A DNA stretch of 64,000 nt from an uncultured Clostridia bacterium (GTDB taxonomy: Bacteria; Bacillota; Clostridia; Christensenellales; CAG-314): positions 54,189 through 118,188 of the forward strand of contig CANPXV010000004.1 of assembly GCA_947586855.1 (NCBI GenBank), given 5' to 3'. Below the pieces are notes generated by a model, which was given only the letters and a program-made list of their open reading frames with translations, searched no databases and was not told the origin of the DNA. Every line of letters begins with the position of its first letter. The stretch's first letter is position 1. A program made the position numbers and the translations under genes. Below, in pieces: positions 1 to 64,000 of the stretch.

Positions 1-178
1 TTTCGTAGTCGCGAGTGGACTGTCTGTCCAACCGAGAAGTGGTAAAGAAACTTGTTTGCACCGTTTCACCCTCGGCCGACTGCTTTTTGTTGGTAAGCAG
101 CGTAACGTTAAGCACGGCCGCCACCACCAACACCGCCACCATCGAAACGATCAGTGCGATCTTTTTACCTTTTGACAT
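1..178 (-). CDS. spoIIIAH: Stage III sporulation protein AH, N-terminal part (runs off the window edge)
   Basis: Minus-strand reading MSKGKKIALIVSMVAVLVVAAVLNVTLLTNKK... starting at 178; a single TM helix; directly follows spoIIIAG. Confidence 0.8.
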   Translation of the reverse strand, partial: MSKGKKIALIVSMVAVLVVAAVLNVTLLTNKKQSAEGETVQTSFFTTSRLDRQSTRDYE

Positions 179-192
179 GTTTTTGTTCCTCC

Positions 193-684
193 CTAACTTT
201 TATATGTCAACACCTGCACATCCTTTACCTGAACATCCAGCAGTGTTGTAACCACATTTACGATTTTGTAGCGGGTGACGGCGTTATCGGCACCCTGCGC
301 CACCACCACAACGCCAAGAATTTTTGGCGGAAGCACAGTGGACACAAGCGGCTCTCCCCTGACGGAGACAATGTTGCTTGTTTGCTTGACCACATCTCCG
401 TTTTTGGTGGTTTCCGTCTCGAAGGCGTACACCTTTTCCTCGTTGCTTGCATAGGATATTGCAACGGAAACTTTGCCGCAGCCCTCGATTTTTTCCACTA
501 CACTACAAATCTTATGCTCCATCTGGGCGATATATGAGTCGTCCGCCGAAGAATTTTCCGTTTTGTGAGCCGCACCGCCCAACAGTACCGCCGCAAGCAC
601 CGTTATCGCCAACCCCAGCGCAATGTACAACTCGATATTTTTGACGCCTTTGATTTTTGCGAAAAAGTTTTTCAATGCACCCAT
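193..684 (-). CDS. spoIIIAG: Stage III sporulation protein AG
   Basis: 163 aa ORF, N-terminal TM, position in spoIIIA operon, GCGKVSVAISYAS motif region. Confidence 0.9.
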   Translation of the reverse strand: MGALKNFFAKIKGVKNIELYIALGLAITVLAAVLLGGAAHKTENSSADDSYIAQMEHKICSVVEKIEGCGKVSVAISYASNEEKVYAFETETTKNGDVVKQTSNIVSVRGEPLVSTVLPPKILGVVVVAQGADNAVTRYKIVNVVTTLLDVQVKDVQVLTYKS

Positions 685-720
685 TTTTGCACTCCCAATG
701 CACTCGGATAGTATTTTTTG

Positions 721-1137
721 CTACACCCACACAAGCCGCAGCTCGTATTCGGGGAAAAATTTGCCCACTATTTGCCCGATTTCCGTTGTTTCGTCAACTC
801 TGCGAGGCAAACGAACCGTCACCGCTTGGTCGGATACGTCTATTTCCGCCTCGATGCCCTTTGCGGACAGCGCCTCTTTCAGTTGCCGCACATTTTGCTC
901 CTCTTGCCGAACCGAAACGCTCTCCACATAGCTCTGCTGCAACGGTTGCTGCTGCACGGGGCTATCCCACGCCGTGTTGCCGCTCAACAGCACCACAACG
1001 GGCTGCACGATAACCAGCGTCACTGCTATGCCGAACACTGTTCTGATGTATTTGCGAGTCTCCCCCTCCGGCAGGATAACGTCGCATATCACCGACAAAA
1101 TGGCGATCCCCGCCACCGACAGCACCCACTCTGCCAT
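721..1137 (-). CDS. spoIIIAF: Stage III sporulation protein AF
   Basis: MAEWVLSVAGIAILSVICDVILPEGETRKYIR...; operon position; likely start internal to listed ORF 721..1167. Confidence 0.88.
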   Translation of the reverse strand: MAEWVLSVAGIAILSVICDVILPEGETRKYIRTVFGIAVTLVIVQPVVVLLSGNTAWDSPVQQQPLQQSYVESVSVRQEEQNVRQLKEALSAKGIEAEIDVSDQAVTVRLPRRVDETTEIGQIVGKFFPEYELRLVWV

Positions 1138-1138
1138 A

Positions 1139-2278
1139 TCACACCCCGTTTGCCGACCAAATGGCAATCAGCACCAGCAGACAAAACATAAAGCACACCG
1201 CCAGCAGCAGAACACTCAAAAAGGTAAGCGTTTTGCTCATTCCGCTCAACAATCCCACGTAGACGGGCTCCACGATCGGCTCGCTCAGGGCGGCGATGGC
1301 CTGCAATCCAAGATTGAGGCACAACGTGGCGGCCAGCGGCCTGATGACGACAAACAGCAGCACCAACAGCGTAACAGCGCCAAAGGCGTTTTTTATCAGG
1401 GTGGTGCTGGCGGCGATGATGTCGAAGCCATCGGCAATGTATCCGCCCAGCAGCGGAATGTAGTTTTTGGCCGCAAACTTGGCCGCCCTGTACGATACGC
1501 CGTCTATGCTTGCCGCCGATATACCCTGCACCGTCGTCACTGCAGAAAACAGCATAAACATCACCCCCAACAGCCACCCTGCGGCATTGGTAAAAAAGGA
1601 CGCCGCCTTGCTTATCCTCACGTTGGAGCTGATATTGCTGACAGCACTGAACGCCAGCGCAAAAACCGATAATGGCAGCACCACCGTGCGCACCAGCTCG
1701 ATGACGGAGGTGGAAAATATCACCATAGAGGGCTGACACACCGAGCTTGCGGCGTTGCCGCCGTTGGCCACTATCAACGTCAGCAATATGGGCGAGGAGA
1801 CCTCCGCCAAAGTGGCAATTTGGTTGAGCAAGGCGTAAATTTGCCTGTACACCCCCACCAACATGGCCAAAACGGTTGTCAGCACCACCGAAACGCCCAC
1901 AAAGGACACCACGCTGTTGGTGCTTTCGGAGATGATGCCGCCGTTGGTTTTGCGGATAAGCCCCAATATCACCATCACGGCAAACACCGTCAGCAGCTGC
2001 GGCAGCATGGATTTGATCTGCCCGCCAAAAAGCTCCGCAAACACGTTCCAGAAGCTGTCGGCACTGTCAAATTCGCCGTTTATGATCGCCTTGACCTTTT
2101 GCGCAACACTGCCGAAAAAATCCCCTGCCAGCTCGTCCATCTGCGAAAAATCGATGTTGTCCAGCCCCTCGTTGACATTTTCGTCCAGCTCGTCGGCGAT
2201 ATCGGCATAGGCCTGTCCCGAAAAACACCACACCGCCGCCAAAAACGCCAGCAGCAACACGCAAACACGCCTTTTCAT
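1139..2278 (-). CDS. spoIIIAE: Stage III sporulation protein AE, multipass membrane protein
   Basis: 379 aa with signal peptide and multiple TMs; operon position. Confidence 0.92.
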   Translation of the reverse strand: MKRRVCVLLLAFLAAVWCFSGQAYADIADELDENVNEGLDNIDFSQMDELAGDFFGSVAQKVKAIINGEFDSADSFWNVFAELFGGQIKSMLPQLLTVFAVMVILGLIRKTNGGIISESTNSVVSFVGVSVVLTTVLAMLVGVYRQIYALLNQIATLAEVSSPILLTLIVANGGNAASSVCQPSMVIFSTSVIELVRTVVLPLSVFALAFSAVSNISSNVRISKAASFFTNAAGWLLGVMFMLFSAVTTVQGISAASIDGVSYRAAKFAAKNYIPLLGGYIADGFDIIAASTTLIKNAFGAVTLLVLLFVVIRPLAATLCLNLGLQAIAALSEPIVEPVYVGLLSGMSKTLTFLSVLLLAVCFMFCLLVLIAIWSANGV

Positions 2279-2658
2279 AGCAGCCCCGCAATGGTTTCAA
2301 ACAGCTTCCTCACCAGGGGCAATGCGCAAAACAAAATGGCCACTTTGGACGCAAGCAGCACCTTGTCGCCGATACTTTTGCAGTTGGCGTCTATGCACAC
2401 GTTGTTGGAAAACTCCGCCAGATACCCAATGCCCACCACCTTTATCACGCAGGACACCGCATCGCCGTTGATGTTTGCCCGCTGGGACAGGTCGTAGAAG
2501 GTGTACACGGCGTCGTACAGTGAGTCGCATATCATCAACAGCAGCGCCACGGCCACGCCCACCGTCAGCGGCAGGGCAAACTCCGGTTTCAGCTGTCGCA
2601 CAACAGCAATGCCCACTATCGATACCAATGCCAGCAACACAATTTTGTAAAAATCCAT
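2275..2658 (-). CDS. spoIIIAD: Stage III sporulation protein AD
   Basis: 127 aa membrane protein, operon position. Confidence 0.9.
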   Translation of the reverse strand: MDFYKIVLLALVSIVGIAVVRQLKPEFALPLTVGVAVALLLMICDSLYDAVYTFYDLSQRANINGDAVSCVIKVVGIGYLAEFSNNVCIDANCKSIGDKVLLASKVAILFCALPLVRKLFETIAGLL

Positions 2659-2661
2659 AGC

Positions 2662-2856
2662 CTACAACTCAAATAGCGATTGCAGCGTGTCGTACAGCTG
2701 CACGATGACGTCCAACATCATCACAAGGGCAACCGCCAGCCCCACCACGGACACCACAGTGGAGATCTCCTCCTTGCCCGCCCGTTTGAGAAGCATAGAC
2801 GCTATCGCCGTCACAATGCCGATCGCCGCAATTTTAAGTATGATTGCAAAATCCAT
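2662..2856 (-). CDS. spoIIIAC: Stage III sporulation protein AC
   Basis: 64 aa MDFAIILKIAAIGIVTAIASMLLKRAGKEE...; start internal to listed ORF 2662..3123. Confidence 0.9.
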   Translation of the reverse strand: MDFAIILKIAAIGIVTAIASMLLKRAGKEEISTVVSVVGLAVALVMMLDVIVQLYDTLQSLFEL

Positions 2857-2864
2857 ATTAACCC

Positions 2865-3311
2865 TCAAATCAGCAAAATGCCCAACATCAGCCCCAGCAA
2901 AAACCCAAGTTTGGCGTAGACCGACGCCTTTTGCGAACGTTGCTCGACGATTTTTCGCTGCTGCTCGAATATCGCACGGTAGTGTTCGAGAAACTTTTTC
3001 AGCTGCTGCGTGTCCGCCCTGCCAATATCGGCAAAAAATTCCTCCAAGCCCTGCCGCTCCTTTGCAGACAGACCAAGTTTTTTTGTATCGCCTGCAAGAT
3101 ATTGCGCAAAGTTGGCACTGCAATTTTTGGCGAAATCGGCGTTGAATTTGTCCACTTCCAGCTGGCGCCCGTCAATGTTGAGCGCAAACAACTCGATGTA
3201 TTTCACGAGGTCGGCATAAAAGGCATTTTTGCGCCGAATACGCTTTTCTGCGTACATTCCGAGGCAAAAACCGCACGCCGCACAGGCAATTAACACTACT
3301 ATGTCTGTCAT
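2865..3311 (-). CDS. spoIIIAB: Stage III sporulation protein AB
   Basis: 148 aa with N- and C-terminal TMs; operon position. Confidence 0.88.
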   Translation of the reverse strand: MTDIVVLIACAACGFCLGMYAEKRIRRKNAFYADLVKYIELFALNIDGRQLEVDKFNADFAKNCSANFAQYLAGDTKKLGLSAKERQGLEEFFADIGRADTQQLKKFLEHYRAIFEQQRKIVEQRSQKASVYAKLGFLLGLMLGILLI

Positions 3312-3344
3312 ATTAGTCTATATTTTGCCGATTCCTGTCATAGT
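3298..3344 (+). repeat. 47-bp interspersed element, copy A
   Basis: ACTATGTCTGTCATATTAGTCTATATTTTGCCGATTCCTGTCATAGT. Confidence 0.75.
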
Positions 3345-4161
3345 TGACCTCATTTTGCGCCACTATCGTTGGTGCTTCGCCGATTTCGCTCAACACCACC
3401 GCCGTTCGGAATTTGTTTGCAAACGGGCATTTTTCAACAAGGTCGGCATATTTCCTGCCGTGAAAACTGCACGCCACCCTGACGCCGCTGTTTATCGTTG
3501 CGGCAAGTGGCGCCAAATCCTCTTCGGCAATTTCGTCGCACACTATCCATTGTGGCGACATCGCCCTCACCGCCACCTCAAATGCATACCTTTTGTCGCA
3601 CCAAGTCAGCACGTCGCAACACGCTCGCTTGGCATTCATGCCGTAAAACAGCTCTCCTCGCTCATCCACCACCAACACATTTTCCGTGTGGGACAGTTTG
3701 GCGGCAAGATCCCGCAAAAATGTCGTTTTGCCGCTGGCTGGCGGTCCGATAACGGCCACACTGCCCGTTCTGCACTGCTCCAACAGAGTGCTATCCACAA
3801 AATTTACACAATGCGGTATGCGGATGCACAACGAGGTGTACTTGCGGAAAACAGGCTCTGTGCCCCCTGCCACTTCTCCGCACACGCCCACACGCACCCC
3901 GTCCGACAGCGTAAAAAACCCCTTTGCCAGCATTTTTTCGTAGGCGTACAGCGAGTTATTGCATGCACGACGCACAATTTCGTCGCATGTCTCGCCAAGT
4001 TGCGGTCCGCTCCCCTCGGTCAATCCGTTTGCCGACAGCGTGTACCAATGTCCGCCTCTGTTGATGCGCACCGGCCTGTCGTTTCGCAGCCGAATCTCCC
4101 GCAAATCGGAGCAGGACGCCAAAATTAGCAACTCCGACGGCAAACACTCCCAAATTGTCAT
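3313..4161 (-). CDS. spoIIIAA: Stage III sporulation protein AA, AAA+ ATPase
   Basis: Walker A GPPASGKTTFLRDLA, LVVDERGE; likely ATG start at 4161 (MTIWECLPSELL), start uncertain versus GTG at 4218. Confidence 0.92.
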   Translation of the reverse strand: MTIWECLPSELLILASCSDLREIRLRNDRPVRINRGGHWYTLSANGLTEGSGPQLGETCDEIVRRACNNSLYAYEKMLAKGFFTLSDGVRVGVCGEVAGGTEPVFRKYTSLCIRIPHCVNFVDSTLLEQCRTGSVAVIGPPASGKTTFLRDLAAKLSHTENVLVVDERGELFYGMNAKRACCDVLTWCDKRYAFEVAVRAMSPQWIVCDEIAEEDLAPLAATINSGVRVACSFHGRKYADLVEKCPFANKFRTAVVLSEIGEAPTIVAQNEVNYDRNRQNID

Positions 4162-4403
4162 ACAATACCATATTGGACAAGCAGTAAAATTATGCCTGCC
4201 CTCCCCAAACCACCACACAGATAAAAAAATTTGACAAGCCTAAAACGTTGATAATCCAGAAACAGCAAAAAAAATTAGACCACCATGAAATAACAAATAG
4301 AACCTTGAAAATATTTTTGATATTGTTAAAACTGCTTTCACCGCAAAATCTGATGTGGAGAGAAAATTATCCACATGCAACATTTGACATAGAGCCAAAA
4401 AAA

Positions 4404-4437
4404 CCTCTCCCTGCGGCAGCATTGTCGCAGGGAGAGG
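4404..4437 (-). terminator. Rho-independent terminator of the efp transcript
   Basis: Perfect 12-bp stem CCTCTCCCTGCG/CGCAGGGAGAGG followed on the minus strand by a run of seven T. Confidence 0.9.
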
Positions 4438-4500
4438 AAACTGCTAACTTAATTGTTTATTGGAGCAAATTATCTTCACACCAACATTTGGGGTATGGCC

Positions 4501-5061
4501 CTATTTCGCCCGTTCCATATATTCGCCCGTGCGGGTGTCGATACGGATCATATCGCCCTCGTTGACGAACATAGGCACCATCAGGGTGTAGCCCGTCTCC
4601 ACGGTGGCAGGTTTGGTGGCGTTTGTGGCCGTGTTGCCCGCAACGGCAGGCTCGCAATTTACCACCTGCAACACAACAAAGTTGGGAGGCTCCACCGAAA
4701 ACGCTTCGCCCTTGTAAAACTTGATTGTAGCGGTCATGTTCTCTTTGAGGAACTGCAAAGCGTCCTCCACCTGACTTTTGTTGAGGGGCACCTGCTCATA
4801 TGTGTCGTTGTCCATAAAGTAGTACAGATCGCCGTCGGAATAGAGATACTCCATCTCCTTGTTTTCGATATGCGCAAGTTCGTACTTTTCGGAAGGGTTA
4901 AAAGTTTCCTCGCGAACGGCGCCGGTCACAACGTTTTTGATTTTGGTTCTCACAAAAGCTGCGCCCTTGCCGGGTTTGACGTGTTGAAAATCCACAATAA
5001 CGTAGATCCCGCCGTTGTAGACGAAAGTAACGCCTTTTCTGAAATCGCCTGCTAAGATCAT
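4501..5061 (-). CDS. efp: Elongation factor P
   Basis: 186 aa [48 protein letters not shown] domains. Confidence 0.97.
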
Positions 5062-5084
5062 AAAAATAGCCTCCTAAGTTTATC

Positions 5085-6167
5085 CTATAAAATTATAATA
5101 TTTTTGTCTGATGTTGTCAAGTCGGTTATACCATCTTCCTCCACCAAAAGCAAATCTTCTATGCGCACGCCGCCCACGCCGGGGATGTAGATGCCCGGTT
5201 CGCAGGTGATAAACTGCCGTGCGGTAAGTTTATCGGTGGAGCCCATCGAGGCCGTGGGGGTTTCGTGAATGTCAATACCCAGGCTGTGGCCGGTGCTGTG
5301 CACAAAATATTTTTCGTAACCGTTGGATTTGATCACCTCTCTGCAAAAGGAGTCCAACTCTCGTCCGCCCATGCCGCAATAGGCGTTGTTGATGCCCATT
5401 TTTTGCGCCAGCAGCACAATATTGTAGATTTTGTGCAGTTCTTCACTTGGCTGCCCCACAAACACTGTTCTCGTCATATCCGAGCAATACCCGTGATATT
5501 TTGCGCCGAAATCCATCGTGATGGGGTCGCCAAGCTCGATAATTTTGTCCGTCGGGTGCGCATGCGGCTTGGACGAATTGACGCCCGAGGCAATTATCGT
5601 GTCAAACGCCAGCCCCGCTGCGCCGGTTTTTGCCATCTGATATTCCAGCTCGATTTGGATATCCCGCTCGCTTATGCCCGGCTTCAAGTAGTCCAATATG
5701 GCGCTGAATGCGGCGTCGGTGATGGACTGCGCCTTTTTGATGTAGGCAATTTCCTCGTCCGTTTTGTAGCTGCGCACGTAGTTTATTGCGTCGCCGGATG
5801 CCACCAATCGCACGCCCAACATCCTGTGTTTTAGCGCAAGATAGTCCTGCACGGTCAGCTCATTGTCCTCAAAGCCCACCGTCTTGACGTTGTTGCTTTC
5901 AAACACGTCTCGCAAGGCAAGCATGCTTTCCTCTCTTCCGGAGACTTGCACCACCTCGACGCCGTCCTGTTTGAGGCTTTGCGCCATCTCGTAGTAGCGA
6001 GGGTCGGTCACAAACACGCTTCTGTTGTTGCGCAGCAGCACCAGATAGCCAAATGTGGACGCAAATTCGGTAAAATAGAAGCGATTTTTTTCGCTGATGA
6101 TCAAAAATGCGTCAACTTTGGTGATGTCAAACAGCTTGTCGGTATTTTTCATATATCCTCCAATCAA
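5085..6167 (-). CDS. pepP: Xaa-Pro aminopeptidase (M24 family)
   Basis: M24 metal-ligand motifs MDFGAKYHGYCSDMTRTVFVG, HSTGHSLGIDIHE, EPGIYIPGVGGVRIED. Confidence 0.93.
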   Translation of the reverse strand: MIGGYMKNTDKLFDITKVDAFLIISEKNRFYFTEFASTFGYLVLLRNNRSVFVTDPRYYEMAQSLKQDGVEVVQVSGREESMLALRDVFESNNVKTVGFEDNELTVQDYLALKHRMLGVRLVASGDAINYVRSYKTDEEIAYIKKAQSITDAAFSAILDYLKPGISERDIQIELEYQMAKTGAAGLAFDTIIASGVNSSKPHAHPTDKIIELGDPITMDFGAKYHGYCSDMTRTVFVGQPSEELHKIYNIVLLAQKMGINNAYCGMGGRELDSFCREVIKSNGYEKYFVHSTGHSLGIDIHETPTASMGSTDKLTARQFITCEPGIYIPGVGGVRIEDLLLVEEDGITDLTTSDKNIIIL

Positions 6168-7009
6168 ATGCTATCGTAGATTTGTTTCATTTGCAATGCG
6201 TCATCGGCTTGCGTGCCGTCCGATTCGCAAATTATCACGGGTTGCAGATCGTATTTTTTCAGCACACGGGCAAGCGGCTCAAACTGTGGGCCGAACACGG
6301 TGTCGGCAAAGGTAAGGTGCCGCACCTCTCCCCCTGCTGAGTACTCGATTTTGGAAAAATGTATGTGCATCATGCTTGTGCGCTCGATGCCGATGCTGTT
6401 GACAAGGCAGCGCACGATCTGCTCAAAGTCCTCTTCCGTTTTGAGGCTGCCGTATGTGCGGGCGTTCACGTGGCCAAAGTCCACTGTCGGTACAAAGAAA
6501 TCGGCAATTTTGCAAAACTCGGCCACCTCTTCCACCGTGCCGATCTGGTTGATTTTGCCCATGGTTTCGGGGCAAAACAGGCAGTCGTCCATTTTGTTTT
6601 CCACAATGAGGCGAGACAGCGTCTGCAAGCGTTTTTTGGTAAGCTCCACCGCCTCGCTACGGGTCATCTTGCCCTGCGCCGCAGGATGAAACACCACCCT
6701 GTTGCCGCCAAACGCCCGTGCCTTTTGGCAGCTGCGCAGCACATAGGCGAAAGATTTTTCCGCCATGTCGTCGGATGGGTTGGCAAAATTGATGTAGTAG
6801 GGCGCATGCACGGATATGGCCACGTCAAAGGTCTTGCCCAGCTCTCCGATGGCGGCAGCCTTTTCGTCGCTGATGTTTATGCCCCTGCCAAAGGAATATT
6901 CGTAGGCGTTCAGGCCCTGATCCGCAAGCCACTTGGGGGCGTCCACGCTGGATACGTGCCCCTCGTCGTAAAATCTTGTGCTATTTCCGCTTGGACCGAA
7001 TCTGATCAT
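6164..7009 (-). CDS. nfo: Endonuclease IV (Nfo/AP endonuclease family 2), TIM barrel
   Basis: MIRFGPSGNSTRF..., FHPAAQGK, CPETMGKINQIGT, PTVDFGHVNAR, MHIHFSKIEYS. Confidence 0.82.
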   Translation of the reverse strand: MIRFGPSGNSTRFYDEGHVSSVDAPKWLADQGLNAYEYSFGRGINISDEKAAAIGELGKTFDVAISVHAPYYINFANPSDDMAEKSFAYVLRSCQKARAFGGNRVVFHPAAQGKMTRSEAVELTKKRLQTLSRLIVENKMDDCLFCPETMGKINQIGTVEEVAEFCKIADFFVPTVDFGHVNARTYGSLKTEEDFEQIVRCLVNSIGIERTSMMHIHFSKIEYSAGGEVRHLTFADTVFGPQFEPLARVLKKYDLQPVIICESDGTQADDALQMKQIYDSI

Positions 7010-7889
7010 TTAGTACCTTCTGCCTGTCGGCGCAAAGTTGTGCGGCCAGCTGTTGTTCGTTGTCGAAACGGCAAATGGGCCGCAAATATTGAGTAAGAGA
7101 CAATTTGAGCGTTCTTCCGTACAAATCGCCGTCAAAATTGATGATATGCACTTCTACCGCCCTTTCGGACAGTCCAAACGTGGGTCTTTGCCCGATGTTG
7201 ACGATGGCCCGATACGACCGCCCGTCAAACTCCACATCGCCGCCAAACACGCCCGTAGGCAAAAATTTCTCCTGCGGCACCTCGATATTGGCGGTAGGAA
7301 ACCCCATTTCGCTGCCCACATGCCTGCCGTGCACCACCCGACCCGTCACAAAAAACGGCTCGCTGAGCAGTGCATTGGCCTGCGCAATGTCGTTTTGACC
7401 AAGCAGCTTGCGCACCAATGTCGTGCTGATTTTGTCCCGCCCGACACGCATTTCGCTCACCACTTCCACAGGGCAAACGCCGTCCAAGTATCGCACAAGG
7501 CGTTGGCAATCTTGCCTGTCGCAGCCGAATGTGTAGTCAAACCCACAAACCGCCGCTTGCAGCTGATAGCCTTGCAGCATACGGGCAAATTGCTCTCCGC
7601 TAAGCGCACGGAAGCGCTCGTCAAACAGTGCGTGCAGCACAATATCCACGTCGAGACTGCGGTAGATTTGCAGCCGCTCGTCGTAGGTGTACAGCACGGA
7701 CTGCTCCTTGCCCAACAGCGCCAGATGGTTGTTGGAGAATGTAAACAGCGCCACCTTGGCATGATAGCGCTCGGCAAGCCGTTTGGCTGCGTTCACCAAG
7801 CCGACATGTCCGCTGTGCATGCACCCAAAATAGCCCAAGCACAGCACAATGGGGCGATTCAGTTTTTGTCCGAATTCAATCTGTTCCAA
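6981..7889 (-). CDS. ribF: Bifunctional riboflavin kinase/FMN adenylyltransferase
   Basis: LGYFGCMHSGHVGLV nucleotidyltransferase motif; GFPTANIEVP flavokinase motif. Confidence 0.95.
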   Translation of the reverse strand: MEQIEFGQKLNRPIVLCLGYFGCMHSGHVGLVNAAKRLAERYHAKVALFTFSNNHLALLGKEQSVLYTYDERLQIYRSLDVDIVLHALFDERFRALSGEQFARMLQGYQLQAAVCGFDYTFGCDRQDCQRLVRYLDGVCPVEVVSEMRVGRDKISTTLVRKLLGQNDIAQANALLSEPFFVTGRVVHGRHVGSEMGFPTANIEVPQEKFLPTGVFGGDVEFDGRSYRAIVNIGQRPTFGLSERAVEVHIINFDGDLYGRTLKLSLTQYLRPICRFDNEQQLAAQLCADRQKVLNDQIRSKRK

Positions 7890-8754
7890 GTGTATCCCGA
7901 TAGGCGTTTTTGAGGTAGTAGTCCAGCTTCAACAGGCCGCCGTTGCTGCTTCCCAACCCAAAAAATTCGCCCCTGCAATAGATTTTTTTGTATCCGTCAA
8001 AGTGCGACGTCCTGATACGTCCGCCGTTAGACAGCCTGTCGTACAGTGCGTCATCCACTTGCAACAAGGGCACATCGGCGAGAGGATATTGTATATCCAG
8101 CAAGCACTGCTCCTTTTGCGCCTCGATTTCCTCCAACGTCAGGGCGTTGTCGATGTCGAAACAGCCCGACGAAAGCCTTATCAAAGCGCTCATATATCCC
8201 ACCGTGCCGCAACACTCGGCAATATCCCTTGCCAGCGAGCGGATATATGTGCCGCCGCTGCAACTTATGTCCACCACAAAGGTGTCCTGCGAGCGTTGTT
8301 CCACAAGGGATATGTCGTAGACGGTTATCGTGCGGGGTTTAAGCTGCACCGTCTCGCCTTGTCGCACCAGCTTGTACGAGCGCACCCCTCCCACCGATAT
8401 GGCGGAGTAAACGGGCGGCACCTGCTGTTGCTCTCCCACAAAACGGGCCAATACCTGTTGCAATTGATAGGCGGTGGGCACAACATCGCAGCTGCCCGTC
8501 AGCAGTCCGTAGCTATCCAGCGTGTCGGTGGTTTTGCCAAAGGTAAAAAACGCCCGATACACTTTGACCTTGTTGGTGAGGTAGGCAAAAAGTTTGGTCC
8601 CTTGCCCCACGGCCACAGGCAGCACACCGCTTGCACCGGGGTCCAATGTGCCCAGATGGCCGATTTTTTTTTCGTGCAGGATGTATTTCAGCCGCACCAC
8701 CACATCGCTTGCGGTTGCGCCGACAGGTTTCAGCACATTCAAAAAGCCGTTCAT
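7876..8754 (-). CDS. truB: tRNA pseudouridine(55) synthase
   Basis: GFLNVLKPVGATASDVV, GHLGTLDPGASGVLPVAVG. Confidence 0.96.
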   Translation of the reverse strand: MNGFLNVLKPVGATASDVVVRLKYILHEKKIGHLGTLDPGASGVLPVAVGQGTKLFAYLTNKVKVYRAFFTFGKTTDTLDSYGLLTGSCDVVPTAYQLQQVLARFVGEQQQVPPVYSAISVGGVRSYKLVRQGETVQLKPRTITVYDISLVEQRSQDTFVVDISCSGGTYIRSLARDIAECCGTVGYMSALIRLSSGCFDIDNALTLEEIEAQKEQCLLDIQYPLADVPLLQVDDALYDRLSNGGRIRTSHFDGYKKIYCRGEFFGLGSSNGGLLKLDYYLKNAYRDTLGTD

Positions 8755-9716
8755 AGCTCAAAGCCCACACAGCGCACAATTTTTTCGATAACGTCCTCCA
8801 AAAAGCCGCTTATCATGCAGCCTGCGGCAAGTTGATGTCCGCCACCGCCAAACTGAGCGCAAATATCTCTCACGCACACATCCTTGCCCCGCATGCTGAC
8901 TTTGTAGACGTTGGGGGCATATTCTGCCAGCATCACGCCCACCCGTGCACTATCCACATTGACGGCGTGTTGCACAATGCCCGACGTATCGCCCATATCG
9001 GCGCCGCTTTCGGCAAAATCCAGCCTGGTGATATACATCAGCACCAGCTGCCCGTCAAAGTAGCTGCGCAAATGGGACAAAGCACGTCCAAGCAATTTGG
9101 TTTCGGCAAGGGTGGTATCCTTGAAAAACACACGGTTGACTTTTTGCATATCGGCGCCCAGCTCACACAGGCGGGCCGCCATCAAAAAGCTGGGTTTGTC
9201 GGTGTTGGAGTGGGAGAAATTGCCCGTATCGGTGCACAGCCCCATGTAGAGGTATGTTGCGATCCTCTCGTCCTGCTCCACGCCCATGGCGTCCAGCAGT
9301 TCGTAGATTATCTGGCATGTGCTGGCATAGTTCGTCACCACGTTGTAGCGAGAAAAGTACTCTCCGCCGTGGTGATCCAACGTCAAAGTCTCGGCAAATT
9401 TGCCGTACATTGCGCCAAACTGCCCAACTCTGTTCAAGTCGCCGCAGTCCACCGCCACCATGATGTCAAATTTTCCACCGAAATCGGTTTGCACCGACGC
9501 CAACTCGGCAAAATTGGCCGTCAGCTTGTCGCCGATGGGACTGTCGCAAAAAACGCCCACCTTTTTGCCCGATTTTTCCAGCGCCAAACGCAGCGCCAAA
9601 CATGCCCCAAGGGCGTCGCCGTCGGGATTGGTATGCGCAAACAGTGCCACGCTGTGCTTTTCTGCAAGCAGCTGGGCGGCCTGTTGGATTGTCAGCTTAC
9701 TTTTTGTTGAGTTCAT
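8751..9716 (-). CDS. nrnA: DHH-DHHA1 bifunctional oligoribonuclease/PAP phosphatase
   Basis: HTNPDGDALGACLAL, VDCGDLNRVGQF, LDHHGGEYF, GGGGHQLAAGCMI. Confidence 0.94.
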   Translation of the reverse strand: MNSTKSKLTIQQAAQLLAEKHSVALFAHTNPDGDALGACLALRLALEKSGKKVGVFCDSPIGDKLTANFAELASVQTDFGGKFDIMVAVDCGDLNRVGQFGAMYGKFAETLTLDHHGGEYFSRYNVVTNYASTCQIIYELLDAMGVEQDERIATYLYMGLCTDTGNFSHSNTDKPSFLMAARLCELGADMQKVNRVFFKDTTLAETKLLGRALSHLRSYFDGQLVLMYITRLDFAESGADMGDTSGIVQHAVNVDSARVGVMLAEYAPNVYKVSMRGKDVCVRDICAQFGGGGHQLAAGCMISGFLEDVIEKIVRCVGFEL

Positions 9717-10044
9717 TCAGCAGTTGGTCGATTTTTTGTCCGTATTGCTGCGAGGTGTCCGCCACAAAATTGAATTGCGGCACCTTGCGGATATGCATTG
9801 TGCGTGATACCTCTCTGCGCACAATGGGTTCGCTATCCTTGATAGCGGCAAATGTTTGTGCGGCACGCTGCTCGTCGGTGGAAAACACACTGACGTACAC
9901 CTTGGCCGACGAAAGCTCTTTGTCGCAGTCCACATCCACCACGGTAAACATTTCAGTGATGCGTGGGTCCTTGACTTTTTTCGTCAATATTTCCGCTATC
10001 AAACGCCTGAATTCAGAGTTCAGTTTGCTTGTTCTCGTGTTCAT
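9697..10044 (-). CDS. rbfA: Ribosome-binding factor A
   Basis: 115 aa, [39 protein letters not shown]; adjacent to infB. Confidence 0.95.
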
Positions 10045-12566
10045 TGCTGTATTTCTTCCATTTGATACACTTCAAACACGTCGCCCACCTTGATGTCGTT
10101 GTAGTTTTCGATGGAGATACCGCACTCGTAGCCGGCGGCCACCTCTTTAACGTCGTCCTTGAAGCGTTTCAGCGCCAAGATATTGCCGTCATATATGCTC
10201 ACGTCGTTGCGATAAATGCGGATCTTGGCGTTACGCAGCACCTTGCCGCTTGTCACATAGCAGCCCGCAACAGATCCCACGCCCGTGATTTTGAATACTT
10301 CTCGCACCTCGACGCTGCCCAGCACATTCTCTCTGAACTTGGGCGCAAGCATGCCCTTCATTGCGGCGGTCACGTCGTCCACGGCGTCGTAGATAACGTT
10401 GTACAGGCGGATATCCACACCTTCCTTTTCCGCAAGGGCTTTTGCGTTGCTGTCGGCACGCACGTTGAAGCCGATAATGATGGCCTCCGACGCCTTGGCA
10501 AGCATAACGTCTGTTTCGGTGATGGCGCCCACGCCTCCGTGAATGGCACTCACCTTCACCTCGTCATTGGAAATCTTCTCCAAGCTGCTCTTCAAAGCCT
10601 CCAAGCTGCCCTGAACATCCGTTTTGATGATAAGGTTGAGGTTTTTGAGCTGCCCCTCCGATATGCGCCCGAACAGATCGCCCAGATTGATGGACGGCGT
10701 TTGACGAGCATTTTCCAACTTGATTTTGTTTTTGCGCTCTTCGGCGGCCTTTTTGACGAGTTTTTCGTCGGCAACGTACATGTAGTCGCCTGCTTGCGGC
10801 ACTTCGGAGAATCCCAACACCTCAACAGGCATCGAGGGGCCTGCGCTCTTGACCTTGCGGCCCTTGTCGTCGAACATGGCGCGGATCTTGCCCGTGGCCG
10901 AACCTGCAATCAGGCTGTCGCCCACATGCAGCGTGCCGTTGCTGATAAGCACTGTGGCAACGGGGCCTCTGCCCTTGTCCAGCTTGGCCTCGATGACGGT
11001 GCCCGTTGCACGTTTGGCGGGGTTGGCTTTCAATTCCTTTATCTCGGTGACGAGCAGCAGGCTTTCCAACAGTTTGTCCAGCCCCATGCCCGTCTTGGCG
11101 GATACGGGCACCATGATGGTGTCGCCGCCCCACTCTTCGGGCACAAGCTCGTATTCGGTCAGTTGCTGCTTCACTCTGTCGGGGTCCACGTGCGGTTTGT
11201 CCATCTTGTTGATGGCCACCACAATGGACACTCCTGCCGCTTTGGCGTGGTTGATGGCCTCTATGGTCTGGGGCATCACGCCGTCGTCCGCCGCCACCAC
11301 TATGATGGCAACGTCGGTTATCTTGGCGCCTCTGGCACGCATTGCGGTAAAGGCCGCATGGCCGGGCGTATCGATAAAGGTGATTTGCTCTCCCTTGGCC
11401 GTCACGGTGTATGCGCCGATATGCTGCGTGATACCGCCCGCCTCGCCGCCGGTGACGTTGGTGTTACGGATAGCGTCCAACAACGAAGTTTTGCCGTGGT
11501 CAACGTGTCCCATGACGGTGACGATGGGCGGACGTTTGGTGTTGTTTTCCAACCCGTCGTCCGTTTCGGCATCCAAAATGATTTCCTCTGCGGTCAGCTC
11601 CTGTTTCAGTTCCAGCGTGACGCCGTGCATACCTGCGATGTACTCAGCATAGTCGAAGTCCACCGTGTCATTGATGGTTTTCATTATGCCTTCCTTGAAG
11701 AGTTGCTTGATTATCTCCGAGGCGGACACGCCAATGCGCTCGCTAAGCAGCTTGATGGGCACTTCTTTGTCGTTGACAACGGCATGCGTGATTTTGGGAG
11801 CAACCACCGCCGAACCGCCGTCGCTACGTTTTGTACGTGCCCTGCGCACCACTCTGTCCTCGTCGTAGTCGGCCGAGTAGTCTCTGGTAAGCAGCTTTTT
11901 GAGATTGCTTTGACGTTTCTCGTCGGGATGTTCCTTGGTTTTGTTTTTGTTGCCGTGCGACTTTTGCGGCTCACTGCGAGGAACCTCTGCCACGGGCGCA
12001 AACTTTTTGGCGGCAGGACGAGCCTGTTGCGTGCGACCGTTGGCGTTTTGCTCGGTGCGTGCAGGCTTCGGTCCCGTCTTGTCCGATGCGGAGCGAGGTT
12101 TGGCGCCGCCGTTAGAGGTAGGCTTGACAGACGTATCGAGGAACTTTCTGATACGCACATTGCCCTTTTCGTCGGTGTAACGCTTGATTTCGCGGCCGTT
12201 TTCGATGATGGTGTCCACCTTGGCGGTGGGTTTTTCCTGTTTGGGGGCAGGCTCTTCAACCTTGGGCGGAGCAGGCGGCGTCGGCTCGACCACTTCCGCA
12301 ACGGGAGTCACAGCAGGTTCCTTGGTCTCCTCGACGGGCGGCACAACAGTTTCTTCCACAGTCTGCTGTCGCTTGGCCAACTCCTCCATTTCCTGCTGAC
12401 GGAACTCGATCTTCCTCTGCTGGATGGCATTGGAAAGGGCGTTCGCACGCTGTCTCAGCGCAGAAACGGATTGCTGCAAAGCACGGGCAACGCTCAAAAC
12501 GTTGGATTTGACCGTTCTGACGTTATCGAGGCTTCTGGGTTTTTGAGTGTTGGTTGTATTTGCCAT
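10041..12566 (-). CDS. infB: Translation initiation factor IF-2
   Basis: [36 protein letters not shown]. Confidence 0.98.
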
Positions 12567-12585
12567 TATTTACCTCCCAAGGCAT

Positions 12586-12867
12586 CTACATCAAATTTTC
12601 ACATATGGCGGCGGCCAGCGATTTGTCGCAGATCGCCACCGCTTTGCAATTTTTCTTTTGCAAAATATCGTATTGCGGAATTTTCAACAAGGGGCAGTTG
12701 CGCTGTTCGCTTGTCCTTTTTATCACCGAAAAAGAGTTTGGAGACAAGTCCGGCGTGTACAATATCACATAAACGTGCTTTTTGCTTGCCTTTATCGAGT
12801 CGCAGCCCAGCAGTGCCGAGCCCTTCTTGATGGCAAAACCTATATATGTCTGGATTTTATCAGTCAA
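12586..12867 (-). CDS. rplGA: L7Ae-family ribosomal protein YlxQ-like
   Basis: IQTYIGFAIKKGSALLGCDSIKASKKHVYVILYTPDLSPNS; between ylxR and infB; TTG start at 12867 overlapping the ylxR stop. Confidence 0.75.
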   Translation of the reverse strand: MTDKIQTYIGFAIKKGSALLGCDSIKASKKHVYVILYTPDLSPNSFSVIKRTSEQRNCPLLKIPQYDILQKKNCKAVAICDKSLAAAICENLM

Positions 12868-13117
12868 GCGCTCTCTCCAACAGATCCGCCACCGATTCCA
12901 GCGAAAATCCGTTTTGTTTTGCAAATCCTTTGCCTTTCAGGGCCTTGGATATGCACTCCTTGTTTTTGCACAGGTACACGCCCCTGCCGTTGAGCTTGCC
13001 GCTCGCATCCACCACCACGCCATTGTCTGTGTTGACAATGCGCAGCAGCTGATTTTTGGGCTTCATTTGCCTGCACATCACGCACATTCTTACGGGGATT
13101 TTTTTGACCGTTGCCAA
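12860..13117 (-). CDS. ylxR: YlxR family protein (RNase P modulator RnpM)
   Basis: KIPVRMCVMCRQMKPKNQLLRIV; RGVYLCKNKECI. Confidence 0.93.
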   Translation of the reverse strand: MATVKKIPVRMCVMCRQMKPKNQLLRIVNTDNGVVVDASGKLNGRGVYLCKNKECISKALKGKGFAKQNGFSLESVADLLERALD

Positions 13118-13120
13118 AGC

Positions 13121-14203
13121 CTATTCTCCTTCGTCGTCGGTATCGAACATGCCGCTTGCCAGCGCAGCCGAGTAGGACTTGACGTCGATTTTCCAACCGG
13201 TAAGCCGTGCCGCAAGGCGAGCGTTTTGCCCCTCTTTGCCGATAGCCAGCGAAAGTTTTTCGTCGGGCACCACAACTTTGGCTTCTTTGGTATCCTCGTC
13301 GGCCTGCACGATCAGCACCTTGGCGGGAGACAGTGCCCGTGCGATGTAGTCGAGTATGTCGCTGCTCCAAGGTATGATGTCGATTTTTTCTCCGCCCACT
13401 TCGGATACGATAGCGTTCACTCTCACGCCTTTGTTGCCAACGCAGGCGCCCACGGCGTCCACTTCGGGGTCGTTGGAGTACACCGCCATCTTGGTGCGGA
13501 AGCCCGCCTCTCTCACGATGCTCTTTATCTGCACGATGTCCGAGCGGATCTCGGGCACTTCGTTTTCGAACAGACGCTTGATAAACATATAGCTTGCGCG
13601 TGACAAAATGACCTGCGTGCCGCCGATACCGTCCCGCACACGCTTCACAAGCACTTTGATCCTGTCTCCTGCGTGATATTTTTCGCCGGGGATCTGGTCC
13701 TGGGGCGACAGCACGCCTTCCATCTGGTTTTTGCCTATCTCCACATAGATGGTGCCGTCCTCTTTTACCCGAGAAACAATGCCGATAAGCAGCTCATTTT
13801 CCTTTTCGGAGTATTGGCTGTATGTGATGTCCTTCTCCGCCTGATGCAGGCTGTTTTTGATGACTTGCACTGCGTTTTGCGTGGCGATACGGCTAAAATC
13901 TCTGGGGTTTATCTCGCGCAGCACCTCATCGCCCACTTTGTAGCTTTTTTTGATAAGTTGTGCGTCCTCCAACGAAATTTCCTTTTCGGGATTTTCCACT
14001 TCTTCCACCACGATTTTTTTGGTGTAGACGTTTATGGATTTTTTGTCGGCGTTGATTTTGACAACGGTGTCCGACGCCTCTCCGTAGTGCTTTTTGCAGG
14101 CGATTGTCAGGGCCGTCTCCAAGGATTCGATAACTTTTTCCTTGCTTATCCCCTTGGATTCTTCCAGCTCATCAAGGGCGAGAAAAAACTCTTTGCTTAT
14201 CAT
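13121..14203 (-). CDS. nusA: Transcription termination/antitermination factor NusA
   Basis: 360 aa with S1 and KH domains; [40 protein letters not shown]. Confidence 0.97.
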
Positions 14204-14214
14204 GATAGTTCCTC

Positions 14215-14670
14215 CTAAAATTCGATTATCGGCTCAACTTTTGCCGTATCTTTTTTGTTGAATGTAAGTTGCTTGCCGCCCATATCGATGGTAAAGACGT
14301 TTTCGTCGTAGGACGTCAGCACTCCGTCAAACAGCTTTTTGCCGTTTAGCGGCGTGTACAGACGGACGGCAATCTTTTTGTTGAGATTGCGGCGGTAGTC
14401 CCGCTCCGTTTTGAGGGGACGGTCGATGCCGGGCGAGGACACGTTGAGGGTGTAGCTTGTATCTATCGGGTCCAGCTCGTCCAGCGGAGCGTCTATGGCA
14501 CGGTGCAGCCTTTCGCAGTCGTCTATGGTGACGCCGCCGTCCTTGTCGATGACCACGGTGAGATTCATCCCGTCGTACTTTTTTTCGTACAGCACTTCCA
14601 CGACTTCCAGCCCAAAGCTCTCGGCAATGGGCGCAACAAGTGCAAACACTTCGTCGGCAACTTTTCCCAT
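14215..14670 (-). CDS. rimP: Ribosome maturation factor RimP
   Basis: LEVVEVLYEKKYDGMNLTVVIDKDGGVTIDDCERLHRAID, NVSSPGIDRPLKTERDYRR. Confidence 0.96.
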   Translation of the reverse strand: MGKVADEVFALVAPIAESFGLEVVEVLYEKKYDGMNLTVVIDKDGGVTIDDCERLHRAIDAPLDELDPIDTSYTLNVSSPGIDRPLKTERDYRRNLNKKIAVRLYTPLNGKKLFDGVLTSYDENVFTIDMGGKQLTFNKKDTAKVEPIIEF

Positions 14671-14689
14671 AAAAACTCCTTATATCAAG

Positions 14690-14837
14690 TTGAGAGTGGA
14701 GACAAACTCCACTCTCACCATAAAACTCTCAATGGCGAAACAGGATCGCTTGCAAAAACATCTGTAAATCTTGCAAGCTACGCAACAAATCACTGATTTG
14801 TTGGTTAAATTATACCACAACAAATGCCTTTTGACAA
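14690..14837 (-). promoter_or_regulatory. Promoter plus structured leader of the rimP-nusA-infB operon
   Basis: TTGTCA (14832-14837)-17 bp-TATAAT (14809-14814); then palindrome 14783-14803, CTTGCAAG-type hairpin, and 10-bp stem GAGAGTGGAG/CTCCACTCTC at 14692-14716. Confidence 0.75.
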
Positions 14838-14861
14838 CTGTTTTGCAAAAATAATGCAAAC

Positions 14862-16502
14862 TTACTTGCTGTTGGAACACAAAACGCTTATGCACCGAGC
14901 CACCGTTGTAGCAGTTTCCCTGCAAAAAACGACATTTTCGCACGGGACCTTGCATTTTTTGGCGACGTCCTCCAACTTGGCACAATTGGGATAGCCGTTG
15001 AACAGGCTGTTTTCAAAAAGCTGCCCCAAAAGTTCCGTCTGCGCAATGCACTCGTTGGCAAAGCGGTAGTTCATCGGCGCCGCATAGTAGTCCAACAGGG
15101 CAATTATCTGCGACAGATCCACGCCGATAAGGGCACAACCGTGCACAAATTTGAACAGGTCCGACACAACTTCCGTCAGCGTGGGATAAAAAATCAACTT
15201 GTCGTTTTCCACGCCGCAACTGTGCAACCGCTTGTCGGAGGAAATGTCCCTTTCGGGGTTGATATAGGAAAACAACCGTTCGGTCATGTGCCCGTTTACC
15301 AACTTGACAGCGCACAGGGCAAACAGCTTGTCCTCTATCGGGTTGGACAGCCCTGTGGCGTTGACGTGCAGCACAACGCACTCCCTGCCCGTCAAGACGG
15401 ACTTGTCCGAGCCTTGACTGACGAAATTTATCTGCCTGAATTCGGCAAAAGGTTCGGGTTTTATCAGCAGATAGCTCTCGGCGGGCTCCTTGCGGAAATC
15501 CTTGTCCGGCGAGATGGGCGCCACAACACAACTGCACAAATCGTATACGTGCAATTCCAGCTGGCCGTTCTGCCCGAAAACCGCCTTGCCGTGCGCAGCC
15601 ACCGTCATCGAGTCGGATAGCCACAAGATGTCCTTCATCTTTTTGTCGTTGGCCAACGCACGTTTTTGAGACAAGGTGCGTGCCTCGGCCTCGCCCCTGC
15701 CCGTCTCGCTCATGATCAGCTCGACGTCGGTTATCGCCAGCCGCACAAACAGCACGCAAGGTATTGTTCCGCCCGTGGCGTCCGTCAAAGTGAAGGAGCA
15801 TATTTGCAGCAGCGGATTGTTCTTGGCCTGTCTGCACTTTTTTTGCGACACCGTTCCGCACACCGTGCAGTTGTCCATAGGGTTGCGCAAATCGGATATG
15901 TACATGGGCAAAGACTCAAACGCCTTGCCGAACATCATACGTTTGCCGCTGACGGAAAAATAGCGAGACGGCCGCAGCAGTTCTCTGTTTACGGCAAGTT
16001 GCACCAGCTTTTCCTGCTCGGATACGTCCACAACGGGCGATTCGACCTGCTCCCTTACGTCAAAATTGACCTCGTAACAGGTGTATTCGGCGTAGTATTC
16101 TTGCAGATTGGCGCAAAAGTCGGACAGTTCCATATTTTTTTTGGTGACGGCGCTCACGTTGAAGGTGACGTCTATCCGCCGGCCCTCTACTTGCACCTCG
16201 GTGCTGTTTTTGCCGATGTTGGAGTAGATGGGGTAGCGCTTGTTGATGAGCTCAAACAGGTTTTTCAAAAAGGAGTTGACGCCAAATTGGTCGTCAACAA
16301 ATCTGACGCTGCAAAAATATCCTTTGGGTATCTGCGTGCGCACCACGTCCGTTATCTGCTGGCGCAGCGATGCAGACAGCTCGTCCACATTAGGATAGGA
16401 CAGCACACATGACACCCGCCGTTGAAACTTGTCAATGCGGATCTCTCTCATGCGCAGGTCGGCCAGATTGGGGAAAAATTTGTGCAAAACGTCAATTATC
16501 AT
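14862..16502 (-). CDS. PolC-like protein: N-terminal domain + OB-like region + degenerate DEDDh exonuclease-like domain; no PHP or polymerase domain
   Basis: 546 aa at the canonical polC locus (ispG/rseP side, then rimP-nusA); exo-like segment VVLHVNATGLSNPIEDKLFALCAVKLVNGHMTERLFSYINPER aligns by eye with PolC VVFDVETTGL... Confidence 0.75.
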   Translation of the reverse strand: MIIDVLHKFFPNLADLRMREIRIDKFQRRVSCVLSYPNVDELSASLRQQITDVVRTQIPKGYFCSVRFVDDQFGVNSFLKNLFELINKRYPIYSNIGKNSTEVQVEGRRIDVTFNVSAVTKKNMELSDFCANLQEYYAEYTCYEVNFDVREQVESPVVDVSEQEKLVQLAVNRELLRPSRYFSVSGKRMMFGKAFESLPMYISDLRNPMDNCTVCGTVSQKKCRQAKNNPLLQICSFTLTDATGGTIPCVLFVRLAITDVELIMSETGRGEAEARTLSQKRALANDKKMKDILWLSDSMTVAAHGKAVFGQNGQLELHVYDLCSCVVAPISPDKDFRKEPAESYLLIKPEPFAEFRQINFVSQGSDKSVLTGRECVVLHVNATGLSNPIEDKLFALCAVKLVNGHMTERLFSYINPERDISSDKRLHSCGVENDKLIFYPTLTEVVSDLFKFVHGCALIGVDLSQIIALLDYYAAPMNYRFANECIAQTELLGQLFENSLFNGYPNCAKLEDVAKKCKVPCENVVFCRETATTVARCISVLCSNSK

Positions 16503-17541
16503 TGGTCAGAAGGTCAATTTCATTTTTGAATTGCTCGATAGCGTGCTCGGCGTCCACAGTTTTGTAGCGCTTTCCGTGGCGGAAGAACACACAGCTGCCG
16601 TTGGCGCCCGCCAGCCCCAGATCGGCGTCGCTGCACTCTCCCGGGCCGTTTACTTCGCACCCCATCACGGCAATTTTGAGATTTTTGTCGATATTTTTTA
16701 CGTAGTCGTACACCTGTTTTGCGGTGTTTTCCAAATCGATAGAACAGCGCCCGCACTTAGGGCAGGACACGAACGTAACGCCCCTTTTCAGCCCCAACGA
16801 CACCAATATGTCCTTGGCCGCCTGCACCTCGTCAACGGGGTCGGACGTCAGCGACACCCGCACAGTATCCCCGATGCTCTCCAACAGCAAGGCGCCGATA
16901 CCGATGGCGTTTTTCACAAGCCCTTGCCGCAGCAAGCCTGCCTCCGTCACGCCGATGTGCATGGGATAGCCCAACTGCGCCGCCAGACGGTTGGTCTCGA
17001 CGGTCTCTTGTATATCCGTGCTTTTGACGGACAGCACAATTTGGTCAAATCCCCTGTCCTCAAAGTAGCGAACGTATTTCTCCAAGCTGACGCACAGCGC
17101 ACGGGGCCTGCTGCCGCCGACGCTTTCCAACACGTCCTTGTTGACGGAGCCGCCGTTTACGCCAATTCTCACGGGCACGTCGTGCAACTTGGCGCAATCG
17201 ATCACGGCGTCCAGCTGCGACAGCGACATATTACCGGGGTTGATACGCACCTTGTCGGCGCCCGCTTCTATGGCGGCAATGGCCAAACGCCAATCGAAAT
17301 GTATGTCGGCCACAAGCGGAGCGTCCGTTTGTTTGCGCACCTCGGCAAAGGCGACAACGGATTGTTTGTTGGGCAGGGCAATGCGCACGATGTCGCAACC
17401 GCAACCCATGCACCGCTCAATTTGTCCAAGCGTGCCATCGATATCCGTCACGGGCAGATTGGTCATGGTCTGCACCGCTATCGGTGCGCCGCCGCCCACA
17501 AGCACACTGCGTATTTTAACCTGTTTTGTATTGTTTCTCAT
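16492..17541 (-). CDS. ispG: 4-hydroxy-3-methylbut-2-enyl diphosphate synthase
   Basis: VGGGAPIAVQTMTNLPVTDIDGTLGQI; CPKCGRCSIDLEN; MGCEVNGPGECSDADLG. Confidence 0.97.
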   Translation of the reverse strand: MRNNTKQVKIRSVLVGGGAPIAVQTMTNLPVTDIDGTLGQIERCMGCGCDIVRIALPNKQSVVAFAEVRKQTDAPLVADIHFDWRLAIAAIEAGADKVRINPGNMSLSQLDAVIDCAKLHDVPVRIGVNGGSVNKDVLESVGGSRPRALCVSLEKYVRYFEDRGFDQIVLSVKSTDIQETVETNRLAAQLGYPMHIGVTEAGLLRQGLVKNAIGIGALLLESIGDTVRVSLTSDPVDEVQAAKDILVSLGLKRGVTFVSCPKCGRCSIDLENTAKQVYDYVKNIDKNLKIAVMGCEVNGPGECSDADLGLAGANGSCVFFRHGKRYKTVDAEHAIEQFKNEIDLLTNDN

Positions 17542-18824
17542 AGTTTAAGTATGTCTATCAGCAACATCAACGCAATCAGCACCACAAGTCCAATACCGTT
17601 GATGTACCCCTGCACCTTGCGGTTTATCGGCTTGCCCGCAATCCACTCGATGATGACAAACACCATCTGGCAGCCATCCAAGGCAGGCACGGGCAGTAGA
17701 TTGAACACGGCAAGATTGACGGAAATCAGCACAATAAGCAACAACACGTTGGCAAAGCCCGTGGCCACGATCTCGCTCGTCATGCTGATGGTGGTGATTG
17801 GTCCGCCCACGGCCTCCAATCCCACCGAGCCAGTCAGCAATCCTCCCAAGGTGCGCAGAACCAACATGCCCACTTCGCAGCAGTACGGTACCACGCGCAG
17901 CAGCACCTCGCCAAAGCCAAAGTTGTGCTTGACGTAGCTGACGGACATACCTATGCCTGTGTAGGGTTGTTCTTCGGCGGTTATCGCCCCAAAAAAGTCT
18001 TTGGATTGCACCGTGTAGGTGTAGTAGTCGCTGCCGTCCGTGACAGTGAGCAAAACGGTGTCGCCTGCACGGCTAAGCAGCTCGGCCAGCTCCCCCTTGG
18101 CGTCGGGGTACTCTCCGTCCAAGCGGTAGACGGTATCGCCCACTTGCAGTTTGCGCCCGTTTTCCACGTAGTCGGCCTCCACCTTGGTAAGTACCGATGT
18201 AAAAAATGTGCGCTGTTGCACGCCCTCCACCGTTACCTCTTCATATACGACAGCGCCGTTTTCCTCTCGGGGGCGCAGCACCACGATGTCCATTTCGTCC
18301 GACATGTAGCGGGACAGATTGTCCAGCATGTACACCCTTTTGCCGTTTATTTTGTATATGATGTCGTTTTGACGCAGCTGTCTGTTGACGGTCGGGGCGT
18401 AGTCGTACACGGTGTTCACTTTCGCCACCGTTTCTCCGTAGGCGGCAAAGCAAACGATGGCCACCAAAATGGCCGAAACAAAGTTGAAAAATGCGCCCGA
18501 AAACAAAACGATGAGGCGCTTCCAAGGTTTTTGAGAATTAAACGCTTTTGGGTTGGCGTTGTCGTCACCCTCGCCCTCAAATGCGCAGTAACCGCCCAGC
18601 GGCAGCATACGCAAGGAAAAAACCTCTCCATTTTTCTTCTTTTTGGAGAATATTTTCGGCCCCATACCCACCGAAAACTCGTTGATCTGAAATCCCAGCA
18701 GTTTGCCCGCTGTGTAGTGCCCCGTCTCGTGGATGAGCACCATCACCATCAGCACCACAAAGGCCAGCAACACATATCCGACGGTTTTCATGGCCGAAGC
18801 GAAATCACACAAAAGTGTCAGCAT
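17538..18824 (-). CDS. rseP: RIP zinc metalloprotease RseP/SpoIVFB-like site-2 protease
   Basis: HETGH motif in a TM, PDZ-like middle domain, LPVPALDGCQMVF. Confidence 0.93.
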   Translation of the reverse strand: MLTLLCDFASAMKTVGYVLLAFVVLMVMVLIHETGHYTAGKLLGFQINEFSVGMGPKIFSKKKKNGEVFSLRMLPLGGYCAFEGEGDDNANPKAFNSQKPWKRLIVLFSGAFFNFVSAILVAIVCFAAYGETVAKVNTVYDYAPTVNRQLRQNDIIYKINGKRVYMLDNLSRYMSDEMDIVVLRPREENGAVVYEEVTVEGVQQRTFFTSVLTKVEADYVENGRKLQVGDTVYRLDGEYPDAKGELAELLSRAGDTVLLTVTDGSDYYTYTVQSKDFFGAITAEEQPYTGIGMSVSYVKHNFGFGEVLLRVVPYCCEVGMLVLRTLGGLLTGSVGLEAVGGPITTISMTSEIVATGFANVLLLIVLISVNLAVFNLLPVPALDGCQMVFVIIEWIAGKPINRKVQGYINGIGLVVLIALMLLIDILKL

Positions 18825-19915
18825 TGTACCTCGTCAAGCATTTTTTCGGTATATATGCGAGCCATGCTGTCCATCTGCCCGATGTTTTGCACGCTAAGCT
18901 GCCACTTGGACGCCTGCTCGCAGAAATGCTCTATCGCATTGTTTATTATATTGTAAAAGTTTGCAAAACAAAACTTGCCCTGCAAAAATCTGTCCACGCA
19001 CACGTCGTTGGCGGCGTTCATCACCGTGCGACACAGCGGCGGCAGCTTCATCACTTCGTATCCCAATTTGGCGCAGGGAAAGCGCTCAAAGTCGCACTGC
19101 TCAAAGGTCAGGTCCAACAGATGGGCGAAGTCCACACTTTTGCAGCGATATTGCCCCTCTGCGCCCAGCAGTGCCGTCTGTATAGGCAAGCGCATATCGG
19201 GCGAAGCCATCTGCGCAACGATCTCGCCGTCGCAAAACTGCACCAACGAGTGCACAATGCTCTGACGGTGCACCACAATATCGATATTTTCCGTCGGCAC
19301 GCCAAACAAAAAGTGCGCCTCGGCCACCTCAAACGATTTGTTCATCATGGTGGCGCTGTCCACTGTTATCTTGGCGCCCATGTTCCAATTGGGGTGTCGC
19401 AGCGCCTGCTCGGCCGTGACGTCTTTCAGTTGGTCACCGCTCAAATTCCAGAAGGGTCCTCCGCTGGCAGTCAACAAAATTTTGTCCACAGCCTTGCCCT
19501 CGGCCGATTGCAAACAACGCCGTATGGCGCAGTGTTCGCTGTCCACGGGCAAGATTGCCCCTTGGTTACTGCCGCAAATCAACTCTCCTGCGCACACCAA
19601 CGCCTCTTTGTTGGCCAGCGCCACGTCAATGCCGTGACTAAGGCAATACAAGATACTTTCGATGGCCACAATGCCCCTGGTCGCAACCAAGGCGATATCC
19701 GCCCCTTTGACGGCCTGCACCAGGCACTCCTCGCCGCAATGAGAGATCAGCGCACTGTATTGCGGATGGAACTCCTCCACCTGCAAGGCCAATTTTTCCG
19801 CATTGGAATAGGCAACAAGCGAATATACTTTCAGCTTGTCGCCATTGCAACGGATAATATCGAGGGCTTGCGTTCCAATTGAGCCCGTACTGCCCAAAAC
19901 GGCTACTCTTTTCAT
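18818..19915 (-). CDS. dxr: 1-deoxy-D-xylulose-5-phosphate reductoisomerase
   Basis: VAVLGSTGSIGTQALDII; LLTASGGPFWN; TVDSATMMNKSFEVAEAHFLFG. Confidence 0.97.
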   Translation of the reverse strand: MKRVAVLGSTGSIGTQALDIIRCNGDKLKVYSLVAYSNAEKLALQVEEFHPQYSALISHCGEECLVQAVKGADIALVATRGIVAIESILYCLSHGIDVALANKEALVCAGELICGSNQGAILPVDSEHCAIRRCLQSAEGKAVDKILLTASGGPFWNLSGDQLKDVTAEQALRHPNWNMGAKITVDSATMMNKSFEVAEAHFLFGVPTENIDIVVHRQSIVHSLVQFCDGEIVAQMASPDMRLPIQTALLGAEGQYRCKSVDFAHLLDLTFEQCDFERFPCAKLGYEVMKLPPLCRTVMNAANDVCVDRFLQGKFCFANFYNIINNAIEHFCEQASKWQLSVQNIGQMDSMARIYTEKMLDEVQC

Positions 19916-20937
19916 TACAAAATGAACATAAACACAAAGGATACCAACACGGAGTTGAACATTATCCCGTCCAAACGGTCGATAATGCCGCCGTGTTCGC
20001 CCAACAGCCTGCTGTAATCCTTTATGCCGCAGTAACGCTTTATCATGCTGGCAAGCAGGTCGCCTACCTGCGTGGCGACAGACCCAAACAAGCCGATGAT
20101 AACATAGGTAAGCACCGTGTTTGTGGTGGATAGGTTCAGTCCCTCAAATGTCAGGCCAAACTGCGGCCCAAACACCTTTGTCCAATCAAACAGCACAAAC
20201 ACCAAAAAGGAGCCAAGCAACCCGCCGATAATGCCGCCCACTGCGCCCTCTACCGTCTTTTTGGGGCTGATTTCCGGGCAAAGTTTCTTGCGCCCGAAAA
20301 GCCCTCCCACAAAGTAGGCAAAGGTATCGGTAAAGGTGGATACGGCAAACACAAAGGCGATGCTTATCGCATTTAGCGGCAGCAAATAGTTGTCGTGCCG
20401 GGTTTTGAGGATGGGGTCCAACACACTCCAAATGTCGCTTTCGAGGTATTGGTACATGATACTGTCCGCCGCATAAACGTGGGTGGATGCGCTCCTGTTG
20501 AGGTACAGCAGCGTAGCCATAAACATGCCCGGGTACACCAGCATAAAGGCGATGTACACCAAACTTTCGGCACTGTTGCGCATCAATGCGATCATCGCCG
20601 ACACAATGAACACTATCAGCGAAAAGAACAATATGCCCATAAAGCCAAACAGCATATATATGGGCATGATGCCAAAGCCGTACAGCCACACGATCCAGCT
20701 GAAACAATCGGGTATGCGTTTGCCCAATGCACGGCGCATTTCCACAACGGAAATCAGAATGAGTATGGCAAACAGCACCGAGTTGATCGCTCGGCCGCCC
20801 ACCAGCTTGTCTATTGTGCTACTGTCGCTTATGTAATTGGGAAGGTACACATTCAGCAGCACCATTCCTATCATAACAACAAAAATCACGCTGCCCACCA
20901 GCACTCGATTGAGCAATGATTTTTTATTCAGAGCCAT
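19915..20937 (-). CDS. cdsA: Phosphatidate cytidylyltransferase
   Basis: Multi-TM; DTFAYFVGGLFGRKKLCPEISPKKTVEGAVGG; DGIMFNSV. Confidence 0.94.
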   Translation of the reverse strand: MALNKKSLLNRVLVGSVIFVVMIGMVLLNVYLPNYISDSSTIDKLVGGRAINSVLFAILILISVVEMRRALGKRIPDCFSWIVWLYGFGIMPIYMLFGFMGILFFSLIVFIVSAMIALMRNSAESLVYIAFMLVYPGMFMATLLYLNRSASTHVYAADSIMYQYLESDIWSVLDPILKTRHDNYLLPLNAISIAFVFAVSTFTDTFAYFVGGLFGRKKLCPEISPKKTVEGAVGGIIGGLLGSFLVFVLFDWTKVFGPQFGLTFEGLNLSTTNTVLTYVIIGLFGSVATQVGDLLASMIKRYCGIKDYSRLLGEHGGIIDRLDGIMFNSVLVSFVFMFIL

Positions 20938-21610
20938 TCAGTCCTCCAAAATTGCGAGTACGCTTAGAGTATTCTTCGAGGATACGGTCATATTCCTCAT
21001 TGGTAAAGTCCGGCCAAAGAGTGTCGGTAAAGGCCAACTCCGAGTAGGCGCTTTGAAACAGCAAAAAGTTGGATAGCCTTTGCATGCCGCCCGTCCGTAT
21101 TATCAGGTCGGGGTCGGGCAGCAAGTGATACAGATTGGCCTTGATGCCCTCGACGGTTATCTCACGTCCTTGCAGCGCCAAACGTTTTGCCGCCTCGGCA
21201 ATCTCTCTTTGCCCGCCGTAGTTGATACAAAGGTTGACGCATATACCGTCAAAATCCTTGGTATTTTGCTCGATAAAATCTATTTTTTTCACCAATTTGG
21301 GCGGCAGGCCCTCTCTCTCGCCGGAGACGACAACCCGCACCTTGTCGGCACAAAATTTTTCAAATCGGCCAAGATACTTGTCCGCCAGCCCAAACAGATT
21401 GTTTATTTCCGCATTGGGGCGTTTCCAATTTTCCGTCGAAAACACATATAGCGACAGATAGCCGATACCCAGCGACATCGAGTGGTCGATGATCTGCTCC
21501 GCCACGTCCAGACCTCGTTTGTGTCCGTGTATGCGGGCCAATCCTCTTGCCCTTGCCCAGCGGCCGTTTCCGTCCATGATAAATGCAACGTGTTGAGGAT
21601 ATTTAGTCAA
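20924..21610 (-). CDS. uppS: Isoprenyl transferase (UPP synthase)
   Basis: HVAFIMDGNGRWARARGLARIHGHKRG; DPDLIIRTGGMQRLSNFLLFQSAYSE. Confidence 0.97.
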   Translation of the reverse strand: MTKYPQHVAFIMDGNGRWARARGLARIHGHKRGLDVAEQIIDHSMSLGIGYLSLYVFSTENWKRPNAEINNLFGLADKYLGRFEKFCADKVRVVVSGEREGLPPKLVKKIDFIEQNTKDFDGICVNLCINYGGQREIAEAAKRLALQGREITVEGIKANLYHLLPDPDLIIRTGGMQRLSNFLLFQSAYSELAFTDTLWPDFTNEEYDRILEEYSKRTRNFGGLNGSE

Positions 21611-21807
21611 ATGTCCAATTTGTAACGGCAGACGACAACTTCGACAATTCCGTCCCTGTTGCGCACCGCCGTCACCAACTCCTTGTCATATTCTTTTTGC
21701 TTTCTGTCTACATAATAAACAAACTTGAAGTCGGATATACCTTTTTTTTGCAAAAGCTCACGGCAAGCGTCCGCTTCAAGTCCGATCAAATCCGCAAATT
21801 GCTTCAC
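21607..21807 (-). CDS. Small hypothetical protein between frr and uppS (66 aa)
   Basis: 4-bp overlap with uppS and close spacing to frr; MKQFADLIGLEADACRELLQKKGISDFKFVYYVDRKQKEYDKELVTAVRNRDGIVEVVVCRYKLDI. Confidence 0.65.
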   Translation of the reverse strand: MKQFADLIGLEADACRELLQKKGISDFKFVYYVDRKQKEYDKELVTAVRNRDGIVEVVVCRYKLDI

Positions 21808-21812
21808 GTCGT

Positions 21813-22388
21813 TCAGACGGACATGACGTCCGCTTCCTTCTCCTTGGAAAGTTTGTCCACAAGCTCGATTTGTTTGGAAAGGGCTTTGTCCACCTCCTCC
21901 TCGTAGTCGGCAATGAGGTCCTCCGAGACGGTTTTGGCGTTCTTTTCCTTTTTGAGGGCATCCATAGCGTCACGGCGAGCGTTGCGCAGCACCACTTTGG
22001 TATCCTCGGCCAGCTTTTTGACCTGTTTGACGAGATCTCTGCGGCGCTCTTCGGTAAGCACGGGGAAGGTGAGGCGTATCAATGTGCCGTCGTTTTGCGG
22101 CGTTACGCCGATGTTTGCAGCCAAGATGGCCTTTTCTATCTCTTTGAGCGTCGATTTATCCCACGGGGTGATGACAAGACATCTCGGCTCGGGGATGGAA
22201 ATGTTGCCCATCATTTTGATAGCGGTAGGTGTACCGTAGTAGTTGACCTTGATACTCTCCACCAACTTGGGGTTGGCACGTCCTGCTCTCATCAGGTTGT
22301 ATTCGTTCTTCATGTATTCGATTGCTTTGTCGCAATCCATTTCGAAGTTCAAAAAGAGTTCTTCGATTTGCGGTGTTGCGTAGTCCAT
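21813..22388 (-). CDS. frr: Ribosome recycling factor
   Basis: LMRAGRANPKLVESIKVNYYGTPTAIKMMGNISIPEPRCLVITPWD. Confidence 0.98.
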   Translation of the reverse strand: MDYATPQIEELFLNFEMDCDKAIEYMKNEYNLMRAGRANPKLVESIKVNYYGTPTAIKMMGNISIPEPRCLVITPWDKSTLKEIEKAILAANIGVTPQNDGTLIRLTFPVLTEERRRDLVKQVKKLAEDTKVVLRNARRDAMDALKKEKNAKTVSEDLIADYEEEVDKALSKQIELVDKLSKEKEADVMSV

Positions 22389-22448
22389 ACTGTCCTCCGA
22401 ATAGTATATTGTTTATATTTTACAGCAAACAACAATATATTTCAATAT

Positions 22449-23147
22449 TTATTTTACAATTGTGCCCAATCTTTCGCCCTGCAATGCACGCACAACGCCG
22501 TTGGGTTCGTCCTTGCCCAGCACCACGATGCGCATGCCAAACTCTCTGCACATGGCGATTGCGGTCAAATCCAGCGCTTTCAGATTGTCGGCGATAACCT
22601 TGTCATAGGATATTTCGTCGTACTTTTTGGCGTTGGGGTTCACTTTCGGGTCGCTGTCGTACAGTCCATCCACGGCTTTGAGGCACACAAGTGCGTCGGC
22701 GTGTATCTCGCATGCCCGCAGCGACGCAGCCGAATCGGTGGAAAAATAGGGCGAGCCCGTTCCCCCCACAAAGATGACCACCTTGCCCTCTTCCAGATAT
22801 TGATTGACATTGGGCAAAAAGTAGGTTTCTGTCACCTTGTCTATCGCAAAGGAGGACACAACTCGGTTTGCCACCCCCACAGAGCTTAGCGCCTCGCCCA
22901 GCGCCAGACCGTTCATCACGGTGGCAAGCATGCCGATGTAGTCGGCCGTGGCCCTGTCCATTGCGTCTATCGTGCGGCCGCGCCAGATGTTGCCGCCGCC
23001 CACTACAACGCCCAGCTGGACGCCCGTTGCGGCGATCTGCCTGATCTGGTTGGCGACATTCATGCAGCTTGTGCCGCAGATGTTCAGTTGCCCGTCCGAA
23101 AGTGCTTCTCCGCTTATTTTGAGCAGTATACGCTTGTATTTTGCCAT
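22449..23147 (-). CDS. pyrH: UMP kinase
   Basis: YKRILLKISGEALSD; VVVGGGNIWRG; TDSAASLRACEIHADAL. Confidence 0.97.
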   Translation of the reverse strand: MAKYKRILLKISGEALSDGQLNICGTSCMNVANQIRQIAATGVQLGVVVGGGNIWRGRTIDAMDRATADYIGMLATVMNGLALGEALSSVGVANRVVSSFAIDKVTETYFLPNVNQYLEEGKVVIFVGGTGSPYFSTDSAASLRACEIHADALVCLKAVDGLYDSDPKVNPNAKKYDEISYDKVIADNLKALDLTAIAMCREFGMRIVVLGKDEPNGVVRALQGERLGTIVK

Positions 23148-23286
23148 AGTTACCTCTGCAATTTTTTTGGTTCTTTGCTAATGTGTGGGCGCTGTGGCGA
23201 TCAAAACATGCTACTTGATGTTTCAACTCAACTTCTTCCGCATATTTTATGCCCCAGCATTGCCGCAGAGCCGATTTTTCAAAAAA

Positions 23287-23311
23287 GGGAACAAATCGAA
23301 CTTTGTCCCCT
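23287..23311 (-). terminator. Candidate terminator between tsf and pyrH
   Basis: GGGGACAAAGTTCGATTTGTTCCC hairpin with T tract on the minus strand. Confidence 0.6.
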
Positions 23312-23327
23312 TTGCAAGAAAATCAAA

Positions 23328-24260
23328 CTACTTGATGTTTTTGAGTTGTTCGGCTATTTCGTCCACAAAGTTGTCCACACGTTTTTCGATGCCCTCGCCC
23401 ATTTCGTAGCGAACAAATCTCGTCACGGTGATGTCCTTGCCCAGCTTCTTGGCCACGTCGGCGATAACCTGCTTGACGGACAGAGAGCTGTCGCGAACAT
23501 ATTCCTGCTCGACAAGGCAAACTTCCTTGTAGAACTTGTGGATACGGCCTTCTACCATCTTGCCGATGATAGCTTCCGGCTTGCCTTCGTTTCTGGCTTG
23601 CACGGTCAGGATTTCCTTTTCCGACTCCAACTGAGAGGCGTCCACATCGGCAATGCCCACCACTTGCGGTTTGCTTGCGGCGATCTGCATGCAGATGTTG
23701 AAGGCCAATTCCTGCAAGTCGGCCTGTTGAGCGTCGCTTCTCAGCTCACACAAAACGCCGATTTTGCCGCCCATGTGGATATAGCTGGAAATCACGCCAT
23801 TGCCGTCCAACACAAATTTGGTAAATCTGCGCAGAGAAATCTTTTCTCCGATGGCGGCTGTTGCCTCGGCGATGAGCACATTGACGGTCTTGCCGCAATC
23901 CTTGCAGCAAACTTCCTCCAAAACCTGCTCTACCGTGGTTGCGTCCGAAACCAACAGGTGCTTGGCGATTGTGTCCGTGAGTTGAACAAATTGATCGCTG
24001 CGGGCCACAAAGTCCGTTTCGCAGTTGACTTCTACTGCCACGCCCACCTTTTTGTCGTCGGAAATGACGCACTTCACAAGGCCTTCGGCGGCCACTCTGC
24101 TTGCCTTTTTGGCGGCGGAGGCCATGCCCTTTTCGCGCAGGTACTTGACGGCCTCGTCAAAGTTGCCGTCGGTGGCGACAAGCGCTTTTTTGCAGTCCAT
24201 CATTCCCACGCCTGTTTGCTCGCGCAGTTTCATTACGTCTTGATTGGTAAAATTAGCCAT
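23328..24260 (-). CDS. tsf: Elongation factor Ts
   Basis: [50 protein letters not shown]. Confidence 0.98.
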
Positions 24261-25011
24261 TGTCTGTCTCCTCGTCTTTCTTTTCTTCCTTGGCAGGCTC
24301 CTCTTCCTCCTCGGGGACGCTCATCACGATCCCTTCCTTGGCCTCGATAACCGCACCGCTGATGATGCTGGCAATGATCTTGATAGCGCCGATAGCGTCA
24401 TCGTTTGCAGGGATAACCACGTCCACCTGGTCGGGATCGCAGTTGGTGTCCACAATTGCCACAATGGGGATGTTGAGTGCGTGCGCCTCTGCGACCGCAA
24501 TCGCTTCCATCTTGGGGTCCACGATAAAGATACAACCGGGCATACCCTTCATATCCTTGATACCGCCGAGGTTGGCTTCCAGCTTGTCTCTTTCTTCCAA
24601 CAGCTTGGCAACTTCCTTTTTGGGCAGCACGTCCAGCTCGCCCAGCTTTTCCATCTGGTTGATTTGGTGCAGCCGCTCGATACGGGATTTGATGGTCTTG
24701 TAGTTGGTAAGCGTGCCGCCCAGCCAACGATTGTTAACATAGTACATTCCGCAGCGCTCTGCCTCTGTCTTGATGGCGTCCTGCGCTTGTTTTTTGGTGC
24801 CTACAAACAGGATGGGCTTGCCCTGTGCGGCGATATCTCTCACAAAGGTATAGGCAACCTCTGCCTGCGCCACCGTCTGTTGAAGGTCGATGATGTGTAT
24901 ATCGTTACGTTCCGTGTAGATATACTTTTTCATTTTGGGGTTCCATCTTCTGGTTTGGTGACCGAAGTGCACGCCTGCTTCCAGAAGCTGCTTCATTGAT
25001 ACAACTGCCAT
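24253..25011 (-). CDS. rpsB: 30S ribosomal protein S2
   Basis: [36 protein letters not shown]; internal start of listed ORF 24253..25143. Confidence 0.98.
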
Positions 25012-25160
25012 TTTTTTATCTCCTTTTTTGTTTGTTTTTAACCTCTTTGCGCCGTCAACTCTGCACGCAACCGAGAGGCAAACCTCGGCACAACGCACAA
25101 ATCTTGCCCAAATGCGAATTAAACCTTGTAAATTATAGCACAAGCGCCCCCGTTTGGCAA
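25012..25160 (-). promoter_or_regulatory. rpsB promoter and structured leader
   Basis: TTGCCA (25155-25160)-17-TATAAT (25132-25137); leader with CCGAG/CTCGG and TTGCG/CGCAA stems before the AAAGGAG RBS. Confidence 0.65.
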
Positions 25161-25308
25161 CAAAAAACAGAGAATTTTATAAATATATTTACGCTTATTT
25201 TCAACATGGGGCAAAGAAACTTGTTGCGTTTGGCCGGAATAAAAATAAAGAAAGGCCCGCCACAACAGCGGACCAAAATCTTTACAAATCAAGACGGAGC
25301 AGCAAGCG

Positions 25309-25692
25309 TCACTTGTCGTCGCAGTGATGGCAATCGCAATCGGGGTCGTCACATTCCTCGTCGGACATCGCCTCCACCTCTTCCATCAGCTGTTGATGGA
25401 GTGCGTCGTACAGCTCGTCATCGATGGGCAAAAAGTTGTAGTAAAACTCCTCGCCTTCCTCCACCTCTTGCAGCTCGAAGATCTCCAAGACGGGCTCCTC
25501 GTCGTCGGCCTGCTGCAACACGGCGTATTCCTTGCCGTCCCTTTCCAGCGTGGCGATGTGGTAGAAGGGGATCTCGTTGCCGTCCTCGTCCTCCAACATC
25601 ACGACGTCCTCGTCCATGTCCTCGCAGCCGCAGTCGCAATGCTCGTCATGTTCGTGCTCGCAATCGCATTGATGCTTCTTTTCTTCGCTCAT
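25309..25692 (-). CDS. DUF1292-family protein with Cys/His/Asp-rich termini
   Basis: EDVVMLEDEDGNEIPFYHIATLERDGKEYAVLQQ core; termini HQCDCEHEHDEHCDCGCED and CDDPDCDCHHCDDK. Confidence 0.8.
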   Translation of the reverse strand: MSEEKKHQCDCEHEHDEHCDCGCEDMDEDVVMLEDEDGNEIPFYHIATLERDGKEYAVLQQADDEEPVLEIFELQEVEEGEEFYYNFLPIDDELYDALHQQLMEEVEAMSDEECDDPDCDCHHCDDK

Positions 25693-25707
25693 GGTGATAC
25701 CTCCAAA

Positions 25708-26127
25708 TTATTTTCTTTTACGGTCCAGATAATTCTGCAAAATGATGGTCGCAGCCACCTTGTCGATGACCTTTTTGCGGTCCTCTCGGCGCACGTTGCC
25801 TTCGATAAGCACCCGCTCGGCCGACAAAGTGGTAAAACGCTCGTCCAGATACTCCACGGGGATATCGCATGCGGCCGCAAGTGCGTCCGCAAACTCGCGA
25901 GTTTTTTCCACCTGCTCGGTCTCTCGTCCCTTCAAGTCCAGCGGCAAGCCGCACACAAACAGCGACACCTCTTTGCTGTGCGCAAGGTCAACGATGTACC
26001 TCACGTCCCTGCCAAGGTCTCCCGTGCGAGTGTAAGTTTCCAGCGGGTTAGCGATAATACCCATCAAGTCGGAAAGGGCAACGCCTATGCGCACATTGCC
26101 CACATCGAGCGCCATTATTCTTCCCAT
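25708..26127 (-). CDS. ruvX: Putative pre-16S rRNA nuclease/Holliday junction resolvase YqgF
   Basis: MGRIMALDVGNVRIGVALSD; LPLDLKGRE; LDERFTTLSAE. Confidence 0.93.
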   Translation of the reverse strand: MGRIMALDVGNVRIGVALSDLMGIIANPLETYTRTGDLGRDVRYIVDLAHSKEVSLFVCGLPLDLKGRETEQVEKTREFADALAAACDIPVEYLDERFTTLSAERVLIEGNVRREDRKKVIDKVAATIILQNYLDRKRK

Positions 26128-26513
26128 ATGTAAGCATTGTAACACACCCAAGGCAATTTTGACAATACAATTTTGCGCTGTTTGCCAAACAATTTTGAAA
26201 AACATATTTGATACCGCAGATTGGGGTGGCACACTATTAAAGAACAAGAACGGGCAATCTGAAAAATGGTTTTTTTGCAGCACACAAAAGAAAGAGGCAC
26301 TCTAATAAAAATATCAAAAATATCTATTTACGAACATTTTGCAAATATGTTTCAGAGAACAATGCGAAGAGCAATGCACACACACAAAAAATTTTAACAA
26401 ATGCCATCTGCATTGATTATAAAAATTTTTTCAATCAACTTTAGGAGAACGCAGAAAATAACGACGAACGAACTTGTAAAAATACGTTAATGGAGAATTG
26501 TCGCAAAATCAAA

Positions 26514-26533
26514 AGACCGCCGAAGCGGTCCCT
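26514..26533 (-). terminator. Terminator downstream of the 40-aa ORF
   Basis: GACCGC-TTCG-GCGGTC followed by TTTT on the minus strand. Confidence 0.65.
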
Positions 26534-26582
26534 CGACTGCAACACTGCTGCTGCAATGACGGCACAACGCCGCCTTCAAACG

Positions 26583-26705
26583 TTATTTCGTCATTTCCTT
26601 TACTTTCTTTTTTCCCTTGTTGAGCATTTTTTGCACTTGCGGGATTTCGCTCACGATCATTCCTGCGGCTGCTCCAAGGGCCATTCCGATCAAAAGTTTT
26701 TTCAT
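26583..26705 (-). CDS. Small (40 aa) YtxH-like membrane-anchored peptide
   Basis: MKKLLIGMALGAAAGMIVSEIPQVQKMLNKGKKKVKEMTK with upstream GGAG RBS and downstream GACCGC/GCGGTC terminator hairpin. Confidence 0.6.
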   Translation of the reverse strand: MKKLLIGMALGAAAGMIVSEIPQVQKMLNKGKKKVKEMTK

Positions 26706-26780
26706 AACTCCTCCATAAACGTTTCTGCTGTTATTGTGTTGAAAAAGCAAAAATATATGCAAAAATGACGAAATTCGTAT

Positions 26781-26827
26781 ATTATGTCTCGCATAGTATT
26801 CTATAAATTGCCGATTTCTGACATAGT
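26781..26827 (+). repeat. 47-bp interspersed element, copy B
   Basis: ATTATGTCTCGCATAGTATTCTATAAATTGCCGATTTCTGACATAGT. Confidence 0.8.
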
Positions 26828-27017
26828 AGCCTCTCGAAATCGGATAATTTGGCTGTGTACACAATCAATTCGCCAACGCCAAGGAACATGCCTTATTTGG
26901 TAATAAACCAATCCAACATGCCTCACGGACAAGGTCTGCCCCGCCGACAAGGGGCTTCATTAGCAAGGTTGCCTCACAAGCGAAGGGAGTTTTGACAAGA
27001 TCGTAAGGCAAAATAAA

Positions 27018-27037
27018 AGCGGGCCGCAAGCGACCCG
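27018..27037 (-). terminator. Terminator downstream of iscU
   Basis: GCGGG/CCCGC stem and T-rich tail on minus strand. Confidence 0.7.
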
Positions 27038-27056
27038 CAAAGCATAATACGCAATA

Positions 27057-27461
27057 TCAAACGTACTCTATCTTGGATTTATCAATTGTCTTGTTTTCCT
27101 TTTTGGCACGGTAGTCCTCGATGGCCTTTTTGATAGCCTCTTCCGCCAAAACGGAGCAATGTATTTTTTGCGGGGGAAGGCCTTCAAGCTCCTCTACCAC
27201 TCTTGCATTGGTCAGCTTCAACGCCTCGTCCACGGTCATGCCGATAACCATTTGCGTTGCCGTAGAGCTGGTTGCAATGGCCGCCGCACAGCCGAAAGTC
27301 TGAAATTTAGCGTCGGTTATCACGTCGTTTTCTATGCGCAGTGTGATACGCATGATGTCACCGCAAGTGGCGTTGCCCACGGTGCCTTCGCCGTCGGGAT
27401 TTTCTATCTCACCCACGTTTTGCGGATGCGCAAAGGCCTCCAAAACTTTTTGATTATACAT
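27057..27461 (-). CDS. iscU: Fe-S cluster scaffold protein IscU/NifU-type
   Basis: NPDGEGTVGNATCGDIMRITLRI; FQTFGCAAAIATSS; KIHCSVLAEEAIKKAI. Confidence 0.95.
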   Translation of the reverse strand: MYNQKVLEAFAHPQNVGEIENPDGEGTVGNATCGDIMRITLRIENDVITDAKFQTFGCAAAIATSSTATQMVIGMTVDEALKLTNARVVEELEGLPPQKIHCSVLAEEAIKKAIEDYRAKKENKTIDKSKIEYV

Positions 27462-28635
27462 TGTACGTTCCTCCTTTTTTCAAATCGAACAGCGGCGACA
27501 TGGACCTCAATCGGGATATTATCTGTTTCAGCGTATTCACAATGTAGTCCACCTCCTGCATGGTGTTGTGTTTGCCAAAGCTAAACCTGATGGACCCGTG
27601 CGACACCTCGATAGGCACGCCCATCGCCAACAGCACGTGAGAGGGGTCCAGACTGCCGCTGCTGCACGCCGAACCGCTGGATACTGCAATGCCGTTGAAG
27701 TCCAACAACATCAAAATGCCCTCGCCCTCGACAAACTCAAAACTGTAATTGGCAACGCTGGGCACACGGTGTTGTTTGTTTCCGTTTTGGCGGATGTAGG
27801 GGATTTCCGCCTCCACACGCTGCTCAAAGTGGTCCCTAAGCGAGGCGATATATTTGTTTGTTTCGTCCAGATCCACTCGGGACAACTCCAACGCCTTTGC
27901 CAGCCCCACCATTGCGGGCACATTGACGGTACCTGCCCGCTGCGAGCGCTCCTGTCCGCCGCCGCAAATCAGCTTATCCAGCTTGACGCCGTTGCGGATA
28001 TACAGCACGCCCGATCCTTTCGGTCCGTAAATCTTGTGGCCGGATATTGTCACCAAGTCGGCGCCCAATTCCTCTACATTTATATTCATATACGGGATAG
28101 CTTGCACACAGTCGGTGTGGAACAGCGCCCCGTGCTTGTGCGCAATTTCCGCCAGCTCCTTCACGGGTTGGATGGTGCCCACTTCGTTGTTGGCGTACAT
28201 CACGGATACAATCGTTGTCTCGTCGTCGATGGCCTCTTCCAGCGCTTCGGGGTGCACAATGCCCGTTGAGTCTACAGGTAGACGGGTCACCCGAAAACCG
28301 TTTTGTTCCAACCACTCGGCGGGGGTAAGGATGGCGTGATGTTCTATCGAGGAGATTATCACATGGTTGCCCTTGCTGCGTTTGTGCAATGCAACGCCTT
28401 TCAGCGCCCAATTGTCCGCTTCCGTTCCGCCGCTGGTAAAGTAGATTTCGTTGGGGTGGCACCCCAAAATTTTTGCCACGGTGTCTCTGGCGTCGGCAAG
28501 CGCCTTGGCAGCGTCACGTCCAAAGGCGTGCAAGCTGTTGGCATTGCCATAGCCCTCTGTAAAATACGGCAGCATAGCCTGCACAACACGCTCATCACAG
28601 GGGGTTGTTGCGGCATGATCTGCATAAACCTTCAT
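27454..28635 (-). CDS. iscS: Cysteine desulfurase IscS/NifS-type
   Basis: MKVYADHAATTPCDERV; FTSGGTEADNWALKG; SGHKIYGPKGSGVLYIRNG; SSGSACSSGS. Confidence 0.96.
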   Translation of the reverse strand: MKVYADHAATTPCDERVVQAMLPYFTEGYGNANSLHAFGRDAAKALADARDTVAKILGCHPNEIYFTSGGTEADNWALKGVALHKRSKGNHVIISSIEHHAILTPAEWLEQNGFRVTRLPVDSTGIVHPEALEEAIDDETTIVSVMYANNEVGTIQPVKELAEIAHKHGALFHTDCVQAIPYMNINVEELGADLVTISGHKIYGPKGSGVLYIRNGVKLDKLICGGGQERSQRAGTVNVPAMVGLAKALELSRVDLDETNKYIASLRDHFEQRVEAEIPYIRQNGNKQHRVPSVANYSFEFVEGEGILMLLDFNGIAVSSGSACSSGSLDPSHVLLAMGVPIEVSHGSIRFSFGKHNTMQEVDYIVNTLKQIISRLRSMSPLFDLKKGGTYNV

Positions 28636-29036
28636 ATATTGTCCTCCACAAGTTGTTCCAAAGAGATAGTATCCAGATAGGCATTGATATTGTCGTACAG
28701 CTTGCCCCACAGATTGTGCGCAACGCATTTGCCCCGCTGTGCGCAGTCGGTGCTGAGGCAATCCACAATTTCCAGATTGTCCTCCACCGCACGCAAAATG
28801 CGCCCCACCGATATTTGCTCGGGACTGCTTGTCAGCCTGTAACCGCCCGCCGCACCTCGTGTGGATGAGACAATATCCGCACGCCTCATCAAAGCAATGA
28901 TTTGCTCCAAATATTTTTCCGAGACGCCCGTCGCCTGCGAAAGCATCGCCACGTTGAGGCACTCGTCCTTGTTGTAGTTTTTGGCAAGTTCTACCGCCAC
29001 ATACAGGCCGTATCTTGCCTTGGACGACATTTTCAT
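28632..29036 (-). CDS. iscR: Rrf2-family Fe-S regulator (IscR-like)
   Basis: MKMSSKARYGLYVAVELA; CLSTDCAQRGKC cysteine cluster; 4-bp overlap with iscS. Confidence 0.92.
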   Translation of the reverse strand: MKMSSKARYGLYVAVELAKNYNKDECLNVAMLSQATGVSEKYLEQIIALMRRADIVSSTRGAAGGYRLTSSPEQISVGRILRAVEDNLEIVDCLSTDCAQRGKCVAHNLWGKLYDNINAYLDTISLEQLVEDNI

Positions 29037-29060
29037 ATCAATTCCTACCAATTTACTATG

Positions 29061-29092
29061 AATAGTTTACTACTATTGTAAGCCCCTGTCAA
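29061..29092 (-). promoter_or_regulatory. iscRSU promoter with overlapping candidate Rrf2 operator
   Basis: TTGACA (29087-29092)-17-TAAACT (29064-29069); perfect inverted repeat AATAGT-5-ACTATT at 29061-29077. Confidence 0.6.
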
Positions 29093-29438
29093 ACGTTTTA
29101 GACAAATACGGCCAAATATCTTGATTTTTATGCGCAAAATTTCATCGCCGCACCCATTTGCTCACCCCATCGGCTCAAAACCTTTATTGCAACCCGCCAT
29201 CAACTAAACAAGCAATCACAAATTTGTGCCGAGATTGCAGACAACATTGATGATGTGGGCAACGGAGCGCACCGGGAAACTACGACCAAGGCGGAGCAGT
29301 TCATTGAGCAGAGACCTTGTCCAACTTGCTCGGCGTCAGGCGCTTTTATCCGGCGGTTCCAAGGCAAATCGTTGGAGAAAATATTTTTTATATTTCTTTT
29401 AGCCTAACATTATATATAAAGCAAAAAAACATGAAAAA

Positions 29439-29464
29439 AAGGCGATTGAAATGTCAACCGCCTT
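29439..29464 (-). terminator. Terminator downstream of trxA
   Basis: GGCGGTTGA/TCAATCGCC hairpin with T-rich tail on the minus strand. Confidence 0.7.
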
Positions 29465-29483
29465 TTGCTGCTTTTTGCGCTAT

Positions 29484-29795
29484 CTAAATGTGTTTGGAAA
29501 TGGTTTCCGTCAGCTCGTCCTCGTCGCACAGCCCGATGATCCTGTCCACAAGCTCGCCGTCCTTGAATACGCACACGTTGGGTATGGATACGATTTTGTA
29601 TCTTTTTGCCAGCTCAATGGCGTTGTCCACGTCCACCTTGCCGAAGCTGACGTTGGGCAGTTTGTCCGCCACATCGTCGATGATGGGCGCAAGCATTTTG
29701 CAAGGGCCGCACCAAGTGGCCCAAAAGTCCACCACGACCGTGCCTTTGGCAATAAATTCGTCAAAATTGGCAGTTACATCACAAATTTTACTCAT
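29484..29795 (-). CDS. trxA: Thioredoxin
   Basis: VVVDFWATWCGPCKMLAPIIDDVA. Confidence 0.97.
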   Translation of the reverse strand: MSKICDVTANFDEFIAKGTVVVDFWATWCGPCKMLAPIIDDVADKLPNVSFGKVDVDNAIELAKRYKIVSIPNVCVFKDGELVDRIIGLCDEDELTETISKHI

Positions 29796-30297
29796 GGTTC
29801 TCTCCTTGATTTGTTATATTTTGTTCTATATCACCACTATTTGAGATTTCAGGCGACGTTTCAACGACAGTATCACTTTTAACAGCGATTGACGAGTGCA
29901 CAATCTGCACGATCTTGGGCGTTTCCATCCATTTGTGACGGCGCAGCTTGTCCACCAACGCCACCACGGCAAACCCTACCGCCAAGCCGCCCAAAAACAT
30001 CAGTGCGGCGCTCCAATCGGGCCAATGCAGGCCGAGTGCCAAAAACAGCAGCACCAACGCCGGTGCCAACGGGATAAAATACCCCACCAAAGCAAGTTTT
30101 GCGCTGTTGGTGTCGGGGATATCCAACATCACGGTGTCACCAACTGCGGCGCAAGGCTCGTTGTCGGCGTAAAAATCCACATGTTTTTGCTTTTCCGTCA
30201 TGCCGCACTTACCACAGGATGCGCAAGCGGAGTTGCGGCCCACACGCACCAGGGCAAATTTGTCCTTGACGGACATCACCACGCCTTGTTCAGTCAT
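29788..30297 (-). CDS. SoxR-reducing system protein RseC family
   Basis: N-terminal CASCGKCGMTEKQ cluster, two TMs. Confidence 0.8.
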   Translation of the reverse strand: MTEQGVVMSVKDKFALVRVGRNSACASCGKCGMTEKQKHVDFYADNEPCAAVGDTVMLDIPDTNSAKLALVGYFIPLAPALVLLFLALGLHWPDWSAALMFLGGLAVGFAVVALVDKLRRHKWMETPKIVQIVHSSIAVKSDTVVETSPEISNSGDIEQNITNQGENHE

Positions 30298-32086
30298 GAT
30301 GTTCCTCGCAGCGTATACCCAACTCTCTCAACTGCTTTTCTTCCACTTCGGATGGGGCGTCGCTCATCATATCGCTGGCGTTTTGCATCTTTGGGAAGGC
30401 AATCACGTCCTTGATATTGTTGGTTTCGGTCAGCACCATCACCAGACGGTCCAGCCCCAGCGCCAAACCTCCGTGAGGGGGCGTGCCGTACTTGAATGCG
30501 TCCACAAAAAATCCAAAACGATCGGCAATTTGCTCGTCGGAGAAGCCCAACGTTTCAAACATCAGCTTTTGCACGTCTCTGTTGTAGATACGCATGGAGC
30601 CGCCGCCCATCTCGTCGCCGTTGATGACGACGTCGTATGCCTTGGCACGCACACGGGCGGGGTCGCTCTTCATGAAGGGCAGGTCCTCGTTTTTGGGGCT
30701 GGTAAAGGGGTGATGCATGGCCACAAAGCGCCCCTCCTCCTCGGAGTACTCGAACAGGGGAAAATCCACCACCCACAGTGCCGCAAAGTCGTCGGACTTG
30801 TACATTTCGAATTTGGCCGCCAGGTGACAGCGCAGCGCTCCCAACGACACCACGGCCGTTTGCCAATCGGCGTCGGCCACAATCAAGGCGATGTCACCCT
30901 GCTTCATGCCGAGAGCTTGCACAATGCCTTCCAACTCTTGTTGGGACACGGCCTTGGCAAAGCTGCATTTGACGCCCTCTTTGCCCAAACCGTACCAAGC
31001 AAGCCCCTTAGCCTTGTAAGTTTTTACAAACTCCACAAGTTTGTCGAGGTCCTTGCGGGACAGCTTGTCGGCGCCGCCCTCCAACACGATGGCTCGCACA
31101 GTGCCGCCAGCCGCCAAAGCGTTGGCAAACACAACAAATTGGCTGTTGGATACGGCCTCGTCCAACCGCTGGATTTCCATACCGAAGCGCAGGTCGGGCT
31201 TGTCCGAGCCGAAACGGTTCATACATTCCGTCCAGGGCAGCCGCAAAAAATGCTCGGGCAGCTCAACGTTACGTATCTGCTTAAAAATGCGCACAAGCAG
31301 CCCTTCGGTGAGGGTCATAACTTCCTCTTCCTGGTCCACAAAGCTCATTTCCAAGTCGATTTGAGTAAATTCCGGCTGGCGATTGGCACGCAGGTCCTCG
31401 TCACGGAAGCACTTTGCAATCTGAAAATACCTGTCCATACCGCCAATCATCAGCAGCTGCTTGTACAACTGCGGCGATTGCGGCAAAGCATAAAAGCTGC
31501 CTTGACGTATGCGGCTGGGCACCAGATAGTCCCGTGCGCCCTCCGGCGTGGATTTGCCTAACATGGGCGTTTCCACCTCGATAAAGCCATTTTCCGCCAG
31601 ATAGTTGCGGGTGATTTGGCAAATTTTGCTGCGTGTTACAAGGTTGTGTTGCAAATCTTCTCGGCGCAGGTCCAGATATCTGTATTTGAGGCGCAATGCC
31701 TCGTTGGCGCCCACATCCCCGATAGAAAATGGCGTGGTATCCGCCTCGGACAAAATTTTGAGCTGTTCTGCAACCAACTCCACCTCGCCCGTTTTCATGT
31801 TGGGGTTGACGTTGTTGCCCACACGATGGCGCACCTTGCCCGTCACAGTGATGACGTACTCCAATTTGAGGGTGGATGCCTTGTCCAACAGTTGTTGCGA
31901 GCAAACGTCGGTGTCAAACACTATCTGCATGATGCCGCTTCTGTCCCGCAGCTGCAAAAAAATCAATCCGCCCAGATCGCGGCGACGATGCACCCAGCCC
32001 ATCAGGGTAAGCTCTTTTCCGATTTCCTTTGTTGACACCTCGCCGCACATCATGCTGCGAAGCTGTCCGTTAAGAAGTTCTGCCAT
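30290..32086 (-). CDS. aspS: Aspartyl-tRNA synthetase
   Basis: GWVHRRRDLGGLIFLQLRDRSG; REDLQHNLVTRSKI; GGLALGLDRLVM. Confidence 0.98.
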   Translation of the reverse strand: MAELLNGQLRSMMCGEVSTKEIGKELTLMGWVHRRRDLGGLIFLQLRDRSGIMQIVFDTDVCSQQLLDKASTLKLEYVITVTGKVRHRVGNNVNPNMKTGEVELVAEQLKILSEADTTPFSIGDVGANEALRLKYRYLDLRREDLQHNLVTRSKICQITRNYLAENGFIEVETPMLGKSTPEGARDYLVPSRIRQGSFYALPQSPQLYKQLLMIGGMDRYFQIAKCFRDEDLRANRQPEFTQIDLEMSFVDQEEEVMTLTEGLLVRIFKQIRNVELPEHFLRLPWTECMNRFGSDKPDLRFGMEIQRLDEAVSNSQFVVFANALAAGGTVRAIVLEGGADKLSRKDLDKLVEFVKTYKAKGLAWYGLGKEGVKCSFAKAVSQQELEGIVQALGMKQGDIALIVADADWQTAVVSLGALRCHLAAKFEMYKSDDFAALWVVDFPLFEYSEEEGRFVAMHHPFTSPKNEDLPFMKSDPARVRAKAYDVVINGDEMGGGSMRIYNRDVQKLMFETLGFSDEQIADRFGFFVDAFKYGTPPHGGLALGLDRLVMVLTETNNIKDVIAFPKMQNASDMMSDAPSEVEEKQLRELGIRCEEHHD

Positions 32087-32101
32087 GGTTTTCTCCTATG
32101 T

Positions 32102-33382
32102 TTACAAAACGTATTTTTTGAGGTTGCGGGATTCCGTGCGGAAGTTGTTTAGCACATATTGTCTGTCAATCACAACCTTTTTCGTCTCGCCCTCGTCGAT
32201 ATCGTAGGAAATATCCTCCACGATATGCTCCATTATGCTTTGCAGACGTCTTGCGCCGATATCTTCCAACGTGTTGTTTTGATCGTAGGCCACGTTGGCG
32301 ATCTCAGCAATGCCGTCGTCGGTAAAGGACAAATCGATGTTATCCACCGCAAGCAGCTTTTTGTATTGCTGCGTGATGGCGTTTTCAGGCTCGGTCAAAA
32401 TTTTGATAAAGTCGTCCACGCCCAGGCTGTCCAGCTCCACCAGCACGGGGAAACGTCCCTGCAACTCGGGGATGAGGTCGGACACCTTGCTGACGTGAAA
32501 TGCGCCGCTTGCGATAAACAAAATGTAGTCCGTCTTGATGTTGCCGTACTTGGTGGACACCGTGCACCCTTCCACAATGGGCAAAATGTCCCGTTGCACG
32601 CCCTCTCGGGATACGTCCGGGCCGTTTTGAGAGGATTTTCCCGCAATTTTGTCCATTTCGTCGATGAAGATCACACCGTCGTTTTCTGCACGTTTGAGCG
32701 CTTCGCTTTCCACGCTGTCCAGGTCGATGAGCTTTTCGCTCTCCTCCGCAGCAAGGATACGCAATGCCTCCTCCACGGTGACAACACGCTTTTTGGTGCG
32801 TTTGGGCAGCATATCGCCAAAGATATTGCCGATATTTATCTCGCCGCCGCCCGCCTGCAACTCCACAGGCTTGGGGATATCGGCAACGGAAATTTCCACC
32901 TGCATCTGGTCGAGGTTGTGCTTGGACACCTCGTCGATGACGGCCACACGGGTCAGGCCCTCGGGCAGCTCCTTGGATTGCTTCAACAGCAAATCGGCCA
33001 CCCTTTCCACAGCACGGTCAAACGCACGAGACTCCACCTCTTTGTAGCGCTCGTCCTTTACCAGCCTGATGGACACCTCCACCAGATCCCGCACCATGCT
33101 TTCCACATCTCTGCCCACGTAGCCCACCTCGGTGTACTTGGTGGCTTCCACTTTGAGGAAGGGCGCCTTGACCAACTTGGCCAATCTGCGGGCGATTTCC
33201 GTCTTGCCCACGCCCGTCGGGCCCTTCATAATGATATTTTTGGGGGTGATTTCCTCTCTGTCGGCAAGGGGCAGCTTGCTGCGGCGATATCTGTTGCGCA
33301 GGGCAATGGCAACGGCCTTTTTTGCATTGAATTGTCCCACAATGTAGCGATCAAGCTCGTTTACGATTTGCTTAGGTGTCAT
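32102..33382 (-). CDS. hslU: ATP-dependent protease ATPase subunit HslU
   Basis: IVNELDRYIVGQFNAKKAVAIALRNRYRR; GPTGVGKTEIARRLA. Confidence 0.97.
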   Translation of the reverse strand: MTPKQIVNELDRYIVGQFNAKKAVAIALRNRYRRSKLPLADREEITPKNIIMKGPTGVGKTEIARRLAKLVKAPFLKVEATKYTEVGYVGRDVESMVRDLVEVSIRLVKDERYKEVESRAFDRAVERVADLLLKQSKELPEGLTRVAVIDEVSKHNLDQMQVEISVADIPKPVELQAGGGEINIGNIFGDMLPKRTKKRVVTVEEALRILAAEESEKLIDLDSVESEALKRAENDGVIFIDEMDKIAGKSSQNGPDVSREGVQRDILPIVEGCTVSTKYGNIKTDYILFIASGAFHVSKVSDLIPELQGRFPVLVELDSLGVDDFIKILTEPENAITQQYKKLLAVDNIDLSFTDDGIAEIANVAYDQNNTLEDIGARRLQSIMEHIVEDISYDIDEGETKKVVIDRQYVLNNFRTESRNLKKYVL

Positions 33383-33383
33383 G

Positions 33384-33935
33384 TCAAGCCTCCTCTACGG
33401 TGATGTGACCGTTGGTAAACACGCAAATTTCGCTGGCAATTTCCAACGATTTGGCGGCAATTTCCTTTGCGGAGAGGTCGGTGTTGCGCAAAAGCGCCTT
33501 TGCGGCCGCCAATGCGTAGTTTCCGCCGCTGCCGATAGCGCACACGCCGTCATCGGGTTCGATAACGTCGCCCGAGCCGGACAAAAGGTAGATATTCTCC
33601 TTGTCGGCAACTATCATCATGGCCTCCAACTTGCGCATAACGTTGTCTCTGCGCCACAGTTGCGCAACTTCCACTGCCGAACGCAGCAAATTTCCGCTGA
33701 ATTTTTGCAGCATTTCTTCAAATTTTTCCGACAGAGTAAAGGCGTCCGCCACCGATCCGGCAAAACCCGTGACGATTTTTCCGTCATAAATGCGGCGCAC
33801 TTTGACGGCGTTGCCCTTCATGATGACGTTTTGCCCCTGCGTCACCTGTCCATCGCCCGCAACAGCAATTTGGCCGTTACGCTTGACGGCGCAGATAGTT
33901 GTTCCCTTGATTGTATCGGCAAAAACTTCTGACAT
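33384..33935 (-). CDS. hslV: ATP-dependent protease subunit HslV
   Basis: [54 protein letters not shown]. Confidence 0.98.
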
Positions 33936-33946
33936 ATTGTTTCTCC

Positions 33947-35248
33947 TTATTGATTGTCGAGTATTTTTTTCATTGATTGCATCGCCCTTTCGCAGTAGGC
34001 GATCTTCCTTTGCGACTTATCTTTGATTTTGTCCGAAAGCGGGTCCAAAATACCAAAACTACTGTTCATCGGCTGATATTTGCCGAAATCGGTGCACACA
34101 TGCCTGCACAATGCGCCCGTCATGGTGTCCCCGCCAAAGTGCAGCGGCGACATTCCGCTAAAAATGCGATACGCCTGCAATGCGGCCACCAATCCGCTCA
34201 CCGCCGACTCCATATATCCTTCCACCCCCACAAGCTGCCCTGCAAAAAACAGTCTGGGGCGAGTTGCAACCTGAAAATATTGGTTGAGTTGCTTAGGGGC
34301 GTCGATATATGTGTTTCGGTGCATCACGCCGTAGCGCACAAATTCGGCGTCGTGCAGCGCAGGTATCAGCGAGAACACCCTTTTTTGCTCGCCGTATTTG
34401 AGGTTGGTCTGAAATCCCACCAAATTGTAGCGTGTGCCCTCGGCGTTTTCCTTGCGCAGCTGCACCACGGCATAGGGCCGTTCATCGGTGCGCTCGTCCC
34501 GCAACCCGATGGGCTTCATCGGGCCGAAACGCATTGTGTCGGGTCCTCGCTTGGCCATGACTTCGATGGGCATGCACCCCTCAAACACGTTGTTTTCAAA
34601 GTCTTTCAGCTCCACCGTCTCGGCCGAGACAAGCTGTTGGTAAAATGTGAGATACTGCTCTTTGTTGAGGGGGCAATTGATGTAGTCTGCGCTGCCCTTG
34701 CCGTAGCGGCTGCCCACAAATGCGCTGTCGAAATTTATGCTTTCGGCGGTGACAATGGGGGCCACAGCGTCGAAAAAGTACAAAAATTTCTCGCCGAACA
34801 GCTCCTTGAAGGCGGGGATAAGCGCATCGTCCGTCAGCGGACCCGTGGCCACTATCACAAAGTCGTAGCCGTCGGTATCCAGGCTCGTCTCCACCGCTTG
34901 CACACGGTGAAAGTTGTCAAATTGCTCCAAAATCTCCGTTATGCACTGCGAAAAAGCATACCTGTCCACAGCCAAAGCGTTGCCGGCAGGCACCTTGGTT
35001 TGCTCGGCCGCACGCAGCACCACACTGTCCAGCAGACGCATTTCCGCTTTCAGCAGGCCGCTGGACGTGGCGATGTCGTCGCTTTTGAAGGAGTTGGAAC
35101 ACACCACTTCGCACAGTGTGTCCAGCTTGTGCGCAGGAGATTTTTTTAGCGGCTTCATTTCCACAAGAGTGACGTCCACACCTCTTTTCAGCAGGTGATA
35201 GCACGCCTCGCAGCCCGCAAAACCGCCGCCGATGACCTTAGCTTTCAC
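33947..35248 (-). CDS. trmFO: tRNA (uracil-5-)-methyltransferase TrmFO
   Basis: [47 protein letters not shown]. Confidence 0.97.
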
Positions 35249-37460
35249 TCACTTCACCGCCGTCGTAGTTGCAGTCCTTGTTGGAGCAGCGAATATATTT
35301 TTTACCTCGCAGCGTCTTGTATACAAGGTGAGCGCCGCACGTTGGGCACAATTTGCCTGTGGGCACATCCCACGACACAAAATCGCACTCGGGATAGCCC
35401 GTGCAACCGTAAAAAGGCGTGCCGCGCTTGGAAATGCGCTTGGTGACATCCTTGCCACACTTGGGGCACTTGGCCACCGTCTCCGTGATGGGCTTGGTGT
35501 TGCGGCAGTTGGGATAGTTGCTGCACGCAAGATATTTGCCATAACGGCCCTGACGCTCCATCATGGTGCCGCCGCAAAGCTCGCAAACAATATTTGTGGC
35601 CTTGGCGGGCGCCTTTTCCTTCAAGCTCTTGATGTTGGAGCAGTTGGGGTAGTTGCTGCACGCAAGATATTTGCCGTATCGGCCGTTGCGTATCAACATC
35701 GGGGCGCCACATTTGTCGCAGAGAACGTCGGACATCTCGTCCTGCAAAGAAACCTTGCGAGAGTGCAACGCCACTTCCACTTCCTTTTGCATTGGCTTGT
35801 AGAAGCTGTCCACCACGTTGTACCACGGCTCACCGTTGTCCTCGATGGCGTCCAACCTATCCTCCATCTCGGCGGTAAACTGCACGTCCACCACTTCGCT
35901 GAAATATTTTTGCAGATATTCCGTCACCTGTATGCCCAGATTGCTGGGCACAAGCGCCTTGCCGTCCTTGACGACGTATTCTCGCTTGTACAGCGTCTGC
36001 ATGATGGTGGCGTAAGTGCTGGGGCGGCCGATGCCCTTTTCTTCCATGGCCTTGATGATGCTTGCCTCGGTGTAGCGGGCGGGCGCCTTGGTAAAGCGTT
36101 GCTCGGGGTTGAGCTGCACAAGATTGAGCCTATCCCCCTCAAACAACTGCGGCAAAGCGGCGTTTTCTTCATCTTCGTCCTTATCTTTGCTTTTTGTTTC
36201 GCCGTATATGGCCAGATAGCCGTCGAAAACAGGCGTTCTGCCCGAAGCTGTCAATCCGCACCTTCCGCAGGATATGCCCACCGATACACTGTTGTACTTG
36301 GCGGGGGCGGCCTGGCTGGCCAAAAAGCGCTCGTAGATCAGCTTGTACAGCAAATATTGGTTGCGCTGCACCTTGTCCTTGATTGATTCGGGGGTGAGGT
36401 CCAGATTGATGGGGCGGATGGCCTCGTGTGCGTCCTGCGCCTGCTTTTTGGTGGCGTAAAAATTGGGTTTTTCCGGCAGATATTGATTGCCGTACACTTG
36501 GGCGATACGCTCCCTTGCTGCGGCGATAGCGTCCGATGACACCCTCACCGAGTCGGTACGGATGTACGTCACCAAGGCGACATGCCCCATTGCGCCGATG
36601 TCAAAACCTTCGTAAAGCTGTTGTGCCACCGACATCGCCACATTGCTGGACATGCGCAGCTTGTTCACTGCGTCCTGCTGCATGGTGCTTGTGGTAAAGG
36701 GCGGCTGCGGACGAGACTGCGTGACAGAACGTTTTACTCCCGTGACGACGTAATCGTTGCCTTGGAGAATTTGCAACGCACGGTCGCACTGCTCTTTGTT
36801 TTTGATTTTGATTTTTTTGCCGTCCACTTCCGTCAGCACCGCCTTGAATTGCGGCTTGTTTTTGGGCTTTTCCAGCTGAGCGGACACATGCCAGAACTCT
36901 TCCGGCTGGAAATTCTTTATTTCCTTTTCCCTATCCACGATTATCCGCAGCGCTGCCGATTGCACCCGTCCGGCAGACAATTTGTTTGTGATTTTTTTGC
37001 ACAACACGGGCGAAAGGGTGTAGCCTACCAGCCTGTCCAGCACTCGACGAGCCTGTTGCGCCGCCACCAACCCTTTGTTGATGTAGTCGGGGTGCTCTAT
37101 GGCGTTGTTGACAGCCTTTTTTGAGATTTCGTTGAACATTATCCTGTTCTTCTCGTTGGGGTCGAGGTTCAATGCGCACTGCAAGTGATAAGAAATCGCT
37201 TCGCCCTCTCTGTCCGGGTCGGTTGCCAGATACACTTTTTCCGCACGGGCCACCTCCTTTTTGAGGCGCTCGATAGTCTCTTGCTGCTCGGGCTTTCTTG
37301 CCGAAAGCTGCGGCTGATAATTATTGTTGAAATCTATCCCCATTTCCTTGTCGGGCAAGTCCCAGATGTGCCCTTTGGATGCGTCCACACGATAGTCGGG
37401 TCCAAGGTACTTTCCGATAGTTTTGGCCTTTGCAGGGGATTCCACAATAACAAGTTTCAT
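35238..37460 (-). CDS. topA: DNA topoisomerase I
   Basis: MKLVIVESPAKAKTIGKYLG; three C-terminal Cys4 zinc fingers. Confidence 0.98.
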   Translation of the reverse strand: MKLVIVESPAKAKTIGKYLGPDYRVDASKGHIWDLPDKEMGIDFNNNYQPQLSARKPEQQETIERLKKEVARAEKVYLATDPDREGEAISYHLQCALNLDPNEKNRIMFNEISKKAVNNAIEHPDYINKGLVAAQQARRVLDRLVGYTLSPVLCKKITNKLSAGRVQSAALRIIVDREKEIKNFQPEEFWHVSAQLEKPKNKPQFKAVLTEVDGKKIKIKNKEQCDRALQILQGNDYVVTGVKRSVTQSRPQPPFTTSTMQQDAVNKLRMSSNVAMSVAQQLYEGFDIGAMGHVALVTYIRTDSVRVSSDAIAAARERIAQVYGNQYLPEKPNFYATKKQAQDAHEAIRPINLDLTPESIKDKVQRNQYLLYKLIYERFLASQAAPAKYNSVSVGISCGRCGLTASGRTPVFDGYLAIYGETKSKDKDEDEENAALPQLFEGDRLNLVQLNPEQRFTKAPARYTEASIIKAMEEKGIGRPSTYATIMQTLYKREYVVKDGKALVPSNLGIQVTEYLQKYFSEVVDVQFTAEMEDRLDAIEDNGEPWYNVVDSFYKPMQKEVEVALHSRKVSLQDEMSDVLCDKCGAPMLIRNGRYGKYLACSNYPNCSNIKSLKEKAPAKATNIVCELCGGTMMERQGRYGKYLACSNYPNCRNTKPITETVAKCPKCGKDVTKRISKRGTPFYGCTGYPECDFVSWDVPTGKLCPTCGAHLVYKTLRGKKYIRCSNKDCNYDGGEVSES

Positions 37461-38545
37461 TCAATTCCTCCATAAAGTCGGTAGGTGTTGCCTGCCAACT
37501 TAGCAATTATACTCCTTAATTCCAGATTTGCCAACAAAAAATTAAGTTCGCCTGCGGATATGCCCGTCCGCTCCACAAGGTTGTCGAAGGAAAGCGGTCC
37601 ATCGGTCAGGGCATTGACAACGGCCTGCTCCTCTATGCTCATCTGATATGTCTGTCTGGTCGTCTCCTCTCGATCCAACCCGTAAAAGTCCACAATGTCC
37701 CTCGGCGTGGTGACACATACGCCCTGCACGGATTTTATCAGGTGGTTGTTGCCCCAAAAACTTGCGTCGTAAATTTCGCCCGGCACGGCAAACACGTCTC
37801 GGCCCTGCTCCAACGCCAGCTCCACAGTAGAGTTGGTGCCGCTTTTTGCCGGCGCCTGACACACCAGCAATCCCTTGCCCAAAGCCGACACCAGCCTGTT
37901 GCGATGGGGAAAATGATATGCCCAGGGCGTGGCGTCCATGCCGTACTCGGTAACAAGCAATCCGCCGCTGCGCACAATCCTGTCCGCCAGCCCCTGATTA
38001 GAGGCGGGATACACGCTCAGCAATCCGCCACCCAGCACCGCAATGGTCTTGCCGTGCTCGTCCAGCGTCGTCTCGTGCGCCACGCTGTCCACTCCATACG
38101 CCAATCCGCTTACAATGGTAAAGTATTCGCACAACACAGCGGTAAAATCCTTGGTGACACGCCGTCCGTAGGAGGAAATTTTGCGAGTGCCCACCACCGA
38201 CAGGCATTGGCTATCCAACAGCGAAACGTCTCCCTTGCAAAAAAGTATGTAGGGTTTGTCGTCGATTTGCCGCAATCTTTCGGGATAATCGTTCGAAAAA
38301 TAGCTAACTGCCACAACCTCGTGCTTGCACATGTTGTCCACAAGTTTTTCGTACTGCTGCCGCTTGAAGGAGGCAACGATTTCCGAGTAGCTTGCGCCCA
38401 AAATCTCCTGCGCCTGTTTGCTTTTGCCGATATTGGCAACAAGGTCCTCTGCACCGTCAAACATTTCCCACAACTGAAAGAATTTGGGGCCGACAACACC
38501 TTTTTCGCCCAACAATATGCAAATTTTTTCTTCCAAAGTGTACAT
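37457..38545 (-). CDS. dprA: DNA-processing protein DprA
   Basis: VVGTRKISSYGRRVTKDF; SGLAYGVDSVAHETTL; start MYTLEEKICILLGEKG at 38545. Confidence 0.95.
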   Translation of the reverse strand: MYTLEEKICILLGEKGVVGPKFFQLWEMFDGAEDLVANIGKSKQAQEILGASYSEIVASFKRQQYEKLVDNMCKHEVVAVSYFSNDYPERLRQIDDKPYILFCKGDVSLLDSQCLSVVGTRKISSYGRRVTKDFTAVLCEYFTIVSGLAYGVDSVAHETTLDEHGKTIAVLGGGLLSVYPASNQGLADRIVRSGGLLVTEYGMDATPWAYHFPHRNRLVSALGKGLLVCQAPAKSGTNSTVELALEQGRDVFAVPGEIYDASFWGNNHLIKSVQGVCVTTPRDIVDFYGLDREETTRQTYQMSIEEQAVVNALTDGPLSFDNLVERTGISAGELNFLLANLELRSIIAKLAGNTYRLYGGIE

Positions 38546-38546
38546 G

Positions 38547-40082
38547 TTATACCCTGTATTTTCTGTCCAGCTGCCTATATTGCAACGACTCCGCCACGTG
38601 CTTGACAGTGATGTTCTCCGATCCGTCCAAATCGGCAATGGTTCGGGACACTTTCAGGATTCGGTTATACGCCCGTGCGGTGAGGTTGAGCTTTTCAAAG
38701 GACTCTTCCAGCAGGTTGGCGCTTTGCCTGTCCAACTTGCAAAATCTCTTGATGTCTGCGGGGGTCATCTGCGCATTGCACCGCCTGCCGTAGGGCGACA
38801 AACGATCTCGCTGTATGGCACGGGCCTTGTTGACACGCTCTCTTACCGCCGACGATGGCTCGGCAAGGTCGTCCGTCTGCAAATCGTTGTAGGTTACGTT
38901 GTCCACCTCGATGTGTATGTCGATCCTGTCCAGCAGCGGCCCCGACAGCTTGTTGAGATACCTGTGTATCTGCGAGGCCGTGCACTTGCACTCTGCTGTG
39001 GCACTGCCGTAGTTGCCGCAAGGGCACGGGTTCATGCTGGCTATCAACATGAAGTCGGCGGGATACGTCACGGAAATGGCATTGCGAGAAACGGTTATCA
39101 CACCATCTTCCAACGGTTGGCGAAGCGTCTCCAACGTCTGGCGGTTGTATTCGGGCAGCTCGTCCAAAAACAGCACGCCGTTGTGTGCCAGGCTGATTTC
39201 GCCGGGGCGGGCCTTGTTGCCGCCGCCCGTCAATGCCACCATCGTGCTGGAATGGTGAGGCGTGCGGAAGGGCCTTTCGTAAATAAATCCATCCAACTGC
39301 CCCGAAACGCTGTGGATTTTGGCCACTTCTAACGCTTCGTCGAAGGTGAGGTTGGGCATGATGGAGGGCACCGCCCTTGCCAACATCGTTTTGCCCGCAC
39401 CGGGAGGCCCGATCATGATGATGTTGTGGTTGCCTGCCACGGCAATCTCCATTGCACGTTTGGCGGCATATTGTCCCTTGATGTATTTGAAGTCGTGCTC
39501 GCTTTTGTTGACGGCAACGTCCGTTGCCCAACTGCGGATAGCAAGGGGCTGCAACTCAATTTGGTTGGTCAAAAATCCCACCGCCTCTTGCAGCGTCTCC
39601 ACGGCGTAGATTGTTGCGCCCTCGATAAACACCGCCTCGCCCGCATTGCCCTTGGGTATCAAAAATGTTTTTTCGCCCTGCTGCACCGCCGTGATAAGCA
39701 TGGGCAGCAGCCCGTTGATTTTGCGCACCTCGCCATTCAGCGACAGCTCTCCCAACACAATGGGCCTTTTGAGGCTGTCGTAGGGGATCTGCTTGCTGGC
39801 CGCCAACATGCCGATGGCTATGGGCAGATCGTACAAACTGCCCTCCTTTTTGATGTCGGCAGGGGCCAGATTGACAACGGCAGACGCCACAGGATAATGA
39901 TAACCGCTGTTTTTGATGGCAGAGCGCACACGCTCCTTAGACTCCTTGACAGCCGTATCCGCAAGCCCCACGATGTCGTAGGAAGGCATGCCGGCGTGCA
40001 TGTCGATCTCCGCCGAAACGGGAAAACCTTCCAAGCCTTTCAGTCCGTAACTTTTGATAACCGCAAGCATAGATTTCTCCAT
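38547..40082 (-). CDS. comM: YifB/ComM family Mg-chelatase-like AAA+ ATPase
   Basis: VKSYGLKGLEGFPVSAEIDMHAG-like N-terminus; GPPGAGKTMLARAVPSIMP; FRTPHHSSTMVALTGGG. Confidence 0.95.
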   Translation of the reverse strand: MEKSMLAVIKSYGLKGLEGFPVSAEIDMHAGMPSYDIVGLADTAVKESKERVRSAIKNSGYHYPVASAVVNLAPADIKKEGSLYDLPIAIGMLAASKQIPYDSLKRPIVLGELSLNGEVRKINGLLPMLITAVQQGEKTFLIPKGNAGEAVFIEGATIYAVETLQEAVGFLTNQIELQPLAIRSWATDVAVNKSEHDFKYIKGQYAAKRAMEIAVAGNHNIIMIGPPGAGKTMLARAVPSIMPNLTFDEALEVAKIHSVSGQLDGFIYERPFRTPHHSSTMVALTGGGNKARPGEISLAHNGVLFLDELPEYNRQTLETLRQPLEDGVITVSRNAISVTYPADFMLIASMNPCPCGNYGSATAECKCTASQIHRYLNKLSGPLLDRIDIHIEVDNVTYNDLQTDDLAEPSSAVRERVNKARAIQRDRLSPYGRRCNAQMTPADIKRFCKLDRQSANLLEESFEKLNLTARAYNRILKVSRTIADLDGSENITVKHVAESLQYRQLDRKYRV

Positions 40083-40211
40083 TGTAAATAATCTATCTAT
40101 AAGTATAACTTTGAATGAAAAATTTAGCAAGAATATTTTGCAATAAATATCCGATAAAATTTTGACAAAATAACCAATGCCAAGTTGGCGATAATGCAAC
40201 AACAGACAACA

Positions 40212-40236
40212 AAAAAGCGACCCAAACGGCCGCTTG
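40212..40236 (-). terminator. rplS terminator
   Basis: AAGCGGCC/GGGTCGCTT hairpin then T tract on the minus strand. Confidence 0.75.
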
Positions 40237-40247
40237 ATTTCGTGGTT

Positions 40248-40586
40248 TTATCTTGAAGATTTGACCTTGGCTGCCTTGCCCGTACGCTCACGCAGATAGT
40301 ACAGCTTGGCACGTCTCACGTCGCCCTGACGAACAACCACAATGCTTTCGATCTTGGGGCTGTGCACGGGGAACGTCCTCTCCACACCGATACCGCTGGA
40401 AATGCGTCTCACAGTAAAGGTCTCGCGCAGACCGCCATGCTTACGTGCGATAACGATGCCCTCGTAGGCCTGCACCCTTTCCTTGTTACCTTCGATAACT
40501 TTGAAGTTCACACGGACGGTATCCCCTACGTTAAATTCGGTCACTTCTCTCAGCGATTCCGACTCGATTTGCTTGATGATATCCAT
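40248..40586 (-). CDS. rplS: 50S ribosomal protein L19
   Basis: [35 protein letters not shown]. Confidence 0.98.
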
Positions 40587-40695
40587 TTGACTTTTCCTCC
40601 AAAAATTTTGTTAACTAAGCGTTCATACACTGTCAAAGTCAGAGGACCGCCCGAAGTCACCTGTATATATTAACATAAACCGTCGCTTTTAGCAA
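40587..40695 (-). promoter_or_regulatory. rplS promoter and leader (candidate L19 leader RNA)
   Basis: TTGCTA (40690-40695)-17-TAATAT (40667-40672); ~75-nt leader with GAACGCTTAGTTAAC before the RBS. Confidence 0.5.
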
Positions 40696-40817
40696 CTGTT
40701 TTGCAGCGATTTTACGGCAAAATTTCTCGCAAAATTATTTTTGTCGGCATTATGCAAAATTCCTCCGATTTGCCCGATTTTATATCAAATTCTGCTCAAA
40801 TCGCTTTAAATTTCGAT

Positions 40818-40864
40818 ACTATGTCTGGCATATTATTCTACAAAAAGCCGATTTATGACATAGT
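40818..40864 (+). repeat. 47-bp interspersed element, copy C
   Basis: ACTATGTCTGGCATATTATTCTACAAAAAGCCGATTTATGACATAGT. Confidence 0.8.
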
Positions 40865-41208
40865 CAAGGCCTAAAAGCGTCCTTTATATGATTGATCTGA
40901 TCGCCGAGAATTTCTATCACGTCAAACCGCACAGGGACACCCGTCTGCTTTTTGCGATAGAGCCAATACTGTGCGCAACGCACAATTGTTTGCTGCTTGT
41001 GCACATTCACCGCCTCTCTTGGCAGGCCAAATTTGTCGTCCTTTCTGGCCTTGACCTCTGCAAAAATCACACTTTTGCCGTCCCAGGCCACAATGTCGAT
41101 TTCGCCAAAGTGACAGTTGTAGTTTCTGTCGATGATTTGGTATTTGTGCTTGCGAAGATAATCCGCTGCGACATCCTCGCCCTTGCGCCCCACTATCCTG
41201 GTATTCAT
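40864..41208 (-). CDS. yraN: YraN family endonuclease-like protein (UPF0102)
   Basis: GRKGEDVAADYLRKHKYQIIDRNYNCHFGEIDIVAWDGKSVIFAEVKAR. Confidence 0.93.
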   Translation of the reverse strand: MNTRIVGRKGEDVAADYLRKHKYQIIDRNYNCHFGEIDIVAWDGKSVIFAEVKARKDDKFGLPREAVNVHKQQTIVRCAQYWLYRKKQTGVPVRFDVIEILGDQINHIKDAFRP

Positions 41209-41834
41209 AGCTGTACAAAATGTCCGATAAAAGTTCTGCGGTGAATGGGACACGGCCCATATTTTTGCAGATTTTTGATATGCTCTCTTGTCCCGTACCC
41301 CTTGTGTTTGGCAAAATTGTACTGCGGATAAATTTTGTCCAACTCCACCATCATGCGGTCTCGGGTCACTTTTGCCACGATGCTGGCCGCAGCTATACTG
41401 TAACTAAGCGCATCGCCATGCACAATTGGGACGGTGGGCACATTGGCGGACAGTTTTACTGCGTCAACAAGCACCACGTCTGCACGCCCTAATTTTTTGA
41501 TACATTGCAGCATGCCTTGCTTGGTGGCGTTGAGAATATTGATTTCGTCGATCGTTTGTGCGTCGATAACGGCCACGGACACGTCAATCGCCTTGTCGCA
41601 TATAACGTCAAACAGCGCCTCACGTTTCTTGGCGGACACCTGTTTACTATCGTTTACGCCATCGATTATATCGTCCGGCGGCATGATGACGCCCGCCACC
41701 ACCACAGGGCCTGCAAGAGGGCCTCGCCCTGCCTCGTCTATCCCTGCGATGTATTTTGCGCCAAGCGACATCTGTCCACGCTCAAATTTAAGTAAATCTA
41801 CGGTCTTGTTCATTGGTAAAATTGCAAAATTCAC
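41205..41834 (-). CDS. rnhB: Ribonuclease HII
   Basis: YIAGIDEAGRGPLAGPVVVAGVIMP; DSKQVSAKKRE. Confidence 0.97.
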   Translation of the reverse strand: MNFAILPMNKTVDLLKFERGQMSLGAKYIAGIDEAGRGPLAGPVVVAGVIMPPDDIIDGVNDSKQVSAKKREALFDVICDKAIDVSVAVIDAQTIDEINILNATKQGMLQCIKKLGRADVVLVDAVKLSANVPTVPIVHGDALSYSIAAASIVAKVTRDRMMVELDKIYPQYNFAKHKGYGTREHIKNLQKYGPCPIHRRTFIGHFVQL

Positions 41835-42676
41835 TCTTGCGGCGGCAAATCAAAGGTTATTTTGCCCAGCTTGCCCTTGCGGAAGTCGTCCAAAATAGCC
41901 TTTGCGCACCTTTCGGAGTCCATCTCGCCGCCACGCAGCAAAAAGCCCCTCTTCAAGGCAATCTGCTCAAACACTTCGCCCACGGGCAAAAGGCCATCAA
42001 CGCCGTAACGCACGCCCAACTGCTGCGGATAAAGCTGTTGCAACTGATTGATGAGCGCATATGCCACCTCACATATATCCACAACGTCGTCCTTGATACT
42101 GCCGATAAAGCATAGCCGTTCGGCCAATGTGTTGTCGTCAAACTTGGGCCACAGCGTGCCGGGAGTATCCAACAGTTCCAGCCCACCACTCAATCTGACC
42201 CATTGCTTGCCCTTTGTGACGCCCGGCCTATCCCCTGTGATAACGGACTTTTTGCCCGCCAGACAGTTGATTATTGTAGATTTGCCACAATTGGGCACGC
42301 CCAAAATCATAAAGCGTATCGGGCGAAAAATCCCCTTCGCCTGATATTTTTTGCGCAAATCGGCCGTGGCGTTTGCAAACACGGCGGCAATTTTGCCCGC
42401 ATCGGACGAGGCCGTAGCCGACACCCTTACGCTGTGCTGGTGACGCCTTTCAAAGTAGTTCAACCAAGCGTCCACCTTGGCGGGGTCGGCCAAATCGCAC
42501 TTGTTTAGCACAAATACGCACGGTTTGTTGCCTACGATGGACTGAAATTGCGGATTGAAACAGGACAAAGGGGCACGTGCGTCCAGCACATACCCTATTG
42601 CGTCCACCAATTTTACATTTTCTTCCATCATGCGGAGCGCCTTGGTCATGTGCCCCGGGAACCATTGTATATTCAT
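41831..42676 (-). CDS. rbgA: Ribosome biogenesis GTPase YlqF/RbgA
   Basis: MNIQWFPGHMTKALRMMEENV; circularly permuted NKCD then GVPNCGKSTIINCL. Confidence 0.96.
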   Translation of the reverse strand: MNIQWFPGHMTKALRMMEENVKLVDAIGYVLDARAPLSCFNPQFQSIVGNKPCVFVLNKCDLADPAKVDAWLNYFERRHQHSVRVSATASSDAGKIAAVFANATADLRKKYQAKGIFRPIRFMILGVPNCGKSTIINCLAGKKSVITGDRPGVTKGKQWVRLSGGLELLDTPGTLWPKFDDNTLAERLCFIGSIKDDVVDICEVAYALINQLQQLYPQQLGVRYGVDGLLPVGEVFEQIALKRGFLLRGGEMDSERCAKAILDDFRKGKLGKITFDLPPQE

Positions 42677-43344
42677 TTCTCCAACAAATCCGGCCTGTTT
42701 TTTCGGGTGATTTCCAGCGACTGCTCTCTGCGCCACTGATCTACCTTGGCATGGTCGCCGCTTACAAGTACCTCAGGCACCGTCAAACCGCAAAAATTTT
42801 GCGGGCGAGTGTACTGCGGATACTCCAACAAGGGCTGCGAAAACGATTCGTCCTCGGTGGATTGGCTGTTGCCCAGCACATCGGGCACATAGCGCAAAAT
42901 GCTGTCTATCAGCACCATTGCGGGGATCTCTCCGCCCGAAAGCACGTAGTCGCCGATAGAAAGCTCCATGTCGATATCCATATCGAGCACACGCTGGTCC
43001 ACGCCCTCGTAGTGACCGCACAAAATCAGCAAATGTTGTTGCTGCGAAAGCTCCTTTACCAATTGCTGGGTCAAAACACGTCCCCGAGGGGACATATATA
43101 TACGCTTGGCCGAGTGGGTCGGGTCAACCGCACAAATGGCGTCGTGGATGGGCTGCGGCATCATCACCATGCCCGCACCGCCGCCAAAGGGAGCGTCGTC
43201 GCACTTTTTGTGCTTGTCACGGGAGTAGTCTCTGATGTTGTGACATTGCAGCAGATACAGGCCCTTTTCTCTTGCTTTGCCCGTCAGCGAACAGTTCAAA
43301 GCGTCCAGCATTTCGGGGAAGAGCGTCAAAACGTCAATCTTCAT
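42673..43344 (-). CDS. trmD: tRNA (guanine-N1)-methyltransferase
   Basis: MKIDVLTLFPEML; DDAPFGGGAGMVM; YVLSGGEIPAMV. Confidence 0.97.
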   Translation of the reverse strand: MKIDVLTLFPEMLDALNCSLTGKAREKGLYLLQCHNIRDYSRDKHKKCDDAPFGGGAGMVMMPQPIHDAICAVDPTHSAKRIYMSPRGRVLTQQLVKELSQQQHLLILCGHYEGVDQRVLDMDIDMELSIGDYVLSGGEIPAMVLIDSILRYVPDVLGNSQSTEDESFSQPLLEYPQYTRPQNFCGLTVPEVLVSGDHAKVDQWRREQSLEITRKNRPDLLEK

Positions 43345-43834
43345 ACAAAGCCACCTCGGCAAAGCGTTTGGCGCTGAGCACTATCCTTTTGGACAGCACG
43401 TCAACGCTCAGTGTCAGATCCTTCAAAAAGGGAAAGGACACTTTGCGCCCATCTTTGACGCACTCAAAGACGTCCGCAGCGCCGTATTGCAGCACGTCAC
43501 AAATGCAGCCGATATCCTCGCCGCTATCCAGCGACACACGGCAACCTATCAAATCCTGCACAAAATATCTGCCGCTCGGCACCAAGACATCCTCTTTTTC
43601 GGCGTAGACATCCCAATTTTTTAGCGATTCGGCAAAATTTCTGTCGTCGTGCCCCGCAAACTTGACGTAGCAAAACGCCCCGTCCGCACGGAAAGAATCC
43701 ACAGCGTACGTTTGCGAACCGATATAAAGCTGCTTTGCGTTGCGCAGCATTTCGGCATTGTCCAACAGACAGGAGATTTTCACCTCGCCCTTGATGCCGT
43801 GCGCTTTGAGCACTTTTCCTACAAGCAATCTCAT
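43334..43834 (-). CDS. rimM: 16S rRNA processing protein RimM
   Basis: LLVGKVLKAHGIKGEVKISCLLD; adjacent to trmD. Confidence 0.95.
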   Translation of the reverse strand: MRLLVGKVLKAHGIKGEVKISCLLDNAEMLRNAKQLYIGSQTYAVDSFRADGAFCYVKFAGHDDRNFAESLKNWDVYAEKEDVLVPSGRYFVQDLIGCRVSLDSGEDIGCICDVLQYGAADVFECVKDGRKVSFPFLKDLTLSVDVLSKRIVLSAKRFAEVALYED

Positions 43835-43876
43835 AACTAACAATTTTGCCACAAGATAACTTGTGGCAAAGATTTA

Positions 43877-44107
43877 CTAATCGGCAATCTCGATGTTGTA
43901 TCTTTTGCCTTCTCTTGCGCCCACAGCCTTGGCAAGCGTGCGAAGAGACATGGCAATTTTGCCTTGCTTTCCGATAACCTTGCCGATGTCGTTTTCCGCA
44001 ACGTGCACCGTCAAAGTTTCCACACCGTCGCTTTCCTCACAGGTGATGCTGACGGCCGTCTTGTCCTCGACAAGCTGTTCCACAATGTAAGTCAGAAGTT
44101 CCTTCAT
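43877..44107 (-). CDS. khpA: KH-domain RNA-binding protein KhpA
   Basis: VAENDIGKVIGKQGKIAMSLRTLAKAVGAREGKRYNIEI. Confidence 0.94.
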   Translation of the reverse strand: MKELLTYIVEQLVEDKTAVSITCEESDGVETLTVHVAENDIGKVIGKQGKIAMSLRTLAKAVGAREGKRYNIEIAD

Positions 44108-44121
44108 GTTGGTTCTCCCGA

Positions 44122-44382
44122 CTACGCCTTGTGCGACTTTCTGGGTTCGAGAATGTTTTCTCTGACAAGCAGCATGCGCACCGTTTCGGTGGGTTGAACG
44201 CCACACTCTACCCATTTTTTGGCCTTTTCTACATCAAGGTGCACTTCTTCATTGAGCGGATTGTAGGTGCCTACCAAATCCACATATTGTCCGTCGCGAG
44301 CCTTGTGACTGTCGATGACCACAACACGGTAGAAAGGATTCTTTTTGTCTCCCATTCTTGTCAATCTCATTTTTACTGCCAT
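44122..44382 (-). CDS. rpsP: 30S ribosomal protein S16
   Basis: MAVKMRLTRMGDKKNPFYRVVVIDSHKARDGQYVDLVGTYNP. Confidence 0.98.
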   Translation of the reverse strand: MAVKMRLTRMGDKKNPFYRVVVIDSHKARDGQYVDLVGTYNPLNEEVHLDVEKAKKWVECGVQPTETVRMLLVRENILEPRKSHKA

Positions 44383-44437
44383 TTTTTGTTCCTCCAAAAT
44401 GTATTTTATATTAAAGATAGCATATATCTGTCTTTAC

Positions 44438-45748
44438 TCAGAAAGGCAATCGTTTGGATTTTGCCATTTTTTTCATCATGTCGCAGGTCTGCTCAAACTG
44501 TTTTATCAGTCGATTGACGTCCTGCACCTGCAAACCGCAACCCTTTGCAATGCGCTTGCGGCGAGAGTAGTTGAGAATTTTCGGATTGGAGCGCTCCTCT
44601 TTCGTCATGGACTGAATGATGGCCTTGTTGCGTTTGAGCTGCGCCTCGTCCACCTTTTTGTCGCCGAGTTTCAGCCGTCCTGCGCCGGGGATCATGCCCA
44701 CAATGTCGTTGAGGTCTCCCATCTTGGAAACCTGCTCGAACTGTTGCAGATAATCGTTGAGATCAAAGCTGGATTCTTTGATCTTTTTGGCCATCTTGAT
44801 GGCTTGTTCCTCGTCGATGGCCGTTTGCGCCTTTTCTATCAACGTCAGCACATCGCCCATGCCCAAAATGCGAGAGGCCATTCTGTCGGGATGGAAGGGC
44901 TCGATATCCTCCATCTTTTCGCCCGTGCCCACAAACTTGATAGGTTTGCCCGTCACAGCCTTGATGGACAGCGTTGCGCCGCCTCTTGTGTCGCCGTCCA
45001 GTTTGGTCATAATCACGCCCGTCACGTCCAGCTGCTCGTCGAAGGTTTTTGCAACGTTTACGGCGTCCTGACCCGTCATAGAGTCTACCACCAACAGCGT
45101 TTCGAACACGTTTACGGCCTTTTTGATGGCTTTCAGCTCGTCCATCAACTCCTCGTTGATGTGCAAACGGCCGGCGGTGTCGATTATCACGGTGTCAAAG
45201 CTGTTCTTTTCGGCATAGGCAACGGCCGATTGAGCAATTTTCGTCGGGTTGGATTGCCCCATTTCAAAAAAGCCCGCCTTGGCATTGCCCGCAACAATCT
45301 CCAACTGTTTGATGGCGGCAGGACGATATATGTCGTCTGCGCACAAAAGCACACGCTTGCCCTGACATTGCAAGTACATCGCCAACTTGCCGCACATTGT
45401 GGTTTTGCCGGCGCCTTGCAGACCGCACATCATGATGACGGTGGGCAGTTTGGGGCTTACGCCCAGCTTGCTTTGCGTGGAGCCGAGTAACTCGACAAGC
45501 TGTTCATTGACGATCTTGATGACTTGCTGCCCGGGAGTGAGGCTTTTGAGAATCTCCTCCCCAACCGCAAGCTCCGTCACCTTGTTGATAAAATCTTTGG
45601 CAACAGAAAAGTTGACGTCCGCCTCCAACAGCGCCACACGCACCTCTCGCATGGCCTGCTTGATTTCCAGCTCGGTCAAAGCGCCTCGGTTGCGCAACTT
45701 GGCAAAAACGTGATTTATTCTCTCTGTAAGATTGGAAAAAGCAGCCAA
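44438..45748 (-). CDS. ffh: Signal recognition particle protein Ffh
   Basis: GLQGAGKTTMCGKLA; DTAGRLHINEELM; TKLDGDTRGGA; M-domain. Confidence 0.98.
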   Translation of the reverse strand: MAAFSNLTERINHVFAKLRNRGALTELEIKQAMREVRVALLEADVNFSVAKDFINKVTELAVGEEILKSLTPGQQVIKIVNEQLVELLGSTQSKLGVSPKLPTVIMMCGLQGAGKTTMCGKLAMYLQCQGKRVLLCADDIYRPAAIKQLEIVAGNAKAGFFEMGQSNPTKIAQSAVAYAEKNSFDTVIIDTAGRLHINEELMDELKAIKKAVNVFETLLVVDSMTGQDAVNVAKTFDEQLDVTGVIMTKLDGDTRGGATLSIKAVTGKPIKFVGTGEKMEDIEPFHPDRMASRILGMGDVLTLIEKAQTAIDEEQAIKMAKKIKESSFDLNDYLQQFEQVSKMGDLNDIVGMIPGAGRLKLGDKKVDEAQLKRNKAIIQSMTKEERSNPKILNYSRRKRIAKGCGLQVQDVNRLIKQFEQTCDMMKKMAKSKRLPF

Positions 45749-45751
45749 TTT

Positions 45752-46057
45752 CTACTCCTTTGACACAAAGCGACTTACCACTTCAAAAACCTTGTCTCTA
45801 TCCGCTTGCCCAACCGCCACAGTCAAATCTCTGTGTAGCCGAGCCAGCGACAATGTTTCTTCCAAGCGCACAAGCGTCGCTTCGCCCTTCAATATGGTGT
45901 CTCTCACGCCCTGACGGGATATGCCGATTTCGTCGGCAATCTCCGATAGCGAGCAGTCGCAATCGCACCACATTGTCAATGCGTCACGCTGTTTGTCGGT
46001 GAGCAACCGCCCATATACAGCCAGCAGCTGTGAAAGTTCGATTTTCGTCAGCGCCAT
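45752..46057 (-). CDS. ylxM: YlxM/p13 family helix-turn-helix protein
   Basis: QLLAVYGRLLTDKQRDALTMWCDCDCSLSEIADEIGISRQGVRDTI; next to ffh. Confidence 0.92.
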   Translation of the reverse strand: MALTKIELSQLLAVYGRLLTDKQRDALTMWCDCDCSLSEIADEIGISRQGVRDTILKGEATLVRLEETLSLARLHRDLTVAVGQADRDKVFEVVSRFVSKE

Positions 46058-46229
46058 ACTCACCCTCACTCTGTAAAGCATTTTTGCTTTACACTGTTAT
46101 TTTACAACAACCCGACTCAATTGTCAAACGCTTGACGTTATATTTTGAAATAATTATCTGCAAACTAAACCGCCACCGCCTTGTACAACGCAATTGTCAC
46201 GCAAAAATAAATAGAAACATCTGCTACGC

Positions 46230-46259
46230 TTGATTTTGTGGGCAGCAATATGATATAGT
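46230..46259 (+). promoter_or_regulatory. Candidate sigma-A promoter of the GNAT gene
   Basis: TTGATT (46230-46235)-18-TATAGT (46254-46259), then an AGGAG RBS. Confidence 0.5.
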
Positions 46260-46286
46260 CACAATAAAAAAAACAGGAGTTATGCT

Positions 46287-47075
46287 ATGGTGCATTGGGA
46301 TAGCTTTGCAGACGAACGAGACCACGCCCTGCTGTTACAGGAAAAGGGCACATTTTTTGTGTTGCAAAAAATTTTGCATAATTGTCAGGTACTGTTGACA
46401 GACCATGCTAGGACGATAATTTGCTACTCGCAAGCGCCCTATCCCGTGTGGATATGGACGGCAAACGACGCCAACGCACAGGAAATGGAGCTGATATATC
46501 GCACCTTAAAGCAGCACGGATTGTTTGAAGGACACAGTTTCAATCTCAAACCAAACGTTACCGAGTTTTTTATCCAAAGGGCCGCCGCAGACGGCGTGGA
46601 GCTTGCCGTAAAAAAAAATATTTCGGTGTACAACTGTCCCAAACCCGTGGCCCCGACAAAAATGGCAGACGGCCAACTTTGCAAGTGCGTCAGAGAGAAT
46701 ATCCCGCAAATGGTAGACTTTATGGTGGATTTTCACCAAGAATTGGGAGATTCGACAGATCGCAACATGTATAGAGCGGAAGTGGAATCTGCCGTAAATG
46801 AGGGCCGTATTTTCTTTTGGCAAAACGAAGGCGAAAACGTTGCTTGCTGCTATGTGCGATATGATGGAAATCTGGCTTCCGTCAGCATGGTGTACACGTG
46901 TCCGCAACATCGCAGACATCACTATGCGCAAAGTATGGTGTATATGGTGACAAAAAATGTCGCCGACGCAGGTTACACCCCTATGCTGTATGCCGATGCA
47001 GATTACGTACCGTCCAATGCATGCTATCAAACATTGGGCTATACCCTTTGCGGCAGATTGTGCACTATCGGCTAA
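46287..47075 (+). CDS. GNAT-family N-acetyltransferase
   Basis: C-terminal FR47-like region ENVACCYVRYDGNLASVSMVYTCPQHRRHHYAQSMVYMVTKNVADAGYTPMLYADADYVPSNACYQTLGY. Confidence 0.8.
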   Translation: MVHWDSFADERDHALLLQEKGTFFVLQKILHNCQVLLTDHARTIICYSQAPYPVWIWTANDANAQEMELIYRTLKQHGLFEGHSFNLKPNVTEFFIQRAAADGVELAVKKNISVYNCPKPVAPTKMADGQLCKCVRENIPQMVDFMVDFHQELGDSTDRNMYRAEVESAVNEGRIFFWQNEGENVACCYVRYDGNLASVSMVYTCPQHRRHHYAQSMVYMVTKNVADAGYTPMLYADADYVPSNACYQTLGYTLCGRLCTIG

Positions 47076-47222
47076 GACATTTGCTGCCACATAGCACAAA
47101 AACTAAATTTTACCGTATGGCAATGCAGCAGCAATTTATACAATACTTTATGGCAGCGACGTGATACGCAAAAGCACGCATATTTGTTTCAAAAGTATTA
47201 TGCTACATATTTACAATATAAT

Positions 47223-47256
47223 GGAGCTAAGTACGTTGAGGATTTAGCTCCTTTTT
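47223..47256 (+). terminator. Terminator downstream of the GNAT gene
   Basis: GGAGCTAA/TTAGCTCC stem followed by TTTTT. Confidence 0.8.
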
Positions 47257-47301
47257 GTTCCTTATTAAATTATGATTGAAAGCAAAAAACAAAGAATTTT
47301 A

Positions 47302-47458
47302 GGTTCTATAATAAATGTTGGGGTGTGAGGAAAAAAAGATAGAGCAAAGACTCTTTTTCAGTGTATAATTGAATTGCGAAAACTAACAAGAAAAAGGGAG
47401 TTTGCTCTATGGATAATTGTATCACAAGATTTACCAATGTGCAACAATTTTTTTATTG
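47302..47458 (+). mobile_element. Remnant of an IS left end (ISL3-like), truncated at the ftsY stop
   Basis: GGTTCTATAATAAATGTTGGGGTG end-like sequence, 5'-UTR hairpin arms AGAGCAAA...TTTGCTCT, RBS, and orphan start MDNCITRFTNVQQF with no rest of a transposase. Confidence 0.45.
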
Positions 47459-48352
47459 TCAGATTATGCCCTCAACATAGCTTTCGGCGTCAAACTCCAT
47501 CAAGTCGTCTATGCCCTCGCCAACGCCCACAAAGTACACGGGGATGTCCATATCGTGCTTGATAGCCAGCACCACGCCGCCTTTTGCCGTGCCATCCAGC
47601 TTGGTCAGCACAATGCCGTCTATATCTATCGCCTCGTTGAAGATATCCACCTGCTGTATGGCGTTTTGCCCCGTAGTTGCGTCCAAAACGATGAGATTTT
47701 TGCGGTCGGCCTCGGGAAACTCCCTTTCGATGACCCGATTGATCTTTTTCAGCTCCTCCATCAGGTTCTTTTTGTTGTGCAGACGGCCAGCTGTATCCAC
47801 CAACACCACGTCCGTTTTGCGGCTTTTGGCGGAAGAAATGGCGTCAAACACCACTGCGGCAGGGTCGCTGCCCTCCTCGTGCATGATGATACGCACTTTG
47901 GCACGGTTGGCCCACACTTCCAATTGCTCGCTTGCGGCCGCCCTGAAAGTATCCGCTGCGGCAATCACAACCGACTTGCCCTGCTTGGTAAAGATGTTGG
48001 CAAGTTTGCCTATCGTGGTAGTTTTGCCCACGCCGTTTACGCCCGACACCATGATGACGCAGGGGGTGGAAATTTCCATCTTTTCGTCGCCCAAGATGTC
48101 GTACAGCACCTCTCGCAGGTATTGATTGGCCTTTTCGGGGTCGGAAACTCTATCCTTGCCCATACGCTCTCGCAGTTCGTCGATGATATCCGTCGTAGTG
48201 TCCTCGCCGATATCCGCCGAAAGCAAAATAAACTCCAACTCGTCGTAGAAATCGTCGTCAAAAATTCCCCTTTTGAACAGTTGGTTCAGTTTGAAACCAA
48301 TACGCTCTTTGGTTTTTTTGAGACCGTCGATGATTTTTTTGAAAAATCCCAT
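47459..48352 (-). CDS. ftsY: Signal recognition particle receptor FtsY
   Basis: GVNGVGKTTTIGKLANIF; DTAGRLHNKKNLMEEL; TKLDGTAKGG. Confidence 0.97.
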   Translation of the reverse strand: MGFFKKIIDGLKKTKERIGFKLNQLFKRGIFDDDFYDELEFILLSADIGEDTTTDIIDELRERMGKDRVSDPEKANQYLREVLYDILGDEKMEISTPCVIMVSGVNGVGKTTTIGKLANIFTKQGKSVVIAAADTFRAAASEQLEVWANRAKVRIIMHEEGSDPAAVVFDAISSAKSRKTDVVLVDTAGRLHNKKNLMEELKKINRVIEREFPEADRKNLIVLDATTGQNAIQQVDIFNEAIDIDGIVLTKLDGTAKGGVVLAIKHDMDIPVYFVGVGEGIDDLMEFDAESYVEGII

Positions 48353-48361
48353 TTTGCACCT

Positions 48362-51300
48362 CTACATGGCCTGTTTGATAGCATCCGTCAGCTTTACCGA
48401 GACGATCTTGGATACGCCCTTTTCCTCCATGGTGACGCCGTACAGCACATCGGAGTGTTCCATTGTGGGTTTTTTGTGGGTGATGACCACAAATTGCGTC
48501 GAAGAGGAAAATTTGCGCAGATATTTGGAAATTCTCTCGGCATTGGCGTCGTCCAGCGCCGCCTCGATTTCGTCCAGCACGCAAAACGGCATTGGGTTGA
48601 ATTTGAGTATGGCAAACAGTATTGCCGCCGCCGTCATTGTGCGCTCGCCGCCGGATAGCAACGAGATATTTTGCAATTTCTTTCCCGGGGGTTGGGCCTC
48701 GATTTCGATGCCCTGATCCAGCGACGCTTTGGCGGGATCCCTATCGATATACAGACGGGCGTTGCCGCCGCTGAACAGCTCTCTGAAAATCAGTTTGAAG
48801 TTGTCGTTGATTTGCTCCATGCCATCGTTAAAGCGGCTTTCGATATTGCTTTCCAATTCGCTAAGGGCGTTTTTCAAATCGACCTCGGCCTTGTCCAGGT
48901 CCTCCAATTGAGAGGTCAATTCGTCGTAGCGGGCCTGCTCGACTTCCAATTTTTGCGGGGCGGTTGGGTTGATAATGCCCATACCGGTGATGTTTGATTT
49001 TAGTTGAGTTATACGCTTTTGGGCGGTCTCCTTGCGGAAGTTTTCGTCCTTGTACTGCATAGCGGCAGAGTACGTTATGTTGTAGTCTTCCAACACACGC
49101 TGTTGCAACGCAAGCAAATCGTCGTCGATTTTGTTGAGGTCATATTCCTGCTTGCGCATTTCCATCTCCTTGGCGCTTGCATCGCTCTGCTTTGTCATAC
49201 GAGATTCGCTCAGCACTTTGAAATCTTCGTCCAATTGCTGCTTGTATGTATCCGATTGCTTGATTTTTTCCAACAGTTGCGCCATTTCCTCTTGCAATTT
49301 GCTGTCGGTGACGCTTTCGTTGAGCGTGGCGTACATGCCGTCAATGGCAAAACGCACCTGCGCAATGTATTTGTTGCGAGATTCGATGCCGTCGCCCAGC
49401 GAAACAATGCTGTTTTCGTTTGTTTTTATATCCTTTTGCGCCACGTCGATGTTGGAAGCAAGCACGGCCAGACGGTAACGTTTGTCGGCCAAACCAGCCG
49501 AAACGGTCTCCTTGGCGGAAAGCTCCAACTGGCTGACTTCTCGCAGGTGCTCGTCCTTTTCTCTCAACTGCTTTTCGGCGGCGGCCAGTTCCTTGGCACG
49601 CAGCTCTGTGCGCTTTATCGAGACGTCGATTTGCGATTGGCGTGTCAGCAGCTTTTCTCGCTCCTCCGACAGGCGCAAAACATTCTTTTTATCGGAGTTG
49701 CTCAACGTGTTGGAGGACTCTATCTTCTCCTTGGCGGTGGCAATATCCACTTTGAGGGTGTTTAGCTTTTCGTTTAGCTGATTGGCGCTGTTACGCAGCT
49801 GTGCGATTTCTCCGTCCAAAGCGGCCTTTTCCGCCTCGGTTTCCTTCAATTCTCTCAGCAGCTCTGCCAACTTTTCGTTGCGTTCGGCCAGCTCCGTTTC
49901 GTAAGAGAGGATGTTGTAGGCGCCCTGTTTGCGATTGCTGCCGCCCTCCAAGGAACCGTCGTTGGAGATGCGTTCTCCCGTGAGCGTCACCATGCGGTGC
50001 GCATAGCGATATTTGCGGCTGATGGCAACGGCGTTGTCAAATGTATCCACCACCACGACGCCGCCCAGCAGCGACTCCATGACGTTGCCGTAGTGTTTGT
50101 CGAAGGAAATAAGCTCCGACGCAATGCCCAGCACGCCTTTTTCCTGCAACACTTCCGCACGATCTATGCCATGCGGCTTCATGGAGCTGACAGGCAAAAA
50201 TGTTGCCCTGCCGTAGTCGTTGAGTTTGAGGTAGTTGATGAGGAATTTGACGTCATCTTCCGTCTCGGTGACGATATTTTGCAATCTGCCGCCCAAGGCC
50301 GCCTCGATGGCAACTTGAAGTTTAGGCTCCACCTTTATCAGGTCGGCCACCGAACCGCATATATGCGACGCAAGCTCTCTGTCTTTCTTGGCGTCGTTCA
50401 TCAGGTACTGTATGGTGGGCTGATAACCCCGATAGTTGGCGGCAAAGTCTGTCAGCATATCTATGCTGCCCTTCTCGCCGGAGTAGGCTTGCTGACGTTT
50501 TGTCAACTCCTTGTTGAGGTTAAATTGCTTGTACTCCAACTCTTTCAACTGTCCGTTTATGCGCCTGAGGTCGTTGTCCACACTGTCCTTTTCCTTGCGC
50601 AGCAAGTCGTAGCTGTTGAGAAGGTCACCCTCCTCGCCTGCGGATTCCTGCAACTTTTGGGTGAGCTCCTGCTCGCTGTGAGCAAGCTGTTCCAGACGCT
50701 CGTCGATGCTCTTCTTTTCCGTTTGCAGCGCCACCAATTTGCTGTCCGTTTCCGCAACGGCGTGCAGCGCCTCGTCCAATTTTTGACGCAACGCCTCCGA
50801 ACGGGTAGTTATCTCCTCCACATGCTTGGAGGCGTCGGCAAATTGCTCGTTGGTTTGGGCAATATCCGCTTCCAGCGATTGCTTTTCGTCCTGCCTGCGC
50901 ACAAGCACCGTTTGCAGCTCGACATTGGCCTGCGTCAGACGTTCGATTTCCTCTTTGTCGGCGGCGATTTGCTCCTCGTTGGATTGGATTTCTCTTTCGC
51001 AGCTGCGGATACGTTCCTGTATCACGTCCTTTTCGCCTGCGCTCTTTTGCACTTCCACCGCCAGCTGCACCTGTCTGTCCCTGAGTTGGGCAATTTCCAG
51101 ATCGATATTGTTGCGACGGTGAAAAGTCTCGTCGTATTTTTCATTTATATCCGCAAGCTGCGCTACTAACAGATTGTACTCTCTTTTCGTCTCTTCCAGC
51201 TTTTTGTTCAGCTTTTCCTTTTCTACGCTGGCGTTGTCGTAACTGTATATGTAGGCGTTTATTTCCAGATTTTTGAGCTCGGCGTAATACTCGGCATACT

Positions 51301-51943
51301 GTTTTGCCGTCTCCGCCTGACGTCTCAATTCCGGCAGATCACGGCCGATTTCCTTCCGCAAAAGATCTATCTGCTGCTTGTTGATGTTGGTTTTTTCCAG
51401 ACGGCGCTCCGTCTCCACCTTTTGTACACGAAAGCTGGATATGCCCAAAGCCTCTTCAAAGATGGCCCGTCTGTCCTCCGGCCGAGCGTTGAGTATGGCG
51501 TCCATGCGGCCCTGTCCCACAATTGAGTAGCCGTCCTTGCCCAAGCCAACCCCACGCAAAAGCTGCAAAATATCCCGCAAACGCACCACATTTCGGTTGA
51601 GCATATACTCGCTTTCGTTGTTGCGGTACAGCTTGCGGCTGATGATAATCTCGTCCATGGGGATGGAAAACAAGCGGGTTGTATTGTCAAAAAACAGCGA
51701 CACCTCGCAGTAGCTCATGGATTTTCGCACGTCCGTCCCGTTGAAAATCAAATCCTGCATCTGCTTGCCGCGCAAATTTTTGGTACTTTGTTCGCCCAAC
51801 ACCCACCTGATAGCGTCGGATATGTTGCTTTTGCCGCAGCCGTTTGGCCCGACAATGCCCGTTATGGGTTGATCGAATTTAAGCTCTACCTTGTCGGCAA
51901 AACTCTTGAACCCATACATTTCTACTTTTTTCAGATATAGCAC
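48362..51943 (-). CDS. smc: Chromosome segregation protein SMC
   Basis: VEMYGFKSFADKVELKFDQPITGIVGPNGCGKSNISDAIRWVLGEQS; LLSGGERTMTAAAILFAI. Confidence 0.98.
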   Translation of the reverse strand: MLYLKKVEMYGFKSFADKVELKFDQPITGIVGPNGCGKSNISDAIRWVLGEQSTKNLRGKQMQDLIFNGTDVRKSMSYCEVSLFFDNTTRLFSIPMDEIIISRKLYRNNESEYMLNRNVVRLRDILQLLRGVGLGKDGYSIVGQGRMDAILNARPEDRRAIFEEALGISSFRVQKVETERRLEKTNINKQQIDLLRKEIGRDLPELRRQAETAKQYAEYYAELKNLEINAYIYSYDNASVEKEKLNKKLEETKREYNLLVAQLADINEKYDETFHRRNNIDLEIAQLRDRQVQLAVEVQKSAGEKDVIQERIRSCEREIQSNEEQIAADKEEIERLTQANVELQTVLVRRQDEKQSLEADIAQTNEQFADASKHVEEITTRSEALRQKLDEALHAVAETDSKLVALQTEKKSIDERLEQLAHSEQELTQKLQESAGEEGDLLNSYDLLRKEKDSVDNDLRRINGQLKELEYKQFNLNKELTKRQQAYSGEKGSIDMLTDFAANYRGYQPTIQYLMNDAKKDRELASHICGSVADLIKVEPKLQVAIEAALGGRLQNIVTETEDDVKFLINYLKLNDYGRATFLPVSSMKPHGIDRAEVLQEKGVLGIASELISFDKHYGNVMESLLGGVVVVDTFDNAVAISRKYRYAHRMVTLTGERISNDGSLEGGSNRKQGAYNILSYETELAERNEKLAELLRELKETEAEKAALDGEIAQLRNSANQLNEKLNTLKVDIATAKEKIESSNTLSNSDKKNVLRLSEEREKLLTRQSQIDVSIKRTELRAKELAAAEKQLREKDEHLREVSQLELSAKETVSAGLADKRYRLAVLASNIDVAQKDIKTNENSIVSLGDGIESRNKYIAQVRFAIDGMYATLNESVTDSKLQEEMAQLLEKIKQSDTYKQQLDEDFKVLSESRMTKQSDASAKEMEMRKQEYDLNKIDDDLLALQQRVLEDYNITYSAAMQYKDENFRKETAQKRITQLKSNITGMGIINPTAPQKLEVEQARYDELTSQLEDLDKAEVDLKNALSELESNIESRFNDGMEQINDNFKLIFRELFSGGNARLYIDRDPAKASLDQGIEIEAQPPGKKLQNISLLSGGERTMTAAAILFAILKFNPMPFCVLDEIEAALDDANAERISKYLRKFSSSTQFVVITHKKPTMEHSDVLYGVTMEEKGVSKIVSVKLTDAIKQAM

Positions 51944-52608
51944 CGATCAATTCTCCATTTTGTTACTAATTTGTTGGCGGCGTCCTGCTCTGCCGCCTTT
52001 TTGCTGGAACCTTCGCCCTCCGACTGCTTTACGCCGTCCACCAATATCTCGTATCTGAACCGCGGCTTGTTGTCGGGGCCGCTCCTGTCGGCCAGACGAT
52101 AGCTCAGAGCCAATTTGTTGCGCTGACAGTACTCCTGCAACAATGTTTTGGGGTCCTTTTGCAGAGTACCGTCGGCGTTGTCCAACTCTTGCTGCAACGC
52201 CCGCAGAAAAAACTGCTTGGCAGCCGCAAGACCGCCGTCCAGATAGATAGCGCAAAGCACCGATTCGAAAAGATTTGCCTCGGCCTTGCGAGAGAAATCG
52301 TTGTTGAGCGCCTGCAAAAATTCCAACAGGCCCATTCGATCCACGGCGGGGCGCAACCCCTCTGCCGACACCAACTTGGAACGCATTGCGGACAGCTGCC
52401 CCTCGTTTTGACGGGGAAAATGCTCAAAAAGATATTCCGACGTCAGATACTCCAATATGGCGTCGCCGAAAAACTCCATTCGCTCGTTATCGGGCACATT
52501 TTCCACATTGGCAAAGCTGGAATGGGTAAACGCCCTCACAAGCAGCTGCTTGTTGCCAAAACAGTAGCCAAGGCGTTGCTCTATTTGGTTTATTGTTTGA
52601 TTGTCCAT
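51931..52608 (-). CDS. rnc: Ribonuclease III
   Basis: NERMEFFGDAILEYLTSEYLF; C-terminal dsRBD GEGSSKKAAEQDAA. Confidence 0.97.
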   Translation of the reverse strand: MDNQTINQIEQRLGYCFGNKQLLVRAFTHSSFANVENVPDNERMEFFGDAILEYLTSEYLFEHFPRQNEGQLSAMRSKLVSAEGLRPAVDRMGLLEFLQALNNDFSRKAEANLFESVLCAIYLDGGLAAAKQFFLRALQQELDNADGTLQKDPKTLLQEYCQRNKLALSYRLADRSGPDNKPRFRYEILVDGVKQSEGEGSSKKAAEQDAANKLVTKWRIDRCYI

Positions 52609-52741
52609 ACAAAATCTCCGTGCCAAGGCACAGTCAATATAAATTATAACCTATTTTTGTTATTTTTGCAATGATATACGGCCAAAAACAAAAGATGTTT
52701 CACGAAATATATCAAAAATATCCAACTGTTTCACACAACAA

Positions 52742-52769
52742 AAAGCCATCGGATTGTAGTCCGATGGCG
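52742..52769 (-). terminator. rpmF terminator
   Basis: GCCATCGGAC/GTCCGATGGC-type stem followed by TTTTTG on minus strand. Confidence 0.8.
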
Positions 52770-52794
52770 AATGTTATGCAAACGATTGCAAAAA

Positions 52795-52983
52795 TTACTT
52801 CTTGTCTGTGGGAACTTCCACCACTTGCTTGCCGTCGTAGTATCCACAGTGTTCGCAAACCTTGTGGGCAACCTTCAACTCGTGGCATTGAGGACATTCC
52901 ACCAAAGAAGCTGCATTTGCAGTCCAATTGGCTGCTCTCGTATGCTTTCTCTGTTTAGATGTTTTTCTCTTGGGTACTGCCAT
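52795..52983 (-). CDS. rpmF: 50S ribosomal protein L32
   Basis: MAVPKRKTSKQRKHTRAANW; CPQCHELKVAHKVCEHCGYYDGKQV. Confidence 0.97.
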   Translation of the reverse strand: MAVPKRKTSKQRKHTRAANWTANAASLVECPQCHELKVAHKVCEHCGYYDGKQVVEVPTDKK

Positions 52984-52998
52984 TAGTGTGCACCTCCG

Positions 52999-53496
52999 TT
53001 AGAATTTTAGATTTTTTAGTGCGGCAAACGCATTTTCCTTTGCAGTATCGCAACCGCACTGCCGCTCGTTGAGATTGCAGCCGCATTTTGGGCACAACCC
53101 CTTGCAATCGGGTTTACAAAGCAGGTTTGTAGGCATGGACAACACTATTTCATCACACACAGCCTTTGTAGCGTCCAGCTTGCTGCCTGTGTAGACATAG
53201 CCGTCCTCGTCCTCTGCCACGTCTTTGTAGAACACTTGGTGAAAAGGCACTTCGATTTGAGCGGACACATCGTCGAGACATCTGTCGCAACGACCGCTTA
53301 CGCTGCAAACAATTTTGCCCTGCACGTCCACGTTGGGACGCAAAAACGTCACCGTCAGCTGTGCCCTGATATTTTCCAGATGGGCATCGGGATAGGGCAA
53401 CAGCTCGTCGGCGGGCTTGCAATCGAACGTAAAGTCGATTGGCTCGCCCACACGGGCAAAATTTTCCGTCAAATCTACAATAACCTTATCAGACAC
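52999..53496 (-). CDS. DUF177/YceD family protein
   Basis: CSVSGRCDRCLDDVSAQIEVPFHQVF; CKPDCKGLCPKCGCNLNERQCGCD; upstream of rpmF. Confidence 0.92.
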   Translation of the reverse strand: MSDKVIVDLTENFARVGEPIDFTFDCKPADELLPYPDAHLENIRAQLTVTFLRPNVDVQGKIVCSVSGRCDRCLDDVSAQIEVPFHQVFYKDVAEDEDGYVYTGSKLDATKAVCDEIVLSMPTNLLCKPDCKGLCPKCGCNLNERQCGCDTAKENAFAALKNLKF

Positions 53497-53536
53497 ATCT
53501 GTTATTATACAAAATAGCTATTGTTTTGTCAACGAT

Positions 53537-54739
53537 TTACGCCAAATTTGCCGTGCGCATTGTTTCTCGGGCGATAACAAGCTCTTCGTTGGTGGGAATG
53601 ACCAAAATCTTGACATGCGAATCGTCCGCCTGAATTTCCGCCACAACGCCTCTGGGGCAGTGCGCATTTTTGTCCGCATCCAGCTTGACGCCGAGATAGT
53701 CCATATCTTTGAGGGCGGCGGCACGCACTCTGTCATCGTTTTCTCCGATACCTGCCGTAAACACAATTACGTCCACGCCGTCCAAAGCAGCGGCGTACGC
53801 ACCGATGTACTTTTTGGTGCCGTAGGCAAACATATCCAGCGCAAGCCTTGCACGATCGTTGCCGCTATCAGCTGCAGCCGACAGATCTCTGAAATCGCTG
53901 GATACACCCGATACGCCCAACATGCCGCACTTTTTGTTGAGGTAGGTCAGCGTTTCGGATACGTCCATGCCTTCCTTTTTGGCGATGTACTCGGCAGCGG
54001 CAAAATCGATGTCGCCGCTTCTGGTGCCCATGGGGACGCCGGCCAGAGGAGTAAAACCCATTGATGTGTCGATACATTTGCCGCCCTTGACGGCCGTGAT
54101 GGATGATCCGTTGCCCAAGTGGCAGGTGATGATTTTCAAATCTTCGATATTTTTGCCGAGATACTTGGCGGCCTCCTCGGCGACATACTTGTGGCTTGTG
54201 CCGTGAGCGCCGTAACGGCGAATTTTGTATTTTTCGTAGTGAGAGTAGTCCACGGCGTACATGTAGGCGTAGTCGGGCATGGTAAAGTGGAAGCCCGTAT
54301 CAAACACCAACACCATTGGAGTATCGGGCATCTGGGCAAGACAGGCGTTTACGCCCACTATCGCCGCCGGATTGTGCAGCGGAGCCAGGTCCTTGATCTC
54401 TTCCATAAGGCGCATGGCCTCGGGCGTGACAAGCGTGGGCTGCTTGAAAGCCTCTCCCGACGCCACAACACGGTGCCCCACGCCATCAATCTCCTTCATA
54501 GAGGAGATGACGCCCACTTCCTTGTCGGTGAGGGTGTCCAAAACAAGTTTTACCGCCACCTTGTGGTTGGGCATATCCACCTGACGCTCGATGGTTTTGC
54601 CGTTGGCCTTGTAGACGAAATTGGAGTTGGCAATGCCGATGCGTTCGCAAAGTCCCTTGGCCAACACGCCCTCTGTCTGCATGTCGATGAGCTGATATTT
54701 GAGGGAGGAACTACCTGAATTGATAACGAGAATTTTCAT
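53537..54739 (-). CDS. ackA: Acetate kinase
   Basis: MKILVINSGSSSLKYQLID; CHLGNGSSITAVKGGKCIDTSMGFTPLAGVPMGTRSGDID. Confidence 0.98.
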   Translation of the reverse strand: MKILVINSGSSSLKYQLIDMQTEGVLAKGLCERIGIANSNFVYKANGKTIERQVDMPNHKVAVKLVLDTLTDKEVGVISSMKEIDGVGHRVVASGEAFKQPTLVTPEAMRLMEEIKDLAPLHNPAAIVGVNACLAQMPDTPMVLVFDTGFHFTMPDYAYMYAVDYSHYEKYKIRRYGAHGTSHKYVAEEAAKYLGKNIEDLKIITCHLGNGSSITAVKGGKCIDTSMGFTPLAGVPMGTRSGDIDFAAAEYIAKKEGMDVSETLTYLNKKCGMLGVSGVSSDFRDLSAAADSGNDRARLALDMFAYGTKKYIGAYAAALDGVDVIVFTAGIGENDDRVRAAALKDMDYLGVKLDADKNAHCPRGVVAEIQADDSHVKILVIPTNEELVIARETMRTANLA

Positions 54740-54751
54740 TTCGCCACCTCG

Positions 54752-55747
54752 CTAAAACTGTGTTTGCAATGCCGTGATGGCCACCGCAGCAACTATATCC
54801 TCGGATTTGCACCCGCGCGAAAGGTCGTTGAGAGGTTTTGCAAAGCCCTGACAAATGGGGCCTACCGCCATAAATCCTCCCAAACGTTCGGCAATCTTGT
54901 AGCCGATGTTGCCCGCTTGCAGATCGGGGAAGATAAACACGTTGGCATGTCCCGCAACGGGGCTGCCCTTTGCCTTCATCTCACCCACAGAGGGCACGAT
55001 TGCGGCGTCAAATTGCAATTCGCCGTCCAATTTCAGCTCGGGGGCCTTTTCTTTGGCGATACGGGTCGCTTCCTGCACAAGGGTCACGTTATCATGCTTG
55101 GCACTGCCCTTGGATGAGAAGGAAAGCATTGCCACTTTCGGCTCGATACCGGCAATGGACTTTGCGGATTGGGCCGTGGATATTGCGCAGTCGGCAAGCC
55201 CTTCGGCCGTATAAGTGGGATTGAGACCGCAGTCTGCAAACACCACCAACCCATCGGGGCAATATTGATTGCCTTGGGGCGGACAAATCATAAGGTTAAA
55301 GCTGGATACCGCCGACACGCCGGGCGCCGTTTTGATAATCTGTAAACCGGGGCGCAAAGTGTTGGCCGTGGAATGGCACGCACCGGAGACAAGTCCGTCC
55401 ACATCGCCCATTTTCAGCATCATGGCGCCAAAATAGGTGGCGTCCTTCAACAGCTCGGTTGCCTGCTCGGGCGTCATACCCTTGGACGCACGCAGCTCCA
55501 CCAACTTGGCATTGTAGGCGGGCAATTTGTCGCTCGTCAGCGGGTTGACGATTGTGATACCGTCCAAGCGGACAGAGGGGTTTGCGGCTCTTATCGCCGA
55601 TTCGTCTCCCAACAGCACAATTTTGGCAATGCCTTCTTCGGTGGCCATCTGGGCGGCCTTTACAACACGGCTGTCCTCACCTTCGCACAGAACTATTGTC
55701 TTTTGCAGTTTTGCGGCCTTGCTTTTGATTTGTTCCAATACGCTCAT
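54752..55747 (-). CDS. pta: Phosphate acetyltransferase
   Basis: CEGEDSRVVKAAQMATEEGIAKIVLLGD; GDVDGLVSGACHSTANTLRPGLQIIKT. Confidence 0.97.
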   Translation of the reverse strand: MSVLEQIKSKAAKLQKTIVLCEGEDSRVVKAAQMATEEGIAKIVLLGDESAIRAANPSVRLDGITIVNPLTSDKLPAYNAKLVELRASKGMTPEQATELLKDATYFGAMMLKMGDVDGLVSGACHSTANTLRPGLQIIKTAPGVSAVSSFNLMICPPQGNQYCPDGLVVFADCGLNPTYTAEGLADCAISTAQSAKSIAGIEPKVAMLSFSSKGSAKHDNVTLVQEATRIAKEKAPELKLDGELQFDAAIVPSVGEMKAKGSPVAGHANVFIFPDLQAGNIGYKIAERLGGFMAVGPICQGFAKPLNDLSRGCKSEDIVAAVAITALQTQF

Positions 55748-55885
55748 AGCAATCTCCTTCTAACGCTTTATTTATTGCAAAAATTGATGTATAATGTTTG
55801 AAGAACATCTTTTTTGCCAACGAGACAATTATAGCATATCCCAAAACGATTGTAAACAAAAACAAAACCAACGAGGACGCACAAA

Positions 55886-56935
55886 ATGAAAATTGCCGCA
55901 ATAATATGTGAATTTAACCCTCTACACAGCGGACACAAACGTTTGATCGACTACGCAAAAAGCATTGCCGAGCACGTCGTGTGCATAATGAGCGGCAATT
56001 TTACTCAGCGGGGACTGCCTGCGTGCGCCGATAAATATTCTCGCGCCAAACACGCCGTAATGTCGGGGGCGGATATGGTCATCGAGCTGCCCACCGTTTT
56101 TGCCACCGCCTCGGCACAAAATTTTGCCCGCGGCGGCGTGGCAATTGCCCACAAAATAGGCGCCGATTACCTTGTTTTCGGCAGCGAGTGCGGCGATTTG
56201 CAACAGCTCAACGAATGTGTGCGGCTTTTGGACAAATCGGACGTGCAACAGCAAATCAAACGGCAGATGTCGCTGGGCGTCAGTTACCCCAAGGCCGTTG
56301 CCACAGCTACGGGCTGTGCCGCTCTCGACAAGCCCAACAACACTCTTGCCGTGGAGTACCTGCGTGCCATTGCCGAGATTGACAACTCGATAATGCCCTT
56401 TACGCTGCAACGGGAGGACAACTTCAACGGAGAATACGGCCAATTTGCCTCCTCGGCGGCACTTCGACAAAACAAGGATTTGAGAGCAAGATACAGCTAC
56501 GACTTTGTATGCGACGACATCAACGACACCGTGGTAGACCGCTACTGCGACTTTGCAACAAAATTTATGTCCGTTGCCGATATGCAAAAATTACAACAAA
56601 TCGAGGGCGTGACCGAGGGGCTGGAAAACAGAATTGTTGCGGCGGACAAGGCGCACGGCTTTGAAAAAATGATGGAGGACATCAAAACAAAAAGATATAC
56701 CCGACTGAAACTGCAACGAATTGTTCTGAATTGCATTCTGGATATTCGCCGCAATGACGTCCAACTTTGCAAACAGACTCTGCCAGCCACAAAAGTGCTT
56801 GCAGTAAAAAAAAGCGCCGCTACACTTCTGAGCCGAACAGACAACCAATCGGACGAAATCACCACCCGAGCGGACAACCTGTATCGTTCTCTGACGGGTT
56901 ACAGCTATCCTACAAAATTGCCCGTTTTCGACTGA
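55886..56935 (+). CDS. tmcAL: tRNA(Met) cytidine acetate ligase / YlbM-like nucleotidyltransferase
   Basis: MKIAAIICEFNPLHSGHKRLIDYAKS; MSGNFTQRGLPACADKYSRAKHAVMSGADMVIELPTVFA. Confidence 0.95.
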   Translation: MKIAAIICEFNPLHSGHKRLIDYAKSIAEHVVCIMSGNFTQRGLPACADKYSRAKHAVMSGADMVIELPTVFATASAQNFARGGVAIAHKIGADYLVFGSECGDLQQLNECVRLLDKSDVQQQIKRQMSLGVSYPKAVATATGCAALDKPNNTLAVEYLRAIAEIDNSIMPFTLQREDNFNGEYGQFASSAALRQNKDLRARYSYDFVCDDINDTVVDRYCDFATKFMSVADMQKLQQIEGVTEGLENRIVAADKAHGFEKMMEDIKTKRYTRLKLQRIVLNCILDIRRNDVQLCKQTLPATKVLAVKKSAATLLSRTDNQSDEITTRADNLYRSLTGYSYPTKLPVFD

Positions 56936-56964
56936 TTTTGCGTCAAATCGGGCTAAATTTATAT

Positions 56965-57011
56965 TCTATTTCAGACATAGTATTCTACAAAACGTCATTT
57001 TTCGATATAGT
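56965..57011 (+). repeat. 47-bp interspersed element, copy D (most diverged)
   Basis: TCTATTTCAGACATAGTATTCTACAAAACGTCATTTTTCGATATAGT. Confidence 0.65.
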
Positions 57012-57134
57012 TAAGCATTTTTTTGATAACAAATTATCGTAATATACTACAAACAGAGAACGGTCAGCTTATTCTATTTACTTTCTACCAAATATCAATA
57101 GTCTATACAAAGCGGACAAGCCGTATATTATTTT

Positions 57135-58022
57135 GTGAAATATTTTCGTGTTGCACTGCTGCTTATGCTGGTCGCCGTGATGGGCATGTTTGTCTCCTCG
57201 CCGGCCAGATATATGCAAAGTTTTTTCAACGGACTGACTGTGTGGGCATACAATGTGCTGCCGGCACTTTTCCCGTTTGCAGTGCTAAGCACGATTGCAA
57301 CCAAGCTGTGTCCCAAACGGAAATTTTCGTTGACGCAAAAGCTGTTTGGCGTGTCCTGCGACGAGGTTTATATGGTAAGCCTGCTGTGCGGCTATCCCAT
57401 GGGAGCCAAGGCGCTGTCCGAAACTGACGCAGACGCCGATTCCATCACGCATGCAGCGGCTTTTTGCTCCACTGTAAGCCCGATATTCGTCATAGGCACA
57501 ATAGGCGCAAGATTGCTGCAAAACGCCCTTGCGGCGCTTGTCGTATTGATTGCGCAAATTGCCTCGTCTCTGCTGACGGGCCTAGTCTACCGCCCGAAAA
57601 AGAAACTGCATATTGACGGAGTCACACATGGCTTTGCCCCGTCGGACATTGGCACCACCATAACAAACACCGCCCTGTCGGTGATTTCCGTGGGCGGTCT
57701 GATTGCACTGTTTTATATGATGACAGATATGGTTTGCGACCTGATGTCGGAGACGGTGCGCAACAGCCCTCTGTTTGCCTTTGCGATAGGCCTGCTGGAA
57801 ATGACCAACGGCGTGATTGCGATGTGCTCCGTTGCACCACTGCGCACCGCCACCGTTCTGTGCAGCACATTGTTGGCGTTTGGCGGGCTGTGCGTGTTTT
57901 GTCAGTGTTATGCTTTTCTTGGTAGCAAGCACATCAGCCCGTGGAAACTGCTGCAAATGAAGTGCGTGCAAGCGGCTTTTGCCACCGTGATAAGCTATGC
58001 GCTGGTCAAATTGCTGTTATAG
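57135..58022 (+). CDS. ylbJ: Sporulation integral membrane protein YlbJ-like
   Basis: VWAYNVLPALFPFAVLSTIATKL; LLCGYPMGAKALSE; multiple TMs. Confidence 0.82.
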   Translation: MKYFRVALLLMLVAVMGMFVSSPARYMQSFFNGLTVWAYNVLPALFPFAVLSTIATKLCPKRKFSLTQKLFGVSCDEVYMVSLLCGYPMGAKALSETDADADSITHAAAFCSTVSPIFVIGTIGARLLQNALAALVVLIAQIASSLLTGLVYRPKKKLHIDGVTHGFAPSDIGTTITNTALSVISVGGLIALFYMMTDMVCDLMSETVRNSPLFAFAIGLLEMTNGVIAMCSVAPLRTATVLCSTLLAFGGLCVFCQCYAFLGSKHISPWKLLQMKCVQAAFATVISYALVKLLL

Positions 58023-58988
58023 GGCGTCGTTGATAAACCGCAAAAGCCCCTCGGTCGTTTCGATATCCAGGCAGTCGTCGGTTTGCGACACGCCGTATCC
58101 GCACCCCTTGCCGCCAAGCAGATAGCTTTCTATCATCACGCCGTCGGCGCCAATTTGCAAAGCGCCACGGGCGTTATCCAACTGTGCAAAAGCCACTTTG
58201 CCGCTGTTGGCATGGTTGAGGTCCACCATCACATAGTCGTTGAGCCCCTGTTTGCGCAGCAACTCCTTCGCCAAAGAAATGCTTTCTATATTGTTGTTGG
58301 ATATGTATTGGCCTTTTGTCTGTCCGCCCCTCAGCACGATATGCGCAAACTTGCAACCCTCTGTGGCGTACTGCATGCAGCCATAGGGAAACGCTCTTGG
58401 ACGGCTGACGGCATAGATCGAGTCAACGCATCTTTCTATGTCGCCGTCGATGGGGTTTTTGATGCCGCAACAAACGTCAAGGCCGCTGGCAAAATCTCTG
58501 TGCAGGCTGTCCTCGCCGCTGCGTGCGCCCACAAACCAATAGCTGACAAGATCCTTTGTGCAATCGTATAGCTGCGGATACAACAATTCGTCGGCGACGG
58601 GCAGACCAATCTCCAAGCAACGCACCATCATCTGCCGACAACGGACGATGCCTTCGTCCAAATCCACCTCGTCTTTCAAGCGCAAGTGGAAGGCCGTGCC
58701 CTTGTAACCCTCGCCGTTGGAGTGGGGCTTGGCGGTATAGATTCTCGCCACAACAAGCAATTTGGGGCAGCTGTCGGCAACCTCTTTGAGGCGCAACAAA
58801 TATTGCTCCATCGCCGCAGGCGAGTCGGCCGAGCACGGTCCGCAAATAACCGCAAAACGCTTGCGAGAAACAAAATTTTGTCTTATTTCTTCGTCAAAAG
58901 CCGCTTTTTTTGCCACCAAAGATTGGCTAAGCGGCACAAGTTGACGATATTGCGCCGCAGATTGCAATTTCTTTTGTTGTGTGATCAT
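58017..58988 (-). CDS. 3-deoxy-7-phosphoheptulonate synthase (AroG-like, class I)
   Basis: FAVICGPCSADSPAAMEQYLLRL; VARIYTAKPHSNGEGYKGTAF; IVLRGG; VMVDLNHANSGK; GVMIESYLLGG. Confidence 0.92.
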   Translation of the reverse strand: MITQQKKLQSAAQYRQLVPLSQSLVAKKAAFDEEIRQNFVSRKRFAVICGPCSADSPAAMEQYLLRLKEVADSCPKLLVVARIYTAKPHSNGEGYKGTAFHLRLKDEVDLDEGIVRCRQMMVRCLEIGLPVADELLYPQLYDCTKDLVSYWFVGARSGEDSLHRDFASGLDVCCGIKNPIDGDIERCVDSIYAVSRPRAFPYGCMQYATEGCKFAHIVLRGGQTKGQYISNNNIESISLAKELLRKQGLNDYVMVDLNHANSGKVAFAQLDNARGALQIGADGVMIESYLLGGKGCGYGVSQTDDCLDIETTEGLLRFINDAL

Positions 58989-58990
58989 GG

Positions 58991-59467
58991 CTATCTTGCG
59001 AAAGATTTTATTATTTGTTCAAGGCAGCACTCCGGCACATAGGGCGATATGTCCTGTCCCAACGCCGCCAACTCCCTCACAAGCGAGCTGGACACCTGGC
59101 GATACTGCTTGGCGCCCACCACAAAAACCGTTTGCCCATCCCAAAAATCTTGATTAATGTCGTGCAAATCGATAACCGATTGCAAATCCAAGGCGTTTCG
59201 GATGGATTTTATCATTACGTTGGCGCCCACGGCCTTGCAAAAATCCGTCATCATGCCGTTGTAGGCCACAGCCTCTGCATTGGTGACGTGGGCAATGGCA
59301 CGAGAAAGCATATCCAGCCTTTCCTCGATGGATATGCAATAATTTTTGTCGGCATTGATGCCCACCACCACATACAGCTTGTCCACCAATTTTGCTGCCT
59401 GCTCAATCGCATCGACATGCCCCTTTGTGACGGGATAAAACGACCCTGCGTACACACCTGTTTTCAT
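58991..59467 (-). CDS. coaD: Phosphopantetheine adenylyltransferase
   Basis: GVYAGSFYPVTKGHVDAIEQAAKLVDKLYVVVGIN; SSSLVRELAALGQDIS. Confidence 0.97.
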   Translation of the reverse strand: MKTGVYAGSFYPVTKGHVDAIEQAAKLVDKLYVVVGINADKNYCISIEERLDMLSRAIAHVTNAEAVAYNGMMTDFCKAVGANVMIKSIRNALDLQSVIDLHDINQDFWDGQTVFVVGAKQYRQVSSSLVRELAALGQDISPYVPECCLEQIIKSFAR

Positions 59468-60003
59468 TGCTCGCTCCTTTTGTAAAAACTAAATTTGACG
59501 GTGCCCATTTTTCTGACGTCGTAGCGCACAAGGCCGTCCGCACTACACGGCAAATCGTCCTCGGCGGCGTGTTCGCACACCACAATGCCGTCTGGCGAAA
59601 GCAGCTGCCGCCGGGCGATAATGTACAAAACCTCCGTATAGGCGCCCGATTTGTAGGGTGGGTCCACAAAAACCACATCCAATTTGCGGTCAATTTGCTG
59701 CAAACACGTCCTAAAATCGCCCACAAAAAGCTGTGGCTGCACGCCGATTGCATCAAAATTGCTTTTTATGGCGGCGACGGAATCCCTGTTGTCGTCGCAC
59801 AAAAAGGCTTGCTCGGCGCCCCTGCTGAGGCTTTCGATGGCAAGCTGCCCCGACCCCGCAAATAGGTCCAGCACAACTGCGCCCGGCAACCGAGGGGCAA
59901 CGATGTTGAATAGCGTCTCCTTCATCCTGTCCAGAGTGGGACGTGCCATACCTTTTGGGGCGACGAGCTTTCGGCCTTTGTATTTTCCGCTAATAACTCT
60001 CAT
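59464..60003 (-). CDS. rsmD: 16S rRNA (guanine(966)-N2)-methyltransferase RsmD
   Basis: MRVISGKYKGRKLVAPKGMARPTLDRMKETLFNI; LDLFAGSGQLAIE; VFVDPPY. Confidence 0.97.
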   Translation of the reverse strand: MRVISGKYKGRKLVAPKGMARPTLDRMKETLFNIVAPRLPGAVVLDLFAGSGQLAIESLSRGAEQAFLCDDNRDSVAAIKSNFDAIGVQPQLFVGDFRTCLQQIDRKLDVVFVDPPYKSGAYTEVLYIIARRQLLSPDGIVVCEHAAEDDLPCSADGLVRYDVRKMGTVKFSFYKRSEQ

Positions 60004-60021
60004 CGCCTATATTTTACAACA

Positions 60022-61014
60022 TTATTGCAAATTACACAACAGTTCGTAAATAAATACCTTGCTGTTGGACAAATTTACCTCTTTGCCCAGCAGCACCGCC
60101 TCTTGCCCGATTTGCGCCCAATCGTCGCCCAGATCCACCATCGTCATTGCCATACACACCGCAACTATCGGATAAAACCTGCCGTTAATGGATATTTTTT
60201 CGCCCACCAGCATGCGAGGCAGCCCTTGCGCATAGCCAACATTGAGCACGGCGATATTGGTGTCTCGATTGGGGCAAAAGATTGCTCCGTACCCTACTGC
60301 GCTGCCCTGGGCAACCTTGCGGCAGGCGATGACAGTCGCCGTGACCGTCTTGACGGGACGAAGTTGCGGCACACCGTAGCCGTACAGTCCCAAACCGATA
60401 CGCACCATATCCAGATGATATTTTGGCGAAAGCAAACAGCCGCAAGTGTTGGCGATGTGCGCTGTAACGTTGGGATACATTCGCCGAAAAACCCTTTCCG
60501 CACACAAAAATCTTGCCAACTGCTCGTCACACGTTTGCACGCTTTCACCATAAAAATGCGAAAAAACGCCCTCAACGTCCACAAAAGCCTGCCGCAACCT
60601 GTCCGCAACAGCCGGAGCGCTACCCACGTCGAAGCCCAGCCGAGACATGCCGCTGTCAAATTTGACGTGCACTTTGGCACGCTTGCCCAGCGACCGAGCT
60701 GCGCAGTCCACCCCAAAAAGCGTCTCAAAGCTATCCACCGTGACAATGGCGTTTGCGGCAATGGCACGCTTGACCTCTCGCAATGACAGCGGCAGCAAAA
60801 TCAGCGTATCCTTGCCAAGATATTGCAGCGCTTCGGCGTCAACCACATCCCCAACGGCAAAGCAATCCACCAAGGGCGCCAGATGATTTGCAATATGTAT
60901 CGTTCCGTGGCCGTAGGCGTCGTTTTTTAACACGGCGCACAGCTTGGCCCCCTTGGCCCGCTCTCTGAAAAAGCGGACGTTACTATCCAACGCATCAAAA
61001 TCTATATGCCGCAC
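60022..61014 (-). CDS. alr: Alanine racemase-like protein, C-terminally short and divergent at conserved sites
   Basis: LCAVLKNDAYGHG (PLP Lys), KFDSGMSRLGF, FSHF, HIANTCG, VRIGLGLYGYG; ends at YELLCNLQ. Confidence 0.85.
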   Translation of the reverse strand: MRHIDFDALDSNVRFFRERAKGAKLCAVLKNDAYGHGTIHIANHLAPLVDCFAVGDVVDAEALQYLGKDTLILLPLSLREVKRAIAANAIVTVDSFETLFGVDCAARSLGKRAKVHVKFDSGMSRLGFDVGSAPAVADRLRQAFVDVEGVFSHFYGESVQTCDEQLARFLCAERVFRRMYPNVTAHIANTCGCLLSPKYHLDMVRIGLGLYGYGVPQLRPVKTVTATVIACRKVAQGSAVGYGAIFCPNRDTNIAVLNVGYAQGLPRMLVGEKISINGRFYPIVAVCMAMTMVDLGDDWAQIGQEAVLLGKEVNLSNSKVFIYELLCNLQ

Positions 61015-61093
61015 ACATACCTCCGATATCGCATATCCTGCAAAAACTATGCAACAGGTTTACATCGCAAAAAATTTTTGCTATACTATAAAT

Positions 61094-61561
61094 ATGAAAT
61101 ATCGTTTGATGTCACCACTTGCAATAAGGATAATTTTGTGGATAATTGCCGCTGTAAGCCTTGCTGGGCTTGTTTTGGGCGTATTGGCACTGTCGGGCGT
61201 GCGTATCGAACTGACGACGGGACAGGCTACGCTGTTGATAAGCACCGGGTCGCTCACCCTGCTGGTCTCGCTGCTGCTAAACACCATCCACTACAAGGTG
61301 GACGACAAGTATCTGCACCTCAACATTGCATTTGTGGATATGCTAAGCAACCGCATACAGCTAAAAAACATCCTCAACATTGCCATTATCGACGGCACAT
61401 TCTACATCAGCTACATCTGGAAAGGCCCCGACCCAACCATTGCGGCTGTTGTTATCAAAAAGGAGCGCTTTGAGGATATGAAGGAGCTGTTGATGGCAAA
61501 AAATCCCAACATCGTGTACTTTGAAGATAAAAATGAAACTACTGATAGCCAGCAACAATAA
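61094..61561 (+). CDS. Hypothetical two-TM protein with PH-like C-terminal region
   Basis: MKYRLMSPLAIRIILWIIAAVSLAGLVLGVLAL... two hydrophobic segments then beta-rich cytosolic part; start internal to listed ORF 60944..61561. Confidence 0.6.
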   Translation: MKYRLMSPLAIRIILWIIAAVSLAGLVLGVLALSGVRIELTTGQATLLISTGSLTLLVSLLLNTIHYKVDDKYLHLNIAFVDMLSNRIQLKNILNIAIIDGTFYISYIWKGPDPTIAAVVIKKERFEDMKELLMAKNPNIVYFEDKNETTDSQQQ

Positions 61562-62114
61562 ACACAAAGTGGCAGAAATCAAAATGGCGCTTTGCGGCAA
61601 ATTTGAAAGCATCACCTCACTCGACGAAGAGGGTATCGTTTGCGCCCCCGACGAAAACGGCAACAGCTTTTTGGAAAACGCCCTGATAAAGGCACGTGCT
61701 GTTGCCCAATTTACAGATAAAGTTGTGCTTGCGGACGATACGGGACTGTGCGTAAGCGCCCTCAACGGTCTGCCGGGGATACACTCTGCCCGATATGCAG
61801 GCAACGGTGAAAGCGTGGCCAACAGGATAAAGCTGCTTGCGGAAATGCAGGGCAAGCAGGACCGCTCGGCGTATTTTACCACCACTTTGGTGCTGCTGTA
61901 CCCCGAGGGGCACTATCTGACTGCGCTTGGACGGGTGGACGGATACATTTTGACGGAAGAACACGGCCAGTGCGGCTTCGGCTACGACAGTCTGTTTTTC
62001 TGCCCCGAACTCAACAAAACCTTTGCCGAGGCCACCGAAACGGAAAAACTATCCGTCAGCCACCGAGGCCGAGCACTGCGCAACCTGCTGCAAAAAATGA
62101 ACGAACAGCACTAA
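61533..62114 (+). CDS. rdgB: XTP/dITP diphosphatase (RdgB/HAM1)
   Basis: MKLLIASNNKHKVAEIK; LADDTGLCVSALNGLPGIHSARYAG; GFGYDSLFF. Confidence 0.97.
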   Translation: MKLLIASNNKHKVAEIKMALCGKFESITSLDEEGIVCAPDENGNSFLENALIKARAVAQFTDKVVLADDTGLCVSALNGLPGIHSARYAGNGESVANRIKLLAEMQGKQDRSAYFTTTLVLLYPEGHYLTALGRVDGYILTEEHGQCGFGYDSLFFCPELNKTFAEATETEKLSVSHRGRALRNLLQKMNEQH

Positions 62115-62131
62115 ACCGCTAAAAAAATAAT

Positions 62132-62158
62132 TCTCCGCAAAAAATTGCGGAGTTTTTT
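62132..62158 (+). terminator. rdgB terminator
   Basis: CTCCGCAA-AAAA-TTGCGGAG followed by TTTTTT. Confidence 0.9.
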
Positions 62159-62215
62159 GATTGCGAATGAGCAAGAATTTTGCACAAGGCACAATAGAAA
62201 AGGTGCGAAGTCGGG

Positions 62216-62899
62216 TCAAACGATGTCCAATAGGCGGCGCAGATCGTCAATTTCGTAAGTGGGATTGAGCCGTGAAGTGTTGGGCAGGTGTTTGGGGTTG
62301 AACCAACAAGTGTCGATGCCCGCATTGAAGCCTCCCTGCATATCGCTTGTGAGGCTGTCGCCCACTATCAAAACTTTGGATTTATCCACTTGGCCGATGT
62401 GCTCGAAACAATAATCGAAGTACTGAATTTGCGGCTTGGGATAGCCCACCTCCTCCGAGACAAACCGTGCGATAAAGTACTTTTCCATTCCGCTGCCCTT
62501 CATGCGGCTGTTTTGTATGGCCACAACGCCGTTGCTTACTACGTACAACCTGTGCGATTGCTGCAACTGTTGCAAAACCTCGTGGGCATACGGCACCACA
62601 AAAAAACCCTGTTTGAGGTTCTCCTCGTACAGATCGGCAACATATTGCACCCTGTCGAGAGAGATATTGAGATCCGTAAATGTGTTGACAAACCTGTTTA
62701 GCAGCACCTGATCTTTGGATAGTTTGCCCAGCTCAAACAGTTGCCACTGCGCAATGTTGTTGCGACGGTACGTTTGCAGGATTTCTTGCGAAAATCCCCA
62801 CCCCATGTCCTCAAAAGCGAGGCGCAGCGCCTGCTCTTCGGACTTGTCAAAGTCCAAAATGGTGTTGTCGATGTCAAAAAGCAATATGTCGTATTTCAC
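62216..62899 (-). CDS. HAD hydrolase, YjjG-like noncanonical nucleotidase family
   Basis: YDILLFDIDNTILDFDKSEEQALRLAF; VVSNGV; VGDSLTSDMQGGFNAGIDTCWFN; GTG start overlapping the upstream stop. Confidence 0.88.
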   Translation of the reverse strand: MKYDILLFDIDNTILDFDKSEEQALRLAFEDMGWGFSQEILQTYRRNNIAQWQLFELGKLSKDQVLLNRFVNTFTDLNISLDRVQYVADLYEENLKQGFFVVPYAHEVLQQLQQSHRLYVVSNGVVAIQNSRMKGSGMEKYFIARFVSEEVGYPKPQIQYFDYCFEHIGQVDKSKVLIVGDSLTSDMQGGFNAGIDTCWFNPKHLPNTSRLNPTYEIDDLRRLLDIV

Positions 62900-63114
62900 A
62901 ATTTTCTCCGATGTGCCTTGCAATTTTTATCTGAAAAATCAAGCGTGTATGTGTATTCGGCGGCCGTCCCTCTGTCGTCACGATAGGTGCGCACCCCGAC
63001 TGCCGTGCGGGTCATGCCCAATTTCTCCATAACGTGATAGCCGGCTCGGTTGCGCCAATCGCACTGAGCAATCGGGCGCAACACAAGCCGCTGCGTGTGC
63101 GATTGAAAAAACAT
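62896..63114 (-). pseudogene. C-terminal fragment of a RimJ-type GNAT acetyltransferase
   Basis: 72 aa; only the C-terminal motif AQCDWRNRAGYHVMEKLGMTRTAV...Y.LD is present, no acetyl-CoA-binding core; in-frame stop just upstream. Confidence 0.6.
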
Positions 63115-63120
63115 AGTACT

Positions 63121-63149
63121 ATTTTAGCGTAAAATAAAAATTCTGGCAA
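63121..63149 (-). promoter_or_regulatory. Candidate sigma-A promoter upstream of the GNAT fragment/HAD unit
   Basis: TTGCCA (63144-63149)-17-TAAAAT (63121-63126); start codon 7 nt after the -10 hexamer. Confidence 0.55.
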
Positions 63150-63205
63150 TCTTTTACTACTAATCAATGCAAAGAAATACCCGAACTGAATGTTCGGGTA
63201 TTTCG

Positions 63206-63280
63206 TGGAGCGGGAGACGGGATTCGGACCCGCGATATCTGCCTTGGCAAGGCAGCGCTCTACCACTGAGCCACTCTCGC
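63206..63280 (-). tRNA. tRNA-Gly(GCC), copy with one acceptor-stem mismatch
   Basis: GCGAGAGTGGCTCAGTGGTAGAGCGCTGCCTTGCCAAGGCAGATATCGCGGGTCCGAATCCCGTCTCCCGCTCCA; anticodon GCC; followed by a CCCGAAC/GTTCGGG hairpin. Confidence 0.9.
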
Positions 63281-63628
63281 AAAATGCTGTTTGGTGCGGA
63301 TAAAACATACTGGCACCTGTTTCCGAGGAAAAAGAAAGACTATCTTGAATATTTCAACTCTATAAAATTTGATTGGGGTTCAAGTAGTGCTTAAAAAAAT
63401 TCTTCCTTTTGGCAAAACCTAAGGTCAAAACTCGACACAAAATGTTACCAAAAATGTTACCAAACGCAAATTTGCATCTTTTTCCGAGGTGCAAATTTTG
63501 ATTGTACGACAGGCATAATCGGCAAAGACAACGATGTAAGTATAAATTCAAAATGGTTAGTTGTCCCTAAAAAACGCACAAAAATAAAGAAAAACAGGTA
63601 CTTTATTGTTAAAAATACCTGTTTTTCG

Positions 63629-63776
63629 TGGAGCGGGAGACGGGATTCGATTTTGAAAACCTGCGCAACACGCGGGTCCGAATCTCCAACATAACAAAAC
63701 TACACTCTGTGCGTGATGTTTCCCGACTTAACTACAACACAAAAGAAATACCCGAACAAAATGTCCGGGTATTTCG
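63629..63776 (-). repeat. Tandem unit 1: tRNA-Gly 3'-end fragment + inverted T-arm hairpin
   Basis: TGGAGCGGGAGACGGGATTCG as in the tRNA 3' end, then ATTTTGAAAACCTGCGCAACACGCGGGTCCGAATCTCC. Confidence 0.8.
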
Positions 63777-63923
63777 TGGAGCGGGAGACGGGATTCGATT
63801 TTGAAAACCCGCGCAACACGCGGGTCCGAATCCCCAACATATCAAAACACACTACGTGCGTTATATTTTCCAACTTCACTACAACATAAAAGAAATACCC
63901 GAACAAAATGTTCGGGTATTTCG
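63777..63923 (-). repeat. Tandem unit 2: tRNA-Gly 3'-end fragment + inverted T-arm hairpin
   Basis: Same layout as unit 1, 147 versus 148 bp; spacer also similar (ACAAAAGAAATACCCGAAC...). Confidence 0.8.
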
Positions 63924-63998
63924 TGGAGCGGGAGACGGGATTCGGACCCGCGATATCTGCCTTGGCAAGGCAGCGCTCTACCACTGAGCCACTCCCGC
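63924..63998 (-). tRNA. tRNA-Gly(GCC), intact copy
   Basis: Identical to copy 1 except a fully paired acceptor stem GCGGGAG/CTCCCGC; anticodon GCC; encoded CCA. Confidence 0.95.
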
Positions 63999-64000
63999 AA

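Follow-up and report, generated by a model that had tools for sequence, protein, structure and literature searches.

Tandem repeat units behind tRNA-Gly(GCC) in a Clostridia bacterium: an apparent new lineage laid out like the RtT repeats of Escherichia coli

Introduction

Among the peculiarities of the E. coli tyrT operon are the RtT repeats, which were recognised decades ago and are still poorly understood. In E. coli K-12, 178-bp repeats follow tyrV, each containing the last 19 nt of tRNA-Tyr; they are annotated as RttR and are matched by the RtT RNA family (Rfam RF00391). Among the further operons read, repeats of a tRNA's own end, 18–19 nt long, are also present at proK, serX (three copies), lysV and the argQ-argV cluster, and no repeat of the own tRNA end is found at hisR-proM, proL or serT. 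RF00391, which has a gathering score of 45 bits, recognises the tyrV, proK, serX and lysV loci (control scores of 46–138 bits); the 18–19 nt tRNA-end copies in the argQ/argZ/argV spacers (L295) are unmatched by it. A passage of PMC4986893, citing Bosl and Kersten 1991, describes RtT as an RNA set free from tRNA operons, for which a role when amino acids are limiting has been proposed, and a length change of the rtT tandem repeat is listed for Salmonella (PMC2658671). In the literature searched, which covered Bosl and Kersten 1991 through its citation, we found no account of comparable units in Clostridia.

Here we describe two tRNA-Gly fragments in the window (the whole 64,000-nucleotide stretch of DNA that was analysed, from an uncultured Clostridia bacterium), together with related units behind other tRNA genes. 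With a probability of roughly 0.7, the window fragments are gene-less units of the E. coli tyrT/RtT kind, presumably inserted at the T-loop, in arrays that were reshaped by recombination.

Results

The window carries an intact tRNA-Gly(GCC) at its edge (63998–63924, minus strand; called by ARAGORN, 69.9 bits with Rfam), followed on the same strand by two units of 147 bp (unit 1, 63777–63923) and 148 bp (unit 2, 63629–63776). A second tRNA-Gly(GCC) lies further on (63206–63280, minus strand; ARAGORN and Rfam) and is also called as intact. The initial annotation had described two units of about 147 bp between two tRNA-Gly copies, the second at 63206, and both ARAGORN and the start-to-start spacing of 147–148 bp bear this out. 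The contig (118,188 bp) stops at window base 64000, which limits what can be said of copy number and of what lies upstream of the tRNA at the edge. Contig C7 was considered as the neighbour of this contig (C4) and ruled out, as its end carries tRNA-Tyr and not tRNA-Leu.

On the plus strand each unit contains TGGAGCGGGAGACGGGATTCG, an adjoining terminator-like hairpin and ATTTTGAAAACCCGCGCAACACGCGGGTCCGAATCCCC, from which unit 2 deviates at single bases; the tRNA 3' end, terminator hairpin and inverted T-arm copy attributed earlier to each unit are there in sequence and position. Read on the minus strand, unit 1 opens with the terminator-like hairpin, which adjoins the CCA with which the edge tRNA ends (63892–63922; inverted repeat I7), followed by a spacer of ~56 nt and then by the block GGGGATTCGGACCCGCG-TGTTG-CGCGGG-TTTTCAAAAT-CGAATCCCGTCTCCCGCTCCA. 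The first 17 nt of this block (63819–63835) copy the T-arm of the tRNA in inverted orientation and without a break, and the last 21 nt (63777–63797) are the own 3' end of tRNA-Gly(GCC), from T-loop base C56 to CCA. We denote the order X'-loop-X1-core-X2, with X' the inverted T-arm, X1 the T-arm 5' strand and X2 the tRNA 3' end. As read from the sequence, X1 of unit 1 is CGCGGG (63808–63813) and is followed by a 10-nt core (63807–63798), such that the direct T-arm copy of the window units is split by a short core and the inverted copy is unbroken. Unit 2 has the same layout and is slightly degenerate (X', 63671–63687; 21-nt X2, 63629–63649; both minus strand). In unit 1, X' complements the tRNA without mismatch for 16 nt, and in unit 2 for 14 nt, an exactness far beyond chance.

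Beyond unit 2 there is a hairpin and what is probably a decayed end of an integrase element (63380–63627). This segment aligns with a G012 segment situated between tRNA-Gly and a truncated integrase-type sequence, and also with remnants in G009 and G013. The second tRNA-Gly has the native flanks of the locus by comparison with relatives, where tRNA-Gly(GCC) is the final gene of a tRNA operon; directly upstream of it, the tRNA-Leu gene is reduced to its last 13 nt (63292–63304, minus strand), matching the 3' end of the tRNA-Leu upstream of tRNA-Gly in those relatives. The fourth acceptor-stem pair of the second tRNA-Gly is an A-C mismatch, and this gene may be decaying. The T-loop of both tRNA-Gly genes in several species of the genus is GGGTCCGA (window 63924–63998; L026 3255–3328), with C rather than T at position 55, where T is near-universal.

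A covariance model of the window hairpin was built from 14 hairpins and run on 25 genomes of the genus, each a different species, and on other genera sampled in the order. Strong matches are present in nine of the 25, and no strong match was found in any other sampled genus. The comparison with relatives proposed at the outset thus yields homologous hairpins in 9/25 species, which indicates that the window units are not a misassembly. The alternative, that collapsed or chimeric repeats were joined at the contig end, can point to a contig end that falls inside a repeat and to a fragmented assembly (36 contigs), but the same arrangement recurs in independent assemblies of other species, in some well inside contigs (e.g. 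G005), and the same class is present in complete genomes (G070 and E. coli K-12); an artefact is accordingly very improbable.

In every case where a contig extends upstream of them, the hairpins of the genus sit behind tRNA-Gly(GCC); the contigs of G006 and G013 start inside the array. In three of the four multi-unit arrays, distant copies have decayed more than those close to the tRNA, with scores, in order of distance from the tRNA, of 82.7, 84.6, 60.3 and 49.2 bits in G005, 87.8, 87.8 and 25.3 bits in G013, and 72.2 and 65.4 bits in the window; the array of G008 has no gradient by score. Covariation in the window hairpin type does not exceed that of shuffles (pair counts, 14 units), so that selection on base pairing is not evident there, and the window hairpin as a conserved RNA was set aside.

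The initial annotation had suggested that the units could be serial att scars. On this reading each unit would be the leftover of a tyrosine-integrase element that had integrated at the tRNA-Gly 3' end and then disappeared or suffered an internal deletion. The premise of the annotation, that tRNA-Gly(GCC) is an integrase target, is well founded: G014 and G018 contain ~17 kb elements that are bounded by the tRNA-Gly(GCC) 3' end and have integrase-type sequence next to the tRNA, the integrase of the G014 element matches Pfam integrase domains, and other element ends occur at this site in G002, G008 and G010. The units have the same T-loop-to-CCA boundary as the att sites of the G014 and G018 elements, and the remnant after unit 2 and the decay gradient also fit with scars. 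What found no support is the idea that attP carries the inverted T-arm, which is absent from all five element ends examined (G002, G008, G010, G014, G018); on these grounds the hairpin as attP arm of the local integrase elements was rejected. There is no integrase gene within the units, the only trace being the decayed remnant after unit 2. Moreover, units at different tRNAs have motifs in common and a narrow length range, which is not expected of scars from unrelated elements, and the units proved to be a regular companion of many tRNA genes, which largely corresponds to the finding (units in relatives with no link to mobile elements) that the annotation itself had named as counting against scars. 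The window units are not simply att scars, and serial scarring is an unlikely account of them.

Two further features of these insertions can be noted. The G014 element (L074; G014:C4:100900–120000) is ~17.3 kb long and encodes, besides its integrase, a C5 and an N6/N4 DNA methylase and a PAPS-reductase-type protein. In G010, 619 bp full of GATGATATAC-type palindromes are inserted after tRNA-Gly and separate it from a displaced copy of its 3' end (L033 3990–4630).

A scan for recurrence of a tRNA's own 3' end within 650 bp downstream of operon-end tRNAs shows that the arrangement is not confined to tRNA-Gly(GCC). Recurrences were found at 11 of 27 operon-end tRNAs in the genome of the window (one of these being a whole-tRNA pseudo-copy), at 7/17 in G022, at 3/21 and 3/20 in two genomes from other genera of the family, and at 2/25 in G070, a single-contig genome from another family. 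Pooling the loci that were fetched gives 49 distinct units at 20 tRNA species. All 21 nt of the tRNA 3' end are matched in 31 of the 49, and identity stops exactly at C56 in 42, a count partly shaped by the 21-nt search tail and drawn from loci partly fetched for carrying units, such that these are not frequencies. Unit lengths span 98–220 bp with a peak at 180–185 bp, and there is no gene inside the units.

The core motif of a 182-bp family, ATGTAGCGCTCCACTTCGTTTCGCTNACCCTG, occurs in 29 copies in 13 species of the genus and is followed by a tRNA 3' end in 29/29; most copies lie behind an assembled copy of the same tRNA, typically 114–119 nt downstream. An Rfam search of the 182-bp units returned tRNA alone, plus weak matches far below cut-off. 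The tRNA-Gly(TCC) site is empty in five genomes and filled, with a matching flank, in four others. Units behind different tRNAs share motifs, and the nearest relative of a unit is sometimes at another tRNA; neighbouring units within one array are often most alike.

This last observation, together with the variation of rtT copy number as a tandem repeat in Salmonella (PMC2658671), would suit an origin by duplication only, in which template switching at the T-arm hairpin produced a founding inverted duplication that was then amplified in tandem and subject to gene conversion with the tRNA, with no mobility. The related motifs behind many tRNAs and kinships that cross from one tRNA to another argue against it, as do the precise empty and filled sites and the constant boundaries at the T-loop and CCA. 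We rate duplication alone as rather unlikely, slightly behind serial scarring.

The 40-nt core AGCCGAGCGAAGCGAAC was considered as a tRNA-only element, which was rejected as it is also dispersed in G366. In G366, AGCCGAGCGAAGCGAACGCCACG is scattered through intergenic regions (10 copies), and in the genus of the window it forms the core of tRNA-linked units (L121–L133; G366, G217). At tRNA-Ile(GAT) of G031 (L219) there is a tandem array of 99-bp units in a stretch that is partly N, and the repeat extends further into the T-arm (32 nt). Exact-pattern scans of IMG/VR, made with a viral origin in mind, gave no match, and a phage search matched tRNA-Met genes or short tRNA-like stretches alone.

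Over 18 units, X' agrees more closely with the tRNA of its own locus than with other tRNAs (0/10,000 permutations reach the observed sum); several single units have no clear X' match. In the 182-bp subfamily, changes in the tRNA end go along with changes in the inverted copy: 17 units at nine tRNA species keep X':X2 pairs beyond shuffles (0/20,000 reach the observed value). Kinship among units inflates such tests, and the fairer figure is that with one unit per tRNA, where 309/20,000 shuffles do as well. Within this subfamily the pair at tRNA base 57 alternates between U-A and C-G in step with the tRNA.

The E. coli units provide the closest parallel. X' is present at tyrV, proK, serX and lysV (0/300 shuffles) and weak at argV (0.03), and the order X'-loop-X1-core-X2, which as a class feature was derived in this analysis from the E. 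coli units, is found at tyrV, proK, serX and lysV as well as in the window units. The inverted T-arm at lysV is exact over 13 nt (L299). RF00391 matches neither the window nor any other Clostridial locus tested, relaxed thresholds included, and we therefore call the Clostridial units 'laid out like RtT' rather than RtT; judged by sequence, they appear to be a new, analogous lineage with the layout of the known RtT kind. This is evidence that the RtT-like kind is broader than its Rfam family and its known examples.

A conserved function as RNA would offer another explanation: the unit would be transcribed by read-through from the tRNA and act as a small RNA, as proposed for RtT RNA, the tRNA end being kept for processing. 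The alternative put forward in the initial annotation, that the units could be expressed tRNA-like fragments, would likewise have a precedent in the RtT RNA of E. coli. It would be in keeping with the release of RtT RNA from tRNA operons as given in that passage of PMC4986893, with the covarying structure of the 182-bp subfamily and with the terminator-like hairpins in the units. Set against it are the patchy presence and decay of units even inside one genus and the lack of excess covariation in the window type, and we consider such a function quite unlikely as the reason for the units, below even duplication alone.

We also looked for an enzyme that might mobilise the units, and none was found among the recombinases read. 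An Xer-like recombinase of 299–315 aa (L279, L280, L281, L282) and a multi-copy tyrosine recombinase of ~302 aa were each considered and dropped, as neither has a clear link to the units. The former is present in four unit-bearing species, is 81–85% identical among them, scores below all XerC/XerD cut-offs and lies near tRNA-Leu(CAG) in two of them. Some members of the latter family (L275, L276, L278, L283–L285, L287–L289) seem to have short inverted repeats of their own on either side (e.g. CTATTAG/CTAATAG), as in invertible switches. Six recombinases from unit-bearing genomes, part of the total there, score below the integron-integrase cut-off.

Discussion

The constant boundaries of the units at the T-loop (mostly C56) and CCA, the X' match in many of them, their tandem arrays, the related units behind many tRNAs and the comparable empty and filled tRNA-Gly(TCC) sites are direct observations. 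On the reading of the units as RtT-like insertions, they would have entered tRNA genes by a T-loop-specific insertion that left the tRNA intact, most likely through site-specific recombination supplied in trans, and the arrays would then have grown and shrunk by recombination between repeats. X' would pair with X2, folding the orphan tRNA end into a hairpin that may be either a single-strand form used in recombination or an RNA that hides the false tRNA end. Several points speak against this reading, namely the lack of an RF00391 match, the failure to find a mobiliser, the units without clear X', the weaker one-per-tRNA test (309/20,000) and the absence of excess covariation in the window type, and it does not account for how X' comes to match each new tRNA.

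A more far-reaching idea, which we think possible though doubtful, is that RtT and the Clostridial units form one ancient class of gene-less mobile cassettes inserting at the tRNA T-loop. A guide-like antisense T-arm, fitted to each host tRNA, would belong to the substrate of recombination, which would be a single strand in folded form. Arrays would accrete at tRNA 3' ends somewhat like integron cassettes.

What was a local oddity of E. coli becomes a general class now that its layout is found in distant Clostridia at many tRNA genes, where the inverted T-arm follows the host tRNA. Natural variants are available by the dozen, as are covarying pairs and sites with and without a unit, so that the origin of the class by insertion, by duplication or through RNA function is directly testable. 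There is also a caution for annotation, as RtT-like units resemble att scars, cause assemblies to break off at tRNA genes and yield spurious short ORFs.

The units can be compared with four known systems. Like MITE- and REP-like repeats they are short, gene-less and hairpin-rich, and the core AGCCGAGCGAAGCGAAC is dispersed in G366 as well; unlike them, their direct repeat is a tRNA end rather than a short target duplication, and the 182-bp family motif has a tRNA 3' end after it in every one of its 29 copies. With integron attC sites and cassette arrays they share an imperfect, bulged hairpin with covarying arms and a tandem arrangement in which, in some arrays, the better-kept copies are nearest the entry point. 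In contrast to integrons, the repeat in the units is the tRNA end, there are no cassette genes, none of the recombinases read was recognised as an integron integrase, and the window units are without attC boxes, a reading of units 1 and 2 giving no RYYYAAC and GTTRRRY pair at the hairpin base.

The att sites of tyrosine-integrase elements in tRNA genes are alike in that the tRNA 3' end is repeated from T-loop to CCA, at a tRNA that real elements have taken in G014 and G018, whereas the units are found, with motifs in common, at many tRNAs, lack an integrase gene and have the inverted T-arm that is missing from the element ends. The nearest counterpart is E. coli RtT, whose units (134–181 bp, each ending in the last 18–19 nt of that tRNA) are, as in Clostridia, gene-less, located behind tRNA genes on the same strand and tandem at some loci. 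The repeat usually starts at C56 (21 nt) in the Clostridial units and at A58/A59 in E. coli RtT, and the window units differ by their short core of 8–10 nt. The Clostridial units, described here from sequence, occur at more tRNA species than E. coli RtT. Both share a single order of parts: terminator, inverted T-arm, T-arm 5' strand, core and tRNA end.
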